Part shown: positions 1 to 44,192 of the stretch, in pieces | Layout of the letters: each line of letters begins with the position of its first letter | Position numbering within the stretch: the stretch's first letter is position 1 | From: a virus | Direction: 5' to 3' (one strand) | Length of the DNA: 44,192 nt | Virus record (IMG/VR): IMGVR_UViG_3300010885_016315 | Location: 1 to 44,192 of that record | Notes under the pieces: generated by a model | Databases searched by the model: none | Seen by the model: the letters and a program-made list of their open reading frames with translations, nothing else | Told to the model about the DNA's origin: nothing | Made by a program: the position numbers and the translations under genes

Positions 1-2
1 CT

Positions 3-434
3 GAATGTGATGCAATGATTACCAATCTTGCCATCTCCATAGAAGAAAAGATAGACAATGACTACCACTTTATTGTTCCTGTTGATCGTCTCAATATTAA
101 TTCTGGTAACTTTTTAGCACGTAACTCAGAAGAAGGTCGTGCTTACTTGCAGATGATCGTAGATCGAGAAGCGGCATATAAAGATGTTGAGTGGGCCGAA
201 CAACAAGTAATCATCGATTCCATCGAAGAATATGCCAATGTTGTTAAAATTGTTCCGCAGCGTTACATGAACAGTTACGAGCAACACATTTATGACTATT
301 GCGATATACGTACTGATGTACTAGGAACAAGTGGACAATGGCAACCTGGAGATTGGATTGTACATTGGCCAGGAACATATAAACCAGCACGTATTGAACG
401 TGCAGAATTCCATACTAAAAACCTAATCAGATGA
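3..434 (+). CDS. glycosyltransferase C-terminal part (5' end outside window)
   Basis: The reading frame is open to the left edge: the codons before the first ATG (position 15) read E-C-D-A-M-I-T-N, which resembles the DxDxLITN segment of nucleotide-sugar glycosyltransferases, so the gene starts upstream. The visible 140 or so residues contain FLARNSEEGRAYL and, near the C-terminus, WQPGDWIVHWPGT. This pattern resembles the last third of galactosyl/mannosyltransferases of the GMA12/MNN10 (GT34-like) type, where such residues bind the sugar donor. It overlaps the next gene by ATGA, so it belongs to the sugar operon running to 4563. The glycosyltransferase call is fairly firm; acceptor and sugar are unknown. 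Confidence 0.7.
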   Translation, partial: ECDAMITNLAISIEEKIDNDYHFIVPVDRLNINSGNFLARNSEEGRAYLQMIVDREAAYKDVEWAEQQVIIDSIEEYANVVKIVPQRYMNSYEQHIYDYCDIRTDVLGTSGQWQPGDWIVHWPGTYKPARIERAEFHTKNLIR

Positions 435-1261
435 AAATATTCATTACCGGAGCTACAGGTTTTATTGGACAAAATCTAGTAGACTATTATACTCGACGTG
501 GGCACGAAGTTTACTCATTTCGCAGAGATGAACACTTATACGAGTGTTTGCACCAATTTAACCCTGATGCTATTATTAACTCGGCAGCAGAAATATACGA
601 CCCAGAACACATGTTTGAACCAAATATTATAATGGTTCAGATTATTCTAGAGTATGTTCGCAAATGTGATCAACCGTGTCGTCTGATTCAGATTGGCAGT
701 AGCAGCGAATACGGTCCAACTGATTATTCAACTGCCGAAGATGAATTACTAAAGCCTGTAGATTTTTATCAAGGCACCAAAGGTGCTGCTACATTGATGT
801 GCCAAGGGTGGGCTAGGCATTTTGACTTACCTGTATGGATTGTACGTCCTTACAGTGTGTATGGTCCAGGCGAGCGTGAACATCGCTTATTCCCAAGACT
901 ATATCGAGCATTTACCAAAAACGAACCAATGACACTATATCAAGGTCATCATGATTTCATTTATATCAATGACTTTGTGCGTGGTATTGATTTAGTATTA
1001 CAGGAATGGGATTTGGCTCCAGGAGAAATAGTTAACTTTGGTAGCGGATTCCAAACAAGTAACTTTGATCTATTGGATTTGTGGATTAAAGTTACTGACA
1101 ATAAAGAAGCACCAGTGGCTAAAGTAGCAGAAATGAGAAAAGCATTCGAAAACACAGTATGGATTTGCAGTACAGCAAAGTCATTCAAACTTGGATTTGA
1201 TTGCGAATACAACTTAGAAACAGGCATCAGAGATTTTTTATTAAAGGCAAAATATGATTGA
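431..1261 (+). CDS. NAD-dependent epimerase/dehydratase (extended SDR)
   Basis: A 276-residue extended short-chain dehydrogenase. The Rossmann glycine motif GATGFIG is at residues 7-13, a serine-rich SSSEYG stretch at about 90-95, and the catalytic YxxxK at Y113/K117 (YQGTK). These features support oxidoreduction of a nucleotide-activated sugar (epimerase, dehydratase or reductase). The protein is slightly shorter than typical 310-340 residue family members. It starts on an ATG overlapping the stop of the preceding glycosyltransferase (ATGA) and overlaps the next gene by 8 bases, so the operon is translationally coupled. Exact substrate cannot be read from sequence. Confidence 0.88.
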   Translation: MKIFITGATGFIGQNLVDYYTRRGHEVYSFRRDEHLYECLHQFNPDAIINSAAEIYDPEHMFEPNIIMVQIILEYVRKCDQPCRLIQIGSSSEYGPTDYSTAEDELLKPVDFYQGTKGAATLMCQGWARHFDLPVWIVRPYSVYGPGEREHRLFPRLYRAFTKNEPMTLYQGHHDFIYINDFVRGIDLVLQEWDLAPGEIVNFGSGFQTSNFDLLDLWIKVTDNKEAPVAKVAEMRKAFENTVWICSTAKSFKLGFDCEYNLETGIRDFLLKAKYD

Positions 1262-1961
1262 ACGATTAATTAAAACCAGTCAAGGTAACGATTACTGGAT
1301 ACGCAGCGATGATCCTGAAGTGGCAGAATGGATCAACTACGGTGAAAACAACATTGACATTATCTTAAGACAGATAAACGATGAACAAATATACGGTCCA
1401 ATTTTTCAAGGTCGGTCCAACATGAAGATTGTGGACTTTGGCGCCAATGTCGGAATGTTTAGTTTGTATGCAGCAGATTCAGCTGAGCAAATCTATGCAA
1501 TTGAGCCAACACCAAGAACTTTTAATATGTTAACCAAGTTAACTAAAGATGTTCCAAATATTACACGACTAGAATCAGCACTCAGTTTCAGTGACGATCC
1601 GGTTACATTTTTTATAAATGAAAATCCCACTGTCAACAGTCTATTAGATAGACATGGCGAACCTACCGTAGTAAATGGTATCACTATAGAATCATTTTTG
1701 AAAAAGTATGAACTGACTAATGTCGACTTTGCCAAATGTGATATTGAAGGATCAGAAGTTGATGTGCTCACAGAAGCATCACTTGACCCTGTTCGCGATA
1801 TCGTTAAGTTTTGGTTTATTGAAGTTCATCAAACTGATGTTAAACAACGACCTTGGCCCGGTAACTTGGGCAACAATAGAGATCAAATTGAATCAATAAT
1901 GCGTAATATGGGATATTCCACAGAACAAGTTATTAATGATCAATTATTTGCCTGGAGATAA
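1254..1961 (+). CDS. FkbM-family SAM-dependent methyltransferase
   Basis: A 235-residue class I methyltransferase. The SAM-binding motif I VDFGANVG lies at residues 60-67, the acidic end of strand 2 is IEP (83-85), and the FkbM signature CDIEGSE is at about 162-168. FkbM enzymes commonly O-methylate sugars or polyketides; between nucleotide-sugar genes, sugar methylation is the likely role. It overlaps the upstream epimerase by 8 bases. The S-adenosylhomocysteine it makes could be removed by the AhcY encoded at 4564-5850. Confidence 0.88.
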   Translation: MIERLIKTSQGNDYWIRSDDPEVAEWINYGENNIDIILRQINDEQIYGPIFQGRSNMKIVDFGANVGMFSLYAADSAEQIYAIEPTPRTFNMLTKLTKDVPNITRLESALSFSDDPVTFFINENPTVNSLLDRHGEPTVVNGITIESFLKKYELTNVDFAKCDIEGSEVDVLTEASLDPVRDIVKFWFIEVHQTDVKQRPWPGNLGNNRDQIESIMRNMGYSTEQVINDQLFAWR

Positions 1962-1962
1962 T

Positions 1963-2520
1963 ATGTCAGTGCTAAGTGGTGGTATGTATAGCTTTATACA
2001 TAAAACGTTATCAGATTTGCCCGGGGACTACTTTGAAATTGGAGTATTTAACGGTGCTGGTTTTGCAGAAGTAGCTCGCAATAATCCTGGCAAGATTTGT
2101 TACGCAGTAGATCCATTTATTGAAGATGGGCACACTGTAGGCGCATCTCAGGTCTCCACTGGAACCAAGATGCTTACTCAAAAACAAAATTTTGAAGCAA
2201 ATACTACAGGATTACCCAATGTTGTGTTACACGAAACAACCAGCAAAGAATTCTTAGCTGCGCTAACCGAAGATAATGTGCCAAAAAATATTGGCATGGT
2301 AGTAATTGATGGTGATCATCATTATGAACATGTGGTGATTGATTTTAAATTGGCAATGAAGCTGATTGGCAATCGTCGAGGTACTATTGTTGTTGACGAC
2401 ACTGATGTTCCGGGAGTTATGCAGGCCTATACTGAATTTGTTAACGCCAACAATGATCGCGTTATTGTAGATACCGGGTGCGGTGGATCTACTAGAGTGC
2501 TGATGCTAGAGGAGATTTAA
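1963..2520 (+). CDS. class I SAM-dependent methyltransferase (Methyltransf_24/CmcI-TylF-like)
   Basis: I place the start at the ATG at 1963 because GGAG (1954-1957) sits 5 bases upstream; an in-frame ATG at 1936 lies inside the preceding gene and lacks a ribosome site. The 185-residue product has a SAM motif FEIGVFNGAG (24-33), an acidic AVD at 48-50, and later VVIDGDHHYEHV, the D-x-D-H-x-Y pattern of metal-dependent sugar O-methyltransferases related to TylF and CmcI. It is the second methyltransferase in the glycan operon, so it probably methylates a sugar hydroxyl. Stop and next start overlap (TAATG). Confidence 0.8.
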   Translation: MSVLSGGMYSFIHKTLSDLPGDYFEIGVFNGAGFAEVARNNPGKICYAVDPFIEDGHTVGASQVSTGTKMLTQKQNFEANTTGLPNVVLHETTSKEFLAALTEDNVPKNIGMVVIDGDHHYEHVVIDFKLAMKLIGNRRGTIVVDDTDVPGVMQAYTEFVNANNDRVIVDTGCGGSTRVLMLEEI

Positions 2521-3134
2521 TGTCTAGTTTGCAACGTAGGTTAATTGATATTACCTATCAAGAACGATTAAGTCATCTTAGTAGTACATTGAGTGCTCTA
2601 CCAATTATTGAAGAAATATATGCAAAACGCAAAGATGACGAAGTATTCATCCTTAGCAACGGACATGCCGGGCTTGCATTATATGTCGTACTAGAAAAGT
2701 ATTACGGTGTAGATCCAGTCGCTCTACTACACAAACACGGTATTCATCCGGGTAGAGATTTAGAAAATCATTTATATTGTAGTACAGGAAGTCTTGGTTC
2801 TGGATTACCTATAGCAGTTGGGCATGCATTGGCCCGCCCTGACAAGAATGTATACTGCATGATCAGTGACGGAGAAGCTGCAGAAGGTAGTATCTGGGAA
2901 GCATTACGGTATATCAATGAAAAGAACATCACTAACATTCATGTGTATGCTAACATCAATGGTATGGGTGCATATGATCATATTGATGTAATGTCACTTA
3001 CTGCAAGATTAAAAGCATTTTATCCGCGAATTAATATTAGACTAAGTGAACCACACACATTTTCTTTTGCTCAAGGATTATTAACACACTACTATGTACT
3101 TAAACCAGAAGATTATGCGGAGTTGATCAAATGA
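2520..3134 (+). CDS. transketolase-like N-terminal subunit (TPP-binding PP domain)
   Basis: A 204-residue protein matching the pyrophosphate-binding domain of transketolases. SNGHAGLALY (H49), the glycine-rich CSTGSLGSGLPIAVGHA (87-103) and SDGEAAEGSIWEA (116-128) followed by YANING (143-148) make up the thiamine-diphosphate/metal signature; the usual GDG is SDG here. It is shorter than the roughly 270 residues of typical split-transketolase alpha subunits. The next gene encodes the matching pyrimidine-binding half and overlaps by ATGA, so the two probably form one enzyme transferring a two-carbon or ketol unit to a sugar. Reaction is inferred from context. Confidence 0.85.
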   Translation: MSSLQRRLIDITYQERLSHLSSTLSALPIIEEIYAKRKDDEVFILSNGHAGLALYVVLEKYYGVDPVALLHKHGIHPGRDLENHLYCSTGSLGSGLPIAVGHALARPDKNVYCMISDGEAAEGSIWEALRYINEKNITNIHVYANINGMGAYDHIDVMSLTARLKAFYPRINIRLSEPHTFSFAQGLLTHYYVLKPEDYAELIK

Positions 3135-3613
3135 GAAAAGAATGTGCTCAGTTATTATTGCAGTCCATGATAGACGATGAAAGTATTCGTTTGGTTACTG
3201 CTGACCTAGGATTTGGTATATTGGATCAAATACGTAATGCATTTCCCGAACGTTGTTACAATGTGGGTGCAGCAGAGTTTTTGATGATTGGTGTAGCCAT
3301 AGGCATGGCCAACGAAGGACTCAGACCTGTTTGCTATAGTATGAGCAGCTTCCTGCTATATCGCCCTTTTGAATTATTACGCAATTATGTCAGTCCCGAG
3401 AATATTCCGGTTAAACTGATTGGCAGTGGAAGAGATTATGATTACAGTCACGATGGCATTAGTCATTGGGCACACGATGATGAACTGGTACTAAAAGCAT
3501 TACCCAACATTGGGTGTTTCAAACCCGGCAGCATTGCTGAACTAGAAAACATTTGGACCAAATTTATCGCAAGCGATACACCAGAATACCTTAACCTTAC
3601 AAGAAAAATATGA
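3131..3613 (+). CDS. transketolase-like C-terminal subunit (pyrimidine-binding domain only)
   Basis: A 160-residue protein resembling the Pyr domain of transketolase: TADLGFG (19-25), CYNVGAAEFLMIGVAIGMANEG and the aromatic stretch FLLYRPFELLRNYV. The conserved glutamate in GAAEF is where the family's TPP-activating Glu sits. Typical C-terminal halves (about 300 residues) also carry a transketolase_C domain; that domain is absent here. ATGA coupling to the upstream half supports an alpha/beta complex. It overlaps the next gene by 4 bases. Confidence 0.82.
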   Translation: MRKECAQLLLQSMIDDESIRLVTADLGFGILDQIRNAFPERCYNVGAAEFLMIGVAIGMANEGLRPVCYSMSSFLLYRPFELLRNYVSPENIPVKLIGSGRDYDYSHDGISHWAHDDELVLKALPNIGCFKPGSIAELENIWTKFIASDTPEYLNLTRKI

Positions 3614-4563
3614 GTACAAAAGTAGTTTACGTTACAGGCTGTTTGGGCTTTATTGGTTATCATGTGACCAAACAATGTTTAGATGCCGGATATTATGTTA
3701 TTGGTGTTGATAAGAAAACTTATGCAGCCAATACTCAGTTCTTGCCCGAACTATTGGCATACGATCAAAAGTTTAAATTCATTGAGTCAGATATCAATGA
3801 TTTAGATATGCTGTACGACTGCGATTACATTATCAATACCGCAGCCGAAACACATGTTGATAACAGTATTGTCAGCAGTGATGTATTCTTACGTAGCAAT
3901 GTGAATGGTGTACATCATTTGCTTAACTTGATCAAAGAACGTCATCGTTTCAAAATGCCTACCTTATTACATTTTAGTACCGACGAAGTGTACGGTGATA
4001 TAGTAGCGGGTTCGCACATCGAAACAGACATGCTCAAGCCCAGCAATCCATACTCGGCAACAAAAGCAGCCGCAGACATGCTAATTTGTGCATGGGCACG
4101 TACATTTCAAGTGCCCTATGTCATTGTTAGACCCACTAACAACTACGGTATTGGTCAATATACAGAAAAGTTTATCCCCAAGAGTATCAAGAGTTTACAA
4201 CTAGGTAGAGCTATCCCGTTACACGATGAAGGCAAGCCTAAGCGTACATGGTTACATGTTAGTGATACTGCCAGTGCCGTTGTTGCAATCATTGAAGCCG
4301 GTGTGCAAAATGAAATCTATAACATATCCGGAAACTATGAAGAACAGAATATCATTGTTGCAATGAAAGTCTGTGATTTATTTGGTGATGGAAAAATTGA
4401 TTATCGCAATCAACTTGATCTTGGTATCACTAGACCCGGACAAGATGTACGTTATAGTATTAACGATGACAAATTAAAAAGCCTAGGGTGGAAACCCCAG
4501 GCTGTTTTTGATACTGAACTAGCTAAAATAGTAAAATACTATCAAACTAATTTTGTTTGGTAA
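3610..4563 (+). CDS. dTDP-glucose 4,6-dehydratase-like SDR
   Basis: A 317-residue extended SDR, close in length to RfbB. The NAD motif GCLGFIG is at 10-16, the dehydratase signature STDEVYGD at 123-130 (D125 and E126 are the expected acid/base pair), and YSATK gives Y148/K152. RPTNNYG and the C-terminal RPGQDVRYSI are also typical of RfbB. The expected activity is oxidation, dehydration and reduction of an NDP-hexose to a 4-keto-6-deoxy sugar, the entry to deoxysugars; the methyltransferases and transketolase upstream could decorate it. It is the last gene of the operon and meets ahcY tail-to-tail with no spacer. Confidence 0.88.
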   Translation: MSTKVVYVTGCLGFIGYHVTKQCLDAGYYVIGVDKKTYAANTQFLPELLAYDQKFKFIESDINDLDMLYDCDYIINTAAETHVDNSIVSSDVFLRSNVNGVHHLLNLIKERHRFKMPTLLHFSTDEVYGDIVAGSHIETDMLKPSNPYSATKAAADMLICAWARTFQVPYVIVRPTNNYGIGQYTEKFIPKSIKSLQLGRAIPLHDEGKPKRTWLHVSDTASAVVAIIEAGVQNEIYNISGNYEEQNIIVAMKVCDLFGDGKIDYRNQLDLGITRPGQDVRYSINDDKLKSLGWKPQAVFDTELAKIVKYYQTNFVW

Positions 4564-5850
4564 TTAATATCTGTATGTGTCAGGCTTGTAAGGGCCTTGT
4601 ACTGCAACACCAATATAATCGGCCTGGGCTGAAGTCAAGTTTGTTAACTCGGCACCTACGTGTGCAAGATGTAATCGAGCAACTTCTTCGTCAACATGCT
4701 TGGGCAACAAATAAATTCCCACTTCTTTGTAGTTGTCGGTATTGGTCCATAGTTCAATCTGTGCCAATACTTGATTGGTGAAACTGTTTGACATTACATA
4801 GCTGGGATGCCCGGTCGCACAACCCAAATTAACCAAACGTCCTTTGGCAAGAACGATCAATTTATTACCATTGGGCATTGTGACATGATCAACCAGTGGT
4901 TTAATTTCTTCCCATGTACAATCATCAAGTCCAGCAATATCAATTTCGCTATCAAAGTGACCAATGTTGCAAACAATAGCATTGTTCTTCATGTGATTCA
5001 TGTGCTCACGTGTGACGACGTCAATGTTACCGGTAGCAGTAACAAAGATGTCTGCTTTGTCTTTGGCATAGTCCATTGTGACTACACGATAACCTTCCAT
5101 GGCCGCCTGCAATGCACAGATAGGATCTACTTCAGTGATCCATACTTGTGCAGAAAGCGCACGTAATGCCTGTGCGGATCCTTTGCCCACATCACCGTAG
5201 CCACATACCACTGCAGTCTTGCCTGCAATCATGACATCTGTTGCACGTTTAAGTGCATCCACTAAACTTTCACGACATCCGTACAAGTTATCAAACTTTG
5301 TTTTGGTCACTGAATCATTAACGTTGATTGCAGGAAGCTGTAGTGTGCCTGCTGCGATACGTTCAATCAGTTTATGAATACCTGTGGTAGTCTCTTCGCT
5401 AACTCCAACAATGTTGGGCAATAGATCCGGATGACGATCATGTACCCAAGCTGTTAAGTCATGTCCGTCATCTAATAACAGATTAGGTGTCCATCCGTCA
5501 GGACCGCGTACTGTTTGTTCAATGCACCACCAGTACTCTTCTTCGGTCTCGCCTTTCCAGGCAAATACCGGAATACCTTGTACTGCCAGTGCCGCTGCTG
5601 CATGATCTTGTGTGCTAAAAATATTACAACTTGACCAGCGCACTTCGGCACCAAGATCAACTAGTGTCTCAACTAATACTGCAGTTTGGATAGTCATGTG
5701 TAGACTACCAGTGATACGTGCACCTTTTAAGGGTTTACTCTCACGATACTTGTCACGCACACTCATCAAGCCTGGCATTTCATGTTCGGCAATTGCAATT
5801 TCTCGTCTACCCCATTCAGCCAGGGCGATATCTGCTACTTTGTAATCCAT
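4564..5850 (-). CDS. ahcY: S-adenosylhomocysteine hydrolase (adenosylhomocysteinase)
   Basis: A full-length 428-residue AhcY, which reversibly hydrolyses S-adenosylhomocysteine to adenosine and homocysteine using bound NAD. All catalytic residues appear in place: H51 (GSLHMT), D128 (LLDDGHD), E153 (SEETTTG), K183 and D187 (TKTKFDN), the NAD motif GYGDVGKG at 217-224, and the C-terminal KPDTYRY that reaches into the neighbouring subunit. The start follows a strong AGGAG with 6-base spacing. It is the last gene of a unit behind the promoter at 6922-6950. A complete AhcY in a phage is unusual; the role is probably to relieve SAH inhibition of methyltransferases and feed the methionine cycle. Confidence 0.95.
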
Positions 5851-6215
5851 TACTTCTCCTTTTTAATAATAACTGGTGATTCTTCTACTACTGGTTCTAC
5901 CTTTGATTCTACTTCAGCTGGGTGTCTTGTGTTCTTTGTTAATAACGATGCATAGCGTAGAAATGCATGACATGGGTAAAATACAACGGCCAATGCTGCT
6001 ATTAATGCAACCCCAACAATCAAACAAGAAAGAGAAAGTAGTGTCAACACAATCTCTAACATCAAATTCCAAAACCCAAGAACACCTACATCAAAATAAT
6101 TTTCGGGATCTTCGGTTTCTTGTTTAAAAGCTTGGATATGCGTTCTAAACGCAAGAATTAGTTCATAAAATTTATTGGTTAATACTAAAAGTAATCCTCG
6201 ATATAGTTCAGTCAT
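5850..6215 (-). CDS. small membrane protein of unknown function
   Basis: A 121-residue protein with a charged N-terminal helix (1-40), then a long hydrophobic stretch at about 48-87 ([20 protein letters not shown] followed by an Ala/Val-rich run), long enough for one long or two short membrane helices. The tail is charged ([12 protein letters not shown] and KKEK). There is no signal peptidase site that I can see. Start and stop overlap its neighbours (TAATG upstream), placing it between ferredoxin and AhcY in the early unit. A holin is conceivable but the early promoter and this context make that less likely; function is unknown. Confidence 0.75.
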
Positions 6216-6541
6216 TATTTCTCCAGTAAGTGTTGTTTGTCTACAATGTCTTTGAATTCTTCTGCTGTGGGCAATGGATCTTTACATTTAGTTATATTGA
6301 TCCATTGTTTACTCAAAGTATTGTTTATTTCTAACCAATGTTCTAAATTGGGTGTGTTGGTGTCACTGTCTGACACAATTGCATTTACCGGACATTCCGG
6401 AACACACACTGCACAGTCAATGCATTCGTCAGGATTGATCGCTAGAAAGTTTGGACCTTCGTAAAAGCAATCAACTGGACAAACACTTACACAATCAGTG
6501 TACTTACATTGAATACATGCTTCGGTTACAACGTATGTCAT
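6215..6541 (-). CDS. fdxA: 7Fe-8S ferredoxin (FdxA / Azotobacter FdI type)
   Basis: A 108-residue ferredoxin that aligns along its whole length with seven-iron ferredoxins. Predicted [3Fe-4S] ligands are C9, C17 and C50; [4Fe-4S] ligands are C21, C40, C43 and C46; the non-ligand C12 and C25 seen in FdI are also kept. Family hallmarks [19 protein letters not shown] and PDECIDC are intact, as is the C-terminal extension ([10 protein letters not shown]) that wraps the fold. It should be a low-potential electron carrier in the cytoplasm. The start overlaps the stop of the MazG-like gene (ATGA). Its redox partner is not encoded nearby. Confidence 0.95.
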
Positions 6542-6807
6542 TTATATATGTCGCTCCATATTTTTAGTTTGTTTTGTTTATTTTGAATTGCTGTTTGTAG
6601 ATTATCACTATCTATTAGTTGATGTTCAACCATTAAATCAATCATGGCCAGCAGGTCGCCGACTTCCTGTTCTAGTTTGTCGCGATGCGACATACCATCT
6701 TTGTGTTGATTGTCTATGCCAAATCGGAATATTTTGGAAATTTCTTGTATGACTTCGGCGCATTCTTCTTGGGCAATAACAAGAATTTCTTTTTGTTTAT
6801 CGTTCAT
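6538..6807 (-). CDS. MazG-like nucleotide pyrophosphohydrolase
   Basis: An 89-residue all-alpha NTP pyrophosphohydrolase. The metal-binding pattern is clear: [12 protein letters not shown] near residues 14-25 and [12 protein letters not shown] near 46-57, i.e. the ExxE...ExxD arrangement of the MazG / PRA-PH superfamily. Such enzymes cut nucleoside triphosphates to monophosphate and pyrophosphate. Phage versions are thought to tune nucleotide pools or (p)ppGpp-linked responses, but substrates differ. It is the first protein gene after the tRNA in the sigma70-driven unit, hence probably expressed early. Confidence 0.88.
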
Positions 6808-6826
6808 TATAATTTAATTAATGGAT

Positions 6827-6912
6827 TGGTGGGCCGGGTCGGGCTCGAACCAACATGGCCTTTCGGACTGAATTATGAGTTCAGGGCATCCTACCAATAG
6901 TGCTTCCGGCCC
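6827..6912 (-). tRNA. tRNA with CAU anticodon (Met or Ile2), CCA encoded
   Basis: A complete cloverleaf on the minus strand: 7-bp acceptor GGGCCGG/CCGGCCC, discriminator A and encoded CCA (6827-6829), 3-bp D stem GCA/TGC with GGT in the loop, 5-bp anticodon stem CTGAA/TTCAG with loop CTCATAA (anticodon CAT), and T stem GTTGG/CCGAC with loop TTCGAGC. The variable region is 13 nt (6855-6867) and can fold a small CC-GAAA-GG arm, so the molecule looks like a class II tRNA although it has a CAU anticodon; position 8 is A, not the usual U. Whether it is charged with Met or, after lysidine modification, Ile cannot be told. Confidence 0.85.
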
Positions 6913-6921
6913 TTAGTTGTT

Positions 6922-6950
6922 ATTATATGTTAAAGAATGATAGAAGTCAA
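6922..6950 (-). promoter_or_regulatory. sigma70 (early) promoter for the tRNA-mazG-fdxA-ahcY unit
   Basis: On the minus strand a TTGACT -35 box (6945-6950) is separated by 17 bases from a perfect TATAAT -10 box (6922-6927). Transcription should begin near 6915, a few bases before the tRNA. The -35 overlaps the stop region of the 519-residue gene. All genes down to 4564 are co-oriented and overlap or nearly abut, so this promoter probably drives the entire unit with host RNA polymerase. Confidence 0.85.
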
Positions 6951-8506
6951 CTCTTATCGCGTTTTTGACGAGGAGCGGTATCCACGTCACGTGGTTCAGC
7001 ACGACGACCAGGACGAGTGATCTTATCTGCACTCATGCTGGCTTCGGGATCTTTGATTTTTTTCTTGGGAACTTGGTTACCAATTTCACCTACTGGACTA
7101 TCATTTTCCCCGCCACTACCTTTATAACCAAAACTAACCCGACCAATGATGCCAGTTGCCGAATATACCTTTGTAGCATCTAATTTTACAGTGCCTTTAA
7201 AATTTGGAGGGTACTTGCTAGTAAAACCTGTTACTGTATATGCATCGTTTTTATTAGACCCGTTTAAATGTAATTGAATAATGGGACTAGAATTTAAAAA
7301 TTTTAAACAAGCTTCGCCAAATTTAGGATCAGAATTAATATTCTCTGACACTCGGCGTGCTAACGCCGCCAATGCATGATATCCTATATTGTACCGTGGA
7401 TTATCTAGCTTGGCATTAATATCTGTCATTAAATTTTGGATAATTGGATTTTTGCTTGGAATATTAGTTTTAATCAATTGTTTTATTTCTTGTCCGGTTA
7501 ATTCGTCAATGATACCTTGTTGAATGCCATACACTATTGGAAAATCTACAGCACTTAACTTTCCAATTTCTTCAATAATTTGAACTTGCTCGTTATAAGT
7601 TTTTAATAACTTAGTCAGACCTTTTTGTCGTGCAACACCCACACCATCGGAAATATTCTTGATTGATGCGGCTGCACCATCTTCACCTTTGCTAGATATG
7701 CCAATTTCTACTCCGCTTGGGTGCAATAGATAACTGTCAACTAGTCCGTTATTCTTATCAGCAGGAAAGTTAACAGTACTTCCACTATATGTGCCTTGAT
7801 CACCCAGTATATCTTTACGTGCAGCTTCTGCACCTGTTCCCATATTCATGCCTTGTAACAAGGCAATTGGCCCAATGGTTTCACCAAGATCATCTCGTAT
7901 AGCAGTGGCCATTTCTCCTACGTTTTCAAATTTGGGAAGATTGCCAGCTAATAGCTGATCCATTCCGGGACGTATTTTTTCAATTGTGTCCAGCTGGTCG
8001 GGTGTAATACCCGGACGAGTACCAATCGCTGCCACAATATCTGCAGGGCCAGCAAAAGTTGAGTTAACTGGAAATAAATCTGCAGGCTTGAGTTTGTAAT
8101 AGGCACCTTTTAAACTTACGGATTTATTAAGTTGCCACCCTCCTGGTAATTCACTATTTTTCCAGAATCCTGCCATGTCTGGTTTAATTTCATTAAAGAA
8201 TCTACCAAAATAAGTTGTTTGTCCTGGACCGGGGCCGTCAAATGTCAATATAGCAAATGCTTTACTACCGCCTGTGGGTTTATTGCTCCAAGTAATAGAA
8301 GGATATTGTTTAAATAGGTCTTGTCCTACTAGAGCCATTTCGTTGTAGTCCTTATAAGCCCCGGGCATTGAAGGAAAGTATTCGGCTTGCTTAAAGGTAA
8401 TGACTGCTGTGGGGTTATCTTTAGACCCTTGGAAAAAACTATCTCCAGCATCTCGATATAACAGCCCACGGCTTTTCTCAAGTAATATATTAATTAGTTC
8501 ACGCAT
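6947..8506 (-). CDS. phage protein of unknown function, candidate packaged protein
   Basis: A 519-residue protein that I do not recognise. It begins MRELINILLE, a short helix ending in L-x-E, the pattern of T4 capsid-targeting sequences cut by the prohead protease, followed by a largely globular body (for example FAILTFDGPGPGQTTYFGRF and HPSGVEIGISSKGEDG) and a highly charged, disordered C-terminus (from about 475, rich in K, R, D, P). A late-promoter motif (CATAAATA, 8514-8521) lies exactly 7 bases before the ATG and there is no Shine-Dalgarno, so late mRNA may be leaderless. A late-expressed, possibly encapsidated protein is an inference. Confidence 0.7.
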   Translation of the reverse strand: MRELINILLEKSRGLLYRDAGDSFFQGSKDNPTAVITFKQAEYFPSMPGAYKDYNEMALVGQDLFKQYPSITWSNKPTGGSKAFAILTFDGPGPGQTTYFGRFFNEIKPDMAGFWKNSELPGGWQLNKSVSLKGAYYKLKPADLFPVNSTFAGPADIVAAIGTRPGITPDQLDTIEKIRPGMDQLLAGNLPKFENVGEMATAIRDDLGETIGPIALLQGMNMGTGAEAARKDILGDQGTYSGSTVNFPADKNNGLVDSYLLHPSGVEIGISSKGEDGAAASIKNISDGVGVARQKGLTKLLKTYNEQVQIIEEIGKLSAVDFPIVYGIQQGIIDELTGQEIKQLIKTNIPSKNPIIQNLMTDINAKLDNPRYNIGYHALAALARRVSENINSDPKFGEACLKFLNSSPIIQLHLNGSNKNDAYTVTGFTSKYPPNFKGTVKLDATKVYSATGIIGRVSFGYKGSGGENDSPVGEIGNQVPKKKIKDPEASMSADKITRPGRRAEPRDVDTAPRQKRDKS

Positions 8507-8513
8507 AATTCAA

Positions 8514-8521
8514 TATTTATG
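8514..8521 (-). promoter_or_regulatory. T4-type late promoter box CATAAATA
   Basis: One-base variant of the T4 late consensus TATAAATA on the minus strand, ending 7 bases before the ATG at 8506. The predicted start site (about 6 bases past the box) is 1-3 bases from the ATG. Confidence 0.7.
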
Positions 8522-8555
8522 GTTTTAAAGTATTTGTTAATTCGTGTTGCGCCGC

Positions 8556-8563
8556 AATAAATA
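8556..8563 (+). promoter_or_regulatory. T4-type late promoter box AATAAATA
   Basis: AATAAATA on the plus strand, 25 bases before the ATG at 8589 and diverging from the box at 8514-8521. It would start a short leader containing the AAGGAG ribosome site. Confidence 0.6.
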
Positions 8564-8588
8564 CAACTGTCACCCACAAGGAGAAAAT

Positions 8589-8759
8589 ATGACAATTGAC
8601 TTTGACAGTCTACGGGAACGTCTACGAGAAATGTTCCCCAATCAACACAAAAGCGACATAGAACAATTTATAGAAAGTAAAAATCCCAAATCAGCGTCTG
8701 ACATTGAGCACTGGATGCAACAGTGGACTTACAGTAACGAAAAGTACATGGGACTATGA
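8589..8759 (+). CDS. small hypothetical phage protein (56 aa)
   Basis: The frame is open from 8544, but the ATG at 8589 is preceded by AAGGAG (8579-8584) at good spacing and by a late-promoter-like box, so I take it as the start. The 56-residue product is acidic/basic mixed and helical in appearance (FDSLRERLREMFPNQHKSDI, then IEHWMQQWTYSNEKY), with no cysteine or signal. Function unknown. Its stop overlaps the ATG of the next tiny frame (ATGA). Confidence 0.7.
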   Translation: MTIDFDSLRERLREMFPNQHKSDIEQFIESKNPKSASDIEHWMQQWTYSNEKYMGL

Positions 8760-8842
8760 TGCGTAAACTACTAAAATCTATAGTTGAATCTAGACAGCGT
8801 AGAGCAATGTTATATCTACGCTGCTTGATTGCTGGTATTTAA
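8756..8842 (+). CDS. 28-residue basic peptide
   Basis: Starts at ATG-ATG overlapping the preceding stop (ATGA) and ends one base before the convergent methyltransferase stop, filling the gap exactly. The product, MMRKLLKSIVESRQRRAMLY then LRCLIAGI, is strongly basic with a K/R-rich amphipathic helix, reminiscent of the ~40-residue DUF1127-like or KSRQRRA small proteins common in phages and proteobacteria. No independent ribosome site is visible; translational coupling would be needed. Real but short, or a chance frame; moderate confidence. Confidence 0.5.
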   Translation: MMRKLLKSIVESRQRRAMLYLRCLIAGI

Positions 8843-9604
8843 TTACTCCTTAGCAAAGTAGAAATCTTTATCTAACCATTTAGATATTATTTCTTCTTGC
8901 CGCACATACCCATATTTGTTAAGGCAATCAACCACGCTTGGATTCAGTAGATTCATTTCTGCCAAATGATACCAGCTGGTTGATTCAGGATTCATTGGAG
9001 GTATATCTGATTTATACACTGCTGCGTATAGCCACGGATCATTTTCTTTTTTAAGAAAAAAAGCATCGTTACAATCAAATCCGTTTACCGCCAACATGTA
9101 AATTAAGTTTGCCATATTATGATTAAAATAGCACCCGCTGTAACTATGGGCATTAAATCTATTATAGGCATAGTGTGTTGACTGAGGAAACATCAAAATC
9201 AACATTCCATTGACCGTCATTTGTTCATTCCACGACTTTAGAGTTTCCACTGGATTAATAATGTACTGAAAGGTGTTATGGCACCAAATTAGGTCCACCG
9301 GTCTAGGAACAAAATGCCCTGCACCGTTGATATTTGATTCAAATGTATGAACATTTGGTAATTTGGCAACGCTTTTATCAAATGTTTTTAAACTTTTGTC
9401 TACAGCGTAAACCTTATAATTTCTTGGCTCCGGGGGATCATCTCTGGTCATCAAGGTCGCCCACCAGTTGGTGTCTAATCCGGTACCGCATCCAAAATCT
9501 GCCACAAATTCTAAACTATCCAAGAAACTATCGTACTTGTATAGTATATCTAAAACCTCGCGGCTATGTTCATGGCTTTCTTGTGCGTTTTTAAATTGTA
9601 CCAT
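8843..9604 (-). CDS. class I SAM-dependent methyltransferase
   Basis: A 253-residue methyltransferase with motif I VADFGCGTGLD (about 35-45), an acidic strand-2 end AVDKS (about 69-73), and a motif IV-like DLIWCHNTFQYI (about 104-115) as in Methyltransf_11/25 enzymes acting on small molecules. Substrate unknown. It is the last gene of the uvs block and overlaps the upstream 86-residue gene by 14 bases. It adds to the window's SAM-consuming enzymes whose by-product AhcY could recycle. Confidence 0.82.
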   Translation of the reverse strand: MVQFKNAQESHEHSREVLDILYKYDSFLDSLEFVADFGCGTGLDTNWWATLMTRDDPPEPRNYKVYAVDKSLKTFDKSVAKLPNVHTFESNINGAGHFVPRPVDLIWCHNTFQYIINPVETLKSWNEQMTVNGMLILMFPQSTHYAYNRFNAHSYSGCYFNHNMANLIYMLAVNGFDCNDAFFLKKENDPWLYAAVYKSDIPPMNPESTSWYHLAEMNLLNPSVVDCLNKYGYVRQEEIISKWLDKDFYFAKE

Positions 9605-9851
9605 TTTTTAACACCTCTATAACAACTTTTTCTTTAAGATAACGTAGTCTTGATTCAAGCTGGTGTGAAGCTTCTGCAATGTCGTTATCTTCGCCCCAGT
9701 TTATTTGTCTAATTAAATAATCTGCCCATTTAGCACAAGAATCTTTTTCCAATTGAATATCTACTGCATTACTTTTTGGTTTTGCATGTGAACACAAATA
9801 AAATTCTGCTATTAGATTTCTAGCATGCTCTTTAATATCATCAGTGGTCAT
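9591..9851 (-). CDS. small hypothetical protein downstream of uvsY
   Basis: An 86-residue protein, mostly helical, with ARNLIAEFYLCSHAKPKSN and EDNDIAEASHQLESRLRYLK. I do not recognise a family. It overlaps uvsY by 4 bases (ATGA-like) and the downstream methyltransferase by 14, so it is co-translated in the recombination block. Confidence 0.65.
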   Translation of the reverse strand: MTTDDIKEHARNLIAEFYLCSHAKPKSNAVDIQLEKDSCAKWADYLIRQINWGEDNDIAEASHQLESRLRYLKEKVVIEVLKNGTI

Positions 9852-10300
9852 ACTATAATATCCTCCATACCTGCTGTGCGTAATCGTACCACATGCCCTA
9901 GCATAAAGTTTTTGCTTTCAAGACCTTTCATTATACCTAGCCAACGATTGCGTAACAATGCAACTTCATTGATAATAGTCTCAAAGTCAATTACTTCGTC
10001 CTCACCGTCTACATACTTTTCGGCATCGCGTGATGTTAACGCACGAGCATAGGTTTCTAGATATTTTTGAAAATGTTTTCTACGTATCTTTCTTAACTGA
10101 ATATTGAGGTATTCAAGTACAGCTTCGATCTCTTGTAGTTGATTAAATCTATGTTCGGTAATACCGGGAAGATTGGTTAAAGACTTTTCAACATTGCCGC
10201 GAATGTAAGTTTCATTTTTAGCCTGCATAATCTCTCCTTCATAATAGTCAATGAAGTCCGGGATCTTGCTAAGATCGGCAACTACTTGATTATACCACAT
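9848..10300 (-). CDS. uvsY: UvsY-like recombination mediator
   Basis: A 150-residue protein whose C-terminal half (ALTSRDAEKYVDGEDEVIDF, then LRNRWLGIMKGLESKNFMLG and VVRLRTAGMED) has the layout of UvsY proteins of marine T4-like phages. UvsY hexamers help load UvsX onto gp32-coated single-stranded DNA. Helical and basic in the middle (LRKIRRKHFQKYLETYAR). It lies two genes downstream of uvsX, and its start overlaps the preceding stop (TAATG), both typical of a recombination operon. Confidence 0.8.
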   Translation of the reverse strand: MWYNQVVADLSKIPDFIDYYEGEIMQAKNETYIRGNVEKSLTNLPGITEHRFNQLQEIEAVLEYLNIQLRKIRRKHFQKYLETYARALTSRDAEKYVDGEDEVIDFETIINEVALLRNRWLGIMKGLESKNFMLGHVVRLRTAGMEDIIV

Positions 10301-10521
10301 TACTCATCTTCGTCGTAGTCAGAATCGTCTTCGGTGACATATTCTTTAAGAGCGCGACTTAAAGGAGCATCAACTGCTCCAAACTCTCTTAGTTGATCAT
10401 CGCTTAGTAGATCAACTAATACGCTTATTAAATTATCTGCTGCTTCTTGACGATCCTTTGATGGAATGTATTGCTTAAGAATTGTATATGTTTCGATTAA
10501 CACATCTAAATCAATGCTCAT
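10300..10521 (-). CDS. small acidic protein between uvsX and uvsY
   Basis: A 73-residue acidic protein with a strongly acidic C-terminus (TEDDSDYDEDE). No recognised domain; the body is predicted helical (LDVLIETYTILKQYIPSKD). Overlaps both neighbours by a few bases. Acidic tails in this operon (also in gp32) may mediate contacts among recombination proteins, but this is speculation. Confidence 0.7.
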   Translation of the reverse strand: MSIDLDVLIETYTILKQYIPSKDRQEAADNLISVLVDLLSDDQLREFGAVDAPLSRALKEYVTEDDSDYDEDE

Positions 10522-11585
10522 TCTGCTGGTTCCTCTTCTGGTTGAATAGCAATGGTATCTTTATGCGGGTTTGCAGTAAAATCATCCATAACTTTATCTA
10601 GTGATTCATTTTCGTTACGTTCCCATGCTTTACGGAACTGCTTGATCACTGTACCATCTGCTAGCGTGTATTTAAGACTGTTGCCTTCTTTTGCTAATAA
10701 TGCTTTCCCTTCGAACATATCAACCAGTCCGCTGTAGGGATTCATGCCTGTCTCATAAGGGATCTTGACTTGTACACTCTCAAACGGTTTAGCGTAACGG
10801 GTTTTCATGATCTTGCAAGCGGCTCTGATACCTTTTACTTCGCTAATTTTGTTACCGTCCTCATCTTCTTTGAGTTTGAGCTTCTTCATTGCAACCACAA
10901 TACTGCTTGCATAAATGAAACCCTGTCCGCCTGAGATCTTGTCATCGGGATCAAACATGTCCTGACTTGCATACGTATGATTGGTAGCAACTAGTCCAAT
11001 ATTCAGGCTACCAAACATGTTTACGCAGTTACGAACCAGTGAAGTGAGTGCCTTGGGCTTACGACCCATATCGCCCTTCATTTCGCCTGCTTCAAATTGA
11101 TTGACATCAGTGGGTGTTAGTAACATACCTAGACTGTCTAACACAAACAATACCTTTGGGCGGCCTTCTTCGGGCAGTGTTTTATATTCTTTAACAAAGT
11201 CACTAATAACTTTAGCAACATCGTCGATCATGGCCATATTAAGTTTAAGCATCTTGTCTTCGCTAGTGTCCACACCAAGTGCATGTAGCCATGCTTCGTC
11301 AAGTGCATTTTCACTGTCAATCAATATAACATAGATACCTTGTTGCTGTGCATTTTTAACCAAGTTGCCCGAGCAGATAAAACTTTTGCCTGCTCCGGAC
11401 TCGCCAGCAAACACTGTAACCTTGCCCATTGGGATACCTCGGTTAAAGTCTCCGCTGATAAGATAGTTCAATGCATAGTTGTTGGTTGAAATCCAGTCTG
11501 TTGGGTCAGTGAATCCTACACTGATACCATCAATTGCTTTAGTGATGTTTTTACGAAATTTTGATACGTCAAATGGTTTTGTCAT
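10518..11585 (-). CDS. uvsX: UvsX / RecA-like recombinase
   Basis: A 355-residue RecA-family recombinase. Walker A GESGAGKS is at 61-68, Walker B VLFVLDSLG near 144-153, and the RecA-type SGGQGFIYASSIVVAM and NHTYAS segments follow. It forms the filament that carries out strand invasion in recombination-dependent replication. Its C-terminus is acidic (QPEEEPAE). It follows gp32 and one unknown gene, and is translationally coupled to the small acidic gene and uvsY. Confidence 0.95.
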   Translation of the reverse strand: MTKPFDVSKFRKNITKAIDGISVGFTDPTDWISTNNYALNYLISGDFNRGIPMGKVTVFAGESGAGKSFICSGNLVKNAQQQGIYVILIDSENALDEAWLHALGVDTSEDKMLKLNMAMIDDVAKVISDFVKEYKTLPEEGRPKVLFVLDSLGMLLTPTDVNQFEAGEMKGDMGRKPKALTSLVRNCVNMFGSLNIGLVATNHTYASQDMFDPDDKISGGQGFIYASSIVVAMKKLKLKEDEDGNKISEVKGIRAACKIMKTRYAKPFESVQVKIPYETGMNPYSGLVDMFEGKALLAKEGNSLKYTLADGTVIKQFRKAWERNENESLDKVMDDFTANPHKDTIAIQPEEEPAE

Positions 11586-11596
11586 AGTTTTACCCT

Positions 11597-12499
11597 TTAG
11601 TTTAAAATAATTTTAGCTTTATTATTGTCTCGAGAATTTCTATATAAAATTTTTCTATAATTGACCAAATTGGATTCTAGATCTATTATATTCGCAAATG
11701 GTATTTGTTCTGCTATTAATTGTATATTTTGACTAGTGGCCCACTGTATTGATTCATTGCTAAATGGAATTGTTTCGGGTCTTGACAAATTTAGTTGAAA
11801 TGCAAATTCTAAAGTTTCATAATTATAATTATCCGGACACTCTAATTTAGAATCAAAATATCTAAATTTATTATAATATTGTCTGCCTACGTATGTGTAT
11901 CCAAACGAAAAATTTATTACATCATTATTGGTAACAACAGAATCAACAAAGGGATTGTCAAATACTTCCCATTTTTCGTCTGAACTAAATTCTATATTTG
12001 TAAAGGCACTTTCAAGTCGATGTATTCCCATATTAACTTCTCGAAAAGGAAATATGTATCCTAGCCTTTCCAATGCTGGAGCAAGATTGATATTGCGAAT
12101 TTCATCAGGATATAATTCATGTAGTGTATTTCCAAATTGAGCTCTATTTATATTGGCGCTATGTCTCAATTTGTCAATATTAATGTTATGTTTATGTGAA
12201 AATACCCAATCTGAGTGTGTCTTATTAAGAAACTTTTGATCTAAATAATCATCTAAATTTATTTGTTGATCAAACGACTTGCCAATTAAATCATATAAAC
12301 TCTCGTTGGTTTTTGAAATAGCCCAGTGCAAATGAGCAATTTTTATGTCAACATTTTTATAAAGTTCTCTATTGTCGGAAAATAAATTTTGCGACTCGTT
12401 ATTAATTTTGTTAACAAAAAATTCAAATAATTCGTGATTATATTTTACTTCAAACGGAAGTGACTCACCTGAATTATCGAAGACTAGAAAAAATTTCAT
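11597..12499 (-). CDS. unknown AT-rich gene between gp32 and uvsX
   Basis: A 300-residue protein I cannot assign. It is rich in N, I, F, Y and D, with visibly higher AT content than its neighbours (long TTTAT/AAATT runs), a sign of possible later acquisition. Recognisable secondary-structure-like blocks include FLVFDNSGESLPFEVKY at the start and IHRLESAFTNIEF, then GYTYVGRQYYNKFRYF, in the middle. No catalytic motif, signal or membrane segment seen. It lies between the hairpin at 12527-12558 and uvsX, so its expression may depend on read-through from gp32. Confidence 0.65.
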   Translation of the reverse strand: MKFFLVFDNSGESLPFEVKYNHELFEFFVNKINNESQNLFSDNRELYKNVDIKIAHLHWAISKTNESLYDLIGKSFDQQINLDDYLDQKFLNKTHSDWVFSHKHNINIDKLRHSANINRAQFGNTLHELYPDEIRNINLAPALERLGYIFPFREVNMGIHRLESAFTNIEFSSDEKWEVFDNPFVDSVVTNNDVINFSFGYTYVGRQYYNKFRYFDSKLECPDNYNYETLEFAFQLNLSRPETIPFSNESIQWATSQNIQLIAEQIPFANIIDLESNLVNYRKILYRNSRDNNKAKIILN

Positions 12500-12526
12500 T
12501 TATAATAATTGAATTGGATATAAAAC

Positions 12527-12558
12527 CTTGGGCATACACTGAGGTGCAGAGGCCCAAG
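12527..12558 (-). terminator. hairpin after gp32, probable terminator or attenuator
   Basis: CTTGGGC (12552-12558 read on the minus strand) pairs with GCCCAAG (12527-12533) around an 18-base loop, followed by GTTTTAT. It lies just past the gp32 stop, so it could partly terminate gp32 transcripts and reduce expression of the uvs genes. The T-run is short, so termination is probably incomplete. Confidence 0.6.
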
Positions 12559-12565
12559 TTGTACT

Positions 12566-13558
12566 TTACTTAGCGCGATTACGAATCATTGCAAGAATGT
12601 CTTCGGCCTTTTGACTTGAAGGTTTAGCAGCAACAGGTGCAGTAGCAACTGGTGCATCATCCTCTTCATCTACATCAAACGGAGCAGATTCTACAGGTGC
12701 AGGAGCTGCTGCCAGTGTTGCCTTGGCAGTTGATGTACCTCCGGTATTGTCATCTCCACCTTTACCAGCAAAGCCGCTGGGCTTGTAATACTGACCCCAA
12801 CGATCCGGATCATATGCTTGACCGTCAACCGATGCTTCAAACATTTCTTTGAGTACTTTGAGTTCAACGTCGCCGGGCTTCTTGGGTAAAAAGTCGGCCA
12901 AGTTGAACAAGCCATGTGCATCAATTGCTGCTTGCTCTGTTGCTGTCAGTGCAGTCTCTTTGCGGCTCCACTTGGAAGTTGAATAGTCTGCATAACCACC
13001 TTTGCTAGTCTTTGTAACAGTGAAATCCAAACCAGCGGTGTAATCAGTCGGCATGCTTTCTAGTTCTGGATCCATTAGTGCCGACTTGATCAAATTAAAA
13101 ATCTGCGGGCTTATCACAAACCGGCGTATTGGGTTCTCTGGTGTTTTGTCATCCGCGAGTGGATTGTCTTTTACAAAGCCTTGGAACAAGTAACTTTTCT
13201 TCTTCCAATACTTACGACCCATTTCTTCAAGTCCGGGGTCTTTGAACCATGTACGTACCTCTGCCAGGATTGGGCAAGCGTCACCATACATCTCCACACA
13301 TGGTACTTGCACCACTACAGGTTTACTATCCGCCTGACCTTTGACGCCGGCAAACGGTAGTCGAATCATGAGTCTCTCGACCCAGAAGAAGTCGTTCTTT
13401 GCGTTTGCGTCTGGTAAGAATCGGATTTTTGCACTAGTACCTTCTGGAATGTTCCAGTGTGCATAGATGGCGTTGTCTCCGCCTTGTGATGAACCGCCTT
13501 GTGAACGGTTTTCTTGCGCTTGTAGTTTTGCGCGAATTTCTGCTAATGAAGTTGCCAT
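12566..13558 (-). CDS. 32: gp32-like single-stranded DNA-binding protein
   Basis: A 330-residue gp32 homologue. It starts with a basic cooperativity-type N-terminus (SLAEIRAKLQAQENRSQ), followed by an OB-fold core with FLPDANAKNDFFWVERLMIR and FLFQ-like aromatic strands, and ends in an acidic, Ala/Pro-rich tail (DVEEDDAPVA near 300). T4 gp32 has a His/Cys3 zinc site; here only C87 and C95 are present in that area, so zinc binding looks lost, as in other marine T4-like phages. Strong AAGGAG ribosome site and a 55-base leader from a combined early/late promoter fit high expression. Confidence 0.88.
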   Translation of the reverse strand: MATSLAEIRAKLQAQENRSQGGSSQGGDNAIYAHWNIPEGTSAKIRFLPDANAKNDFFWVERLMIRLPFAGVKGQADSKPVVVQVPCVEMYGDACPILAEVRTWFKDPGLEEMGRKYWKKKSYLFQGFVKDNPLADDKTPENPIRRFVISPQIFNLIKSALMDPELESMPTDYTAGLDFTVTKTSKGGYADYSTSKWSRKETALTATEQAAIDAHGLFNLADFLPKKPGDVELKVLKEMFEASVDGQAYDPDRWGQYYKPSGFAGKGGDDNTGGTSTAKATLAAAPAPVESAPFDVDEEDDAPVATAPVAAKPSSQKAEDILAMIRNRAK

Positions 13559-13619
13559 AATGTGTTCTCCTTAATAAGATGGTCTTAGAATGTGCCTAGA
13601 TACATAACTGCACCGTGCA

Positions 13620-13649
13620 ATTATATAACAGTAGTATTTATGATGTCAA
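13620..13649 (-). promoter_or_regulatory. composite sigma70 and late promoter for gp32
   Basis: Minus strand: TTGACA (13644-13649), 18-base spacer, TATAAT (13620-13625), both perfect consensus. The spacer itself contains the late box CATAAATA (13635-13642). Early transcription would start near 13613 and late transcription near 13629, both upstream of gp32 at 13558. The leader also contains a small GCAC-GGTGC hairpin near 13610-13617, possibly part of translational self-control. Confidence 0.85.
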
Positions 13650-13660
13650 ACAAAAATTAA

Positions 13661-15103
13661 TTATTTTTTAACCAAACCACTTAACCGTCTTAACATGGCC
13701 AAGTCTTCACTGACAACCGGTTCGTCCATTGTAGTGTCCCCGGTTGGCTGTGCTTGTGGTTCGGGTTGGGGCGGTGCAGGTTCGGTTGGTTGAGCTTGAC
13801 TCTGCATTATTTGGATGATTTGGTTAGCTAACGATGACTCACCATTTGATGCTAACCATCCGGCTAATGTTCTACGAGCATCAGCATCGGGTCCTTGGTT
13901 GGCGGAGAGTCTACGCATTGCTACACCCAATGACTCGTCATCAATTATTCCACTAAGTGCTGCAATTGCATCTGTGCCATCAAATCCAACTGCTAAAGGT
14001 GCTTGGACTATATCTAGTAACTCAGTTTCATCATGATCGTCTGTGTCATCTTCCCAGGTGGCTTCGGTCACGTCATTGGCCCAAGACTCAAATTCTTTAC
14101 TGCCTGGGGTATCCATCTTTTGGCGATGCTTGTATGCCCGGTACACATACGGTAATGCTTCGTTAAAACGATCATCGTATATCTTTTTAACAAAACGTTC
14201 ACGTAACGATTCTTCATCAATCTCTTCGCTGGGCTCTTGTTGTATACCCATCATGCTCATCAACATTTCATGACCGCGACGACCTTGGAAACGCTTTAAG
14301 TGATCCTTAACTTCGTTATAACGATGAACGGCTGCTTCGACCATGCCGGTTGTTTCTGCATCTTCAAATGTACGATTACGCATGCTACGCACGAAATGTC
14401 GCATACTGGCCATTTCTTTGACCATTTCGTTAATTAATTCGCTACCTTCATCACCAAAGCGTCCACCGTGGCGTAAATGATTAGCGGTTGCACGAGCACC
14501 ATGCAAGTTAGTGTGGTTTAATAGGAAACGTTCGCCTAGTGGTGTTTCAACGAATACGTGTTCAATTTGTCTAGTGCGAGAACCACGGCGCTCTGGATCA
14601 ATTTGATCTTTGTGTCTAATGATTAATTTATGTGTACCAACATCACCAAAGCTCATGTGCTTGTTATTACCGTGTCCGTACAGGCGACTTTCAGTAACTG
14701 CTAGCTCGTCTTTGTCATATGTGCTGTCTGCTTTGCTTTGCTGTTTCAAATCTTTTAAATCTAAGTTGCTGCGATTGATATCTCTAACATCAAACTGTAA
14801 CATATTTCTACGTGCAAACTTACGTAAACTTCTCAAAAACTTATGCCATTCTTGCTCTTGCTCTTCATCAAGTGCTTCTGTGATATTTGAGCTAAAGTAT
14901 ACCTTCAATGTATCTTCATCAACAAGACTCATTGTTATATTACCAAAATTCTTACCATCTTCGCTAATATAATCAAAGTTAAAGAATCGAGCACGTTCAG
15001 GATCCTGCACTCGTTGGGCTTTTTCGTCGCCAATGCTTATGTTATCAAAACGGGCACGTACTTTTTCAAATAATTCGTCAGAGATTTTGTCTAATTCACG
15101 CAT
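13661..15103 (-). CDS. phage protein of unknown function, candidate head-associated
   Basis: A 480-residue protein without a family I can name. It begins MRELDKISDELFE (L-x-E at 11-13), has a charged helical middle (ELINEMVKEMASMRHFVRSM and LRERFVKKIYDDRFNEALPY), a Pro/Gln-rich linker near 430-460 (EPAPPQPEPQAQP) and ends LAMLRRLSGLVKK, sharing a C-terminal [IL]x[RW]L[AS]G motif with other proteins in this window. A late box lies exactly 7 bases before the ATG with no Shine-Dalgarno, suggesting a leaderless late mRNA. It sits between TerL and gp32. Confidence 0.72.
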   Translation of the reverse strand: MRELDKISDELFEKVRARFDNISIGDEKAQRVQDPERARFFNFDYISEDGKNFGNITMSLVDEDTLKVYFSSNITEALDEEQEQEWHKFLRSLRKFARRNMLQFDVRDINRSNLDLKDLKQQSKADSTYDKDELAVTESRLYGHGNNKHMSFGDVGTHKLIIRHKDQIDPERRGSRTRQIEHVFVETPLGERFLLNHTNLHGARATANHLRHGGRFGDEGSELINEMVKEMASMRHFVRSMRNRTFEDAETTGMVEAAVHRYNEVKDHLKRFQGRRGHEMLMSMMGIQQEPSEEIDEESLRERFVKKIYDDRFNEALPYVYRAYKHRQKMDTPGSKEFESWANDVTEATWEDDTDDHDETELLDIVQAPLAVGFDGTDAIAALSGIIDDESLGVAMRRLSANQGPDADARRTLAGWLASNGESSLANQIIQIMQSQAQPTEPAPPQPEPQAQPTGDTTMDEPVVSEDLAMLRRLSGLVKK

Positions 15104-15110
15104 AGTGTAG

Positions 15111-15118
15111 TATTTATG
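15111..15118 (-). promoter_or_regulatory. T4-type late promoter box CATAAATA
   Basis: CATAAATA on the minus strand, ending 7 bases upstream of the ATG at 15103; the same spacing and TATGCGTGAA start context occur at 8506. Confidence 0.7.
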
Positions 15119-15125
15119 TTTTTTG

Positions 15126-16700
15126 TTAAATCATTATAAAAGGCATAGGTGCAATATAGTCATCAACACTATCACGCATTTTTTCATCTAAATCGCTATC
15201 GTAGCTTTGTAAGGCTTGTATCATACGCAAGGACAGTAACGTTGCAGATACCAAATCATCAGTTTCGCCAATTTTGGCTTCAAATCCGGTTCCGTGTGCA
15301 ACAAACGTTTTCAACTCACTGATCAAGTTCTTGCTGTTAATTGTCATTTTTTTATTTTCAATCAAGTTCTTTAACTTGGCACAAACTGCAATCTTGCTTT
15401 TGTTAGTTGTAGTAAATCCTTTACGATGTAATCTAGCTTGCCCTATCTTATGTGGTTGACTCAAGAACGTGCCCTTGATATTTTCTTCGCCAATTTCAGC
15501 AATGACCACCAGTGCAGCTTCACCCAAGGTATTGTTTTCTACGCTATAATAGATATCGTTTTGTGTACCAATTGTGTCATACAAGTACTCACATATTTCT
15601 TTAAGAATAGCAATTTGTCGTTGTATTGGTGTTTTGTTATTTTGCCATTCGCCAATCTGAATCATTGTGGGCAGTTCAAATATTTGTATAGCAGCAGGAT
15701 CTCCGCCGGTACCTAGACTAGGATCTAGTCCCACAACATAGGTTTTTCCGCGCTGTGGTCGTTGAAACCAACGTACTTGCCCTTGCCGTTCTATAGGATC
15801 ACGTCCTTCCATCTCTGCTAGTGTCATACTGTTAATCAATGTTTCATCATAGATCAAGAATTCGCATCCGTGTTCACGTCTAAAACGTTCTTCACCAATA
15901 CGACCAATTTCTTCCGCCTTCCAGGTTTCATCACGATCTGGGTGTTCGTGCCAAGCACTCTGATATGCTTTGAATCCATTGATGCCAACTTTGGTAGGGT
16001 TACCAAATTCATCCATACACTTGTTTGCCTGCTTCCAAATAAACGCAAACTGATCTTCATCACTGTTTGGTGTTGATGTAATAATTGCTTTACCACCAGT
16101 GCTTAGTGTAGGTGATATACTTGTCCAAAACTCTTTGGCAATAGTGGGTCGAACAAACGCAAACTCGTCGCAGTATAATAGTGTGATGGACATACCACGA
16201 CCTGTTGTTTCTGTAGTTGTTTGACTAACGATACGACTACCGTTTTCAAAATCAATTGATCCTTTATTATAACTGGTAACGCCTGCACGTATAAAGTCCG
16301 GACATAGTTCATAAGCATAGCGCACACGCTGCATGATCTCTTGTGCGCCAGTGTACTTGTGTGCAGCAATAAGTATTGTTGAGTCTGGTTGAAACATGGC
16401 GAACCATAATAGGTAACCGGCAGCACTTGTAGTCTTACCTGTTTGTCGTGGCATCAAGCTGATACTGAATCTATTGAAATGATAAGAATCTATTAGACGT
16501 TTTTGATATTCAAATGGATGATACAACATTTTGCCCTTTGTGGGATGTTGTATATAAAAGTAGTTGTCAATGAAATATCTAGGACCATCGACTGGGTCTG
16601 CACACTTAACGAATTCCTCTATTTCATACTCAGTAAAGTTGACTTTCTGATAAGGACTCTTTATAATAGTGGTTTCAATTGGTCTTTTTTGCTTTTCCAT
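15126..16700 (-). CDS. 17: terminase large subunit (gp17-like)
   Basis: A 524-residue DNA-packaging motor. The ATPase half has Walker A PRQTGKTT (84-91), Walker B LLYCDE (174-179) with the catalytic D178/E179, and coupling motif IITSTP (206-211). The RNase H-like nuclease half begins VVGLDPSLGTGGDPAAIQI with D326 and D334 as metal ligands. It threads concatemeric DNA into proheads and cuts headfuls. It is separated from the small subunit gene (27350-27844) by about 10.6 kb, unlike T4 where 16 and 17 are adjacent. Confidence 0.95.
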   Translation of the reverse strand: MEKQKRPIETTIIKSPYQKVNFTEYEIEEFVKCADPVDGPRYFIDNYFYIQHPTKGKMLYHPFEYQKRLIDSYHFNRFSISLMPRQTGKTTSAAGYLLWFAMFQPDSTILIAAHKYTGAQEIMQRVRYAYELCPDFIRAGVTSYNKGSIDFENGSRIVSQTTTETTGRGMSITLLYCDEFAFVRPTIAKEFWTSISPTLSTGGKAIITSTPNSDEDQFAFIWKQANKCMDEFGNPTKVGINGFKAYQSAWHEHPDRDETWKAEEIGRIGEERFRREHGCEFLIYDETLINSMTLAEMEGRDPIERQGQVRWFQRPQRGKTYVVGLDPSLGTGGDPAAIQIFELPTMIQIGEWQNNKTPIQRQIAILKEICEYLYDTIGTQNDIYYSVENNTLGEAALVVIAEIGEENIKGTFLSQPHKIGQARLHRKGFTTTNKSKIAVCAKLKNLIENKKMTINSKNLISELKTFVAHGTGFEAKIGETDDLVSATLLSLRMIQALQSYDSDLDEKMRDSVDDYIAPMPFIMI

Positions 16701-16711
16701 ATTAATTACTT

Positions 16712-17242
16712 ATGAGCCATACTCTCTTACTTAACAAAGATTACACACCAATTTCAGTGCTTCCGCTAAGTGTTATACATTGGCAGCACAGTATCAAGCT
16801 AATGTATCTAGGGCGCATTCAAGTTATTGAAACTTATCCAGACTGGATTATACACAGCGAAAAACTTGCTATAAATGTTCCCAGTGTGGCTATAACCAAA
16901 GATTATTTTAATTTCAAACGTCGAGTAAACTTTACACGATACAATATGTACTTGCGCGACTTGTATCAATGTCAATATTGCGAAGATACGTTTGATTTTG
17001 ATGACTTAACCATTGACCACGTTGTTCCAGTGAGTCAAGGTGGTCGAACAGAATGGACTAACTGCGTAACTAGTTGCAAGGCCTGTAACTGGACCAAAGC
17101 AGATAAGTCATTTATGCAGCCCGTACGTAAACCTTATCGTCCAGACTATTGGGCATTGGCTGCTGCCTGGAAGCATAGTCCGTTTAAGGTCAAAGATCCC
17201 AAATGGAATCAATACTTGGGTAGAGATCGAGCGGCTGCTTAA
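16712..17242 (+). CDS. HNH endonuclease
   Basis: A 176-residue free-standing HNH protein: zinc pairs C87/C90 (CQYC) and C122/C125 (CKAC), catalytic IDHVVPVSQGG with D102/H103, and N117 in the TNC segment, matching the HNH_5 layout. Its N-terminus (LLLNKDYTPISVLPLSVIHW) is also typical of this widespread phage/bacterial family. It lies on the opposite strand to the surrounding late genes, divergent from TerL with an 11-base gap, and converges on the small gene at 17239 with a 4-base overlap. It may be a homing-type endonuclease or packaging-linked nicking enzyme. Confidence 0.85.
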   Translation: MSHTLLLNKDYTPISVLPLSVIHWQHSIKLMYLGRIQVIETYPDWIIHSEKLAINVPSVAITKDYFNFKRRVNFTRYNMYLRDLYQCQYCEDTFDFDDLTIDHVVPVSQGGRTEWTNCVTSCKACNWTKADKSFMQPVRKPYRPDYWALAAAWKHSPFKVKDPKWNQYLGRDRAAA

Positions 17243-17448
17243 ATTGATTGTTCACCTGTTAAGTAAGGTTTAGAAAACCACAACTTAAACCAGGCTTCAG
17301 TGCCCGGGCGAATATTATGAGTTTTCATAAGTTCGCCCTTTTCATTTCCAGTAACTGAGATGTTACTACCAGCAAATCCTCGGTACTCTTGCATTACTGC
17401 GCGATTACCAATTCCGGCCAATAGTTTAAGTTGTTGTATATCGTCCAT
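17239..17448 (-). CDS. small hypothetical protein with LAG motif
   Basis: A 69-residue protein beginning MDDIQQLKLLAGIGN, which carries the [IL]xxL[AS]G short motif found at the ends of several large proteins in this cluster. The rest (EYRGFAGSNISVTGNEKGEL) shows no known domain. Its ATG overlaps the stop of a 26-residue upstream frame as TAATG. Function unknown. Confidence 0.65.
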   Translation of the reverse strand: MDDIQQLKLLAGIGNRAVMQEYRGFAGSNISVTGNEKGELMKTHNIRPGTEAWFKLWFSKPYLTGEQSI

Positions 17449-17528
17449 TAGTGTTCACCGTAAGGTACTACTGGACGATCGTCGTCCGGATTATTCCCCG
17501 GATCCTTTGCATTTGCTTCTTTTTGCAT
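17448..17528 (-). CDS. 26-residue overlapping micro-ORF
   Basis: On the minus strand an ATG at 17528 opens a frame encoding MQKEANAKDPGNNPDDDRPV followed by VPYGEH and a stop that overlaps the next ATG as TAATG. The first half overlaps the end of the nuclease gene in another frame. The acidic, Pro/Asp-rich content and exact stop-start coupling suggest a real leader or small protein, but no clear Shine-Dalgarno is present. Confidence 0.4.
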   Translation of the reverse strand: MQKEANAKDPGNNPDDDRPVVPYGEH

Positions 17529-18303
17529 TGGTTAACGCTCCAAAGTCTACAGGCCATTCACCGCCAACTGGTAATTCTTGTGCGCCAGCCGGAAAAGCAA
17601 AAGTGACACCGGCCTTTTGTTGTATTTGTGCAATGCTGGCACGTACCCGAGTTAAGTCGTTGCCTTGGCCACCTTCGTGTTTGAAGTACCATCCGGCCAT
17701 TTGTCGAGTATTTTGATTAACAACAATCTTGTAGAATCCTGTAGGAACCACAACACCGTTACCAATCTTCTTGTCTGTGGCTGTGTTGTAAATGCCACCA
17801 ACATAAATGTTGTATGTTTGATTGGTTTGTACTGCCCAACCACGTACTGATGTTTCTAACAGTTTCCAAATGCCACGATTCAATCCACCTAACTGTGGAT
17901 ACATGTTGGTCATCAAGAATGATTCATACTCTACTTGTTGGTCCCAGCTTAGATCGCCGTCGGGTGCGGCATGACCTTTATCATATCCTGTACCTGCATA
18001 GTCATCAGGTCGTGCACCACCTCGAACGCTGGCATCTGCCACAAACGCATTTGTTCTTGGCCAGCATCCTAGTGCATTAGCCGGAGTTAATGTGTATGTT
18101 ACATAAACAGGAATCTTAGCAGCAGCATCGTAACCGACAAAATATGCACGACGGCAAATTGGCGTTACAGATTTGCCTGCCACTTGTGGGAAACCATATG
18201 GGTTATGTACTGCACATTTTTCTGGAGCCAATGGCGCTGTTTGATCCCAAGCAAATACCGAACTGCTTGCTGCTAATAATAAAATTGAAAACCATTTTTT
18301 CAT
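17491..18303 (-). CDS. secreted DNA/RNA non-specific endonuclease (NUC1 family)
   Basis: A 270-residue nuclease with a clear Sec signal peptide (MKKWFSILLLAASSSVFA, cleavage predicted before W19). The beta-beta-alpha-metal nuclease signature is YDKGHAAPDGDLSWD with general-base H111, followed by TNMYPQLGGLNRGIWKLLE giving the metal-binding N142 and E150. The usual DRGH is DKGH here. Four cysteines (C30, C50, C80, C265) fit disulfides in the periplasm. A phage late gene for an exported nuclease could salvage nucleotides, degrade host or competitor DNA, or aid lysis. A perfect late promoter lies upstream in a hairpin loop. Confidence 0.88.
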   Translation of the reverse strand: MKKWFSILLLAASSSVFAWDQTAPLAPEKCAVHNPYGFPQVAGKSVTPICRRAYFVGYDAAAKIPVYVTYTLTPANALGCWPRTNAFVADASVRGGARPDDYAGTGYDKGHAAPDGDLSWDQQVEYESFLMTNMYPQLGGLNRGIWKLLETSVRGWAVQTNQTYNIYVGGIYNTATDKKIGNGVVVPTGFYKIVVNQNTRQMAGWYFKHEGGQGNDLTRVRASIAQIQQKAGVTFAFPAGAQELPVGGEWPVDFGALTNAKRSKCKGSGE

Positions 18304-18312
18304 TGAAAATCT

Positions 18313-18349
18313 CCTGTTAAGTAGTTATATTTATATCATAATTACCAGG
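18313..18349 (-). promoter_or_regulatory. hairpin with late promoter TATAAATA in loop, SD in 3' arm
   Basis: Minus strand: arm CCTGGTAA (18342-18349) can pair with TTAACAGG (18313-18320) with one G-A mismatch. The 21-base loop contains a perfect TATAAATA (18328-18335). The 3' arm overlaps the ribosome site AGGAG. Read-through RNA would hide the ribosome site; RNA started from the late promoter (near 18322) lacks the 5' arm. Confidence 0.6.
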
Positions 18350-18968
18350 TCATCTTTAACCATTTTTTAACCATATCATTAGTAAGTCCTGTAATTTCTG
18401 CAATTGACTTAATTGTTAAATTTTGGGATCTATACTGGTGTATAATATCATACTGTTCCTTAGTAATTTGTCTTCTCGCTAGTCCTCTTTGCCTACATTG
18501 TTCTACAGTCCATTTTACCCAAGGTTTTTTCATTCCTTTATGGCTGTCTGATATTTTTTCTTTTGTTTTTGTTGATTGTGTTCGTTGTTTAAATTTTTTA
18601 ATTGTGTCTGGGGATTTCTTTACACCCTTTAATTTTCTGCTTCTAGCATCGTTGGATTCTTTACTCATCACTATACCATTGTTGCCATCTCCCCCAAGTG
18701 TTGAGTTATATCCGTCATAATATGAATTGTATTTTTCTATATACAAAATTTCTTTATTTTTTGCCTCAACTGCATTTAGTGCTACATCAATTACCTCTGT
18801 TTCCCAGGCATTAACACCATATTTCCTAATAGCGTTATAAAATTTTCTATTTTTGCTTTCTTTCAAAGCTTGTTTGTAGTGTTGCTGCCAGCGATTATTA
18901 AGATTTTGTTTAGTGTATCCAATATAAGAAAGTTTGGTAATTGTGTTTGTAATTTTATAAATTATCAT
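18342..18968 (-). CDS. GIY-YIG homing endonuclease with NUMOD and HTH DNA-binding modules
   Basis: A 208-residue enzyme. The GIY-YIG domain runs to about residue 95: IYK at 3-5, YIGYT at 15-19, catalytic R26, and KEILYIEKYNS (E73 as the metal-binding candidate). A NUMOD3-like basic region follows (SRKLKGVKKSPDTIKKFKQR, about 114-133) and a C-terminal helix-turn-helix (LTIKSIAEITGLTNDMVKKW). Structure matches I-TevI/Seg-type free-standing homing endonucleases. AT-rich relative to neighbours. Its leader has a hairpin holding a late promoter, as in T4 homing endonuclease genes. Confidence 0.9.
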   Translation of the reverse strand: MIIYKITNTITKLSYIGYTKQNLNNRWQQHYKQALKESKNRKFYNAIRKYGVNAWETEVIDVALNAVEAKNKEILYIEKYNSYYDGYNSTLGGDGNNGIVMSKESNDARSRKLKGVKKSPDTIKKFKQRTQSTKTKEKISDSHKGMKKPWVKWTVEQCRQRGLARRQITKEQYDIIHQYRSQNLTIKSIAEITGLTNDMVKKWLKMTW

Positions 18969-18974
18969 AAAAAA

Positions 18975-19002
18975 TCCTGTTTAACTTATTTATCAAACAG
19001 GA
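18975..19002 (-). promoter_or_regulatory. perfect 8-bp hairpin with late promoter in loop, SD in 3' arm
   Basis: Minus strand: TCCTGTTT (18995-19002) pairs perfectly with AAACAGGA (18975-18982); the 12-base loop is GATAAATAAGTT containing the late box (18987-18994). The 3' arm is the ribosome site of the GIY-YIG gene and is followed by six T then ATG (18968). Transcription from the late box would start about 18981, inside the loop end, freeing the SD. It could also act as a rho-independent terminator for upstream RNA. Confidence 0.75.
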
Positions 19003-19023
19003 CCTTTAATTTAATAATGTCAC

Positions 19024-19536
19024 TCACCAAGCTCTACATGACCAATATCTGGCTTTAGTCCGAGGTCCGGGATTATCACAATGGTGTCTAGCTCTAAAAC
19101 TTTTTCTTCTTGCCGGAATTGACTTTTTAATTTTCATGTTAGGATCGCCAAAGTTAACTTTCTTCACATTGCCAGTCTTAGGATCACGGACGTAAACTTT
19201 AGATTTGGCTACATCGCCTTTCATGGGCTTGCCTAGCGGAACGTTACGTCCGTGATATTCAGCTTCGTCAATATCTCTATCGTTACCACCGTGTATGGGA
19301 CTGGTACTATCTCTAGCAACAGGCATGTTTGAATCTTCCAATAGATAACCAATGCGGTCAAATAATTTTAGCATGGTATCATCTGCTTCAATTACTACGC
19401 CATCCGCAACAACATCAATGACTGTAGTTTCTATTACAAATTCTTCCCTGGCGATTTCTAATTCAAATACATCACCAACAGCGGGATTGTGTTCCATTAA
19501 TTCTGTTTCTAATAAATAGTCTTTAAAAGATTTCAT
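19024..19536 (-). CDS. phage protein with conserved FGDPNM...RARHHC tail (DUF5872-like)
   Basis: I start at the ATG at 19536 (overlapping the preceding stop as TAATG), giving 170 residues; a TTG two codons upstream is less likely. It begins MKSFKDYLLE, a helix ending L-x-E. The C-terminal part VNFGDPNMKIKKSIPARRKS, RARHHC and TKARYWSCRAW matches a small basic, Cys/His-containing domain seen in many marine phage proteins, probably metal- or nucleic-acid-binding. The central VVIEADDTMLKLFDRIGYLL is globular. A packaged head protein is plausible. Confidence 0.72.
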   Translation of the reverse strand: MKSFKDYLLETELMEHNPAVGDVFELEIAREEFVIETTVIDVVADGVVIEADDTMLKLFDRIGYLLEDSNMPVARDSTSPIHGGNDRDIDEAEYHGRNVPLGKPMKGDVAKSKVYVRDPKTGNVKKVNFGDPNMKIKKSIPARRKSFRARHHCDNPGPRTKARYWSCRAW

Positions 19537-19748
19537 TACCAATTTTCCTTAATACTGGACTGCACTTCTGCAGCATCGTCTGTAACAAAAGCGGGCAGCG
19601 ATCGAATAGGGTTACCGTTGGTGTCGAGCATTAATCCTGCCTGTTGTAGCATACTGATTACATAATGCAATTTTTGCTCAAGTTGACGACAGTAATTAGC
19701 CTGATCTTCTTCGGCACTATTATCGTACTGTTCTAGATAGACAGACAT
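19536..19748 (-). CDS. small hypothetical protein
   Basis: A 70-residue protein with a coiled-coil-like helix (EEDQANYCRQLEQKLHYVIS). No recognised domain. It abuts the upstream 749-residue gene with no spacer and couples to the downstream gene by TAATG. Confidence 0.65.
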   Translation of the reverse strand: MSVYLEQYDNSAEEDQANYCRQLEQKLHYVISMLQQAGLMLDTNGNPIRSLPAFVTDDAAEVQSSIKENW

Positions 19749-21998
19749 TTATTTTACCTTTGGTGCATTAGTTTTAGGAGCAGGAGGAGGACTATCAGCT
19801 GGTGGCATTGTTGCACCCTTTGGGGGTGTAACCATCTTGCCAGTCTTTTCATCTTTATATGGCTGCTCAGCTTTCAACACATCAGTCATTTCTTCACGGA
19901 ACAATACGCTGTCTAATAGATCTTGTAGTTCTTCGTCCAGTGCCACTTCTTCAAATGTTCTGCCACCACGGCCACCAAGACCACGATAACCGTCATCATC
20001 ATCGTCACCAAATTGTTTTATAACTGCTTGTTTAACTGCTTTCACTACAGCACGTTTTCTACTACCGGGCAGGTTAGCAAAATAATCATGAACGGTTTCA
20101 GGATCGGTGTCATCTAACTGCATACCAAATACGTCGCCTAGAAATTCTTGGAATCCATATACATCATTCAACTCCGAGTTCCAATCAAAGCCTTGTCTAC
20201 CATAAGCCTTTTGAATGCCTTTAAAAATTTCTTGAGCTAATACAGCATCGTGTTCATCTTCAAATTCACCTTCGAACATTGGATTGTCACCTAGCTTGGG
20301 CTGATCTGCATACTGACGCTTTTCACGATTTAGGTCGTTACCTTGACGAGTAATAGCACTTACGGTTTCATACTCTTCATCTGGACTGTTAGCATACTCT
20401 TCGTCCATCATTTCGTCGGGTGCACCAATCACAACAACTTCTTCGTGACCTTCGTCATGATCGTCATGTGGTCTCATGCCGGCCATTTTTAGCATCTGTA
20501 ATAATGCATCGGCTTTATCGCCTTGTGCAGAGATGCTTACGTTCTTAGTGCCATCGCTACTCATGTTAGTACTAACGTTCATGGAATCTTCTTGGCCGCC
20601 TGTGACCATATCTCCACATTCAGCAACTTGACTTTCGCTTAGTCCGGCCAAACGTGCCAGTTCTGTTAGTTCATGATCCGGACCAGGCATATTAAGCATA
20701 TCTGCTTGTCTACCGTAACCGTGCATTTGCATTTCATCAGCAAATCTATTGCTGACCCATTGATAAGGATCACCGTCACGGGCTTTGGCAACACCATAAG
20801 GTATCTCGCCGTTGTCTGAATAATAATCATATAGTGCATCATATAGATCATTGTCTAGATCATTGCCGGCCAAAAAGTTCTTGGTTTCGTGTTTGAACTT
20901 TTTAATAATATGCTCAAGTGTGCTACCAGCTTCTAGCATAACACTTTCGCTTACTTTATCTTTGTTATGTGCTTTCCATGCTGTAGCATACGCAATGCCT
21001 TTTTCTTTGTCAGTCAATTTACCATCCTTGGCATAGCCTTTTTTGATATGCTTGACCATGCGTTCGGCTTTTGCTCCTGGTGGAGCTTTTTCTTGCATGG
21101 GTTGACCGCTTAGGCGCATTATTTCACTTAGTTCGTCGGCTTCATCCAAGTCCTCTTCAAATGCGCGAGATGATATATTAGTTTCTTGGCCAAATCCACC
21201 TGTTACTGCAGGACCACCTTGAGTAGGAGGATTAACTGATGCAGGCTTTGATGCTGTGGCCATGTCAGGAGTTACTGCGGCAGATCCTAGTCCAACTGGT
21301 GTTGTTGGCTTGGCGGCTTGTGATGCCGGAGTTGTACCAAAAGGATTTGATGCATTGGCTTGTGGTGAAATACCTAACGCATTAGCTTGTGGTGCTGGTG
21401 TTGGTTCTGCAGCAGATCCAGTAGGACTTCCTTGAATATTAGCTTGTGGTGCAATACCTAGTGCATTAGTTTGCGGTGCTGGTGTTGTAGATGCCGCAGG
21501 GGCTGCTGTTGCTGATGCTATTGCAGGAGCTGCTCCACCGGCTGCCCCTGGTAAGAAACTGGCATTGGTTTTTCCACCAGCTGTTTGATCACCTTGTGGT
21601 GCTTTTGCTTGGTTAGCAGCAAAAGCAGCATTGGCAGATTTAACTGCTGAATTATAATTTGTAGCAGGAGGTTTTGCTGAAGGCATTGGAGCACCACCTG
21701 AAGAACCCGTTGGACTTGTTAATACCGTTGGTTTGGCAGGCGCATTAAAATTTTGTGTACCAATTTTGGCTGGGCCACCAGGACCAACTTTGTATCCTGG
21801 TGCAGTGGGATTTGATGGCAATGGTGCAGTGGGCTTTGCCGCGCCGCTGCCTTGTCCTGCTCTAGTAGCAGCAGCAGTACCGGCCGCTGGACCTGCAGGT
21901 TGTGCAGCAGGTGGCCTTGATGCCATAAACTGTGCACCAGTCTGGTATGCAGCTTCATCTAGTATATCAGCGTATTGTCTTAATAATTTTGGGTTCAT
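19749..21998 (-). CDS. large low-complexity phage protein, candidate packaged/scaffold protein
   Basis: A 749-residue protein. It begins MNPKLLRQYADILDE (L-x-E at 13-15), followed by an Ala/Pro/Gly/Thr-rich disordered region (about 16-280) with near-duplicate segments (NALGIAPQAN and NALGISPQAN). Two copies of the [DE][IL]xRL[AS]G motif occur (SEIMRLSGQ and TELARLAGL), between which lies AKAERMVKHIKKGYAKDGKL, a basic module common in marine phage proteins, and an internal VMLE site. The C-terminal part is acidic (DDDDDGYRG). A late-promoter-like box lies 48 bases upstream inside the previous gene. Confidence 0.75.
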   Translation of the reverse strand: MNPKLLRQYADILDEAAYQTGAQFMASRPPAAQPAGPAAGTAAATRAGQGSGAAKPTAPLPSNPTAPGYKVGPGGPAKIGTQNFNAPAKPTVLTSPTGSSGGAPMPSAKPPATNYNSAVKSANAAFAANQAKAPQGDQTAGGKTNASFLPGAAGGAAPAIASATAAPAASTTPAPQTNALGIAPQANIQGSPTGSAAEPTPAPQANALGISPQANASNPFGTTPASQAAKPTTPVGLGSAAVTPDMATASKPASVNPPTQGGPAVTGGFGQETNISSRAFEEDLDEADELSEIMRLSGQPMQEKAPPGAKAERMVKHIKKGYAKDGKLTDKEKGIAYATAWKAHNKDKVSESVMLEAGSTLEHIIKKFKHETKNFLAGNDLDNDLYDALYDYYSDNGEIPYGVAKARDGDPYQWVSNRFADEMQMHGYGRQADMLNMPGPDHELTELARLAGLSESQVAECGDMVTGGQEDSMNVSTNMSSDGTKNVSISAQGDKADALLQMLKMAGMRPHDDHDEGHEEVVVIGAPDEMMDEEYANSPDEEYETVSAITRQGNDLNREKRQYADQPKLGDNPMFEGEFEDEHDAVLAQEIFKGIQKAYGRQGFDWNSELNDVYGFQEFLGDVFGMQLDDTDPETVHDYFANLPGSRKRAVVKAVKQAVIKQFGDDDDDGYRGLGGRGGRTFEEVALDEELQDLLDSVLFREEMTDVLKAEQPYKDEKTGKMVTPPKGATMPPADSPPPAPKTNAPKVK

Positions 21999-21999
21999 T

Positions 22000-23991
22000 T
22001 TATCTCTTTAGCCTTCCTGCTAACCACAGAATGTCGTTTAGTTCAGTATTTATTGATTCTGATACTGTGTTTTGCTTTGATGTTTTTTTATCTTCTTTGA
22101 ACCAACCTTTAACATCATCACCCGAATAGTAACGTGTTTCTGGTTGACGATACGGGGTATTACTTAAAACAGGATTTGGGTCAGTATATTTTCTACCGTC
22201 GGCGTCTTGGCGGTATTTTATTTCGCCTCCAAACAGTCCTTTATCTCTTAAAGGATATTTTTCATCAGAATTACTGGATGACTTTGGCATTGCTGCACCG
22301 CCATCAGCTGATGCCGAAGAACCTCTTGCAACATCAGTTGGTGCTCCGTTGGCTGCAGCAGATTTAGCAAAGTCTGCTCTAGCCTTTTCTGCATCTAGTT
22401 TTGATTTGACATCAGCTGCTACTCTTTCTGCGTTTGCTGCATTGGCTTTTGTAGCAGCATCAATGTCTGCCTGACTAGGTTCGGCACTGGTGCTGGTTTT
22501 AGTACTTGTTGGTACTTCAGGTTTTTTATTTTTTTCTAATTCTGATCTTAACCATTGCTCTGACCCAGGCCCCGGGCGAGCACTAGGTTTTACTGGTTGT
22601 AGATCGTAGGGATCGTCTTCAGCAGGTTTATTTGGCGAAGGGCTTGGGCCAGGTCTTGGTCCAGGTCCGGGAGTTGGTACAGGTCCGGGTGTTGGATCAA
22701 CTGTTGGCTTTGGTCCTTGACCGTCATCTTTATCAGCAAGTCCATAACCAATTAATCCACCGCCTACTGCTGCAGCGGCTGCGGTAGCTGCTCTGCTCAA
22801 TGGTTTGCCGCCTGTTTTAGGTACGGGTTCTGTAGTAACCGTTGCCTTAGGAGCAACAGGTTCTGCTTTAGGAGCAGCAGGTGTTGCCTTAGGAACAACA
22901 CCACGTTCACCTCTACGCCATACTGCTGGATCTTTGGCTTGATTATATTTAATATCTTTTAAAGGATTACCCATTGAGTCAACTGGGCCAACAGGTTGTC
23001 TGCCAAACACTTTTGGCAAATCAATATCGCCGGTGCGAGTTCGTTTGACTATATTGGATACTTCATTGCCGTAGCCTCGCATTTGTCTTAAAGCGGCCAA
23101 TCCAGCACCAAACTTATCCTCTAAGGTTTTAATTAACTGTGCTTTGTCTTCTTCAAGTCGTTTAATTTTATGCTTTAGCTTTTGTTTCCGATCCATGGGC
23201 TTATTACCTTCCTTTAACTTTGGTGCGTCAGGTGTAGCTGCTACACCTTTGTCTTTGTCTACTGCTGTTTTTAGTTCTTGATCTGACGGGAAAAATGATC
23301 CTGTACGATACTTATCCCTGGCCGCTTGTACGGCCACAGCCGGTAGACCTAGCACAGGAACAGCTCCAGCAGCTGAAATAGCTGAACCAGCATAGTCGCC
23401 CAGGCTTGCTCTTCTCAATGCATCAGCACCTTGATAAGCAACATTCAATCCTGGAACTGCCTTGGCTATTGTTCCACCTATCTTGGGTAAAAATTGTCCC
23501 GCAGTGGCGGCTAATCCTGTTAGTCCGGCCACATCTGCTGCCTTGCTATACGGTGTTAAATTTTCTGCACCTTTGACTGCTGCTGTGACAGGAGCTGCAG
23601 GTTGTGGCGCAGGCACTGATGGTTTTGCACCTTGTCCGGGAACCGCTGGGTTCTGCTTAAAATGTTGTAACAGGGCTAAATTTGCTTCCTTGGACCCTGC
23701 TTGGTATTTGCCTGCTCCCAGTACCGAATCAACTTTGGCCTGATCTAATCTATCTGCCTTGGATCCAAATTGCCCTTGACTCAGTGACATTAAATCAGAG
23801 CCAGTTTTTCCTAGCTTTTTTTCCCGTTGGGCATAATATTTTTTTGAAGCCGAGTCATAATCCACAACAGGTGGCGGCTGCTGACTATTTGGCGGTATTT
23901 TTATTTGATCTGCAAAATTGGGTTGGCCAGGGATATATCCGCCCTCGGTGATCAAATTTAAATAACTATTAAATTGTTTAATTTCTTTCAT
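22000..23991 (-). CDS. large low-complexity phage protein, candidate packaged protein
   Basis: A 663-residue protein starting MKEIKQFNSYLNLITE (I-x-E at 14-16). Hydrophobic/Ala-rich helices (AGSAISAAGAVPVLGLPAVA; AATAAAAAVGGGLIGYGLA) could be membrane-active. A Lys-rich coiled coil lies near 275-295 (KQKLKHKIKRLEEDKAQLIK), and a PGP/PTP repeat region near 430-460. The C-terminus ends SESINTELNDILWLAGRLKR. The DNA for ESIN contains a late-promoter box for the next gene. It overlaps the lysozyme gene by ATGA. Confidence 0.75.
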   Translation of the reverse strand: MKEIKQFNSYLNLITEGGYIPGQPNFADQIKIPPNSQQPPPVVDYDSASKKYYAQREKKLGKTGSDLMSLSQGQFGSKADRLDQAKVDSVLGAGKYQAGSKEANLALLQHFKQNPAVPGQGAKPSVPAPQPAAPVTAAVKGAENLTPYSKAADVAGLTGLAATAGQFLPKIGGTIAKAVPGLNVAYQGADALRRASLGDYAGSAISAAGAVPVLGLPAVAVQAARDKYRTGSFFPSDQELKTAVDKDKGVAATPDAPKLKEGNKPMDRKQKLKHKIKRLEEDKAQLIKTLEDKFGAGLAALRQMRGYGNEVSNIVKRTRTGDIDLPKVFGRQPVGPVDSMGNPLKDIKYNQAKDPAVWRRGERGVVPKATPAAPKAEPVAPKATVTTEPVPKTGGKPLSRAATAAAAAVGGGLIGYGLADKDDGQGPKPTVDPTPGPVPTPGPGPRPGPSPSPNKPAEDDPYDLQPVKPSARPGPGSEQWLRSELEKNKKPEVPTSTKTSTSAEPSQADIDAATKANAANAERVAADVKSKLDAEKARADFAKSAAANGAPTDVARGSSASADGGAAMPKSSSNSDEKYPLRDKGLFGGEIKYRQDADGRKYTDPNPVLSNTPYRQPETRYYSGDDVKGWFKEDKKTSKQNTVSESINTELNDILWLAGRLKR
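22047..22054 (-). promoter_or_regulatory. late-type box AATAAATA inside the 3' end of the upstream gene
   Basis: AATAAATA on the minus strand, 48 bases before the ATG at 21998, embedded in the codons for E-S-I-N-T at the C-terminus of the 663-residue protein. Confidence 0.5.
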
Positions 23992-25691
23992 CGTTTACCT
24001 GACAGGCGCAAAATATCCTGTATTTCTTTATTTATGGATTCAGGCACTCGTATGCGTTCCTTCTCCTCGGGTGGTACTCGCCCCACTGTGACTGTGTCAA
24101 TGAACTTATCCCAAGCACCAGCTGGTTTTCTAATCTCGGAATCTTTGGCGGTATCAGTCATTGACAATGGTGGAACAACGTTAACTGCAGGTTCTGGCTT
24201 CTTTTCAGGTTCTTTGGTTGGTACCTTTGGTACCACAGATACCGGTTCAATCATGGATCTGGCAGGTACTCGCTGAACAGCAGCTCTCCGTGCCAGCAAC
24301 TCGTCGTTGGCCTGTCTTAGTGCTTCGTCAGGAGATATACCCATGCTGCTTTTTGCCTTGGCATGGGTATCTGCATAATCTACAGGTTGCCCGTATCCTT
24401 GTTTGGTTTGCGGAACAAACTTATCGCCAACTTTGAATCCTAGCGAAAAGTCAGGCATCTGTACCAATGGTTCTCCATTGGGTCCACGTACTGGCTTTGT
24501 TACATCTGATGATGGTTTGGCTGCACTACCACGATCATTTGATCGTGCTGCAAGTTTTGAATCGCCACTGACTGCAGCTAATTCGCTTCTTCCAAGTTGT
24601 GTGCCTGGCGCATAGGCAGCACCGCCTACTGCTGCAATAACAGCTTGGTGTGCATCTTTTTGATTTTTGTAGGTTTTACTTAGTCCTGCATTTTTTAAAT
24701 ACTGTATTGTTGCAGCTTTGGAAATTGCAGGATCATTGAGTAACAAATCCGGATCTTTAACTAATGCTCCGTTAAGTCCTAGATCTTTGTCTAATCGTTC
24801 GTAGTTGGCACGACCGGTAATCTGAATTGGGCCGCGTCCTCGATATTGATAGCCGCCAATTTTTGAATATGCAGTATCAAAGAATTTTTTATCGTCTGCC
24901 TTGATTGCATCTAGTTGTGAATTACTGTAACGTCTGAGTTGTGGGAATTTTTCTCTAATACGGTCATTTGAAGTATTACGATAACTGACTTCACCAACAT
25001 TTTTACCTCCTGATTCTCTAGATATCTTGGCGGCAATTGCTCTTCTGACATAAGGATCCGGGAAATGTTTCTCTAATTCCTTGTCAAGATCAACTTTGTC
25101 AGCTTCGGTTACCGCGAACTTTTTTTTTACATTTTCGTTTTGCTGTTCGGGCCAGCTTTTATATCTTTGTTCAATGCGTCGTTCCATGTCGCGAACATAG
25201 CTGTCAGAATTGGTCTCTGAGTCAGGGTCAGGCGCACGCACAGGCTGATCATCTCCCATGGGGAAATCTCTTTGTGGTTTATTAGAACTAGGTTTAGCCG
25301 CTTGCGGAACATCCGGCTTTCCACTGGGTGTTGTTGCTACTGCAGTATCGCCATCTTTAAATGCAGAACTTATTGCAGCACTGCCTAGATCCCACCCTTG
25401 TCTTGCAGTTTTACCTAGTGCGTCACCAACTGCAGTAGGTAAATCTTTTTTTGATCTATCTGGATCTTTGAAATAATTGTATGCTGTTGCTCCGGCAATA
25501 GCTGATCTAATTGGCTTATTAGCTGCAAAACCAATTATTTTGCCGGCTGCCGGAACTGCAATATCAGCAACACCAGGACCTTTTGCTACTGCAGCCGCTG
25601 GTTCTGCTGCTTTTGCAGCGGCGCTGCCTTTTTGTAGGAGTTTACCAAGGAAGTCCCACTTGCCTTCGCCTATGATTTCTTTAGCTTTCAT
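23988..25691 (-). CDS. GH19-type peptidoglycan hydrolase with capsid-targeting-like N-terminus
   Basis: A 567-residue protein. Residues about 200-360 form a glycoside hydrolase family 19 (chitinase/lysozyme) domain: SRESGGKN with catalytic-type E226, then YRGRGPIQITGRANYERL (283-300), the strongest family signature. The N-terminus is MKAKEIIGE (I-x-E at 7-9), followed by Ala-rich hydrophobic helices (about 40-75) and a charged linker. The C-terminus has ESINKEIQDILRLSGKR, shared with the downstream gene. Instead of an endolysin of 150-250 residues, this is a large multi-domain protein within a cluster of head-type proteins, so a virion-associated, possibly injected muralytic enzyme is likely. 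Confidence 0.85.
   Translation of the reverse strand: MKAKEIIGEGKWDFLGKLLQKGSAAAKAAEPAAAVAKGPGVADIAVPAAGKIIGFAANKPIRSAIAGATAYNYFKDPDRSKKDLPTAVGDALGKTARQGWDLGSAAISSAFKDGDTAVATTPSGKPDVPQAAKPSSNKPQRDFPMGDDQPVRAPDPDSETNSDSYVRDMERRIEQRYKSWPEQQNENVKKKFAVTEADKVDLDKELEKHFPDPYVRRAIAAKISRESGGKNVGEVSYRNTSNDRIREKFPQLRRYSNSQLDAIKADDKKFFDTAYSKIGGYQYRGRGPIQITGRANYERLDKDLGLNGALVKDPDLLLNDPAISKAATIQYLKNAGLSKTYKNQKDAHQAVIAAVGGAAYAPGTQLGRSELAAVSGDSKLAARSNDRGSAAKPSSDVTKPVRGPNGEPLVQMPDFSLGFKVGDKFVPQTKQGYGQPVDYADTHAKAKSSMGISPDEALRQANDELLARRAAVQRVPARSMIEPVSVVPKVPTKEPEKKPEPAVNVVPPLSMTDTAKDSEIRKPAGAWDKFIDTVTVGRVPPEEKERIRVPESINKEIQDILRLSGKR
24029..24036 (-). promoter_or_regulatory. late-type box CATAAATA inside the GH19 gene
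   Basis: CATAAATA on the minus strand, 37 bases before the ATG at 23991, embedded in the codons for E-S-I-N-K near the C-terminus of the GH19 protein. Confidence 0.6.
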
Positions 25692-26701
25692 TATGCAAAT
25701 CTATCTTTCTTGGGACGACCACGACCTTTTGGTGTCATATCAACATCAGCACCGCGATCTACTGCATCATAATCACGCTCGTGTTTGGTACCAGTTTTAG
25801 TGATTGTTTTTTTACCGTGTGCAGTTTTGCCTTCTTGATCATCCATGCGCTTTTTAGCATCGGCTACTGTAGGAAAACCTTCTTTAACTGGATATGTTTT
25901 TCCGCCTACATTAAACTTATCTTTGTGTTGTGCTTTTGCTTTTGCTAATTCGCCGCTAAACTCGTTTCCTTCGTCTTTCATTTTAGACTTCTTTGCACCG
26001 GCAATTTTATCAGCATAAGTGATCTTGTTTGGAGGTGGTGCTAACTTAGCAAACTTTTGTTGTTTAGGAGTCAATTGATCTTCGTTGTAGTCACCTTCGT
26101 TCGTCTTATTAGATGGATTAGTTGTTCCTTTAGCATCTTTGTTAGGCATGCTAGGCAAAAATGGTGTGTTAGCAGGCCGGCCTGCTTTTTCTGCTTCTGC
26201 TCGACGAGCTACATGAGCGTCTGCCGCTGCATCAAGACCAGGCGTAGGCTTAAATTTTGCCCCAGTCATTAAATCCATTGCTGAATCCTCACCCATCTTC
26301 TTGCCAGCGGCCGCGGCTTTCTGAAACTTCTCCTTGCCATACTTCTTACGACCAATGCTTGCAGCAAGACCTTCAGGATTTTCTATACCGCCTTGCTTTT
26401 TTAAAGCTCCAACAGTTTTCTTGAAACCCATGTACTTTTCATTTAGTTGCTTTTCAACTTGTGCAACTGCTTCAGCAACAGCACCTTTGCTTTTAGTTTT
26501 AGCAGCTTTCTTCATTGGCTCTTTGGTATCACCGTCTTTGTCCATGTCAAGAAAGTCTGGCTTGCTGCCTTTGCTTTCTTCTACACACTTGCACTTTGCT
26601 TTGCCGCAAGTTTTGCAAACTGCCTTGCCTTCGGTTAACATATTTTTAACTGAGTCAAGATTGTTAAACTTCTTTAGGATATCATAGATATTGTTTGACA
26701 T
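25691..26701 (-). CDS. basic AT-hook protein with Cys cluster, candidate packaged head protein
   Basis: A 336-residue Lys-rich protein. It begins with a helix ending NMLTE (L22-T-E24), followed by a possible zinc knuckle with C29, C32, C37 and C39. Next come KPDFLDMDKDGDTKEPMKKA (a conserved phage segment, Asp-rich like a calcium loop), a KKQGGIENPEGLAASIGRKK module, and a C-terminal AT-hook GRGRPKK (326-332). The AT-hook predicts minor-groove DNA binding, so a DNA-associated internal head protein is a reasonable inference. It couples to both neighbours by overlapping stop/start codons. Confidence 0.75.
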   Translation of the reverse strand: MSNNIYDILKKFNNLDSVKNMLTEGKAVCKTCGKAKCKCVEESKGSKPDFLDMDKDGDTKEPMKKAAKTKSKGAVAEAVAQVEKQLNEKYMGFKKTVGALKKQGGIENPEGLAASIGRKKYGKEKFQKAAAAGKKMGEDSAMDLMTGAKFKPTPGLDAAADAHVARRAEAEKAGRPANTPFLPSMPNKDAKGTTNPSNKTNEGDYNEDQLTPKQQKFAKLAPPPNKITYADKIAGAKKSKMKDEGNEFSGELAKAKAQHKDKFNVGGKTYPVKEGFPTVADAKKRMDDQEGKTAHGKKTITKTGTKHERDYDAVDRGADVDMTPKGRGRPKKDRFA

Positions 26702-27324
26702 TATTTTTTTCCTTTACGCATGTCGGTAATTTTATTTTGGTTTGATCCTACTGGACTCTTAACGCCTTGTGGAATCTGATTAGTTGTCGCTGCCTTGGGA
26801 GTTTTTTCTGACGCACGAGTCGCAGTCAACTTGGGATCTTTAAATCCCATCATCTTGGGTGAAGTTTCTTCTAGTTCTTTAAGCATACTATCTCTACGCC
26901 GATCGCCTACTAGGTCTTGTGCACCAGCAACATCTTTAAGTTCGCCATCTAGTAACAATGCACCAGTATGGTCTTTGCCATATGCTTCAAATGCATCATT
27001 GTCGTCGGCCTGCTGCTTACCATATACACATACCCATTCAGCTAGCATACCGGTACGCTCACGTAACAGTTGTGCAATTTGTACTGGGGTAGTAGGATAT
27101 GCTACCGTGGCTTCAAACTGCCAGCACTCGCATGCACCCCACTTGGGAAATTCTCTGTGTTCCATAACTGGGAGACTTTTAGGAGCAGTGATGCTCACTA
27201 ACTCGTATGCATCAAGTGCGTTCTTGATTTCTTCCATTACTTCTTTGGGATTTTGTCTAGCGACTTTGATCCTAAACTCGTAGTTTGTATTTCGTTCTGA
27301 AATGTAAGCGTGTAGACTTTTCAT
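26701..27324 (-). CDS. phage protein of unknown function, candidate packaged protein
   Basis: A 207-residue protein beginning MKSLHAYISE (I-x-E at 8-10). Residues 15-110 look like an alpha/beta fold (YEFRIKVARQNPKEVMEEIK then WQFEATVAYPTTPVQIAQLL), and the C-terminus is basic and disordered (TDMRKGKK). No family recognised with certainty. A late box lies 23 bases upstream with an AGGAT ribosome site. Confidence 0.7.
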   Translation of the reverse strand: MKSLHAYISERNTNYEFRIKVARQNPKEVMEEIKNALDAYELVSITAPKSLPVMEHREFPKWGACECWQFEATVAYPTTPVQIAQLLRERTGMLAEWVCVYGKQQADDNDAFEAYGKDHTGALLLDGELKDVAGAQDLVGDRRRDSMLKELEETSPKMMGFKDPKLTATRASEKTPKAATTNQIPQGVKSPVGSNQNKITDMRKGKK

Positions 27325-27346
27325 AGGTTTTATCCTGTTTATAGAG

Positions 27347-27354
27347 TATTTATG
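27347..27354 (-). promoter_or_regulatory. T4-type late promoter box CATAAATA
   Basis: CATAAATA on the minus strand overlapping the stop of the gp16-like gene, followed by ACAGGAT and the ATG at 27324. Confidence 0.7.
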
Positions 27355-27844
27355 TGTTTTTGTTCTTTTGGAGAATCTGTTCTAGTAGAGCATTACGATC
27401 TAGCACAATGCCCTGCCCGTCAACTGCACGATTCCCCGGATCATCTTTGCTCATCTGATGATCCAATCTAGCCTTTTGTAACTGCAAGCTGACCATGCGT
27501 AGCTTCTTGTCCATTTTGGCAGTTTTAGCGGTAATAGCATGCCCTAGTAGCGTACCAGCTGTTTGAAATACTACTCCGCCAAATCTGGGATCCATGTTCA
27601 TTCCAAGATCCATTAGATCTTCAAATTTTGCTTTGGCCAAATCTGCAAGCTCGTCCATTTCCGCATCGCTGGCTTCTAGGTCGCGCACTGTGGGCAATGC
27701 TAGATCAATTTTATCTATAGCGTCATTGACTTGGGCTATTATGTCTTGTTGGTCTTGTATAGTTTGAAATGCTTCGCTGGTTTCTGCTGAGGCATCTGCA
27801 GGAACTTCAGGAAGATCAAATAGTTCGGCTAGTTTCTTGGTCAT
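27350..27844 (-). CDS. 16: terminase small subunit (gp16-like)
   Basis: A 164-residue helical protein whose centre (DPRFGGVVFQTAGTLLGHAI then TAKTAKMDKKLRMVSLQLQK) has the layout of DNA-packaging small subunits of T4-like phages, where paired helices form the DNA-recognition ring that regulates gp17. The N-terminus is acidic (KLAELFDLPEVPADASAETS). It lies directly downstream of the gp4-like nuclease. In T4, gp16 is adjacent to gp17; here about 10.6 kb of other genes separate them. Confidence 0.75.
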   Translation of the reverse strand: MTKKLAELFDLPEVPADASAETSEAFQTIQDQQDIIAQVNDAIDKIDLALPTVRDLEASDAEMDELADLAKAKFEDLMDLGMNMDPRFGGVVFQTAGTLLGHAITAKTAKMDKKLRMVSLQLQKARLDHQMSKDDPGNRAVDGQGIVLDRNALLEQILQKNKNT

Positions 27845-27852
27845 GCTCGTAT

Positions 27853-28290
27853 TTACCGAGCTCGACCTTGGTGGAAGATATCATTTTCTGTTAGCACACG
27901 AAAACGCAATCCATTTTGGCCGCACCAGGCTTGTGCTGCTTGCCACTTGTACATGTTTAGTACTGCTGCTGCTTGATCACGCGGACTTTTGCCTGCTGCT
28001 TCTAGTGTGGTTTGTTTAGTGGGTTTAATTTCTATTAGCTCGCCGTACTTTTCACCGTTTTTGTTTACATACATGATCATGAAATCAGGTACGTAAATTG
28101 TATTACGATTTGTAAACGGATTCTTATACGGTATATGTATTGCTTCACTAGCCCATTGTAGCACAGCTGGATTCTCGTCACAGAATCGCATAAAGCTGTG
28201 TTCCCAGCTACTGCGGAATTGAGGAACTTTTTTGCCTACGTATTTGTCAGCATTGACAATTTGATAAAAGCCGTTAGCGTATTTGCCCAT
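27853..28290 (-). CDS. 4: head completion nuclease (gp4-like, TnsA-like fold)
   Basis: A 145-residue protein matching T4 gp4-type head-completion proteins, which have a PD-(D/E)xK/TnsA-like nuclease fold: SSWEHSFMRFCDENP (E30), IYVPDFMIMY (D70) and GELIEIKPTKQ (E85, K87) supply the acidic/lysine active site. It likely trims or seals the packaged DNA end before tail joining. Overlaps the upstream gene by one base (TAATG) and is followed within 8 bases by the gp16-like gene. Confidence 0.8.
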   Translation of the reverse strand: MGKYANGFYQIVNADKYVGKKVPQFRSSWEHSFMRFCDENPAVLQWASEAIHIPYKNPFTNRNTIYVPDFMIMYVNKNGEKYGELIEIKPTKQTTLEAAGKSPRDQAAAVLNMYKWQAAQAWCGQNGLRFRVLTENDIFHQGRAR

Positions 28291-28688
28291 TATGCCAAGA
28301 TAGTTCTGGTTATGTAGTTGTTGATTACAGGTTGGTTAGTAATGCCAAGGAAACTAGTTCCAATCCGGCTTAGATTTAAAAACATAGCAGTGTAAGCATC
28401 AAGTTCATTGGATGGCAATTTTTGAAATTCTTTTAGTGTATCCATGGGATTTGTACCTTGTTTAACACTTGTATAAATTACAGCACTGGCCAATGCACGG
28501 GCAGCATTTTTATTATCAGTAATTGTTTCAAAATAAGCAATTACGGCTGTATCTATATTAGACGATACTTCAATTGGGGCTTCAAAAAAATTATTAAAAT
28601 ATTTTTGTACATCCCTTTCTACTAAAGAATTTAAATTTACTGCACGAAGATTAGTAGGTTGTTTGACAGTATTAACAATATTGGCCAT
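28290..28688 (-). CDS. conserved phage structural-region protein, unknown function
   Basis: A 132-residue protein, largely helical (LVERDVQKYFNNFFEAPIEV; ARALASAVIYTSVKQGTNPM), in the tail/head-completion block. No specific family recognised. Overlaps the gp4-like gene by a single base. Confidence 0.65.
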   Translation of the reverse strand: MANIVNTVKQPTNLRAVNLNSLVERDVQKYFNNFFEAPIEVSSNIDTAVIAYFETITDNKNAARALASAVIYTSVKQGTNPMDTLKEFQKLPSNELDAYTAMFLNLSRIGTSFLGITNQPVINNYITRTILA

Positions 28689-28690
28689 TA

Positions 28691-28873
28691 TTAATCCTTA
28701 GCTATTTGGTGATTACTGGGCATTGTTGGTCGAAGATTGTTCATTTTAGACACTATCCTCTCTTTATAAATCTCTTCGATTGTAGTTGTGTTTCTCTGAT
28801 TCAATTGTTCTTGAGTTAATCCGCTGCCAGTACCAAATACTGTAGTTGTAAAAATTTGACTATTTGATTGCAT
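28691..28873 (-). CDS. small hypothetical protein
   Basis: A 60-residue protein, Gln/Thr/Asn-rich (SNSQIFTTTVFGTGSGLTQE), with a basic helical middle (IYKERIVSKMNNLRP). It occupies the two-base-spaced slot between two structural genes, so it is probably translated. Function unknown. Confidence 0.6.
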   Translation of the reverse strand: MQSNSQIFTTTVFGTGSGLTQEQLNQRNTTTIEEIYKERIVSKMNNLRPTMPSNHQIAKD

Positions 28874-28874
28874 G

Positions 28875-30605
28875 TTATATTGTAACTCCTTGTGTTGGTG
28901 CAGGTGGAGTCAAGCTTCCTAATGGTCCACCATTCCATGGTGTTAATGTAACTGGATCAGTCCCGCCAACAAAACTTTTAGCTGACTGAGATGCAATATT
29001 AATTGACGGTGGTATTACTGTTCCGGCCAATGGTGTTTGACTTAATAATGAGGCCGGCGATACACTTGATGCAAAGCTGGCCAATTGACTGGTCCCGGTC
29101 TGGAACACTGCCGCTGCTCCAGGTATAGATTGACCTATTCCTTGTGGTAGTCCTGATAATGCATTAGTTAACGCACCGCTAGCTTCACTTGCTTGTAACG
29201 ACTTCATGTTTTCCTGTTGCTTTCGAACAGCATCAGCCAAGAAATCAAAACTAGGTTGTTGTACACTCGAAGTAACTTGCCCAGATTTGTTAACATTAAA
29301 AACTTGATTCAATGATCCACCAGATAATTTATTTCCAATTCCAGATACAGCTCCCTTGATAGAATTTACCAAATTTTGTCCTGTACCAGAATTAATAAAA
29401 GCACCAGTAGCAACACCTGCTGCTGCAGCAACACTGGGGCTGGTAATACCTGACGCTGCTAATCCTGCGCCAACAGCCAGTCCAGGTATCAATGATCCTG
29501 AATTAACTGATGCTCCATTACTTGTTGCACTTCCGCCGGCTAATGCAGTAGAACCGCTGGCATTTTGTACTCCTGGAAAATTATTATTGGTCAATGATCC
29601 GGTAGTAGGAATAAAAAATCTATCTCTTGGATCTTTAAGACTCAACACATCAGTCAATGCCGTGGTCAATTCTGTTTTGGCCAGACCTCTGAGATCAACA
29701 TTTTTATTTTTTTCTACTGCACGAAACGCTTTAAATGCTGCGGCACCAAAATTGCCAGCACTGCCATCTTTGACAATATCATCAACGGCATTTAAAATTC
29801 CGCCTGGTCCCATGATACTGTTAGTGCCACCGCCAGCTGGTGTAAGCGGGCTTGGCGATTTATCATAATGCAAATCAGCAAATCCACGTACTGTATTTGG
29901 TGTTACATATCCACTGGCATATAATACTGTTTCGTAGGCAATTGCCATTGTGCAGTCAAGTCCGTCGTTGCCCTTGACATCATGTGTGCCATGACTGAAA
30001 GAAGTTATAGTTGGGTTCACTAACGTGTATTCACTGAATTTCTTTTGGTGTAAACTATAAATTCTAATGGCTTGAATAAATTGTTGTTCGTTTTGGCTAT
30101 CAAAAGATCGAGGACTATATCCAAATCTATTTAATAGTTCTCTTTGGGTGTCATTATATAAAGACGGTGCTTGATGCAGTGGATTTACCGTACCAGTTGA
30201 GCTACTATAACCTATGTCTGCATCTCTATAATAATAGGTAAAATAATCATACCAGAATCCACGTACAACATTTGCCATATCATCATGAAAGGTGATATTA
30301 ATATCGCTATAGTTTATTTTTGTTTGAATAATATTGGGTCTATTGTACTCATTGAGTGTTTTACTTTGTATATTAAATTTTGGTAGATCAATTGACTTAA
30401 CTAACATACCTTGTTCAACCAACTTGTTCTTATCTCGTATCTTGGTCAGCTGAGGATTGATATCAAAAAACACATGATAAATCCAATTGGACTTTGGGCT
30501 TAGTCTAAAATTATTATCAACGAACAAACGAGCAGCATGCTGGAAATCGTGGATTTGATCTCCTCGAGCTACTTGTTTAAAAAAATTATTAAAAATATCT
30601 GACAT
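28875..30605 (-). CDS. tail-tube-fold virion protein with long Ala/Gly/Ser tail
   Basis: A 576-residue protein. Residues about 35-250 look like a tail-tube-type fold: YHVFFDINPQ, VKSIDLPKFNIQSKTLNEYN, INITFHDDMANVVRGFWYDY and VNPTITSFSHGTHDVKGNDG are the alternating strands found in gp19/gp54/gp48-like proteins, and the tube gene gp19 is the next gene upstream. The remainder (about 265-576) is Ala/Gly/Ser/Pro-rich and probably disordered. I infer a tube-cap or baseplate-tube connector role. The late box ends 12 bases before the ATG and no Shine-Dalgarno is visible. Confidence 0.65.
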   Translation of the reverse strand: MSDIFNNFFKQVARGDQIHDFQHAARLFVDNNFRLSPKSNWIYHVFFDINPQLTKIRDKNKLVEQGMLVKSIDLPKFNIQSKTLNEYNRPNIIQTKINYSDINITFHDDMANVVRGFWYDYFTYYYRDADIGYSSSTGTVNPLHQAPSLYNDTQRELLNRFGYSPRSFDSQNEQQFIQAIRIYSLHQKKFSEYTLVNPTITSFSHGTHDVKGNDGLDCTMAIAYETVLYASGYVTPNTVRGFADLHYDKSPSPLTPAGGGTNSIMGPGGILNAVDDIVKDGSAGNFGAAAFKAFRAVEKNKNVDLRGLAKTELTTALTDVLSLKDPRDRFFIPTTGSLTNNNFPGVQNASGSTALAGGSATSNGASVNSGSLIPGLAVGAGLAASGITSPSVAAAAGVATGAFINSGTGQNLVNSIKGAVSGIGNKLSGGSLNQVFNVNKSGQVTSSVQQPSFDFLADAVRKQQENMKSLQASEASGALTNALSGLPQGIGQSIPGAAAVFQTGTSQLASFASSVSPASLLSQTPLAGTVIPPSINIASQSAKSFVGGTDPVTLTPWNGGPLGSLTPPAPTQGVTI

Positions 30606-30617
30606 AATAGTTATAGG

Positions 30618-30625
30618 TATTTATG
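30618..30625 (-). promoter_or_regulatory. T4-type late promoter box CATAAATA
   Basis: CATAAATA on the minus strand, 12 bases before the ATG at 30605; the predicted leader is only about 6 bases with no ribosome site. It follows the gp19 terminator directly. Confidence 0.7.
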
Positions 30626-30631
30626 CCAAAA

Positions 30632-30657
30632 AAATACCCGGCATAAACCAGGTATTT
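30632..30657 (-). terminator. rho-independent terminator after tail tube gene
   Basis: Minus strand: AAATACC (30651-30657) pairs with GGTATTT (30632-30638), with an inner GG/CC pair around loop TTTATG, followed by a run of T. Strong and correctly placed to end gp19 transcripts before the next late promoter. Confidence 0.8.
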
Positions 30658-30676
30658 AATTTTAGTTTTATACTAA

Positions 30677-31294
30677 TTATCCAGTAATTACTGTGCCTAA
30701 AGTACGTCCAACTGCTGTACCAACACCTGTGCCGCTTGGAGTTTGAATAGCGTTGTCGTATGTAATTGACAGTGAAATCATTGCCGCTTCGCTAGTTCCG
30801 TAATTCATTTCACCATAGTTGACTGTGGTAATAAATGCACCATAAAGTTCCCAAGTTTCAAGCACTGTTGGGGTATTAGCACCGTTACCGCCATCTAGCA
30901 TTTCAAATTTGAGTACAAATTTATAATCAATGCCCGAGCTTGCAGAGCTTTGTTCTGCAAAGTCAAATTGTTTCTGAATTTGTTCGCCAACTAATCTTGA
31001 CACATTGCCGCCGGCATCATCACGTAGATTAACACTAACTGGCTCCCAGCTGGGTTTACCTACTAGATTTACTTTACTATTGTATGCTTCGATTACAAAA
31101 GGATTGAAGTTTAAATTGGGACGACTGATATCACTTACTTGCTTAGTTAATTCAACTCGGTCTGTACTGACTCCAAAATTTTCAAATACCGCACGAAAAC
31201 GATATTTCATCTTTGGCATTAGCAATCCTTGTGTGCTGGCACTTTGGTTTGTTGCTAAAGGTACTGTAAATTTTGTTAATGAGGCAATTGCCAT
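30677..31294 (-). CDS. 19: tail tube protein (gp19-like)
   Basis: A 205-residue tail tube subunit. Family features include YRFRAVFENFG, SDISRPNLNFNPFVIEAYNS, the WEPVSVNLRDDAGGNVSRLV strand-turn, and TVLETWELYGAFITTVNYGE toward the C-terminus, the hallmark of gp19-type tube proteins that stack as hexameric rings inside the sheath. It lies directly downstream of the sheath gene, in the usual 18-19 order, with its own late promoter (GATAAATA, 31314-31321) and terminator, fitting its high copy number. Confidence 0.9.
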   Translation of the reverse strand: MAIASLTKFTVPLATNQSASTQGLLMPKMKYRFRAVFENFGVSTDRVELTKQVSDISRPNLNFNPFVIEAYNSKVNLVGKPSWEPVSVNLRDDAGGNVSRLVGEQIQKQFDFAEQSSASSGIDYKFVLKFEMLDGGNGANTPTVLETWELYGAFITTVNYGEMNYGTSEAAMISLSITYDNAIQTPSGTGVGTAVGRTLGTVITG

Positions 31295-31313
31295 TTTATT
31301 CTCCTATTATAGG

Positions 31314-31321
31314 TATTTATC
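31314..31321 (-). promoter_or_regulatory. T4-type late promoter box GATAAATA for gp19
   Basis: GATAAATA on the minus strand, 19 bases before the tail tube ATG at 31294, followed by a TAGGAG ribosome site. Confidence 0.75.
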
Positions 31322-31342
31322 AAATTTTTTCCAAAATTTTCT

Positions 31343-31363
31343 AGGGGGTATTTTACACCCCCT
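31343..31363 (-). terminator. hairpin after tail sheath gene
   Basis: AGGGGGT (31357-31363 on the minus strand) and ACCCCCT (31343-31349) form a 7-bp GC-rich stem with a 7-base loop, just past the gp18 stop. The downstream T-run is broken, so it may be a weak terminator or RNA 3'-end stabiliser. Confidence 0.7.
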
Positions 31364-31378
31364 TGCCTATAGTTATTA

Positions 31379-34300
31379 TTAAACGCCTGCTGCTATATCA
31401 CCTGGGTTCTTCAAACGAATTGGGATATAGATAAATTCAACTGCTTTGGTTGGCTCAATTGCTATGTCAACATATAGTTCGTTTCGTGCAATACGAGTTG
31501 GTGTATTATTGGACTCATCACAAATTACTAGATAATCGTAAACACCGCGTTTTGCAACTAGATCGTTAACTGCTCCACTGATAATATTTGCAATTTGATC
31601 ACGTGTAATCTTATCATTTGGTTCAAACAAGAATCCGTTACCAACGCTAGCAAGTATAGTACGTAAGTAATTTACTAGACGTGCAACATTGATACGATCC
31701 AGGCTGCTTGCAACAGGGTTACGTGTTTTTTGTCCCCAAACAACTAATCCTACTCCTGGCAAATTGGTAATTGGATTAATTTTGTTCTCGTACAATGTAT
31801 CACGCAATCCTACACGAATACTATCAAACTCAAACTCACCAGTCATTGAATTGATATACCCAATGCTGCTTGCATTATCCACTAGACCACGTCTTGTACC
31901 AGCTGGTGCAAACCAAGGATATGCTGCATTATCACTGTGAATCATGGTGCGTAGTGCCATATGACTAGCCGGAACTACAATGTCATTGCCTTGTAGATCT
32001 GCTGCTTTTCCAGATGGATAATATACAGCCAAATAAGGATCAGCTGTTGCTAAGCCATTACCATTGACGTTCTTACTCCAATTGGCAATATCAATGGAGT
32101 TAGGTGCCAATCGCATTGGAGTATCTCCAATGATAAATGCAGTATTAGCACGATCATTGTTTAACGCTACCATTTCATCAATCACTTCAGGATAACCTGG
32201 AGCACAGATAATATTAAATGCATATTGTTCTTCTCTGACTTGAGTATTTGCAATTAATGCGGCTTGCATTGCAGCAACAACCATACGACGTTGTGCTTGT
32301 CTGCCCATGTATGGGCTACCGTTGTCTTTCAACCCGCTGGTTGTTTGCCAAGTATCTTTAATAGTTGGAAGAGAATCATTTGGGTATGCATTATCATTGA
32401 ACTTATTACCAACATATCGTTTAACGTTAAATCCACCACGACGTGTGTTAAACAATAACATACCACGAGGATATAGTCTATAATCAGGTGCATCTAGATC
32501 AATATAATTACTTGCTAGTAATGTAGTAACCGACGGTAAACTGCCTGCAATAATATCAGTAGTGCCAGTTGTATCCCAACGTGCATCGGCAAATACAATA
32601 CCGTTTTGTCCTACTTGATCTGTGTTGTCTATTAATGCCCAGCTACTACCGGTATATCTGTACAGAGCAGGATAGTTTTCTAAATCACCAGAATCAAGCC
32701 AAATATCACCAGGAGCTAAACTAGTGATTCCGTCGCTTTGATATTCAGGTTGGCTTGCACTGACAATTACTCCATTTGAATCAGTTGCTGATAAATCATA
32801 TCCACGAGCATCAGTTTTAGTACCATCATAATATGAGTTCTTGTAGCCTTTCCACCCACCAATATCATTGATCATAATATCTACTGTAGCTGGATCGTTA
32901 TAGTACCATAATGTACCTTCTGCAGGTGCTTGGTATGGTTCAGTGGCCGATGTGTAATATCCATCAAGGCCGCCGCCTTTTAATACTTCCCAATTTGTTA
33001 AAGCTAACGTATCACCATAATATGGAAAATAAATTGTTCCACTGGTAGCGGCACTAAATCCTGCGTCTGCAGTAGGTGCTCCCGTAACGTCTATTAAATA
33101 GATGTCACCACCATATATGTGTGTGAATGTAATCACGCCATCAACATTGGCAATATTCAGACCTGGAATATTGGCGGCCAATATCTCTGACACAAAACTG
33201 TCTGCAGTTGTTCCTGTTAATTGAACGGTTGTATTATATAGGTCCATAGTACCAATCTGCGACACAATAATGCTTATTTCGTCGCCGATGGTGAATGGGT
33301 TGGCTGCAGTTACACTACCACTTACTACTGTTTGTCCTGCCACTCTACGGTGGTATGGTCTAAATCCGCCGGTACCGTCACCAAGAACATCGTATGCAAC
33401 GAATGTTGTACCAGCTGCTATTCCGTTGCCGCCGCCTGCAGGATCAAGTTCGTATAGTGCTTCATATAGTGTACTATTAAATCCAGCTGCTAGTGTTTTC
33501 CACGACATTGCAGAGCTTGAATATTTTTTAATAGCAAGATCAGCGCCAGATCCGGTTGCGCCTAGTTTAAGAAACACGCTTCCGCTTGGTCTTGGTACTG
33601 CATCAAAACTGCTCCAACTTGGAATGTCTATAAACGATCCATAGGTTAGTTTTGGATTAGCATAAGTGCCAATTGTAATGCCTAATGTTGACAAAGGTGT
33701 TCCCTGAATATTGTTTATGGCAATTTTTCCATCAGTTGTACTGCCATCACTCATTGCTGTGCTGTCTGCATAAATTTCTAATTTACCATTTACTGCAGCA
33801 GCAGTAATTCCGGTAACTGCAGCAGCAGTTATTGCTGATGCAACCTGAGATACTGTTCTGCTGGTACCAGTATTACCAACAGTAATTGTAGCTCCGTTAA
33901 TTGATATAGATGCAGCTGGTGTACTTGCTGCAATACTTTGATTAACTGTTGTGCCTCTGATAGTGGGCCATGACGTGCGCCATTCATCTGTTCCTAGTTT
34001 AACCCATGTGTTAGCTGCGTTTTTATAAAACATAAATGCATAAGTACCAGTCCAAGCCACAGCATATTGACCAATTTGGCCAATACTGGATTTTGGTACA
34101 CGGGTACTTGTAAGCCCTAGCCCTGACACCGAATCAGTATCGTTAATATTAGTAATTAAAAGTGGTGTTTTAAGTGTAAATGATCCTGTGACAGCATTCC
34201 ATTCATTAATTCCCCATGTAGAAATTGATAAATCTAACCAGTGTTGGCCATTTGGTACTTCGCCAATTGGACGAATACTAGTTCCTTCTAGTGCCGCTAG

Positions 34301-34642
34301 ATCTACATCTGCACGAATAGCATAAATTTTGTTTACAGTACCCAGCGCACTATAAGCAGCCATTAATCCATATTCATTACGCTCGTCACCGTGTAATGGG
34401 GTTCCGGCTGCGCTTTGTTGAAAGCTTGGGTAGCCCATTGCAGTAATCAATTCTCTTTGACTTGTATAAGCCAACAATTTACCAGCACGAGCGGCCGTTG
34501 TGTCAGCTGCTGTTGCTTTAGATGGGTTGGTTTTATTTTGTGCTGTGGCCAAGACTACAAGTGGAACTGTGCCTACTGCGCCTGGTACGTACTGACTTTG
34601 GTCAGTTACGGTTATTTGTAAACCTGGAGATACTAGTGCCAT
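31379..34642 (-). CDS. 18: contractile tail sheath protein (gp18-like), unusually long
   Basis: A 1087-residue sheath protein. The N-terminus (MALVSPGLQITVTDQSQYVP) and C-terminal third (QYAFNIICAPGYPEVIDEMV; LRTILASVGNGFLFEPNDKI; NELYVDIAIEPTKAVEFIYI) carry the conserved sheath core and the strand-exchange arms. T4 gp18 is 659 residues, so about 400 extra residues are inserted between about 140 and 760, consisting of beta-rich modules with repeated W-x-x-Y/Thr/Gly patterns such as PAEGTLWYYND and APGDIWLDSGD, probably surface-exposed. A perfect late promoter (TATAAATA, 34673-34680) precedes it. Confidence 0.92.
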   Translation of the reverse strand: MALVSPGLQITVTDQSQYVPGAVGTVPLVVLATAQNKTNPSKATAADTTAARAGKLLAYTSQRELITAMGYPSFQQSAAGTPLHGDERNEYGLMAAYSALGTVNKIYAIRADVDLAALEGTSIRPIGEVPNGQHWLDLSISTWGINEWNAVTGSFTLKTPLLITNINDTDSVSGLGLTSTRVPKSSIGQIGQYAVAWTGTYAFMFYKNAANTWVKLGTDEWRTSWPTIRGTTVNQSIAASTPAASISINGATITVGNTGTSRTVSQVASAITAAAVTGITAAAVNGKLEIYADSTAMSDGSTTDGKIAINNIQGTPLSTLGITIGTYANPKLTYGSFIDIPSWSSFDAVPRPSGSVFLKLGATGSGADLAIKKYSSSAMSWKTLAAGFNSTLYEALYELDPAGGGNGIAAGTTFVAYDVLGDGTGGFRPYHRRVAGQTVVSGSVTAANPFTIGDEISIIVSQIGTMDLYNTTVQLTGTTADSFVSEILAANIPGLNIANVDGVITFTHIYGGDIYLIDVTGAPTADAGFSAATSGTIYFPYYGDTLALTNWEVLKGGGLDGYYTSATEPYQAPAEGTLWYYNDPATVDIMINDIGGWKGYKNSYYDGTKTDARGYDLSATDSNGVIVSASQPEYQSDGITSLAPGDIWLDSGDLENYPALYRYTGSSWALIDNTDQVGQNGIVFADARWDTTGTTDIIAGSLPSVTTLLASNYIDLDAPDYRLYPRGMLLFNTRRGGFNVKRYVGNKFNDNAYPNDSLPTIKDTWQTTSGLKDNGSPYMGRQAQRRMVVAAMQAALIANTQVREEQYAFNIICAPGYPEVIDEMVALNNDRANTAFIIGDTPMRLAPNSIDIANWSKNVNGNGLATADPYLAVYYPSGKAADLQGNDIVVPASHMALRTMIHSDNAAYPWFAPAGTRRGLVDNASSIGYINSMTGEFEFDSIRVGLRDTLYENKINPITNLPGVGLVVWGQKTRNPVASSLDRINVARLVNYLRTILASVGNGFLFEPNDKITRDQIANIISGAVNDLVAKRGVYDYLVICDESNNTPTRIARNELYVDIAIEPTKAVEFIYIPIRLKNPGDIAAGV

Positions 34643-34672
34643 GTTTTTATCCTTTTAAAAAACAATTTAATG

Positions 34673-34680
34673 TATTTATA
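34673..34680 (-). promoter_or_regulatory. T4 late promoter TATAAATA for tail sheath
   Basis: Exact T4 late consensus on the minus strand, 30 bases before the sheath ATG (34642), followed by an AAGGAT ribosome site. Confidence 0.8.
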
Positions 34681-34729
34681 ATAGCGTTTTAATTTTGGGT
34701 GGTTACAGGTGCCTTTCAAAAGGTTTTAC

Positions 34730-34737
34730 AATAAATA
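34730..34737 (+). promoter_or_regulatory. late-type box AATAAATA before HNH gene
   Basis: AATAAATA on the plus strand, ending 5 bases before the ATG at 34743. No Shine-Dalgarno follows, so RNA starting here would be leaderless. Confidence 0.45.
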
Positions 34738-34742
34738 TTCGT

Positions 34743-35087
34743 ATGAATAGACCATTATGCGCCGCATGCCACGGTAACCCTGCAGCAATAAACTATAGAT
34801 CAGGCGACAAAATACGCTATCGCAAAGTTTGTGCCAGTTGTGCAAGAAAAGGTAAACGGGGGAAGGAAATTCCAGCTTGGGTAAAGGCCGGTTATAAAAA
34901 GAAAACAGTGTGTGAGCGGTGCAATTTTAAAGGCAAATTAGCTAGCCAATTATTCGTGTTTCATATTGACGGTAACTTAAAAAACAACGACTGGCAGAAT
35001 CTGCGTTCTGTGTGTGCAAACTGCAGGATCGAGTTGAATACTGGAAAAACTACTTGGCGTGAAAGTCCTTTGGTAGCAGATTACTAA
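34743..35087 (+). CDS. HNH-like zinc-binding endonuclease
   Basis: I place the start at the ATG at 34743; the frame is open to 34695 but without ribosome site. The 114-residue product has four zinc pairs: C6/C9, C30/C33, C57/C60 and C91/C94, with FVFHIDGNLKNNDWQNLRSV between them. The H74...N8x pattern and the flanking CERC...CANC match small HNH endonucleases (homing-like). It is on the strand opposite the late tail genes and converges on the dNMP kinase gene with a 38-base overlap. Confidence 0.72.
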   Translation: MNRPLCAACHGNPAAINYRSGDKIRYRKVCASCARKGKRGKEIPAWVKAGYKKKTVCERCNFKGKLASQLFVFHIDGNLKNNDWQNLRSVCANCRIELNTGKTTWRESPLVADY

Positions 35088-35709
35088 TCTGTTTGTATAG
35101 TTGCTCTACAGTACTGTTATTATCAACTGTATAATTAAACGTTTGCCCGATCCAGGCCCACTCTGATTGATGTACTTCGGGGTACCGTTGTGGCATTAGT
35201 TGGTGTGCATCTTCTAGTAACCATTGGCGATCTTCTGGTGTAGTATTCTCTGTTAATGCACAATTGTACCACTCAGGCAGTTCTCCGCGCTGTACCCAAA
35301 CGCATACGCCGCCGGCTCTACGTATTGCTGCTATTTCATTCGGGAATCTAACATCACTAATAACAATGTCATCTACAGTTTTGCGTAGTCTATTTTCCAT
35401 ACTAGCGATCCAAATGTCATCATGAAACCCTTGTCTACACACTTCTGTACCCCATAGTTGTAGCATGTACCGTGGAGTAAGGCGTGGCATATCTAAGCGA
35501 TTGGCCCACCAAGGATCCACTTGTTCGCGCCATTCACGTGCTTCAGGTGTAAGTCCTTCTAGTAATTCACGATCCCAACCAAATATCTGTGCAACTGCAT
35601 CTTTAAGCGCACCAGCAAAGCTATCACGACGAAAACCGTGTTGTGCTACAAGATAATTTGCTGCTGTATCTTTGCCGCTGCCAATAAAGCCTGTGATTCC
35701 TATGATCAT
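35050..35709 (-). CDS. 1: deoxynucleoside monophosphate kinase (gp1-like)
   Basis: I start at the ATG at 35709, preceded by AAGGGG 8 bases upstream; in-frame starts further up fall inside a hairpin. The 219-residue product has a P-loop ITGFIGSGKDTAANYL (5-20), the lid/substrate segments of T4 gp1-type dNMP kinases (WGTEVCRQGFHDDIWI; VISDVRFPNEIAAIRRAGG), and WVQRG. It converts dNMPs to dNDPs for replication. It is placed among tail genes and follows a terminator-like hairpin that overlaps its ribosome site. Its 3' end overlaps the convergent HNH gene by 38 bases. Confidence 0.85.
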   Translation of the reverse strand: MIIGITGFIGSGKDTAANYLVAQHGFRRDSFAGALKDAVAQIFGWDRELLEGLTPEAREWREQVDPWWANRLDMPRLTPRYMLQLWGTEVCRQGFHDDIWIASMENRLRKTVDDIVISDVRFPNEIAAIRRAGGVCVWVQRGELPEWYNCALTENTTPEDRQWLLEDAHQLMPQRYPEVHQSEWAWIGQTFNYTVDNNSTVEQLYKQISNLLPKDFHAK

Positions 35710-35712
35710 AAA

Positions 35713-35735
35713 AAATGCCCCTTGTAGGAGCATTT
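35713..35735 (-). terminator. terminator-like hairpin overlapping dNMP kinase ribosome site
   Basis: Minus strand: AAATGCTCC (35727-35735) pairs with GGGGCATTT (35713-35721, one G-T pair) around a 5-base loop, followed by a run of T and the ATG at 35709. It ends the upstream gene's transcript, but the GGGG in its 3' arm is also the kinase Shine-Dalgarno, so it may gate translation. Confidence 0.7.
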
Positions 35736-35756
35736 TAATATACTTGTTTACAGAAG

Positions 35757-36164
35757 TCAAACGCCGTATTTGTTCTTTTTAGGTTTAGCAACAATGCTGG
35801 TTTTATTAACGCTTGGAACTTCTTCGGATCGGCTATTTGACCATTTTTGTGCTCGTCCAGCACCCACTTGCGCCGCTGCGGCATTGACAATATCTTGTTC
35901 AACTTGAGTATATGTGCTTATCAATGGATCTCCACCGATCCAAGTATCTGCTGCTTGTTTAGTGGGATAATCAGGTGCACCAGCTAGCGCAATCCCCATA
36001 CGATAATTCAAATATGCACTACCAGTGGATTGATTTAAGTTTGGGTGAGTTTGTGCATTTTGCAATGCTGCTTTAGCCTCATCACCTATAGGGTGCGTAC
36101 CTCCTTTAGCGTGGGTTCCTTGTCCTGTTGTAGTACCTTCGTTTACTATCTCGTGAATTTTCAT
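35757..36164 (-). CDS. phage head-region protein with capsid-targeting-like N-terminus
   Basis: A 135-residue protein starting MKIHEIVNE (V-x-E rather than L/I at the key position), then a Gly/Thr/His-rich stretch and the segment STGSAYLNYRMGIALAGAPD followed by TKQAADTWIGGDPLISTYTQ, and a basic tail (KPKKNKYGV). I do not recognise a characterised family, though similar proteins occur next to neck genes in marine phages. ATG overlaps the upstream neck-protein stop. Confidence 0.65.
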   Translation of the reverse strand: MKIHEIVNEGTTTGQGTHAKGGTHPIGDEAKAALQNAQTHPNLNQSTGSAYLNYRMGIALAGAPDYPTKQAADTWIGGDPLISTYTQVEQDIVNAAAAQVGAGRAQKWSNSRSEEVPSVNKTSIVAKPKKNKYGV

Positions 36165-37084
36165 TATCCAATTACCCAGGTCAAAGGCTGTGAGCCGTCA
36201 ACAAAATCTTTAAGTTGTTGTTCTAATTCCTGCATTTCTGTTGCTGCTTCTGATTTTAAACTGGCCCCGTTAAGTTGCGTACCGCCTTGTGGTCCAGCAA
36301 TACTGGCAAACTTTTCACGAGCTTCACCAAGTATACGCTTGGCAAAACTGTACGAATATTCTTGTATCCACGGAAATGCTTGATAATCATTTAATAACAT
36401 ACTGTCAGGTTTATAATTGTATATTTGTAGCATACAATCTTCCATTTGATCTTCATGTACATGAGTGCCAGCAAACGGCATTTTACGTATTAGAACTAGC
36501 TTCTTGGTTGTTTTATTAAATGTAAAGTTCAGGAATCCCCCAAACATCTTCATACTTAATTTTTGATAGTCAACAAATAATTCATAATTTAGTAGACCAC
36601 CAACACGCCCTGCAACCAGCATGTAGGTGTTCAAGTAACCCGAACTAAACGGTTCAAATTGACTAGCAGTTGTACCTGTCACTGACCCAATACCACGACG
36701 AAATGCAGCACGAACATCCATGACTTCGTTAGGCAGTATGTATTCTTGTGTTTCGGGTTTGAGTTTCAGAAAGGCATAGCTTTCTTCTTGGCTGTTGGCT
36801 GCACGTTGGCGATATTTAAGCAAGGCTTGCTTAATGGCCATTTCGTAGTGTTCTTTATCTAGTTCAACATCAACTATTCCGTCAGCTAAACGTAAGCGAA
36901 TATAGTCAACGATTTCAGTGCGTTTTGTTTGTGCTACTTCAAGTTCTGGAGCGGCAATTTCTCCCAGCGTTTCATTGGGATCATAGGCTATGTGCCCAGT
37001 TCCGGTTCCAGTGGTTGCATTCCAAAGACTGTCGGTAATGATTACGCCGTTAGCGTAAAAGTTAGTAGTATCTGCTGTAGCCAT
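36164..37084 (-). CDS. 13: neck protein (gp13-like)
   Basis: A 306-residue protein, nearly the same length as T4 gp13 (309). The pattern DYIRLRLADGIVDVELDKEH, LLKYRQRAANSQEESYAFL, EYILPNEVMDVRAAFRRGIG, LLNDYQAFPWIQEYSYSFAK and FASIAGPQGGTQLNG is typical of neck/head-completion proteins of marine T4-like phages. It probably forms part of the collar between portal and tail. Its leader has a perfect 8-bp hairpin with a late box in the loop and the ribosome site in the 3' arm. Confidence 0.72.
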   Translation of the reverse strand: MATADTTNFYANGVIITDSLWNATTGTGTGHIAYDPNETLGEIAAPELEVAQTKRTEIVDYIRLRLADGIVDVELDKEHYEMAIKQALLKYRQRAANSQEESYAFLKLKPETQEYILPNEVMDVRAAFRRGIGSVTGTTASQFEPFSSGYLNTYMLVAGRVGGLLNYELFVDYQKLSMKMFGGFLNFTFNKTTKKLVLIRKMPFAGTHVHEDQMEDCMLQIYNYKPDSMLLNDYQAFPWIQEYSYSFAKRILGEAREKFASIAGPQGGTQLNGASLKSEAATEMQELEQQLKDFVDGSQPLTWVIG

Positions 37085-37088
37085 ATAT

Positions 37089-37119
37089 GGTGTCCTAGTA
37101 ATGTATTTACCAGGACACC
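37089..37119 (-). promoter_or_regulatory. 8-bp hairpin with late box in loop, SD in 3' arm (neck gene)
   Basis: Minus strand: GGTGTCCT (37112-37119) pairs perfectly with AGGACACC (37089-37096). The 15-base loop holds the late box GGTAAATA (37104-37111). AGGA in the 3' arm is the ribosome site 8 bases before the ATG at 37084. Late RNA would start near 37098, without the 5' arm. Confidence 0.7.
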
Positions 37120-37125
37120 CGGGAG

Positions 37126-38316
37126 TTAGTTGATTCGGAGCAGTACAGTATCTTCGTTCATGCGTCCGTTGCCAATTGTTTCTGTGGCTTTGATATCCTC
37201 TAAGAATTTACGTAGCTGAATCTTACTGGCTTTTGAAAATTCTTTGAGCTTTTCTTCGGGTTTACGTAGTGTTTTGCCTACGGATTTTGCTAGGTCAAAA
37301 CCGGTTAAACTGGTGCCTTTAATACCTAGTGGACCAGTCAAACTGTCGGCAACGTACTTGTACAGTTTACGAGTTTTAGAATTGTACACCCATAGTTCTT
37401 GTGCTCCGATAATATCCACAGGATTAACACTCACTAGTTTTAGCGTCTTTTCTTCACGCATGTACTTGAGCTTGCTAACCAGTTTCTCTTTGTTAGGAGC
37501 ACGTTTTACACGGGCTTTTTTAGTTGCTTTCTTGACACCACGATACTGTTCTAGTGCATCTAGTACAGCATCTAAAAATGCATAGTGACGTTTATAATCT
37601 GCTGCTTTGTAATGCTTATATGACTCAACATGATCTTCAAACAACTTGCCCTGTGCTGCACCTAGCTCTGCTTTACGGGCACTGAACAGTTCTACAAATT
37701 TATTAATTTGACTTTGCGGAACGGTGTTAGCAGTCAAGTAGTCAAAGGCTCGGGGATCAACGGTCCCGCCTAGTACAACTTCGTCATACAGGCCTTCAAA
37801 ATGTGCCAAGTGCTCGCTTGTTTTTTCGTTAAGCCTGTCCTGAATAGTAGGCGCTTTTACTGTAACTTTTTCAGCAGCTGGCATAGGTGCGCCGGTTGAA
37901 CTTTCTACTATATCTCCGTCGTCCTGTAGCAATGCGATTTCAATACGCTCTCGAAGATAGCCAAGTTCCTTTTCACGTAATGGCATGCCTTGCCGATTGG
38001 CCATGAGCAAGCCGTATGCTGTCATCGGAACTGCGCGATCCGGGCTGCGGATGAATGCACTCACTTGTGATTTTGTGTATTTGTTATCCTGCATCCATTT
38101 AACCAGATGCTTTTTAAGATCTTTTTGGCTGTAATAGTAATTGTAATACGAAAAACTTTTACGCAAGAAGTGATCGAATTCATCTTGACTCATTGCCGTT
38201 GCACGTTCAGTATCCCAAACTGGCTCACGTCCGGTATACTTTTCATCAGAGAACATGGGATCTCGCGATTTCTTGGCTACTTTTTTGGGTGCTTTTATGC
38301 TTTGTTGTAATGCCAT
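37126..38316 (-). CDS. phage protein of unknown function, basic
   Basis: A 396-residue protein. N-terminal segment (about 1-30) is Lys-rich; a charged helical region follows (SQDEFDHFLRKSFSYYNYYY; KKHLVKWMQDNKYTKSQVSA), and the C-terminal half is Lys/Arg-rich (KKATKKARVKRAPNKEKLVS) then a globular VDIIGAQELWVYNSKTRKLY-type part. No catalytic motif recognised; basic stretches suggest nucleic-acid contact. Similar sized proteins occur in marine T4-like phages without known role. It lies downstream of the sigma70 promoter at 38641-38669, so it may be expressed early. Confidence 0.65.
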   Translation of the reverse strand: MALQQSIKAPKKVAKKSRDPMFSDEKYTGREPVWDTERATAMSQDEFDHFLRKSFSYYNYYYSQKDLKKHLVKWMQDNKYTKSQVSAFIRSPDRAVPMTAYGLLMANRQGMPLREKELGYLRERIEIALLQDDGDIVESSTGAPMPAAEKVTVKAPTIQDRLNEKTSEHLAHFEGLYDEVVLGGTVDPRAFDYLTANTVPQSQINKFVELFSARKAELGAAQGKLFEDHVESYKHYKAADYKRHYAFLDAVLDALEQYRGVKKATKKARVKRAPNKEKLVSKLKYMREEKTLKLVSVNPVDIIGAQELWVYNSKTRKLYKYVADSLTGPLGIKGTSLTGFDLAKSVGKTLRKPEEKLKEFSKASKIQLRKFLEDIKATETIGNGRMNEDTVLLRIN

Positions 38317-38351
38317 TTTTTGCTCCTTGTTACCTAGAATATAACATTATA

Positions 38352-38633
38352 CTACTCTTCGGGTTTTGTGTCAAGTAGTGTTGCAAACATGAGCCATTGT
38401 TGTAATTCTAGTAACTCTTGTTTACATTTAGCTAACTGTTCGTTGTGCTTTACATAATTGCCCGTTCTACGGGCATCAATTTCTAATTTACTCAACTCTG
38501 TTACACTATTATACAAGTTATCGCGCATTTTGTGCAGTTGACGCTGATGTTGCCAATTATGCAACACTTGCACATTACGGCGCAGTTGCTGATCTAGCAA
38601 CGCCCAGTCGTCTAAAGAATTGAATTCACGCAT
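38352..38633 (-). CDS. small coiled-coil protein with predicted leaderless mRNA
   Basis: I start at the ATG at 38633 (MREFNSLDDW), giving 93 residues; earlier in-frame starts lie inside the -35/-10 promoter elements. The protein is a Gln/Leu-rich coiled coil (LLDQQLRRNVQVLHNWQHQR; QLAKCKQELLELQQWLMFAT). The -10 box ends 7 bases before this ATG, so mRNA should begin at or next to it, with no ribosome site. Function unknown. Confidence 0.65.
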   Translation of the reverse strand: MREFNSLDDWALLDQQLRRNVQVLHNWQHQRQLHKMRDNLYNSVTELSKLEIDARRTGNYVKHNEQLAKCKQELLELQQWLMFATLLDTKPEE

Positions 38634-38640
38634 AACCATA

Positions 38641-38669
38641 ATTATACACTTTACGCTATTTTCTGTCAA
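38641..38669 (-). promoter_or_regulatory. perfect consensus sigma70 promoter
   Basis: Minus strand: TTGACA (38664-38669), 17-base spacer, TATAAT (38641-38646): exact consensus at optimal spacing. The predicted start is near 38634, adjacent to the ATG at 38633. It would drive the small coiled-coil gene and perhaps the 396-residue gene downstream early in infection. Confidence 0.85.
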
Positions 38670-38680
38670 ATTGGGCTTAA

Positions 38681-38688
38681 ACTAAATA
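38681..38688 (+). promoter_or_regulatory. late-type box ACTAAATA before plus-strand operon
   Basis: ACTAAATA on the plus strand, 21 bases before the ATG at 38710. TTAAACT at 38677-38683 can pair with AGTTTAG (38702-38708), which overlaps the GGAG ribosome site; a weaker version of the hairpin/late-promoter design seen elsewhere in this window. Confidence 0.45.
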
Positions 38689-38709
38689 CTAGATATATTG
38701 GAGTTTAGT

Positions 38710-39525
38710 ATGTCGTCTACATTAATGAGAAAATATTTGGATATCTTAGTTGAACAACCTAATCTGCCAAATCAAGAGTTTGTCAATGCACTTGATTCTG
38801 CTCATAGTTCAGGACAAATTAATAAATCATATTATGATACTCTAGGATCTAATGAACAAGCAATGCTGTTGCGAAATGTAGATAATTTCAAACGGACTAA
38901 CCCAAATTATAATTCAAATGCTCAGGATGACACGGCTAGAGCTGCTACTTTACAAATAAAACAAGATCAGGGTAAAATTACTAAAGATCAGGCAGCTAAA
39001 AATACAGGTAGCGGAGAATTTTTTCAAGCTCCAAAAGCCGCAACACCTCCGCCGGCAACTACTACTCAGCCTAAGCCAGCAGCCACAGCACCTATCACTC
39101 AACCAGCTGCCACAGCACCGTCGGCAAATAATATTCAGGCCACTCCCGTTGACTTTAACAAACAAGCAGGAGTGATGCCTGTCGCAGATACCGGAATAGG
39201 AAAATTAAGCGGTGGCGTAAGTTTAAGCGGTGGTGCCGGTGATTATCTAACTCCGTCAATCCGAGCAGAATTATCCAACCAATCAGGAGGCAAATTTACC
39301 GCCGATGTTGGACAAAATACTCAACAATTAGGATATCAGCAAAAATTTGGTAACGATACCACTGGACAGTTAGCCGTTAATCGTAACGCACAAGGCGGCA
39401 TGAGTGCTGGCGTAGGTGCCGAAAAACAATTAAATAAGAACTGGTCCGCTACTGGAGGAGTGAGCACTCCTGTTGCTGGTAAAGGTGATACTCAATTTAA
39501 TGTAGGCCTTAAAGGTCAGTTTTAA
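38710..39525 (+). CDS. phage protein with capsid-targeting-like N-terminus and beta-barrel-like C-terminus
   Basis: The start is the ATG at 38710 (GGAG 6 bases upstream). The 271-residue product begins MSSTLMRKYLDILVE (L-x-E at 13-15), continues with a helical part and a Pro/Thr/Ala-rich linker (about 104-140), and ends in about 100 residues of alternating polar/hydrophobic Gly-rich strands (GGVSLSGGAGDYLT; GKFTADVGQNTQQLGYQQKF; SATGGVSTPVAGKGDTQFNV) terminating in ...LKGQF. The strands and terminal Phe resemble outer-membrane beta-barrels, unusual for a phage head protein. No signal peptide is seen. Function unknown. Confidence 0.68.
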   Translation: MSSTLMRKYLDILVEQPNLPNQEFVNALDSAHSSGQINKSYYDTLGSNEQAMLLRNVDNFKRTNPNYNSNAQDDTARAATLQIKQDQGKITKDQAAKNTGSGEFFQAPKAATPPPATTTQPKPAATAPITQPAATAPSANNIQATPVDFNKQAGVMPVADTGIGKLSGGVSLSGGAGDYLTPSIRAELSNQSGGKFTADVGQNTQQLGYQQKFGNDTTGQLAVNRNAQGGMSAGVGAEKQLNKNWSATGGVSTPVAGKGDTQFNVGLKGQF

Positions 39526-39537
39526 TAGGAAAATATA

Positions 39538-40917
39538 GTGCCAAGATTATCACTTTGGAAAGAAGGAAAACACAGCAACGATTACAAGTTTATAGATCGC
39601 CGCATGAGCGAGATGTTTACTGTTGGCGGGACTGGTATCTATGTACACAAGTATCTTGGTGCTAACGAGCAGAACTTGGTAAAAACCACAAATGCTGCAC
39701 AAGGAGCTACAGGTGTTACATTAAATTTTACTGCCACCGCTGACGTAACATTAGGTATGTATGTGGTAGGGACAGGTGTTCCTACCGGAGCAACTGTTGT
39801 AGCCAAAACAGCAACCACAGTTGATTTATCTACGCCAACTACTAGTGCGATTGGTTCTGGTGCTACAGTAAAGTTCTACACTGATGCCACAAAACCCAGC
39901 TACATCAATGACAGTGCCTTGAATATCCAAGATCTCTTCTTCTTGGAAAACAGAGACAGAAAATACGACACCAGCGTGTATCTACTACGTGGCATTTATC
40001 AAACACAAGATATAACATTTGACTTAAGCCAATTTGGTATGTTCCTACAAACAGGTACCTTGTTTATAGTGTTCCATATCAATGACATGATTGAGACCAT
40101 TGGGCGTAAGTTGATTGCTGGCGATGTAATTGAACTAATGCATCTTAAAGATTATAACCCCTTAGACACCAGTTTACCAGTGGCATTAAAAAGATTTTAT
40201 GTTATTGGTGATACTAACAATGCGTCAGAGGGATTCAGTCCAACGTGGTGGCCACACCTGTGGCGTTGTAAAATAAATCCGTTGACTGATAGCCAAGAAT
40301 ACAAAGACATACTGAATCAAATCAAAGTTGACGAAACTGTACCCGGTACTGGTGGCAATATTACACTAGGTTCAGTTAGTAGTATTATTAACAAGTATCA
40401 AGCGATCAATGATGCAATAATAAAAGAAGCAGAATCTAATGTACCGTTTTCTGGATACGACATTAGTCACTTGTATATTAAACCGCTAGATCCTGCGGGC
40501 TATCCTGGAGACCCGGCTGGCATTACTGGCGACGGTAATGTAACCGCAGACTCAGGAACAATAACCAGTGATACAGGAGTTGTCAGTCCCGAAGATACAG
40601 TACATGGGTACTTGACTGGTGATGGATTGACCCCAAATGGCTTGCCGGTAGCCACTGGCATAGCGTTCCCTACTAGTCCCAAGAGCGGGGATTATGCTCT
40701 ACGTACTGACTACTTACCAAATCGTTTATTTAGATTTGACGGTCGTCGTTGGGTCAAGATTGAAGATAATGTACGAACAAGATTGACTCCTGGGCCGGAT
40801 AACACTACACAACGTAGCCGTTTTGTCAATGATACAGATACCTTTGTTAATAACTCAGGCAACGTCACGGTCAGACAAAGTTTAAGTCAGGCACTAAAAC
40901 CAAAGGCAGACAATTAA
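39538..40917 (+). CDS. phage virion structural protein (baseplate/neck region)
   Basis: A 459-residue protein starting at GTG (AGGA 8 bases upstream). The segments KEGKHSNDYKFIDRRMSEMF, NIQDLFFLENRDRKYDTSVY, DITFDLSQFGMFLQTGTLFI, RFYVIGDTNNASEGFSPTWW and PHLWRCKINPLTDSQEYKDI match a structural protein shared by marine T4-like phages. An inserted beta domain at about 50-115 (TLGMYVVGTGVPTGATVVAK) has the Ig-like pattern common in phage tail proteins, and there is a Gly/Thr/Asp-rich loop near 330-380. It is followed without gap by the gp15-like gene. Confidence 0.65.
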   Translation: MPRLSLWKEGKHSNDYKFIDRRMSEMFTVGGTGIYVHKYLGANEQNLVKTTNAAQGATGVTLNFTATADVTLGMYVVGTGVPTGATVVAKTATTVDLSTPTTSAIGSGATVKFYTDATKPSYINDSALNIQDLFFLENRDRKYDTSVYLLRGIYQTQDITFDLSQFGMFLQTGTLFIVFHINDMIETIGRKLIAGDVIELMHLKDYNPLDTSLPVALKRFYVIGDTNNASEGFSPTWWPHLWRCKINPLTDSQEYKDILNQIKVDETVPGTGGNITLGSVSSIINKYQAINDAIIKEAESNVPFSGYDISHLYIKPLDPAGYPGDPAGITGDGNVTADSGTITSDTGVVSPEDTVHGYLTGDGLTPNGLPVATGIAFPTSPKSGDYALRTDYLPNRLFRFDGRRWVKIEDNVRTRLTPGPDNTTQRSRFVNDTDTFVNNSGNVTVRQSLSQALKPKADN

Positions 40918-42272
40918 TGCAACAATATTTTTATGATGGTCAACTTCGTAGATTCCTAGTACAGTTTATTAGGGCAGTGAGTAATTTTGAAGTTGAATTT
41001 GGTAAGGATGCCAATGGTACCAGGACATTGCAACGTGTTCCGGTTTACTACGGTGATGCCAGCAGGCAGTCACAGATCATTTTAAAAGGTAACAGTGAGA
41101 ATACCTTAAATGCTGTCCCAGCAATGGCTGCTTATATAAGTGCTCTAACCTATGAACAAAATCGTATGCAGGAACCAACTTTTGTAAGTAAAATGAATTT
41201 ACGCGAAAGACAATACGATCCCGATACTGGATTGTATGGCAGTAGTCAAGGTGATGCCTATACCGTTGAACGCCTGATGCCAGTTCCGTACAAACTGACA
41301 ATTAAATTGGACATCTGGACCAGCAATACTGAACAAAAAATGCAACTAATTGAACAAATTGCTACATTGTTTAATCCCAGTTTAGAAATTCAAAGCACCG
41401 ACAATTACATTGATTGGACCAGCTTGACCTATGTACAATTGACTGATGTGCAATGGACTTCTAGAACTATTCCCGGGGGAGCCGATGAATCAATTGATAT
41501 TGCAACATTGACATTTGAGATGCCAATTTGGATAAGCAGCCCGGCTAAAGTCAAGAAATTGGGCGTTATTCAAAAAATCATTGATGGCATCTATAATCCG
41601 CAAGGTGGATTGAGTGAAGATACTATATTAAACAATCTAACAGCTAGAGTTATTTTGTCTCCAGTAAATTATTCAGTATTTTATTCTGGTAATCAATTGA
41701 GATTATTAAAAGTTCACGAAATTGCCTTAGACGACGGCACTCTTATTAAGACTCCTCCTCCCGAAACTTGGCGGTCAGTAATTGAAATTTATGGTACTTT
41801 AGTCACTGGACAGAGTCAGATTAGATTATCTTTGCCCACTGGTACAGAATTAATTGGTCACATAACTTATCATCCCACTGACTCTACCATATTATTGTTT
41901 GACCCAATTGAAGATACTGCGCCCACAGATACACTTCCTGCAATAAACGCAATAATTAATCCAATTAATGTTGTTGTTGACAGTAACTTGTTAACTCCTG
42001 TGTCTGGTACGAGATATTTGCTTACTGACGATATTGGATATAATGGTAATTTAGATGGTAGTGAAGTATGGAATGGACTAGTTGCCCAATCAAACGATAT
42101 AATTGAATACAACGGATCAACTTGGGTTGTATTATTTGATCATGCAAATCATGACACAGTTGAGTACATTACAAACAACAATACTGGTGTGCAGTACCGC
42201 TGGACTGGTTCTGAGTGGGTCAAGAGTGTCGAAGGTGTTTATCGAGGTGGTGATTGGTCAATTGTAATATAG
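40917..42272 (+). CDS. 15: tail sheath stabiliser and completion protein (gp15-like)
   Basis: A 451-residue protein whose first 240 residues follow T4 gp15: QYFYDGQLRRFLVQFIRAVS, NFEVEFGKD, RVPVYYGDASRQSQIILKGN, PVPYKLTIKLDIWTSNTEQK, and SIDIATLTFEMPIWI. gp15 caps the top of the contracting sheath and links the tail to the neck. T4 gp15 has 272 residues, so about 180 residues are added at the C-terminus, including RWTGSEWVKSV and WVVLFDHANH strands. It overlaps both neighbours (TAATG upstream, 19 bases with the Nudix gene downstream). Confidence 0.85.
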   Translation: MQQYFYDGQLRRFLVQFIRAVSNFEVEFGKDANGTRTLQRVPVYYGDASRQSQIILKGNSENTLNAVPAMAAYISALTYEQNRMQEPTFVSKMNLRERQYDPDTGLYGSSQGDAYTVERLMPVPYKLTIKLDIWTSNTEQKMQLIEQIATLFNPSLEIQSTDNYIDWTSLTYVQLTDVQWTSRTIPGGADESIDIATLTFEMPIWISSPAKVKKLGVIQKIIDGIYNPQGGLSEDTILNNLTARVILSPVNYSVFYSGNQLRLLKVHEIALDDGTLIKTPPPETWRSVIEIYGTLVTGQSQIRLSLPTGTELIGHITYHPTDSTILLFDPIEDTAPTDTLPAINAIINPINVVVDSNLLTPVSGTRYLLTDDIGYNGNLDGSEVWNGLVAQSNDIIEYNGSTWVVLFDHANHDTVEYITNNNTGVQYRWTGSEWVKSVEGVYRGGDWSIVI

Positions 42273-42715
42273 GCTGTGGCGCATTAATCTACAGTCGATC
42301 CACAAATAGATATTTGTTCTTGCTTCGCAATCAAAAGCGGCATGCTGGCTCATGGGGCCTAGTAGGTGGCGGAGTTGAATCTGGTGAAAGTCCCAGTGCG
42401 GCATTGCAAAGGGAAATAGTTGAAGAGATTGGTGCCATTGTCTTTAATAAAATTATTCCTTTAGAAAAATTTACCAGCGAAAATAAAACCTTTGAATATC
42501 ATACCTATTTGATTGTGGTTGACAATGAATTTGTTCCTCAATTGAATGATGAACATCGTGGATATGCATGGACCAGTATCAGCGATCACCCAAAGCCGTT
42601 ACATCCTGGCGTGTGGAGGACTTTTAATTTTAAAAGTGTTGTTGATAAAATTCGTACTGTAGAAACTGTTATATGTCAGCTTCCAGAACAAAACGATGAA
42701 AATCTATTGTTCTAA
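42254..42715 (+). CDS. Nudix hydrolase
   Basis: A 153-residue Nudix enzyme. The Nudix box is complete: G39 to A61 fits Gx5Ex7REUxEExGU, with G39, E45, R53, E54, E57, E58 and G60. The start must be the TTG at 42254, because the previous codon is TGA; GAGGTGG lies just upstream. The enzyme should hydrolyse a nucleoside diphosphate linked to another moiety (candidate: NDP-sugars, mRNA caps, oxidised dNTPs). It overlaps gp15 by 19 bases and its 3' end overlaps the convergent gene by 47 bases. Confidence 0.88.
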   Translation: MVNCNIGCGALIYSRSTNRYLFLLRNQKRHAGSWGLVGGGVESGESPSAALQREIVEEIGAIVFNKIIPLEKFTSENKTFEYHTYLIVVDNEFVPQLNDEHRGYAWTSISDHPKPLHPGVWRTFNFKSVVDKIRTVETVICQLPEQNDENLLF

Positions 42716-43430
42716 AATTAACAAAATACTTCCAGGCTTCCGGAGTTGTAAAATTGGCATTAGGTGCAACACGAATGAACTCTACATCAGAATAAGTTGT
42801 CATTAACACCGACATACTTTCAATCCAGAAACTTTCAACCACATTAGAATCTAATTTAGGATAACACGGAGTATCAGCATAGACATTGTAATTGTGTCCT
42901 GCGGTATCATTGTTGTCAAATCCTAATAGGAATATTTTTTTGTGCCCGTCAAATGCAGCAAGATATGCAGCCAAGGTTCCTGAATTCCACGGAGGATCTT
43001 GGGGTATGACATGGAATCGGCCTTGCCATTCTACCACTGCTGAATTGTTAGCATACGCAATGTGATCCTTGGTATACGGACTTGTTGCAACTTCGCGAAT
43101 CATCTTATCACCAGTTACAACTAAAAAATCCGGGGCAAAGTCTCTATGCAATGCATTGCATCCATAGGTAAAAAACTTTTTTGGTATTCTTGATTTTTTC
43201 CAGGTCTGATCCACAGGATGATTTACGTAATCCATGATATATCTGAGATCAAATCCCAATCTTGACGTACCATTGCCAATAACCACAGCATGATTTGACA
43301 TTGGGCCGTTTTTAAATGGATTGTCAACAAATTCCGTTTCATATGTCCAGGCAGACTCCTTGAGTGTGCCCACTAGATTAACGTCTTCGCCGATATAGTC
43401 TTTTCTTAATATTTTATCAATTTTGTGCAT
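42669..43430 (-). CDS. putative glycan-related protein (DUF115/sialyltransferase-like)
   Basis: A 253-residue protein. HAVVIGNGTSRLGFDLRYIM, TYGCNALHRDFAPDFLVVTG DK-type and NNSAVVEWQGRFHVIPQDPP follow a pattern found in phage proteins annotated as DUF115 or sialyltransferase-like (a nucleotide-sugar-binding G-N-G-x-S-R motif near 50). No second catalytic motif is certain. Possibly a glycosyltransferase acting on phage or host glycans, in keeping with the sugar genes at the other end of the window. It overlaps the Nudix gene by 47 bases, tail-to-tail. Confidence 0.6.
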   Translation of the reverse strand: MHKIDKILRKDYIGEDVNLVGTLKESAWTYETEFVDNPFKNGPMSNHAVVIGNGTSRLGFDLRYIMDYVNHPVDQTWKKSRIPKKFFTYGCNALHRDFAPDFLVVTGDKMIREVATSPYTKDHIAYANNSAVVEWQGRFHVIPQDPPWNSGTLAAYLAAFDGHKKIFLLGFDNNDTAGHNYNVYADTPCYPKLDSNVVESFWIESMSVLMTTYSDVEFIRVAPNANFTTPEAWKYFVNFRTIDFHRFVLEADI

Positions 43431-43453
43431 TTAAAATTTCCCCAATTTTGTAG

Positions 43454-43461
43454 TATTTAGT
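43454..43461 (-). promoter_or_regulatory. possible late box ACTAAATA
   Basis: ACTAAATA on the minus strand, 23 bases before the ATG at 43430. Two mismatches from the T4 consensus and no strong ribosome site, so low confidence. Confidence 0.3.
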
Positions 43462-43699
43462 TTTGAGTATTGATCCGACTATTATCGTTTTGGTCTGCTG
43501 CAACCTCGATCCATCGTTCTTGTGATTGGCTCCAACTCCAATCGCCTTCTGGTTGTATATCACGAATAACCCAACCTGGCGGATACCACCAGACAACTTC
43601 TTTACCTTCAGGGCAGTTGGGTTGATCTGGAACTTCAATCCAGCCATCTGACTCATCAGTTTTGATTTGTGGTATTGAACCGTTTTTAGAATAAAGCAT
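43457..43699 (-). CDS. small tail-fibre-associated type protein
   Basis: An 80-residue protein, Trp-rich: DESDGWIEVPDQPNCPEGKE, VVWWYPPGWVIRDIQPEGDW and SQSQERWIEVA. Small proteins of this kind are often found next to phage tail-fibre genes and may be chaperones or accessory domains. An overlapping frame (43417-43656) lacks such composition and is rejected. It is 7 bases downstream of the LamG-type gene. Confidence 0.65.
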   Translation of the reverse strand: MLYSKNGSIPQIKTDESDGWIEVPDQPNCPEGKEVVWWYPPGWVIRDIQPEGDWSWSQSQERWIEVAADQNDNSRINTQN

Positions 43700-43706
43700 G
43701 TATCAC

Positions 43707-44192
43707 CTATTGAGTTGGGAAGGGTGCAATTGGTACAGTAGTAACTGTTCTTGCAACATTTCGTGTGATGCGAAGTTCATCAATGTATCCAGGAAAATAA
43801 GAGGCTGCCCTATTACCACCACCAATATATAACGGGAATCCAGAAGCTGTAGCCGCACCAAGTGCACCGCTACCTCCAGCATCAACACCATTAATATACA
43901 TAGTTACAACACCTGCATTTTTTACAGCAGCAACGTAGTACCAAGTTCCTGTTGTTAAAGTTGAAGTGGTAGTAAGAGTTGCGCCGCCTGTATTATAAAA
44001 TTGTAAAGCACCAGTGGTGGCTTGAACTCGAAATTCAAATCCTGCGCCGCCAGTTCCTCTAGTACCTACAATTGCCATTCCACCACTGGCTGCAATTGAA
44101 GTTAAGTAAACCCAACATTCAACTGTGAATGCCGATAGTTGAGATATGTCTGTATCAAATGGTGTTCTATATAGATAACTTAACTGACTACC
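43707..44192 (-). CDS. LamG/concanavalin-like virion protein, C-terminal part (5' end outside window)
   Basis: The frame remains open to the right edge: the 38 codons before the first ATG (44078) read through FTVECWVYLTS, the first strands of a LamG fold, so the gene continues outside the window. The visible part contains TGTWYYVAAVKNAGVVTMYI followed by NGVDAGG, FPLYIGGGN and FPGYIDELRITRNVAR, the complete end of a LamG-type carbohydrate-binding jelly-roll. Such domains form receptor-binding tips of phage fibres. It is followed by a small tail-fibre-associated gene. Confidence 0.8.
   Translation of the reverse strand, partial: GSQLSYLYRTPFDTDISQLSAFTVECWVYLTSIAASGGMAIVGTRGTGGAGFEFRVQATTGALQFYNTGGATLTTTSTLTTGTWYYVAAVKNAGVVTMYINGVDAGGSGALGAATASGFPLYIGGGNRAASYFPGYIDELRITRNVARTVTTVPIAPFPTQ

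Follow-up and report, generated by a model that had tools for sequence, protein, structure and literature searches.

A putative start-site-dependent translational switch at a homing endonuclease gene of an uncultivated T4-like phage

How can a mobile gene that resides among phage structural genes be translated independently of the transcripts passing through it? The window analysed here, the entire 44,192-base virus record IMGVR_UViG_3300010885_016315, is a fragment of a T4-like phage genome. It carries genes for UvsX, a gp32-like SSB, terminase, tail sheath and tube as well as neck and head-closure proteins, and it belongs to an uncultivated clade of jumbo T4-like phages. Within its minus strand lies a homing endonuclease gene (Table 1), whose start is preceded by a hairpin that encloses a promoter-like motif. 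We consider this hairpin a switch that makes translation of the endonuclease dependent on the start site of its RNA, and assign this reading a probability of roughly 0.7.

The open reading frame at 18968..18342 (-) matches PF01541 (GIY-YIG; E 2e-7) and NUMOD3, and it is assigned to the homing endonucleases of phrog_314 with an E value of 3e-28. The predicted protein thus combines a GIY-YIG catalytic domain with a modular DNA-binding motif, and the conserved residues of the GIY-YIG family are present in its aligned relatives.

Table 1. Positions of the features discussed, with the evidence for each
Feature	Position	Strand	Evidence
Core hairpin TCCTGTTT-GATAAATAAGTT-AAACAGGA	18975..19002	(-)	sequence; arm-swap test
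Shine-Dalgarno (SD) AGGA in 3' arm, 6 nt before endonuclease ATG	18975..18978	(-)	sequence
Extended sense-RNA stem, 16 bp including four G-U pairs, loop AAAUAA	18970..19007	(-)	RNA fold
Late promoter GATAAATA (credible) inside hairpin	18987..18994	(-)	same sequence before tail-tube gene; motif class of T4/cyanophages
Predicted late transcription start	18981	(-)	T4 late-promoter spacing
Free-standing homing endonuclease gene, GIY-YIG + NUMOD3, 208 aa	18342..18968	(-)	Pfam and phrog_314
Gene just upstream, conserved 3' end (..KARYWSCRAW*) marking insertion site	19024..19542	(-)	relatives of endonuclease follow same gene end
DNA/RNA non-specific endonuclease gene downstream of insertion	17491..18303	(-)	PF01223, E 5e-38
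Second putative late promoter TATAAATA behind endonuclease, serving next gene	18328..18335	(-)	sequence
Neck gene, T4 gp13 family (phrog_211)	36164..37084	(-)	T4 gp13 matches same family
Second promoter hairpin GGTGTCCT-GGTAAATACATTACT-AGGACACC before neck-gene ATG	37089..37119	(-)	fold; arm co-evolution
Consensus sigma-70 promoter TTGACA-17-TATAAT before gene 37126-38316	38346..38374	(-)	12/12 match
Short hairpin GCTCG-GTAAATA-CGAGC directly before ATG of gene 27350-27844	27845..27861	(-)	arm co-evolution

The hairpin and the promoter in its loop

On the minus strand, positions 19002..18975 read TCCTGTTT-GATAAATAAGTT-AAACAGGA, followed by TTTTTT and the ATG at 18968. The core stem TCCTGTTT/AAACAGGA is perfect over 8 bp, the loop contains GATAAATA and AGGA lies in the 3' arm, exactly as the original prediction had described. 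The 8-bp core accounts for only part of the structure in RNA, where the stem extends to 16 bp with four G-U pairs (19007..18970): the upstream AAAGGU pairs with the U-tract, and the outer helix takes in the U and G of the endonuclease AUG, leaving the start codon partly paired. The sense-RNA leader folds at -21.0 kcal/mol (z -5.04), and none of 200 shuffles is as good. The antisense strand, folded as a strand control, forms 8 bp only, the G-U extension pairs being confined to the sense RNA. Since these extra pairs are impossible on the complementary strand, they point to a function in the sense RNA. Structure, strength and strand bias, together with the recurrence of the design elsewhere, are computed directly; the use of the promoter, its start site and a block of translation at the endonuclease leader are inferred.

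A perfect inverted repeat across a promoter might also serve as a DNA operator bound by a protein, perhaps by the endonuclease itself as an autorepressor, and a precedent exists in I-TevI, which represses its own late promoter (PMC2988022). The confinement of the additional G-U pairs to the sense RNA argues against such a role, as do the arms of the neck-gene hairpins described below, which vary in sequence yet stay complementary, a pattern not expected of a fixed protein site. The similarity between the leader and the putative homing site is not significant (P 0.57-0.73), on which ground the autorepressor operator was rejected, and we regard an operator of any kind as highly improbable.

The motif in the loop recurs at late genes of the window. 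The tail-tube gene at 31319 is preceded by an identical GATAAATA, the sheath gene and the downstream nuclease gene are preceded by TATAAATA, and ATAAATA stands before the tail sheath and tail tube genes and before genes 26701, 28875, 13661 and 17491. In T4-like cyanophages, NATAAATA has been described as the late promoter (PMC2984593). Across 2 Mb of related loci, TAAATA keeps a sharply defined position ahead of start codons, which control hexamers do not. Of 11 large contigs harbouring relatives of the endonuclease or of window genes, 7-8 encode late sigma factors of the gp55 family, the window itself being a 44-kb fragment. Judged by these sequence comparisons, the late promoter proposed for the loop is credible. 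If T4 spacing applies, the late start would fall 6 nt after TAAATA, at 18981, the same value near the loop end that had been predicted originally.

Two further contexts of the motif were observed. TAAATA located 4-7 nt ahead of ATG defines a large separate gene class (27855..27844, 15116..15103 and 8519..8506 (-) in the window; related loci L022-L181), in which an SD is absent from 129 of 133 non-redundant genes, compared with 31 of 153 where the distance is 17-24 nt. T4 spacing would put the late mRNA starts of the 4-7 nt class at or beside the AUG, rendering them leaderless, and there is no such class among the T4 genes checked. Moreover, between 19749 and 23991 (-), ATAAATA(C) occurs within the coding ends of two adjacent genes and encodes a common peptide, ESIN(T/K)E..DIL.L(A/S)G.

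Start-site dependence, chance and termination

According to the proposed mechanism, RNA entering from upstream would carry both arms and form the 16-bp stem, thus concealing the endonuclease gene's SD together with most of its start codon, and RNA begun at the internal late promoter (approximately 18981) would be devoid of the 5' arm and translatable. The endonuclease would then be made solely from its own late promoter, regardless of surrounding transcription. The predicted folds agree with the notion that upstream RNA sequesters AGGA and that late transcripts are missing the 5' arm: in upstream-initiated RNA the SD is paired, as is most of the AUG, and in the RNA predicted to start at 18981 on T4 geometry the 5' arm is absent and the SD open. 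The accessibility of the start region is approximately 0.09 in read-through RNA versus 0.55 in the predicted late RNA, and the former value is the lowest of 254 late promoters tested, tied with locus L094. The resulting gain of approximately 0.46 exceeds the 0.05-0.12 of ordinary tail genes, some gain being expected in any case, as the late RNA is shorter by construction.

Pairing of this kind could in principle arise by accident, if a late promoter and an ordinary AACAGGA ribosome site happened to lie next to a complementary upstream flank. AACAGGA after TAAATA is indeed common in the window (genes 26701 and 17491), and about 0.5% of arm-permuted promoters give perfect stems of at least 8 bp. 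Yet the arm pairing of the endonuclease hairpin (-16.1 kcal/mol) ranks first among 225 comparable promoters with ordinary leaders in related phages, none of 3356 swapped arm pairs is equally strong, and the z score of the leader fold is in the region of -5. Within the window, perfect stems of at least 8 bp enclose two of 13 promoter-like TAAATA sites, versus none of 21 other TAAATA sites (longest stem 6 bp). Accidental pairing is therefore the least probable of the explanations considered, and a very improbable one.

A second function of the hairpin has to be weighed, namely that of an intrinsic terminator, where hairpin and U6 end the upstream late RNA before the endonuclease and the enclosed late promoter restarts transcription. 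The TTTTTT follows directly after the stem, and the hairpin alone (-12.2 kcal/mol) is about as strong as the phage's likely terminators (-10.5 to -13.9). However, the core stem is A-T rich, with only 3 G-C in 8 bp, and has a loop of 12 nt (6 nt with the G-U pairs), unlike the G-C-rich terminators with T7-T8 runs before the tail genes; furthermore, the T-run doubles as the spacer between SD and ATG, and it is absent after the stem in most neck-gene hairpins. The terminator scan appears to miss A-flanked terminators, and its silence carries no weight as evidence. We consider termination an unlikely explanation of the hairpin, but both roles, termination and masking, could coexist.

Under the preferred reading, that of a translational switch, it matters which RNA is masked. 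The original prediction assumed early read-through RNA, an assumption that the surroundings do not bear out. Between the sheath gene and the endonuclease there is no sigma-70 site of at least 11/12 on the minus strand, a sigma-70 scan of the region at 9/12 yields no more than shuffles do, and the genes upstream of the endonuclease are structural and have late promoters. With late structural genes lying upstream, the RNA subject to masking is probably late and polycistronic rather than early, so that the hairpin may set the endonuclease apart from the late operon instead of postponing its expression. Of the proposal that the endonuclease is silent until late infection, the late-only logic is well supported by the comparison with T4 and by co-evolving counterparts of the device at related genes; the timing lacks support.

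The leaders of T4 I-TevI, I-TevII, I-TevIII and segB and of Aeh1 mobE harbour a late promoter within an SD-masking hairpin (reviewed in PMC2988022 and PMC3014915). The window leader resembles them in belonging to a homing endonuclease gene, in the T4-type late promoter within an SD-masking hairpin and in a predicted late RNA without the 5' arm. In contrast, their genes lie in early or middle transcription units, and several are intron-encoded, whereas the window endonuclease is free-standing, lies in a cluster of late structural genes, has another insertion site and comes from an uncultivated jumbo T4-like clade. T4 e and soc are also late genes with a late promoter inside an SD-masking structure, but they are not mobile; for e, a translation block on early RNA is documented (PMC3014915). 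The arm-pairing test, run on T4, gives -13.2 kcal/mol for e, -15.1 for I-TevII, -12.2 for I-TevIII and -8.3 for I-TevI. By these measures e, soc and the I-Tev genes stand out in T4, while a few ordinary late genes (53, inh, 4) are also fairly strong. The likeness to I-TevI, e and soc that had been suggested thus holds for both layout and computation, and by analogy the endonuclease leader is best filed as one that works like these T4 leaders, its site and its clade both being new. A mode of control hitherto known from few T4 genes would thereby extend to a large uncultivated phage clade.

The same layout at the neck gene and in related phages

The hairpin before the neck gene folds at -24.9 kcal/mol (z -3.88), and neck-gene orthologues keep it around TAAATA while the sequences of the arms change. 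The orthologues' own arms pair at -15.4 kcal/mol versus -9.0 kcal/mol for exchanged arms (0 of 20,000 permutations). These figures stem from the arm-swap test, since MAFFT, applied to all neck leaders together, sets the arms of divergent groups out of register, and pair counts from that alignment come out too low. At the short hairpin of gene 27350-27844 the arms co-evolve as well (GCCGA/TCGGC, GCACG/CGTGC).

With regard to transcription, the neck gene is a nearer parallel to T4 e than the endonuclease gene. Gene 37126-38316 ends 41 nt upstream and reads into the neck gene, and its sigma-70 promoter (38374..38346) matches at 10-12/12 in most orthologue leaders. Given this consensus promoter, early transcripts should extend into the neck gene, where early transcription is probable. 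Two 12/12 sigma-70 promoters (TTGACA-17-TATAAT) are present in this region, at 38374..38346 and 38669..38641 (-), and one is conserved before a phrog_11903 gene in most relatives.

In a collection-wide scan, which served as an independent test, the palindrome CCTGTT..TAAATA..AACAGG was set against an arm-exchanged control, which places the SD-like letters in the 5' arm. Among the matches listed, of which only the fractions are comparable, the palindrome adjoins the start of an open reading frame at 43 of 84 distinct sites versus 3 of 89 with the arms exchanged. Of these 43 hairpins, again among the matches listed, 32 belong to gp13-like neck genes, making this structural gene the commonest user of the device, and two to homing endonucleases, a GIY-YIG/NUMOD3 gene (L289; leader -28.4 kcal/mol) and an HNH-like gene (L335). 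Co-evolving arms and strand-specific placement beside start codons constitute comparative evidence of selection on the design.

The endonuclease relatives present a mixed picture. The closest one (L002, 65% identity) lacks hairpin and promoter alike, and hence the endonuclease hairpin has no covariation of its own. In the relatives L010/L198 and L014/L209, by contrast, TAAATA hairpins of their own are present whose 3' arm includes the AUG, and in an alignment of the different endonuclease leaders the hairpins are not obviously homologous. We see about even odds that a late promoter within a hairpin masking the ribosome-binding site is a general device of large T4-like phages, selected on the gp13-like neck gene and independently adopted by several GIY-YIG and HNH endonuclease lineages; translation would thereby depend on the RNA start site, even within late operons, whose masked RNA is late as well. 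In the relative at locus L013 (2515-2560), CCTTGG/CCAAGG arms flank a late promoter of the gene that precedes the endonuclease, and the 3' arm contains AAGGA.

The insertion site and the rear of the cassette

The endonuclease cassette sits between two genes whose junction is uninterrupted in relatives. The upstream gene, whose DNA end is conserved, also precedes the relatives of the endonuclease, and in empty-site relatives it adjoins the downstream nuclease gene. The site is occupied in 31 and empty in 31 of the fetched loci, which were partly fetched through the endonuclease, so that these numbers do not represent a frequency. Occupied and empty sites, PF01541 plus NUMOD3 and the phrog_314 assignment link the window gene to the Seg/NUMOD3 class of free-standing GIY-YIG endonucleases. 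Most relatives at this site differ from it in that they begin at the upstream stop codon or shortly behind it, without a promoter of their own, a promoter hairpin being present in some only; such starts suggest translational coupling to the upstream gene. The late cluster also contains an HNH endonuclease gene on the other strand (16712..17242 (+)), and homologous DNA is found in the empty-site relative L021 as well.

The second late promoter TATAAATA is absent at the empty sites L021/L102, L108 and L125. In L108 and L125 the empty junction reads ..AAAGGTCAATT-ATGAAAAAATGG, the latter being the start of the downstream nuclease gene, and the window keeps ..TTAAATTAAAGGTC, followed by the cassette. 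Compared by eye, these sequences indicate that the insertion probably separated the SD of the nuclease gene from its ATG, and that the rear of the cassette would supply TATAAATA and CAGGAGA as the gene's new promoter and ribosome site. The arrangement suggests how a mobile endonuclease may enter a late gene junction, silence its own read-through translation and give the displaced gene a new promoter. The promoter behind the endonuclease also lies between imperfect arms, CCTGgTAA and TTAaCAGG (18335..18303 (-)), and the ribosome site at the rear, TTAACAGGAGATTTTCAATG, is similar to that at the front, TTAAACAGGATTTTTTATG; a promoter-SD module might seem to have been duplicated around the cassette.
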